DNA of 10,570 nt. Source: Candidatus Yonathbacteria bacterium CG17_big_fil_post_rev_8_21_14_2_50_43_9 (GTDB lineage Bacteria; Patescibacteriota; Minisyncoccia; Phycocordibacterales; UBA1550). Below are positions 1 through 10,570 of the stretch, in pieces. The notes beneath the pieces were generated by a model. It searched no databases. It saw only the letters and a program-made list of their open reading frames with translations, and was not told the origin of the DNA. Every line of letters starts with the position of its first letter. Position 1 is the stretch's first letter. The position numbers and the translations under genes were made by a program. The stretch spans positions 53,002-63,571 of the forward strand of contig PCUO01000007.1 in NCBI GenBank assembly GCA_002771015.1. Reading direction: 5' to 3'.

Positions 1-50
1 CTGCTGCAAAGGCTGCTAAGTCTGAAACCCCTGCCGCTAAGAAAAAATAG
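1..50 (+). CDS. rpsS: C-terminal end of a ribosomal protein, probably S19 (partial)
   Basis: Only the last 15 codons are inside the window, in the frame beginning at base 3 and ending at a TAG at 48-50. They encode an Ala/Lys-rich tail (AAKAAKSETPAAKKK). The residues themselves are not diagnostic. The assignment to S19 rests on position: rpsS lies directly upstream of rplV in nearly every bacterial S10 operon. S19 sits in the head of the 30S subunit near S13 and 16S rRNA. An Ala/Lys-rich extension of this kind is plausible, since L22 in this window also carries one. The tail of another gene cannot be excluded. Confidence 0.6.
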   Translation, partial: AAKAAKSETPAAKKK

Positions 51-51
51 T

Positions 52-256
52 GAAAATCAATGAGTGAGGTGAATAGGATTTTCCTACCCAGTTAAATGAT
101 TTCAAATTAGTAATATGACACAATTTATGCTAAAATCGCACAACATTAATAATTCCCTGACTGTGGTTTTAATAGTGAATTTGAAATCGCGATTTGAAAA
201 ATCGCATTTAACTGGGTGGAGATTTTCTAAATCTCGCCTCACTCGCTAAGAAAATC
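52..256. repeat. Large imperfect inverted-repeat element between rpsS and rplV (copy 1)
   Basis: The gap is one nested palindrome. ACCCAGTTAAATG at 86-98 faces CATTTAACTGGGT at 205-217. Further out, GAGTGAGGTGA at 62-72 faces TCGCCTCACTC at 234-244, and GAAAATC/GATTTTC units lie at both edges (52-58 and 77-83; 221-227 and 250-256). Inside is a perfect small hairpin, GCGATTT-GAA-AAATCGC, at 189-205. The core recurs upstream of rplN: 28 of 29 bases of 190-218 match 2442-2470, and 22 of 25 bases of 86-110 match 2401-2425. This looks like a non-coding palindromic repeat family (MITE- or REP-like). No transposase is present in the window. Confidence 0.75.
128..136 (+). promoter_or_regulatory. Possible extended -10 promoter for rplV block
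   Basis: TGCTAAAAT at 128-136 reads as an extended -10 box (TG-n-TAAAAT) inside the middle of the inverted-repeat element. No good -35 hexamer is visible about 17 bases upstream. If active, it would re-initiate transcription ahead of rplV. The AT-rich context makes chance matches likely. Confidence 0.25.
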
Positions 257-260
257 AACC
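215..260 (+). promoter_or_regulatory. Leader hairpin ending at the rplV start codon
   Basis: GGT (215-217) and GATTTTCT (221-228) can pair with AGAAAATC (249-256) and ACC (258-260), giving 11 base pairs with a small internal bulge. The 3' arm ends at base 260 and the ATG is 261-263. The loop carries a CTCGC...CTCGCTAA motif. Similar hairpins abut rplN and rpsN. It may be an mRNA structure governing initiation, or just the edge of the repeat element. Confidence 0.5.
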
Positions 261-728
261 ATGAAAGCAATTCTTAAAAGCTATCGTCAAGCGCCACGCA
301 AGGTTCGCCTAGTGGCAAATCTCATCAAAGGCAAGACCGCCCCTCGCGCGCTTGCCCAACTTGACGTGCTTCCAAAGCGAGCGTCTGGCGTAATGAAAAA
401 GCTTTTGATGTCGGCTATTGCAAATGCAAAAGAAAATGACGGGATCGCTCTTGAAGACCTTTTTGTAAAAGAAGTGCGCGTTGATCAGGGAACAATTCTA
501 AAGCGTTCAATGCCAAAGTCCCACGGCTCAGCGCACCCTATTCACAAGCACACAAGTCACATTATGATTGAGCTCATCGCGAGTGCAGACGTAGCTCCTT
601 CTAAGAGAGCTACAAAGAAGGAGGCTATTGTAGAAGGTGAGCCAAAAAAGGTTTCAAAGAAAGTTGCTCTTGCAAATGTAAAGGCATCGGCGAAGCCGAA
701 AGGAACGTCCATAAAGACTAAAAACTAA
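261..728 (+). CDS. rplV: 50S ribosomal protein L22
   Basis: L22 binds 23S rRNA, and its long beta-hairpin lines the constriction of the peptide exit tunnel. At 155 residues the protein is longer than the usual ~110 because of a Lys/Ala-rich tail from about residue 110. The core is typical: YRQAPRKVRLVANLIKGK near the N terminus, SAIANAKEND at 51-60 and TSHI at 98-101. The hairpin tip (residues 81-98) is unusual: PKSHGSAHPIHKH stands where E. coli has PRAKGRADRILKR, so several arginines are replaced by Ser, Pro or His. The ATG start matches the family N terminus. No Shine-Dalgarno is visible; the leader is a hairpin ending next to the ATG. The next gene, rpsC, begins 18 bases after the stop. 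Confidence 0.97.
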   Translation: MKAILKSYRQAPRKVRLVANLIKGKTAPRALAQLDVLPKRASGVMKKLLMSAIANAKENDGIALEDLFVKEVRVDQGTILKRSMPKSHGSAHPIHKHTSHIMIELIASADVAPSKRATKKEAIVEGEPKKVSKKVALANVKASAKPKGTSIKTKN

Positions 729-746
729 TGACTATCAACTAATCTC

Positions 747-1442
747 ATGACACACATCGTACATCCATATGCGCATCGTTTGGGAATCATCCGTGACTGG
801 AAGTCACGCTGGTTTGGCGCAAAAGATGATTTCAAAAAGTTCCTAAAGGGTGACGTGCTAATTCGTAAGTTTTTGGACAAGCGTCTTAGAGGTAGCTACA
901 TTGCGGGCATTGAAATAGAGCGCAACGCAAAAACATTTCGTATCCTCGTAAAAACAGCTCGCCCTGGTATGGTTATTGGTCGCGCAGGAGAGGGTTCAGT
1001 AAAGCTCAAGAATGACATTTTGAAGGAAGCTACTCGCCTAAAGCTAGATATCCCAAAAGACTTTAAGCTTGATGTTGAGGAAGTGCGTTCACCTGAGTCA
1101 AACGCGGGTGTTGTCTCCGAGATGGTTTGTGAAGGGCTTGAAAAGCGTCTTCCTTTTCGCATGGTTTTGAAGCAGACCATTGAAAAGGTGATGGCAAACC
1201 GCGATGTAAAAGGCGCGCGCATTGCAATCTCGGGTCGTCTAGGTGGTGCGGAAATGGCGCGCTACGAGCAGATTCGTCGCGGAGGTATCCCCCTTCAGAC
1301 ATTCCGCGCGGACATTGATTTCGCAAAGAACACTGCGCGCCTTCCTTACGGCGCTATCGGCGTGAAGGTTTGGATTTACAAAGGTCAGATTTTTGCCGAC
1401 AGCAAAAAGAAGCTCGTTGTTCACGAACAAACAAATTTTTAA
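747..1442 (+). CDS. rpsC: 30S ribosomal protein S3
   Basis: S3 lies at the mRNA entry channel of the 30S subunit. The 231-residue protein is of normal length. The N terminus reads HPYAHRLGIIRDWKSRWF, which aligns with the family HP/NP...RLGI..W.SRWF motif. A KH domain follows with its GxxG loop as GRAG at 78-81, and the C-terminal domain has SGRLGGAEMAR at 162-172 and FRADIDFA at 187-194. Of the three E. coli entry-site helicase residues (R131, R132, K135), the middle one appears to be methionine here (FRMVLK, 137-142). There is no Shine-Dalgarno before the ATG. The gene is followed 9 bases later by rplP, as in other S10 operons. Confidence 0.97.
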   Translation: MTHIVHPYAHRLGIIRDWKSRWFGAKDDFKKFLKGDVLIRKFLDKRLRGSYIAGIEIERNAKTFRILVKTARPGMVIGRAGEGSVKLKNDILKEATRLKLDIPKDFKLDVEEVRSPESNAGVVSEMVCEGLEKRLPFRMVLKQTIEKVMANRDVKGARIAISGRLGGAEMARYEQIRRGGIPLQTFRADIDFAKNTARLPYGAIGVKVWIYKGQIFADSKKKLVVHEQTNF

Positions 1443-1451
1443 TACACTAAC

Positions 1452-1883
1452 ATGTTATTTCCTAAAAAAGTAAAATTCAGAAAGTGGCAGAACGCTCGCA
1501 AGAGTGAGGCGAAGCTTGCAATGCCTGAAACACGAGGGATTACTCTTGCTTTTGGTTCGTACGGGCTAAAGGCTGAGACACAGGCTCGTGTGAAGTCAAA
1601 CCAGATTGAGGCATCACGTAAAGCTATCGTTCGCACAATCACAAAGGTTGGAAAGATGTGGATCCGTATTTTCCCAGACCGACCATGGACACAGAAGGGA
1701 GCGCAAGTAGGTATGGGTAAAGGAAAAGGCGAGCTCCAGGGTTACGTGTTTGAAGTTCGTCCTGGGCGCGTGCTTTTTGAAGTTGATGGTGTTGATGAGG
1801 CGACAGCCGTAAAGGCGCTCAAGAAGGCTGGAGCAAAGCTTCCTCTTAAGACACGCATCGTTCGCCGAATGGAAACTGCATAA
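1452..1883 (+). CDS. rplP: 50S ribosomal protein L16
   Basis: L16 sits near the A site and helps position tRNA on the large subunit. The 143-residue protein has the family start MLFPKKVKFRKWQ, FGSYGLKA at 34-41, QIEASRKA at 51-58, KMWIRIFPD at 68-76 and the MGKGKG loop at 88-93. The residue just before that loop is Gly (G87), where E. coli has Arg81, the residue hydroxylated by YcfD/RoxA, so that modification could not occur here. The start follows the rpsC stop by 9 bases and lacks a Shine-Dalgarno; rpmC follows after 14 bases. Confidence 0.97.
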   Translation: MLFPKKVKFRKWQNARKSEAKLAMPETRGITLAFGSYGLKAETQARVKSNQIEASRKAIVRTITKVGKMWIRIFPDRPWTQKGAQVGMGKGKGELQGYVFEVRPGRVLFEVDGVDEATAVKALKKAGAKLPLKTRIVRRMETA

Positions 1884-1897
1884 TTTAGAATACTTTT

Positions 1898-2101
1898 ATG
1901 AAAGAAATTAAAAAAATAAACGCAGAAGATTTAGTAAAACTCCTTGCAGAAAAGAGGGAGGCTGTTCGCGCGTTTCGTTTTGACATTGCAGGTTCCGCAA
2001 AAAAGAACGTGAAAGCGAAAATGACAGCACGCAAGGAAATCGCGCGCATTCTTACAGAAGAGAATTTGCGAAAGAGTACGGGCGCTAATGTAAACGCATA
2101 A
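1898..2101 (+). CDS. rpmC: 50S ribosomal protein L29
   Basis: L29 is a small two-helix protein near the tunnel exit that contributes to the docking area for the signal recognition particle and trigger factor. The 67-residue product is of normal length and is highly charged. It has a first helix around residues 8-26 ([19 protein letters not shown]) and a second around 40-58 ([16 protein letters not shown]). Sequence conservation in this family is low, so the call leans on size, charge pattern and its place between rplP and rpsQ. The leader before the ATG is AT-rich without a Shine-Dalgarno. Confidence 0.93.
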
Positions 2102-2111
2102 CACTACTATT

Positions 2112-2393
2112 ATGGAAACAAAGAATAAAAAAACTATTGAGACAAGCAACGTAACACGAAAGCAACTTCATGGTACCGTGGTGTCTGACAAAATGATGAA
2201 GACTGTCACTGTGCTTGTAAATCGTTTCGTAAAGCATCCAAAATATGGGAAGTTTATGAATATTTCAAAGAAGTACAAGGCGCACGACGAGGCTGGCGCA
2301 TACAAAGAGGGGGACAAAGTAACCATTGAAGAGTGTCGTCCAATTTCAAAAGACAAGTCATTTCGAGTTATTCAAAGAGAGAAGCGATTATGA
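2112..2393 (+). CDS. rpsQ: 30S ribosomal protein S17
   Basis: S17 is an OB-fold primary binder of 16S rRNA in the 30S body. The 93-residue protein has a short charged N-terminal extension (about 16 residues), then [18 protein letters not shown] at 19-36, the HPKYGKF motif at 42-48, [20 protein letters not shown] at 67-86 and a basic end. These are the conserved S17 blocks. It follows rpmC by 10 bases and closes the S10-type block. The 117 bases after its stop hold an inverted repeat rather than the usual short link to rplN. Confidence 0.97.
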
Positions 2394-2400
2394 ATAACTG

Positions 2401-2510
2401 ACCCAGTTAAATGATTCCAAATTTGCATAAATTAGGAATTACGATTTGAAAAATCGCATTTAACAGGGTGAAGTTTTTCTAATCTCGCTACGCTCAATAA
2501 CAAAAACATC
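2401..2510. repeat. Inverted-repeat element between rpsQ and rplN (copy 2)
   Basis: ACCCAGTTAAATG at 2401-2413 faces CATTTAACAGGGT at 2457-2469 with one mismatch. The core matches the element at 86-218: 22 of 25 bases on the left arm and 28 of 29 on the right arm (2442-2470). The middle is much shorter than in copy 1, as if deleted or degenerated. The right edge continues to the rplN start as a separate hairpin. Confidence 0.75.
2470..2510 (+). promoter_or_regulatory. Leader hairpin ending at the rplN start codon
   Basis: GAAGTTTTT (2470-2478) can pair with AAAAACATC (2502-2510), giving 8 pairs and one A-A mismatch, with CTCGCTACGCTC in the loop. The 3' arm ends exactly one base before the ATG at 2511. 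The shape and loop motif parallel the hairpins abutting rplV and rpsN. Confidence 0.5.
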
Positions 2511-2882
2511 ATGATTCAACCACAAACAATCGTAAAAATAGCAGACAACACAGGCGGAAAGATCGGACGCGTTTTCAAAGTTCTTGGAAGCTCAAAGAAG
2601 CGCTACGCGATGATTGGAGACTTGGTTGTTTTCTCTGTTCAGGTTGCTGAGCCTCGCAAGTCTGTAAAGAAGAAGGATGTCCTCACAGGTCTCGTTGTTC
2701 GCACGCGCAACGCGTACCGTCGCAAGGATGGTTCATACATTCGTTTTGATGACAATGCGGTTATCGTTGTTGACAAGGTAAAGAAGGAGGCAAAGGGAAG
2801 TCGTATTTTTGGACCTATCCCTCGTGAGATTACTGAAATTGGTTATAACAAAATTGGTTCACTAGCACCTGAAGTGCTTTAA
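2511..2882 (+). CDS. rplN: 50S ribosomal protein L14
   Basis: L14 is a beta-barrel protein on the subunit interface of the 50S, contacting L19 and the 30S body. The 123-residue product is full length. Motifs: MIQPQTIVKIADNTGGK (most L14 have ADN-S/T-GA, so G16 replaces Ala), VLGSSKKRYAMIGD at 24-37, VVRTRNAYRRKDGSYIRFDD at 62-81, and RIFGPIPREI...SLAPEVL at the end. It is the first gene of the spc portion. Its leader is a hairpin directly against the ATG with no Shine-Dalgarno. rplX follows after 26 bases. Confidence 0.97.
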   Translation: MIQPQTIVKIADNTGGKIGRVFKVLGSSKKRYAMIGDLVVFSVQVAEPRKSVKKKDVLTGLVVRTRNAYRRKDGSYIRFDDNAVIVVDKVKKEAKGSRIFGPIPREITEIGYNKIGSLAPEVL

Positions 2883-2908
2883 TAAAAATTATTTACCCTA
2901 CTACTAAA

Positions 2909-3217
2909 ATGAAACTCAAAAAAGGAGACAATGTGGTTATCACAACAGGAAAGGACAAAGGGAAGAAAGGAAAAATCCTTGAGGTTTTTCCATCTGCAAA
3001 TCGCGTGGTAGTAGAGGGCGCAAATATTTCTAAACTTCACGAAAAATCTCGTACAAAAGGAAAGGCTGGACAGATTGTAGAGAAGCCTATGCCTATCAAT
3101 GCGTCAAATGTGATGATTGTAGATCCAAAGGCTGGAGCGCGCACGCGTGTTGGCATCAAGAAGATTGACGGCAAGAATGTTCGCGTCACAAAGAAAAGTG
3201 GCTCTGAACTCAAATAA
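2909..3217 (+). CDS. rplX: 50S ribosomal protein L24
   Basis: L24 binds 23S rRNA early in assembly and sits near the tunnel exit. The 102-residue protein starts with the KOW motif, KKGDNVVITTGKDKGKKGKI at 4-23. It continues with RVVVEGANISKLHEK at 32-46 and the NASNVMIVDP strand at 64-73, ending in a basic tail. The length is normal for the bacterial family. The gene lies 26 bases after rplN and 11 bases before rplE, the standard order. The leader (CCCTACTACTAAA before ATG) has no Shine-Dalgarno. Confidence 0.97.
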   Translation: MKLKKGDNVVITTGKDKGKKGKILEVFPSANRVVVEGANISKLHEKSRTKGKAGQIVEKPMPINASNVMIVDPKAGARTRVGIKKIDGKNVRVTKKSGSELK

Positions 3218-3228
3218 TTTTTAATAAT

Positions 3229-3774
3229 ATGAAATCAGCATTTAAAACAATTAAAGAGAGACAGGCAGACGCATTTGATGCGATGAAGAAGGATTTTGGA
3301 TACAAGGCCAAGCTTGCTGCTCCGCGTCTAGTAAAGGTAGTTGTGTCAGCAACAACTGGTCGCTCAAAGGACAAAAATAGAAATGAAATGGTTATTGAAC
3401 GTCTTGCAAAGGTCACTGGACAGAAACCAGCGCTTCGCTCCGCAAAGAAGTCCATCGCGGCCTTCAAGCTTCGTGAAGGAGACAAAATTGGTGTTGCTGT
3501 GACTCTCCGTGGCGCGCGCATGATGGGTTTTCTGGACAAATTTTTCAATGTTGCTATTCCACGTACTCGCGACTTTCGTGGTTATTACAGAAAAAGTATT
3601 GATGAAATGGGTAATCTCACACTTGGTGTAAAGGAGCAAACAATTTTTCCTGAGTGTTCAGACGAAGACATAAAGGACCTTTTTGGTTTAGCAGTTACAG
3701 TTGTGACAACAGCAAAGAACAAGAAGGAGGCAACGGCATTTTTTGATATACTCGGCGTCCCGTTCAAAAAGTAG
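3229..3774 (+). CDS. rplE: 50S ribosomal protein L5
   Basis: L5 binds 5S rRNA in the central protuberance and contacts P-site tRNA and the S13 bridge. The 181-residue protein has the normal length and motifs: RLVKVVVS at 33-40, TGQKPALRSAKKSIAAFKL at 63-81, TLRGARMMGFLDK at 92-104, IPRTRDFRG at 110-118 and FPE at 140-142. The start follows rplX by 11 bases in an AT-rich leader without a Shine-Dalgarno. In most bacteria rpsN follows within tens of bases; here 1384 bases of unrelated DNA separate them. In E. coli the S8 repressor site overlaps the start of rplE; I could not recognise an equivalent. Confidence 0.97.
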   Translation: MKSAFKTIKERQADAFDAMKKDFGYKAKLAAPRLVKVVVSATTGRSKDKNRNEMVIERLAKVTGQKPALRSAKKSIAAFKLREGDKIGVAVTLRGARMMGFLDKFFNVAIPRTRDFRGYYRKSIDEMGNLTLGVKEQTIFPECSDEDIKDLFGLAVTVVTTAKNKKEATAFFDILGVPFKK

Positions 3775-3775
3775 G

Positions 3776-3904
3776 AAAAACCCCTTATTTTAGCGCATTA
3801 CGTCGTTGTTTCATTTTGTCGTCTCGTCGCCGCCGTACAATAAGTACATCTCCGTCGAACGACAAAACTCACGCCTCGTACTGCATCTAAAATAAGTGGT
3901 TTTT
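3776..3904. repeat. 129-nt long imperfect palindrome after rplE
   Basis: AAAAACCCCTTATTTTAG at 3776-3793 faces CTAAAATAAGTGGTTTTT at 3887-3904 with one mismatch. Pairing continues inward: TTTTGTCGT near 3814-3822 faces ACGACAAAA near 3859-3867, and at the centre GTAC (3835-3838) and GTAC (3844-3847) flank an AATAA loop. The whole interval could therefore fold as one long hairpin with internal mismatches. It begins one base after the rplE stop. It may be a MITE-like element or a structured RNA; the outer GG plus T-run could also act as a weak terminator for rplE. Confidence 0.7.
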
Positions 3905-3913
3905 TGCTAAATT

Positions 3914-3948
3914 CAAGCTCCGTTTAGGCTTTGCCTAAACGGAGCTTG
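3914..3948. repeat. Perfect 16-bp inverted repeat
   Basis: CAAGCTCCGTTTAGGC at 3914-3929 and GCCTAAACGGAGCTTG at 3933-3948 are exact reverse complements around a TTT loop. It lies just upstream of the promoter of the first orphan gene. The T-rich run downstream (from 3956) starts 8 bases after the stem and is interrupted, so it is not a textbook terminator. It could serve as a transcriptional punctuation hairpin or as a protein-binding palindrome. Confidence 0.8.
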
Positions 3949-3952
3949 CCTA

Positions 3953-3980
3953 TTGTATTTTTTGGCAGATATGGTATAAT
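3953..3980 (+). promoter_or_regulatory. Sigma70-type promoter for the first orphan gene
   Basis: TTGTAT at 3953-3958 and TATAAT at 3975-3980 are separated by 16 bases, with TGG directly before the -10 box making it an extended -10. The predicted start of transcription, around 3987, leaves a leader of about 50 bases before the ATG at 4040. This is the best promoter match in the window. Confidence 0.65.
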
Positions 3981-4025
3981 TTATATAATTGGATACACAT
4001 GGGGTGTGTTCAAGAGTTCTTTTTC

Positions 4026-4032
4026 AGAGGAG
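4026..4032 (+). promoter_or_regulatory. Strong Shine-Dalgarno for the first orphan gene
   Basis: AGAGGAG, seven bases before the ATG at 4040, is close to the consensus. It decides the start in preference to the upstream in-frame TTG at 3989 and to the overlapping frame starting at 3999. The ribosomal genes in this window have nothing comparable. Confidence 0.75.
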
Positions 4033-4039
4033 AAATATT

Positions 4040-4258
4040 ATGCCAAAGGGGACGCTTTTTGCAAGCAAACTTGGTTCGGATTCCATTTTGGAAACCGAGC
4101 ATTTGGATGACCACGGAACAGCAGACGGACTGGCCATTGAAGGTAGCCCTGTCAATCTGTACGGCGTGCACGACGATAAAGAAAACAGCTATGGACGCCG
4201 GTTCAGTGGCCAGGCATTCTTTGCCTTTGGGGGCAATGTCGGTTGCATGCATGCATAA
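4040..4258 (+). CDS. Hypothetical small protein (orphan gene A in the rplE-rpsN insert)
   Basis: I do not recognise this 72-residue protein. It starts MPKGTLFASKLGSDS and has an acidic, His-rich middle (TEHLDDHGTADG, GVHDDKENS). The end is aromatic and glycine-rich (RRFSGQAFFAFGG) with a single Cys at 70. There is no membrane segment, signal peptide or known motif. It sits in a self-contained unit: extended -10 promoter, AGAGGAG site, ORF and intrinsic terminator. Codons such as CTG, AGC, GCC and CGG are used, which the neighbouring ribosomal genes largely avoid, suggesting different selection or recent acquisition. The open frame is short and could be fortuitous, but the promoter, Shine-Dalgarno and terminator around it argue for a real gene. 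Confidence 0.55.
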   Translation: MPKGTLFASKLGSDSILETEHLDDHGTADGLAIEGSPVNLYGVHDDKENSYGRRFSGQAFFAFGGNVGCMHA

Positions 4259-4319
4259 AAGCAATATTGGTATTTGTAACATATGTAACACAAAAATAAA
4301 ACCAAAATAAATTCTAAAC

Positions 4320-4346
4320 AGGCGTCTCAAAAAGGCGCCTTTTTTG
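4320..4346 (+). terminator. Intrinsic terminator after orphan gene A
   Basis: AGGCGTC (4320-4326) pairs with GGCGCCT (4334-4340), seven pairs including one G-U, around a TCAAAAA loop. A run of six T follows (4340-4345). It lies about 60 bases after the stop of the 72-residue gene and faces along the operon. Confidence 0.8.
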
Positions 4347-4359
4347 TTGCCGAGAAGAC

Positions 4360-4388
4360 TTGCGTTATTGACGAATAAATGGTAATAT
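4360..4388 (+). promoter_or_regulatory. Probable promoter for the second orphan gene
   Basis: TTGCGT at 4360-4365 and TAATAT at 4383-4388 are spaced 17 bases apart. TGG immediately precedes the -10 box, as in the promoter of the first orphan gene. It lies directly after the preceding terminator. The implied leader before the ATG at 4461 is about 65 bases. Confidence 0.5.
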
Positions 4389-4430
4389 TTTTCACAGTTA
4401 ATCATGAGTTCTGTGGTTATTTATGGTAGT

Positions 4431-4460
4431 GTTCTTATCCCCTTTTTAAGGGAGAAGAAC
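4431..4460 (+). promoter_or_regulatory. Hairpin masking the Shine-Dalgarno of orphan gene B
   Basis: GTTCTT (4431-4436) pairs with AAGAAC (4455-4460), and after one mismatch T-CCC (4438-4441) pairs with GGG-A (4450-4453), giving about 10 pairs around a T-rich loop. The 3' arm contains the ribosome binding site (AAGGGAG, 4448-4454) and ends directly against the ATG at 4461. In the folded state the site would be hidden, which fits a translational switch. A DNA operator palindrome is the alternative. Confidence 0.5.
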
Positions 4461-4920
4461 ATGTCAATTTGCAATTCAAGTACAGGCAGTAAGTAATCCT
4501 ACTCATGATTTATGTGTAGAGGTTACTCAGGCTGGGTACGGGCACATTGTATCTGGGTGTTACAGCGCTTTCCACGACAACAGCGACGATCTCCCAGAGT
4601 TGCTTATTGCTGGTGACGAGGCACAGCCGTTTTGGGACAATGAGTATGTCCACAATAACAGCATCTCAACTAGCGATGACAACGAGACTCAGTATTCGTC
4701 TTTGGATGCCATGGTTGTGGCAGAAGAAAGGGAATACTGTGTTTACCCAAGGAGTGAAGACAAACCCTCACCACCAAGAAAAATGAAAAAGGCGGGGTCG
4801 GTGTGCAGAAAACTTGATTGTTATGAAACGGGCTCATCGGCTCATTCCCGCATTCAGGCTTGGTTTGCTGACAAAACCAGTAAATATCCGATGGTCATCG
4901 GGCCACTGCGTATCACCTGA
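4461..4920 (+). CDS. Hypothetical protein, apparently frameshifted near its start (orphan gene B)
   Basis: An ATG at 4461 with a good Shine-Dalgarno opens a frame that stops after 11 codons (TAA 4494-4496). The +1 frame is open from 4450 to a TGA at 4918-4920 but has no ATG or GTG near its beginning; its first plausible start is a TTG at 4600, giving 106 residues. A +1 shift or one extra base between 4464 and 4493 would join them into about 152 residues. The joined product is hydrophilic and acidic in the middle (SGCYSAFHDNSDDLPELL, ISTSDDNETQYSS), has five cysteines in the long frame, and a basic stretch (PPRKMKKAGSVCRKLDC). I recognise no family or membrane segment. It may be a decaying gene, a sequencing error or recoded. 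An intrinsic terminator follows. Confidence 0.45.
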
Positions 4921-4939
4921 GACTTACCTCATTTTTCAC

Positions 4940-4966
4940 AAAAGGCACCCAGCGGTACCTTTTTTC
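4940..4966 (+). terminator. Intrinsic terminator after orphan gene B
   Basis: AAAAGGCACC (4940-4949) pairs with GGTACCTTTT (4954-4963), nine of ten positions, around a CAGC loop, followed by a T-run to 4965. It starts 20 bases after the stop at 4920. With the terminator at 4320-4346 it would block read-through from rplE into rpsN unless transcription restarts downstream. Confidence 0.7.
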
Positions 4967-4976
4967 TTTGAAGGGG

Positions 4977-5004
4977 TTGACTATATTCCACCATATGATA
5001 GGAT
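4977..5004 (+). promoter_or_regulatory. Possible promoter for the rpsN-map block
   Basis: TTGACT at 4977-4982 and TAGGAT at 4999-5004 are 16 bases apart, directly downstream of the terminator of orphan gene B. The -35 match is good and the -10 match is only fair. Function would require it to drive the second half of the spc cluster through a leader of about 150 bases. Confidence 0.4.
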
Positions 5005-5014
5005 GCTTCTATAG

Positions 5015-5104
5015 GTTTTTTGAGCAATCCGCGCACCTCCTTTTGAAGACAATTGCGCAAGCAAAGGTCTTCAAAAGAATCTGCGTGCGATATTGCTGAA
5101 AAAC
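5015..5104. repeat. 90-nt imperfect palindrome upstream of rpsN
   Basis: CTTTTGAAGAC (5040-5050) and GTCTTCAAAAG (5067-5077) pair perfectly around a 16-base loop that itself contains TTGCGCAA. Pairing extends outward through CGCGCA against TGCGTGCG and through TTTTTTGAGCAAT against ATTGCTGAAAAA. The full stem spans about 37 bases per arm with mismatches. It could be a MITE-like repeat or a structured mRNA leader. Confidence 0.7.
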
Positions 5105-5115
5105 GAGTGATGCTC

Positions 5116-5158
5116 GGTTGCGATTTTAAACTTCGCTATCGCTAAAATAAAATCAACC
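5116..5158 (+). promoter_or_regulatory. Leader hairpin ending at the rpsN start codon
   Basis: GGTT (5116-5119) and GATTTTA (5122-5128) pair with TAAAATC (5148-5154) and AACC (5155-5158), 11 pairs with a two-base bulge. The loop contains CTTCGCTATCGCT. The stem ends directly against the ATG at 5159. It is the third such structure in the window and shares AAAATCAACC-ATG with rplV. Confidence 0.5.
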
Positions 5159-5344
5159 ATGGCAAAAACATCAGTAACTGCGCGCGCCAACAAGGTGCCT
5201 AAATTCAGCTCACGCATTGTGCGTCGTTGTTTTAACTGTAGCCGTCGTCGCGGTTATATGCGCGATTTTGACCTTTGCCGTATTTGTTTCCGCGAGCTTG
5301 CCAATGATGGCAAGATTCCTGGAGTAAAGAAGTCTTCTTGGTAA
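5159..5344 (+). CDS. rpsN: 30S ribosomal protein S14, zinc-binding (type Z)
   Basis: S14 binds 16S rRNA in the 30S head beside S3 and S10. This is the short, 61-residue form with an intact zinc ribbon: C24-F-N-C27 and C40-R-I-C43. The family ending GxIPGVKKSSW is present. Zinc-dependent S14 of this size is usual in Gram-positives and many other lineages, whereas Proteobacteria such as E. coli carry a longer zinc-free form. The ATG at 5159 gives the family N terminus (MAKTS). rpsH follows after 12 bases. The gene is separated from its normal upstream neighbour rplE by the 1.4-kb insert, so it may head a new transcription unit. Confidence 0.97.
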   Translation: MAKTSVTARANKVPKFSSRIVRRCFNCSRRRGYMRDFDLCRICFRELANDGKIPGVKKSSW

Positions 5345-5356
5345 TTTCTATTTATT

Positions 5357-5746
5357 ATGCACGACCCAATTTCAGATATGCTTATTCGCATTAAGAACGG
5401 AGGTACAGCCGGCAAGGAAATTGTCGAGATGCCTTTTTCTAATGTGAAAGAAGCAATAGCTAAAGTTCTTTTTACAGAAGGATACATTACATCCTACGCA
5501 AAGAAAGGAAAGAAAGTTCAAAAGACTCTTGAGGTTGGCATTGCATACGAAGGAAAGACTCCCCGTGTTTCAGACTTAGCGCGTATGTCAAAGCCATCAC
5601 GCCGTTTCTATCTCGGCGCTGATGAGATAAAGCCAATCAAGAATGGTTTTGGTTTGATGGTTATGTCTACGCCAAAAGGTATTATGACAGGAGCTGATGC
5701 AAAGAAAGGTCGAGTTGGAGGCGAAGCTCTCTTTAAAATCTGGTAA
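5357..5746 (+). CDS. rpsH: 30S ribosomal protein S8
   Basis: S8 binds the central domain of 16S rRNA and in E. coli also represses the spc operon by binding its mRNA. The 129-residue protein is of standard size. Motifs are DPISDMLIRIKN at 3-14, ARMSKPSRRFYLG at 75-87, KNGFGLMVMSTPKGIMT at 95-111 and the C-terminal VGGEALFKIW. The start has no Shine-Dalgarno; the leader is TAATTTCTATTTATT. It is co-directional with rpsN 12 bases upstream and rplF 23 bases downstream. Confidence 0.97.
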   Translation: MHDPISDMLIRIKNGGTAGKEIVEMPFSNVKEAIAKVLFTEGYITSYAKKGKKVQKTLEVGIAYEGKTPRVSDLARMSKPSRRFYLGADEIKPIKNGFGLMVMSTPKGIMTGADAKKGRVGGEALFKIW

Positions 5747-5769
5747 TAATCATACTAATACTTAATTAC

Positions 5770-6303
5770 ATGTCACGAATTGGAAAAAAAGGCGTAACTA
5801 TCCCCCATGGAACAACAGTCACTTATACTGACACTGTGTTCACTGTGAAAGGTCCTTTGGGGGAGCTTTCGCGAGACTTCGCTGGTCCTGTTGATATAAA
5901 AGTAGAAGGAAACACTATTTTGTTTGCTCCTAAAAACAACTCAAAAGAAGCACGCGCTCTCTGGGGCACATATGCATCACATCTTGTGAACATGGTTGCC
6001 GGCGTGAACACCGCATTCGTAAAGAAGCTCATCATTGAAGGTGTGGGTTACAAAGTTGAGGCACAAGGCAACGTTCTAGTATTCTCTCTTGGTTTCTCGC
6101 ACAAGGTTCCTATGAATATCCCAGCAGATGTGAAAGTATTGGTAGAGAAAAATGTTCTAACGATCTCTTCAATTAATAAAGAATCCGTTGGACAGTTTGC
6201 GGCGCAGATTCGCGCAAAAAAGAAGCCAGAGCCATACAAGGGCAAGGGTATTCGTTACGGTACGGAAGTTATTCGTCGCAAGCAGGGTAAGAAGTCTGCC
6301 TAA
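5770..6303 (+). CDS. rplF: 50S ribosomal protein L6
   Basis: L6 lies near the sarcin-ricin loop and the factor-binding site of the 50S subunit. The 177-residue protein has the two repeated L6 domains: the N-terminal one starts [11 protein letters not shown] with VKGPLGEL at 26-33, and the second has [10 protein letters not shown] at 92-101 and LGFSHKV at 107-113. The signature [11 protein letters not shown] is at 153-163, followed by a basic end. Length and motifs are standard. The leader before ATG is AT-rich with no Shine-Dalgarno. rplR follows 14 bases after the stop. Confidence 0.97.
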
Positions 6304-6317
6304 TATTATTTAAAAAT

Positions 6318-6686
6318 ATGACTACAAAATTAACAAAAAGCGAACAGCGTACACGTCGTCACAATCGCATCCGCGCAAAAGTGTCCGGTACTTCGGAGCG
6401 CCCACGCCTCGCTATTTTCAAGTCAAACAGTTATATTTATGCGCAGATTATTGATGACACAAAAGGTGTAACATTGTCTTCTGTTTCAGATATGGGTATG
6501 GGGCTCAAGGGCGACAAGAAAAATATGACGAAGACAGAGCGCGCAAAGCTTGCGGGGGAAGCTCTTGCAAAGGGCGCAAAAGCAAAAGGGCTTTCAGCGG
6601 TTGTTTTTGACCGTGGAGGGTTCATCTTTACCGGTCGTGTGCGCGCATTTGCCGATGGCGCGCGCGAGGGCGGTCTAGTATTCTAA
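6318..6686 (+). CDS. rplR: 50S ribosomal protein L18
   Basis: L18 binds 5S rRNA together with L5 and helps attach it to the central protuberance. The 122-residue protein has an Arg-rich N terminus ([17 protein letters not shown]), [20 protein letters not shown] at 28-47, a helix containing [13 protein letters not shown], and the conserved end [20 protein letters not shown]. These are diagnostic of the bacterial family. It sits between rplF and rpsE in the standard order, with 14- and 16-base AT-rich gaps and no visible Shine-Dalgarno. Confidence 0.97.
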
Positions 6687-6702
6687 ATATTTTAATAATT
6701 AT

Positions 6703-7380
6703 ATGACAGAAACAAGCACACAACAGAATACAGAAGCAACAAGAATAGTAGCTCCAACAACTACTGCTCCTGGTCGCACTCCTTCATCGCGCACATCGTT
6801 TGGTGGTGCGCGTAGTGGAGCATCAACTGGTCGCGGACCCGCGAGAGGTGGCGCAGGCGCAGGAGCTCGCAAGGGTGGTTCATCACGCGGAGGTCGCGGG
6901 GGAACTTTTGAACGCGCGAAGCCAGAGTTTGACAACAAGCTCATTCAGATTCGTCGCGTTACTCGTGTTGTTGCAGGTGGACGCCGTTTCGCATTTTCCG
7001 TCGCGCTCGTTGCAGGAAACCGCAAAGGTTCTGTGGGCGTAGGTATCGGCAAGGCATCCGACACAGCTCTCGCTATTGAAAAAGCGACAAAGAACGCAAA
7101 GAAGAATATGATCAAGGTTCTCCTTACGAGCGGTATGATGATTCCTCATGAAGTAGAGGCAAAGGAGTCTTCAGCAACAGTTATGATCCAGCCAGCAAAG
7201 GGTCGCGGTATGGTTGCAGGAAGCTCGGTGCGAAATGTTTTGGAACTTGCGGGCATCAAGGATGTTCGCGCAAAGATTCTTTCTGGCTCAAAGAACAAAC
7301 TGAACAACGCGCGCGCTACTGTAAAAGCATTGCAACAACTTCGCGCAAAGGGAGTTAAAGCAGTCGCAGAATCAAAGTAA
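6703..7380 (+). CDS. rpsE: 30S ribosomal protein S5 with Gly/Arg-rich N-terminal extension
   Basis: S5 sits at the mRNA entry channel and contributes to decoding accuracy. At 225 residues this copy is clearly longer than the usual ~165. The extra part is an N-terminal extension of about 70 residues rich in Thr, Ser, Gly, Ala and Arg, with RGG-like repeats at 44-68, predicted to be disordered. The canonical protein begins near 75: FDNKLIQIRRVTRVVAGGRR, then VGVGIGKASD at 111-120 and, in the C-terminal domain, QPAKGRGMVAGSSVRNVLE. There is no in-frame ATG at the domain boundary; the upstream ATG at 6703 follows rplR by 16 bases. rplO begins 14 bases after the stop with no rpmD between them. Confidence 0.96.
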   Translation: MTETSTQQNTEATRIVAPTTTAPGRTPSSRTSFGGARSGASTGRGPARGGAGAGARKGGSSRGGRGGTFERAKPEFDNKLIQIRRVTRVVAGGRRFAFSVALVAGNRKGSVGVGIGKASDTALAIEKATKNAKKNMIKVLLTSGMMIPHEVEAKESSATVMIQPAKGRGMVAGSSVRNVLELAGIKDVRAKILSGSKNKLNNARATVKALQQLRAKGVKAVAESK

Positions 7381-7394
7381 TTTAAAATATTATT

Positions 7395-7841
7395 ATGCAA
7401 GCACACGAAGTAAAAACAAGAACACCACGCGCCGTAAAGAAGGTTGTTGGACGTGGGGGAAAGCGTGGCAAAACATCTGGTCGTGGAACCAAAGGTCAAG
7501 ACGCTCGCGCCGGACACCGCAAGCGCCCTCAGATGCGCGACACTATCAAGAAGCTTCCAAAGCTTCGCGGAGAAGGTGTGTCACGCAATCAGTTCAAAAC
7601 TGAATTTACTCACTATGTTGTTCTTAATCTCGGAATTTTAAATCTTGAATTCAAGAATGGTGCCCGCGTTACTCCAAAAGTTCTACTTGAGCACGCTCTC
7701 GTAGAGAAAAAGGGTAACAAAGTTCCTATGGTAAAAATTCTTGCATCAGGAGAGTTTGATAAGAAGCTAGACATTCGCGGATGTTTGATTTCAGAACCAG
7801 CAAAGACTGCTGTGGAGAAGCTCGGAGGCACGGTCAAATAA
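7395..7841 (+). CDS. rplO: 50S ribosomal protein L15
   Basis: L15 is a late-assembly 50S protein whose basic N-terminal arm threads into 23S rRNA. The 148-residue product has the characteristic Gly/Arg-rich arm, GRGGKRGKTSGRGTKGQDAR at 19-38, followed by a globular domain with NLEFKNGARVTPKVLLEHAL and a C-terminal VKILASGEFDKKLDIRG segment. In most bacteria rpmD (L30) precedes it; here only 14 bases separate it from rpsE. The leader before ATG (TTTAAAATATTATT) has no Shine-Dalgarno. secY follows. Confidence 0.96.
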   Translation: MQAHEVKTRTPRAVKKVVGRGGKRGKTSGRGTKGQDARAGHRKRPQMRDTIKKLPKLRGEGVSRNQFKTEFTHYVVLNLGILNLEFKNGARVTPKVLLEHALVEKKGNKVPMVKILASGEFDKKLDIRGCLISEPAKTAVEKLGGTVK

Positions 7842-7913
7842 CACAGTTATTAGGTTTAGTTGGTAGGTGTTAGAATTGGATCACTAAAACCTAAAAACAA
7901 AAAAACTAACATT

Positions 7914-9185
7914 ATGGATACATTGATGCGCAAACTAAAGATGATTGTAGAGGACTCTACGCTCCGTCGTCGCGTACTCTTTGTTCTTGTTGCGCTTGTA
8001 CTCTTTCGTCTTCTTGCGAACATCCCTATCCCCGCGGCTGCTGGGCAAAACCTAGGCGCGCTACTAGCGAATGACCAAGCGCTCGGTTTTTTGAACCTCC
8101 TTACTGGTGGCGGTCTTTCCGCTGTTTCTATTGTGATGCTCGGTGTCGGACCATACATCACCGCGTCTATTATTATGCAACTTTTGACGATGATGTCGCC
8201 AAAGATTAAGCAGATGCAGAGCGAGGAAGGAGAGATTGGTCGTCGCAAGATGACACAGTACTCGCGTCTTTTGACTGTCCCTCTCGCAATATTACAAGGA
8301 TACGGTCTTCTCGCATACTTGGGACAGCAAGGGATTTTGGTTGGACTTACTCCGTTTGAAATCTTTACAAACACGATTATCGTGGCGGCTGGTTCAATCC
8401 TCCTTATGTGGATTGGTGAGCTCATCTCAGAGTTTGGCATCGGTAACGGAGTGTCACTTATCATTTTTGCCGGTATTGTTTCAGGCCTCCCATCAACAAT
8501 TGGGCAACTTTTGTTCACATTTGATGTGTCACAGGTCCCAATGTTTGTTGCGGCGATTGTTGCGACCGTACTTCTTATCCTTGCGGTAGTATTTATGACA
8601 GAAGCAGAGCGCCCTGTGCCTATTACTTACGCAAAACAAGTTCGCGGAAATCACACTACTGGCGGGACAATGACATACCTCCCACTTCGTTTGAATCAAG
8701 CTGGCGTGATTCCAATCATCTTCGCGCTTTCTATTTTGACAATTCCTACAATCGTTGCAAACGCGCTAGCTACAACGAGCAGTGGGGCTATTCAAACCTT
8801 GGCGTCTTTTCTTCAGAGCGTTCTTTCAAACGGCTGGATAAACGGAGCATTATACTTTGCTCTAGTATTCGTGTTCACATTTTTCTACACTGCGGTTACT
8901 TTTGACCCAGTAGCAATTTCAAACAATCTTCAAAAGAATGGCGCGTTCATTCCTGGTATTCGCCCTGGAGTGTCAACGGCAGAATATCTTTCAAAGATTC
9001 TCACACGCATCACTCTCGTAGGCGCGGTGTTTCTAGGACTTATCGCGGTTTTGCCACTCGTAATGCAAAACCTTACAAAAATCGCGAGTCTTTCCATTGG
9101 CGGTACAGCTCTTCTCATTATTGTTTCTGTTGTTCTTGATTTGGTGAAAAAGATAGACGCGCAGATAACGATGATGGAGTACTAG
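7914..9185 (+). CDS. secY: Preprotein translocase subunit SecY
   Basis: SecY is the pore of the SecYEG translocon in the cytoplasmic membrane. From the ATG at 7914 it is 423 residues with the expected pattern of about ten hydrophobic segments. Signature blocks: LGVGPYITASIIMQLLT at 76-92, GNGVSLIIFAGIVSGLP at 177-193, RPVPITYAKQVRG at 233-245 (cytoplasmic loop), and TFDPVAISNNLQKNGAFIPG at 329-348. An in-frame TTG at 7860 would add 18 residues; I prefer the ATG because the following sequence (MDTLMRKLKMIVEDSTLRRR) matches the usual short cytoplasmic N terminus. TTAGGTTT (7850-7857) and AAACCTAA (7887-7894) could form a leader stem. A perfect hairpin follows the stop. Confidence 0.96.
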   Translation: MDTLMRKLKMIVEDSTLRRRVLFVLVALVLFRLLANIPIPAAAGQNLGALLANDQALGFLNLLTGGGLSAVSIVMLGVGPYITASIIMQLLTMMSPKIKQMQSEEGEIGRRKMTQYSRLLTVPLAILQGYGLLAYLGQQGILVGLTPFEIFTNTIIVAAGSILLMWIGELISEFGIGNGVSLIIFAGIVSGLPSTIGQLLFTFDVSQVPMFVAAIVATVLLILAVVFMTEAERPVPITYAKQVRGNHTTGGTMTYLPLRLNQAGVIPIIFALSILTIPTIVANALATTSSGAIQTLASFLQSVLSNGWINGALYFALVFVFTFFYTAVTFDPVAISNNLQKNGAFIPGIRPGVSTAEYLSKILTRITLVGAVFLGLIAVLPLVMQNLTKIASLSIGGTALLIIVSVVLDLVKKIDAQITMMEY

Positions 9186-9210
9186 TTTCAAAAAGCGAAG
9201 CTTTTTGAAA
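9186..9210. terminator. Perfect 11-bp hairpin immediately after secY
   Basis: TTTCAAAAAGC (9186-9196) and GCTTTTTGAAA (9200-9210) are exact reverse complements around a GAA loop, beginning one base after the secY stop. The T-run lies inside the stem rather than after it, so it is not a classic intrinsic terminator. It may end transcription weakly, stabilise the 3' end of the mRNA, or be a small repeat. Confidence 0.5.
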
Positions 9211-9215
9211 ACAAT

Positions 9216-9277
9216 TGACAATTAACACCGCTACGCAGGCAATTGACGGGCTCGGGCTCGTCAATTGTTAACTGTCA
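9216..9277. repeat. Second hairpin in the secY-adk gap
   Basis: TGACAATTAAC (9216-9226) pairs with GTTAACTGTCA (9267-9277), 10 of 11 positions, and AATTGACG (9241-9248) pairs with CGTCAATT (9259-9266), with a 14-base bulge (9227-9240) between the two stems. CAATTGAC-type words recur in both arms. It probably isolates adk transcription from secY or is a palindromic repeat; no coding sequence lies here. Confidence 0.6.
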
Positions 9278-9301
9278 TAGGTCAAATGTGTTTGAGTGTG
9301 G

Positions 9302-9307
9302 TACACT
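9302..9307 (+). promoter_or_regulatory. Possible -10 box for adk
   Basis: TACACT at 9302-9307 lies seven bases before the adk ATG, so a transcript from it would start at or next to the A of the ATG and be leaderless. The -35 region is weak. The absence of any Shine-Dalgarno supports the idea, but it remains tentative. Confidence 0.3.
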
Positions 9308-9313
9308 TACAAA

Positions 9314-9907
9314 ATGCGGTTACAAACAGTCATATTTACTGGGCGTTCGGGGGCAGGAAAGGGGACGCAGTCACAGCATTTGGAAAAGTCCCTCTCCGAG
9401 CAAACCCCAGACACTCCAGTGCTGCACATTGAAACTGGTGAATATTTTAGGAAGTATGTTCAGGAGTCGGGTGCTGTGTGGGATCGCGCGCGAAAGATTA
9501 TAGAAGCCGGCAATCGCCAGCCGGATTTTCTAGCGATATGGATGTGGACGACAGAGTTCATTCAAAATTTCAAAGACAATGAGCATTTGGTGTTTGACGG
9601 CGCTCCTCGCGCTCTTCCAGAAGCGCGCATTTTGGACACAGCCCTCCCTTTTTTTGATCGTGTGAACCCTGTGGTTGTATATCTCAATGTATCTCAAGAG
9701 TGGGCGGAGGAGCGATTGAAAGGTCGTGGTCGCGCGGACGATTTGAAACCAGAGGTTGTTGCAAGGAGATTTGCATTTTTTGACAAAGATGTTGTTCCGG
9801 TTATTGAATACTACAGAAATAACCCGGCGTATCGCTTCCTTGAAATTAATGGCGAGCAAACTCCAGAGGAAGTATTTAGTGATATTATGAAGGGGATGAG
9901 AATATAA
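9314..9907 (+). CDS. adk: Adenylate kinase-type nucleoside monophosphate kinase
   Basis: Adk interconverts ATP + AMP and 2 ADP. The 197-residue protein has the P-loop TGRSGAGKGTQ at 9-19, an AMP-site motif TGEYFRK at 41-47 and DGAPRALPEA at 95-104. The LID-side motif is ERLKGRGRADD and a DxDVVPVIEYY helix follows. The size fits the short form lacking the zinc-type LID insertion. Two AMP-site positions differ from the classic DGFPRT..Q pattern: Phe is Ala (A97), and the Gln that recognises adenine is Glu (E103). Substrate preference could therefore differ. The ATG at 9314 places the P-loop at the usual distance; an in-frame GTG at 9296 is possible. The secY-adk-map order supports adk over other NMP kinases. 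Confidence 0.88.
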   Translation: MRLQTVIFTGRSGAGKGTQSQHLEKSLSEQTPDTPVLHIETGEYFRKYVQESGAVWDRARKIIEAGNRQPDFLAIWMWTTEFIQNFKDNEHLVFDGAPRALPEARILDTALPFFDRVNPVVVYLNVSQEWAEERLKGRGRADDLKPEVVARRFAFFDKDVVPVIEYYRNNPAYRFLEINGEQTPEEVFSDIMKGMRI

Positions 9908-9914
9908 TATTTTT

Positions 9915-9973
9915 GTCATTGCGAGTCATGGAGCAATCTAGATTTCATGGATTGCTTCATGTCTCGCAATGAC
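9915..9973. repeat. GTCATTGCGAG palindromic repeat between adk and map
   Basis: The left arm at 9915-9938 starts GTCATTGCGAG and ends AGCAATC. The right arm at 9950-9973 is its reverse complement at 22 of 24 positions, the outer 11 being perfect. The loop is 11 bases. Repeats beginning GTCATTGCGAG and ending GCAATC are, from memory, widespread in unrelated bacterial genomes as small non-autonomous palindromic elements. It lies eight bases after the adk stop codon. Confidence 0.8.
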
Positions 9974-10001
9974 GTGAAGCTAGACTTTATATATTAATCT
10001 T

Positions 10002-10570
10002 ATGAAACACGGAATGATAAAAACTGCGGAGGAAATTGAAATTATTCGCGCGGGGGGTAGACGCCTCGCGCGTATTTTGTCTGCAGTCCGCGACGCTATT
10101 AAGCCTGGTGTAACAACTGGGGAGCTTGATAGGCTTACAGAAAAACTGATGCGTGAAGGTGGCGATGAACCTGCATTTCTTCACTATACACCAGAGGGGA
10201 TGACTATTGCGTACCCGGGGACACTTTGCGTTTCAGTAAACGACGAAATCGTGCACGGAATTGGTGGTAATCGTGTTTTGAATGAAGGGGATATTATTGG
10301 TATTGATACAGGGATTAAACACAACGGACTTTACACAGACTCTGCTCTCACTGTGCCTGTAGGAAAAATTGATACTTCCGCCCAAAAACTTATTGTTGTG
10401 ACCGAGGGCGCACTAATGGCTGGGATATCGGTGGCTCGCGCTGGCAACACCACAGGAGATATTGGATATGAGATTGAAAAGTATGTAAGAAGTTATGGGC
10501 TTGTTGTTGTAGAGGAGCTAGGTGGACACGGGGTGGGGTATAGTCAGCACGAGGATCCTCACATTTCAAA
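10002..10570 (+). CDS. map: Methionine aminopeptidase type I (partial, cut by window end)
   Basis: Map removes the initiator Met from nascent proteins using two active-site metals. The 189 complete codons visible cover most of the pita-bread fold. The metal ligands are in place: D102 and D113 in GIDTGIKHNGLYTDSA, and H176 in GGHGVG; the further Glu ligands would lie beyond the window. The substrate-contacting His residues H85 (VNDEIVHGIG) and H183 (HEDPH) are also present. The N terminus, MIKTAEEIEIIRAGGRRLA, is typical and has no SH3-like or zinc-finger extension, indicating type Ia. The ATG at 10002 follows an AT-rich leader without a Shine-Dalgarno. The upstream adk gene is separated by a palindromic repeat. 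Confidence 0.95.
   Translation, partial: MKHGMIKTAEEIEIIRAGGRRLARILSAVRDAIKPGVTTGELDRLTEKLMREGGDEPAFLHYTPEGMTIAYPGTLCVSVNDEIVHGIGGNRVLNEGDIIGIDTGIKHNGLYTDSALTVPVGKIDTSAQKLIVVTEGALMAGISVARAGNTTGDIGYEIEKYVRSYGLVVVEELGGHGVGYSQHEDPHIS

Follow-up and report, generated by a model that had tools for sequence, protein, structure and literature searches.

The spc operon in the 10,570-nt stretch of DNA analysed here (the window) is, in our fairly confident reading of its sequence, split into two transcription units, with feedback, probably by ribosomal protein S8, acting before rpsN and with accessory genes lodged in a neutral gap between the units. The junction of rplE and rpsN carries a long spacer, a promoter motif, a structured leader with a recurrent core layout, and orphan genes (Table 1). 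The source is a metagenome-assembled genome of 638 kb in 41 contigs, whose nearest named relatives are Ca. Yonathbacteria; more distant ones carry Kaiser-, Campbell-, Taylor-, or Nomurabacteria in their titles. To our knowledge, the control of ribosome synthesis has been little studied in Patescibacteria.

Table 1. Features of the rplE–rpsN region and copies of a second leader-like element. Positions are those of the window unless a locus label precedes them.
Feature	Position	Strand	Remarks
rplE (uL5), final gene of the upstream spc part	3229..3774	+	matched in 59/61 genomes, no match in two
Large imperfect palindrome bounded by an A-run and a T-run; probably terminates the rplE unit	3776..3904	+	RNA fold −46.1 kcal/mol, z −7.1
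16-bp perfect hairpin, terminator-like	3914..3948	+	
Promoter-like site of ORF1, TTGGCA-16-TATAAT	3962..3989	+	11/12 consensus matches
SD-like GAGGAG, on the 3' side of a small hairpin upstream of ORF1	4027..4032	+	
ORF1, 72-aa orphan protein	4040..4258	+	purifying selection
Intrinsic-terminator-like hairpin after ORF1	4320..4340	+	
ORF2, orphan protein, frame interrupted near its start here	4461..4920	+	SD-like AAGGGAG at 4448-4454
Promoter-like site of the rpsN unit, TTGACT-16-TAGGAT, TG before −10	4977..5004	+	
rpsN leader RNA with S8-site-like core	5018..5100	+	R1 match G000:C3:58019-58101, E 1.8e-19 (not independent, the window leader being among the R1 training sequences)
rpsN (uS14), opening the second unit	5159..5344	+	
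rpsH (uS8), presumed repressor	5357..5746	+	12 nt after rpsN
Second leader-like element before rplV	85-260		fold z −3.8
Second leader-like element before rplN	2398-2510		fold z −4.6
Second element before rpsS	L297:12624		
Second element, rplM	L300:1773	−	
Second element, rplK	L302:13943		
Second element, rpoC	L304:3090		
Second element, rmuC	L298:16605		
Second element, other loci, rpsN of G058	L095:1811		
Second element, other loci, rplX	L068, L084		

The 1.4-kb gap that the preliminary description had reported within the spc cluster was confirmed, with rplE ending at 3774, rpsN starting at 5159, and 1,384 bp between them. The content described for it, two small genes with palindromes and terminators, held in part: two small ORFs and several hairpins are present, but the frame of ORF2 is broken, and the last ~180 nt of the presumed insert (4977-5158) are the upstream region of rpsN, consisting of its promoter-like site and leader, which are kept in relatives.

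A search of 61 genomes (the source genome, 15 of the genus, and 45 of the order) was combined with 80 named loci, of which 26 were assigned to the order by title and identity and 54 to other lineages. The two genes were joined in 45 genomes of the order, with spacers of 46–4,233 nt (median, 634 nt; more than 500 nt in 25 of the 45), and unjoined in 14, through either contig ends or true separation. The 26 named order loci, some of which duplicate the 61 genomes (L096 = G013), yielded 19 spacers of 170–3,502 nt and seven loci without rpsN. Outside the order, the spacer measured −1 to 167 nt (median, 21 nt; 54 loci), in agreement with the earlier statement that so long a gap is unusual among bacteria, and the difference exceeds chance; the ranges inside and outside the order overlap at the short end. 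Because spacers are long or variable in the order and short in other lineages, the rplE–rpsN break appears to be a character of the order that contains Ca. Yonathbacteria.

Spacer occupants varied, with orphan small ORFs in the genus and unrelated genes in other genomes of the order, including a response regulator, an aminotransferase with a decarboxylase, and an AAA protein; in G003, an integrase lies next to small ORFs. The spacer thus appears as a free slot in the order, which fits the earlier suggestion that the insert is tolerated. The empty site that the preliminary description had proposed looking for was found elsewhere in the genus, in G006 (247 nt) and G015 (234 nt), where the spacer holds only a terminator, the promoter-like site, and the leader; these spacers are compatible with loss as much as with gain. 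The constant part of the region is its 3' end, comprising the promoter-like site of rpsN and, in part of the order, the leader.

Of the 45 spacers of the order, 40 had this promoter-like site with a score of 10 or more out of 13, and in 39 of those 40 no more than 5% of shuffles matched the score. Its form is TTGAC, a gap of 16–18 nt, usually TG, and TA...T; scores below 10 were obtained in G049, G046, G030, G028, and G051. In a strict scan of the 40 spacers of at least 100 nt, 14 had a terminator-like hairpin in the first 200 nt behind rplE (0.13 expected) and 26 had none; among the latter was the window spacer, whose palindrome and 16-bp hairpin were detected by other hairpin and fold scans. 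The strict scan superseded a looser first one (19/45 spacers, 2.6 expected). The palindrome is also present in G003 and in G009, where its outer arm is altered on both sides.

ORF1 is, judging from its substitution pattern, a real gene under strong purifying selection, since comparison with G013 gave a dN of 0.128 and a dS of 1.48. ORF2 is conserved too (dN 0.123, dS 0.286 to G013); its dS is five times below that of ORF1, and recombination is one possible cause of the low value. The interruption of ORF2 near its start is a 4-bp tandem repeat lacking in G013, whose copy is open (152 aa); it may reflect recent decay or an assembly error. Upstream of ORF2 the scan yielded no promoter, and a terminator-like hairpin with a T-run, seen by eye at about 4940-4965, lies behind it.

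Protein searches revealed homologues of ORF1 in G013, G005, and G009 (16 genus genomes, E ≤ 1) and of ORF2 in G013 (whole) and G003 (end only) among the 61 genomes. When profiles were run against 297 genomes of the order, that of ORF1 matched its four source genus rows plus three weak ones, and that of ORF2 matched its five source genus rows, including a divergent G014 protein, plus two weak ones. Apart from these few weak matches, both ORFs appear confined to the genus and to this slot. Pfam gave nothing over threshold for ORF1 or the G013 copy of ORF2 (best, DUF397 with ORF2, E 0.086), and the AlphaFold models were poor (mean pLDDT of 37.5 for ORF1 and 54.0 for ORF2). The motif TTCAAGAGTTCTTT of the ORF1 leader was no genomic repeat, with 15 hits at up to two mismatches versus 17 for the reversed-pattern control.

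In a 15-genome tree based on three proteins, the window genome (G000 in the tree and in the R1 labels), G003, G013, G009, and G005 formed one clade with 92% support. The ORF1 carriers and the ORF2 carriers from plain searches all fall inside this clade, and possible distant members in G010 and G014 fall outside it. Judged by conservation of the interval, the test proposed in the preliminary description, the module would be ancestral to one clade of the genus rather than inserted. The proposal that the 1.4 kb is a mobile unit that arrived recently and is tolerated in the operon is very improbable: the integrase in the G003 spacer, the empty sites of G006 and G015, and the large palindromes are in its favour, but the unit occurs as a single copy in its own genome, plain searches place ORF1 and ORF2 only in this slot, the order profiles add few matches beyond their source rows, and the carriers form one clade. 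Furthermore, no transposase-like ORF was seen in the window spacer, and Pfam showed no transposase or integrase in ORF1 or the G013 copy of ORF2. Recent mobile insertion was rejected on the lack of other copies, the slot-only homologues, and the single clade of carriers. A chimeric assembly, conceivable for a genome in 41 contigs, is improbable in the extreme, with ORF1 identically placed in the separate assemblies of G013, G005, and G009 and with a 199-kb contig of G013 showing equal gene order and both ORFs.

The preliminary description had also considered that the two genes exploit ribosomal expression, which became less likely with the strong promoter-like site and terminator that ORF1 has of its own. 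A functional tie of ORF1 and ORF2 to ribosome synthesis, with retention for co-regulation, could draw on the strong purifying selection on ORF1 and on a slot common to a clade; it is nevertheless a poor prospect given these separate signals, SD-like leaders that differ from those of the ribosomal genes in the window, the absence of both ORFs from other genus genomes, and the interruption of ORF2.

The SD-like motifs of ORF1 and ORF2 sit in a small hairpin, although the 16S 3' ends examined deviate from the anti-SD. Ten of these ends (loci L251-L259 and L261) read GUGAAUCAAUUC or similar, not GAUCACCUCC; of six 16S loci followed for ~420 nt, three were without CCTCC and three had one 135–345 nt downstream. 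Among 133 ORFs of the genome, taken from their first ATG, there was no SD enrichment (6% at −18..−4 versus 4–10% further upstream). The pattern TCTTT-N-RRGGRGAA-N-ATG, derived from leaders of the ORF1/ORF2 type and without an exact match at ORF2 of the window, gave 17 hits in the 16 genus genomes versus four for its reverse; six of the hits were in the rplE–rpsN spacer, seven at other plausible gene starts, and four elsewhere. Loci with the SD-like hairpin pattern were L305, L307, L308, L313, L314, L318, and L321.

The rpsN leader was followed with a covariance model, R1, built from 14 aligned genus leaders and the structure seen in single folds; five of six such folds had z-scores of −4.2 to −6.4, and the sixth, from G041, −1.0. 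The leader occurs in 14 of the 16 genus genomes; the contig of G008 ends inside it (partial match), and no rpsN was found in G012. The distance from the end of the GATATY motif to the start codon was 22–28 nt in 10 of these 14 genomes and 46, 64 (window), 86, and 123 nt in the other four. At E ≤ 0.1, R1 matched 24 of the 61 genomes, with the match before rpsN in 22; those outside the genus with a match before rpsN were G035, G040, G055, G049, G051, G053, G041, and, weakly, G020. Weak matches not before a known rpsN were found in G054 (E 0.05), G030 (E 0.07), and L106 (E 0.41).

At E ≤ 0.01, R1 matched 36 of the 297 order genomes (20 of 165 genera), 29 of them outside the genus and seven being genus genomes used in the model. 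The match precedes rpsN in all 30 of the 36 neighbourhoods that were examined, and all 25 fetched loci lie 17–205 nt before rpsN with rpsH behind; the checked loci span 13 family labels besides that of the window. R1 gave one match (E 0.13) on the 54 loci outside the order and none in 261 of the 297 order genomes under strict filters, which lose weak matches. As the leader is missing from most genomes of the order, it is unnecessary for the operon split. Searched at E ≤ 0.1, Rfam 15 had no family matching the leader in any of 20 loci, and the window leader was likewise without a match over threshold. Differently built rpsN leaders, partly titled Kaiserbacteria (L108, L109, L114, L117, and L118), have the core GATYC...GGRATATC and a separate GCAAGG / CUCCUU part; four single folds of this type gave z-scores of +0.03 to −2.3.

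Compensatory change supports the predicted fold of the leader. In the genus set, 92.1% of positions were paired and the covariation score was 0.367 versus 0.188 in shuffled alignments (0/500 reached it); four of five measures beat all shuffles, and the number of pair types was not above them (199/500 reached it). A second set, a sequence-only alignment, comprised 23 leaders of other genera and left out L272 and L290, two of the 25 hits, which have long loops. RNAalifold predicted 24 pairs in this set, 20 of them with compensatory change. In a 22-pair version, to which 596:644 and 597:643 were added by hand, unpredicted by RNAalifold, 90.9% of cells pair, 17 of the 22 pairs show two-sided change, and the covariation score was 0.544 versus 0.217 shuffled (0/500 reached it); sliding the alignment by one to three columns cut pairing to 38–56%.

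In E. coli numbering, which we mapped ourselves onto both leader and host 16S, the core has Y595-R596-A597-U598-C599 on one side and G639-A640-Y641-A642-U643-Y644 on the other; three positions face four between U-A and, in most cases, U-G, and position 642 is A. The passages of PMC4176348 on the S8 site describe an invariant A642, a 595-(596-644) triple, and a seven-nucleotide internal loop, with G595 in T. thermophilus and isosteric 597/641/643 combinations also occurring. A642, U598-A640, C599-G639, and a 596-644 pair (A-U, G-C, or G-U) were found in 23/23 leaders; the E. coli identities A595 and G597-C643 were not, with U or C at 595 and A-U at 597:643 in 23/23. The S8 of the window retains S-T of the RNA-binding tripeptide, as STP (for the role of the tripeptide, see the corresponding part of PMC4176348). 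R1 gave no match to helix 21 in 12 host 16S loci with filters off; that helix reads UUAGUC/GAAACGG in the 11 genes examined and seems to be reduced, lacking the 595/644 part.

The same passages place S8 repression in E. coli at this element of the spc mRNA, upstream of rplE (PMC4176348). The rpsN leader resembles that site and 16S helix 21 as a structured element in an S8-encoding mRNA, and it shares the internal loop bearing A642, U598-A640, and the 596-644 pair. Unlike the E. coli site, it lies before rpsN behind its own promoter-like site, has a pyrimidine at 595 and A-U at 597:643, and carries a long apical stem, a second conserved loop, and a one-nucleotide bulge. The structure is conserved upstream of the S8 gene, and the promoter-like site suggests that it belongs to the 5' UTR. 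Alternatively, the leader could mediate feedback by a different ligand, for instance S14 or a further protein of the unit, with a coincidental S8-like core, in keeping with the deviations at 595 and 597:643, the failure of R1 to match helix 21, and the second conserved loop, with its CUCCUU / RAAGAA part, which we read as having no counterpart in helix 21. We regard this as unlikely: the S8-like layout recurs in 23 leaders, the unit has rpsH in second place, and the compact core GATYC..GGRATATC, a pattern picked post hoc, is also found in differently built leaders at five of 16 named loci.

From these features we infer separate transcription, S8 binding, repression, and insulation. In this reading, two transcription units would replace the single operon across the order, divided between rplE and rpsN, with a terminator-like hairpin ending the rplE unit in some genomes and a sigma70-type promoter-like site starting the rpsN unit in most. 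A conserved hairpin, its core mimicking the S8-binding part of 16S helix 21, would stand at the start of the second unit's mRNA in the genus and in 13 further family-level groups that were checked. S8, the product of rpsH, a gene that immediately follows rpsN (at 11–14 nt in ten other genus genomes measured), would in its free form bind this hairpin near the rpsN start and shut off the translation of rpsN together with that of its coupled genes, a loop that would equal the E. coli spc feedback relocated from rplE to rpsN. ORF1 and ORF2 would be residents of an insulated gap, which unrelated genes could occupy harmlessly because terminator and promoter insulate it; the insert would thereby be explained, and the surprise would lie in the frame around it rather than in the insert itself.

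Whether the leader represents a new class in Patescibacteria, with S8 feedback moved to a promoter-plus-hairpin before rpsN after the operon split, a core imitating the general S8 site although the site in the host 16S has drifted, and a second conserved loop, seems to us evenly balanced. As in the leaders of Eckert and Weinberg 2020 (PMC7247131), a conserved RNA backed by covariation precedes ribosomal protein genes; a term search of its main text gave no hit for uS8, uS14, Parcubacteria, or Patescibacteria and found "protein S8" in the references only. No patescibacterial leader for rpsN or S8 was named in the titles that literature searches listed, although this does not prove that none has been described. 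Published cases of foreign genes within a conserved ribosomal cluster, as far as their available portions describe them, lie between operons or between rplL and rsmC in Gammaproteobacteria and Bacilli, whereas the present break is inside spc, order-wide, and accompanied by a leader and promoter-like site. The leader is a candidate RNA–protein pair open to testing and suggests how a highly conserved operon may break yet keep its feedback; split and insulation would account for the gathering of unrelated genes at this junction.

A second leader-like element was observed, with arms CCCAGTTAAAT / ATTTAACNGGG around one or two hairpins (three-way junction) and the tail GATTTT...AAAATCAACC-ATG. In ~196 kb of the source genome there are seven two-armed copies, each before an ORF of the same orientation and 38–44 nt from the ATG, with the L11 copy at 118 nt; sites with one good arm (L295:18287 and L299:17161) were excluded. 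The genes behind the copies encode S19, L22, L14, L13, L11, RpoC, and RmuC, of which L13, RpoC, and RmuC were confirmed by Pfam and S19 and L11 were named by eye, the 32-aa S19 piece having no Pfam match. The element had no match in one shuffled set and no Rfam match near the window copies, and the loci from other genomes, chosen for their ribosomal genes, are a biased sample for it. It is possibly a multi-operon growth regulon or a palindromic repeat. The rplE of G009 (L091, G009:C2:6689-7191) is divided between two overlapping reading frames, one with residues 1-99 and the other with 110-181, through either a frameshift or an assembly error. At 9915-9973 of the window, between an adenylate-kinase-like gene and the one that follows, a 24-nt inverted repeat with 92% complementarity has the appearance of an intergenic palindromic repeat.
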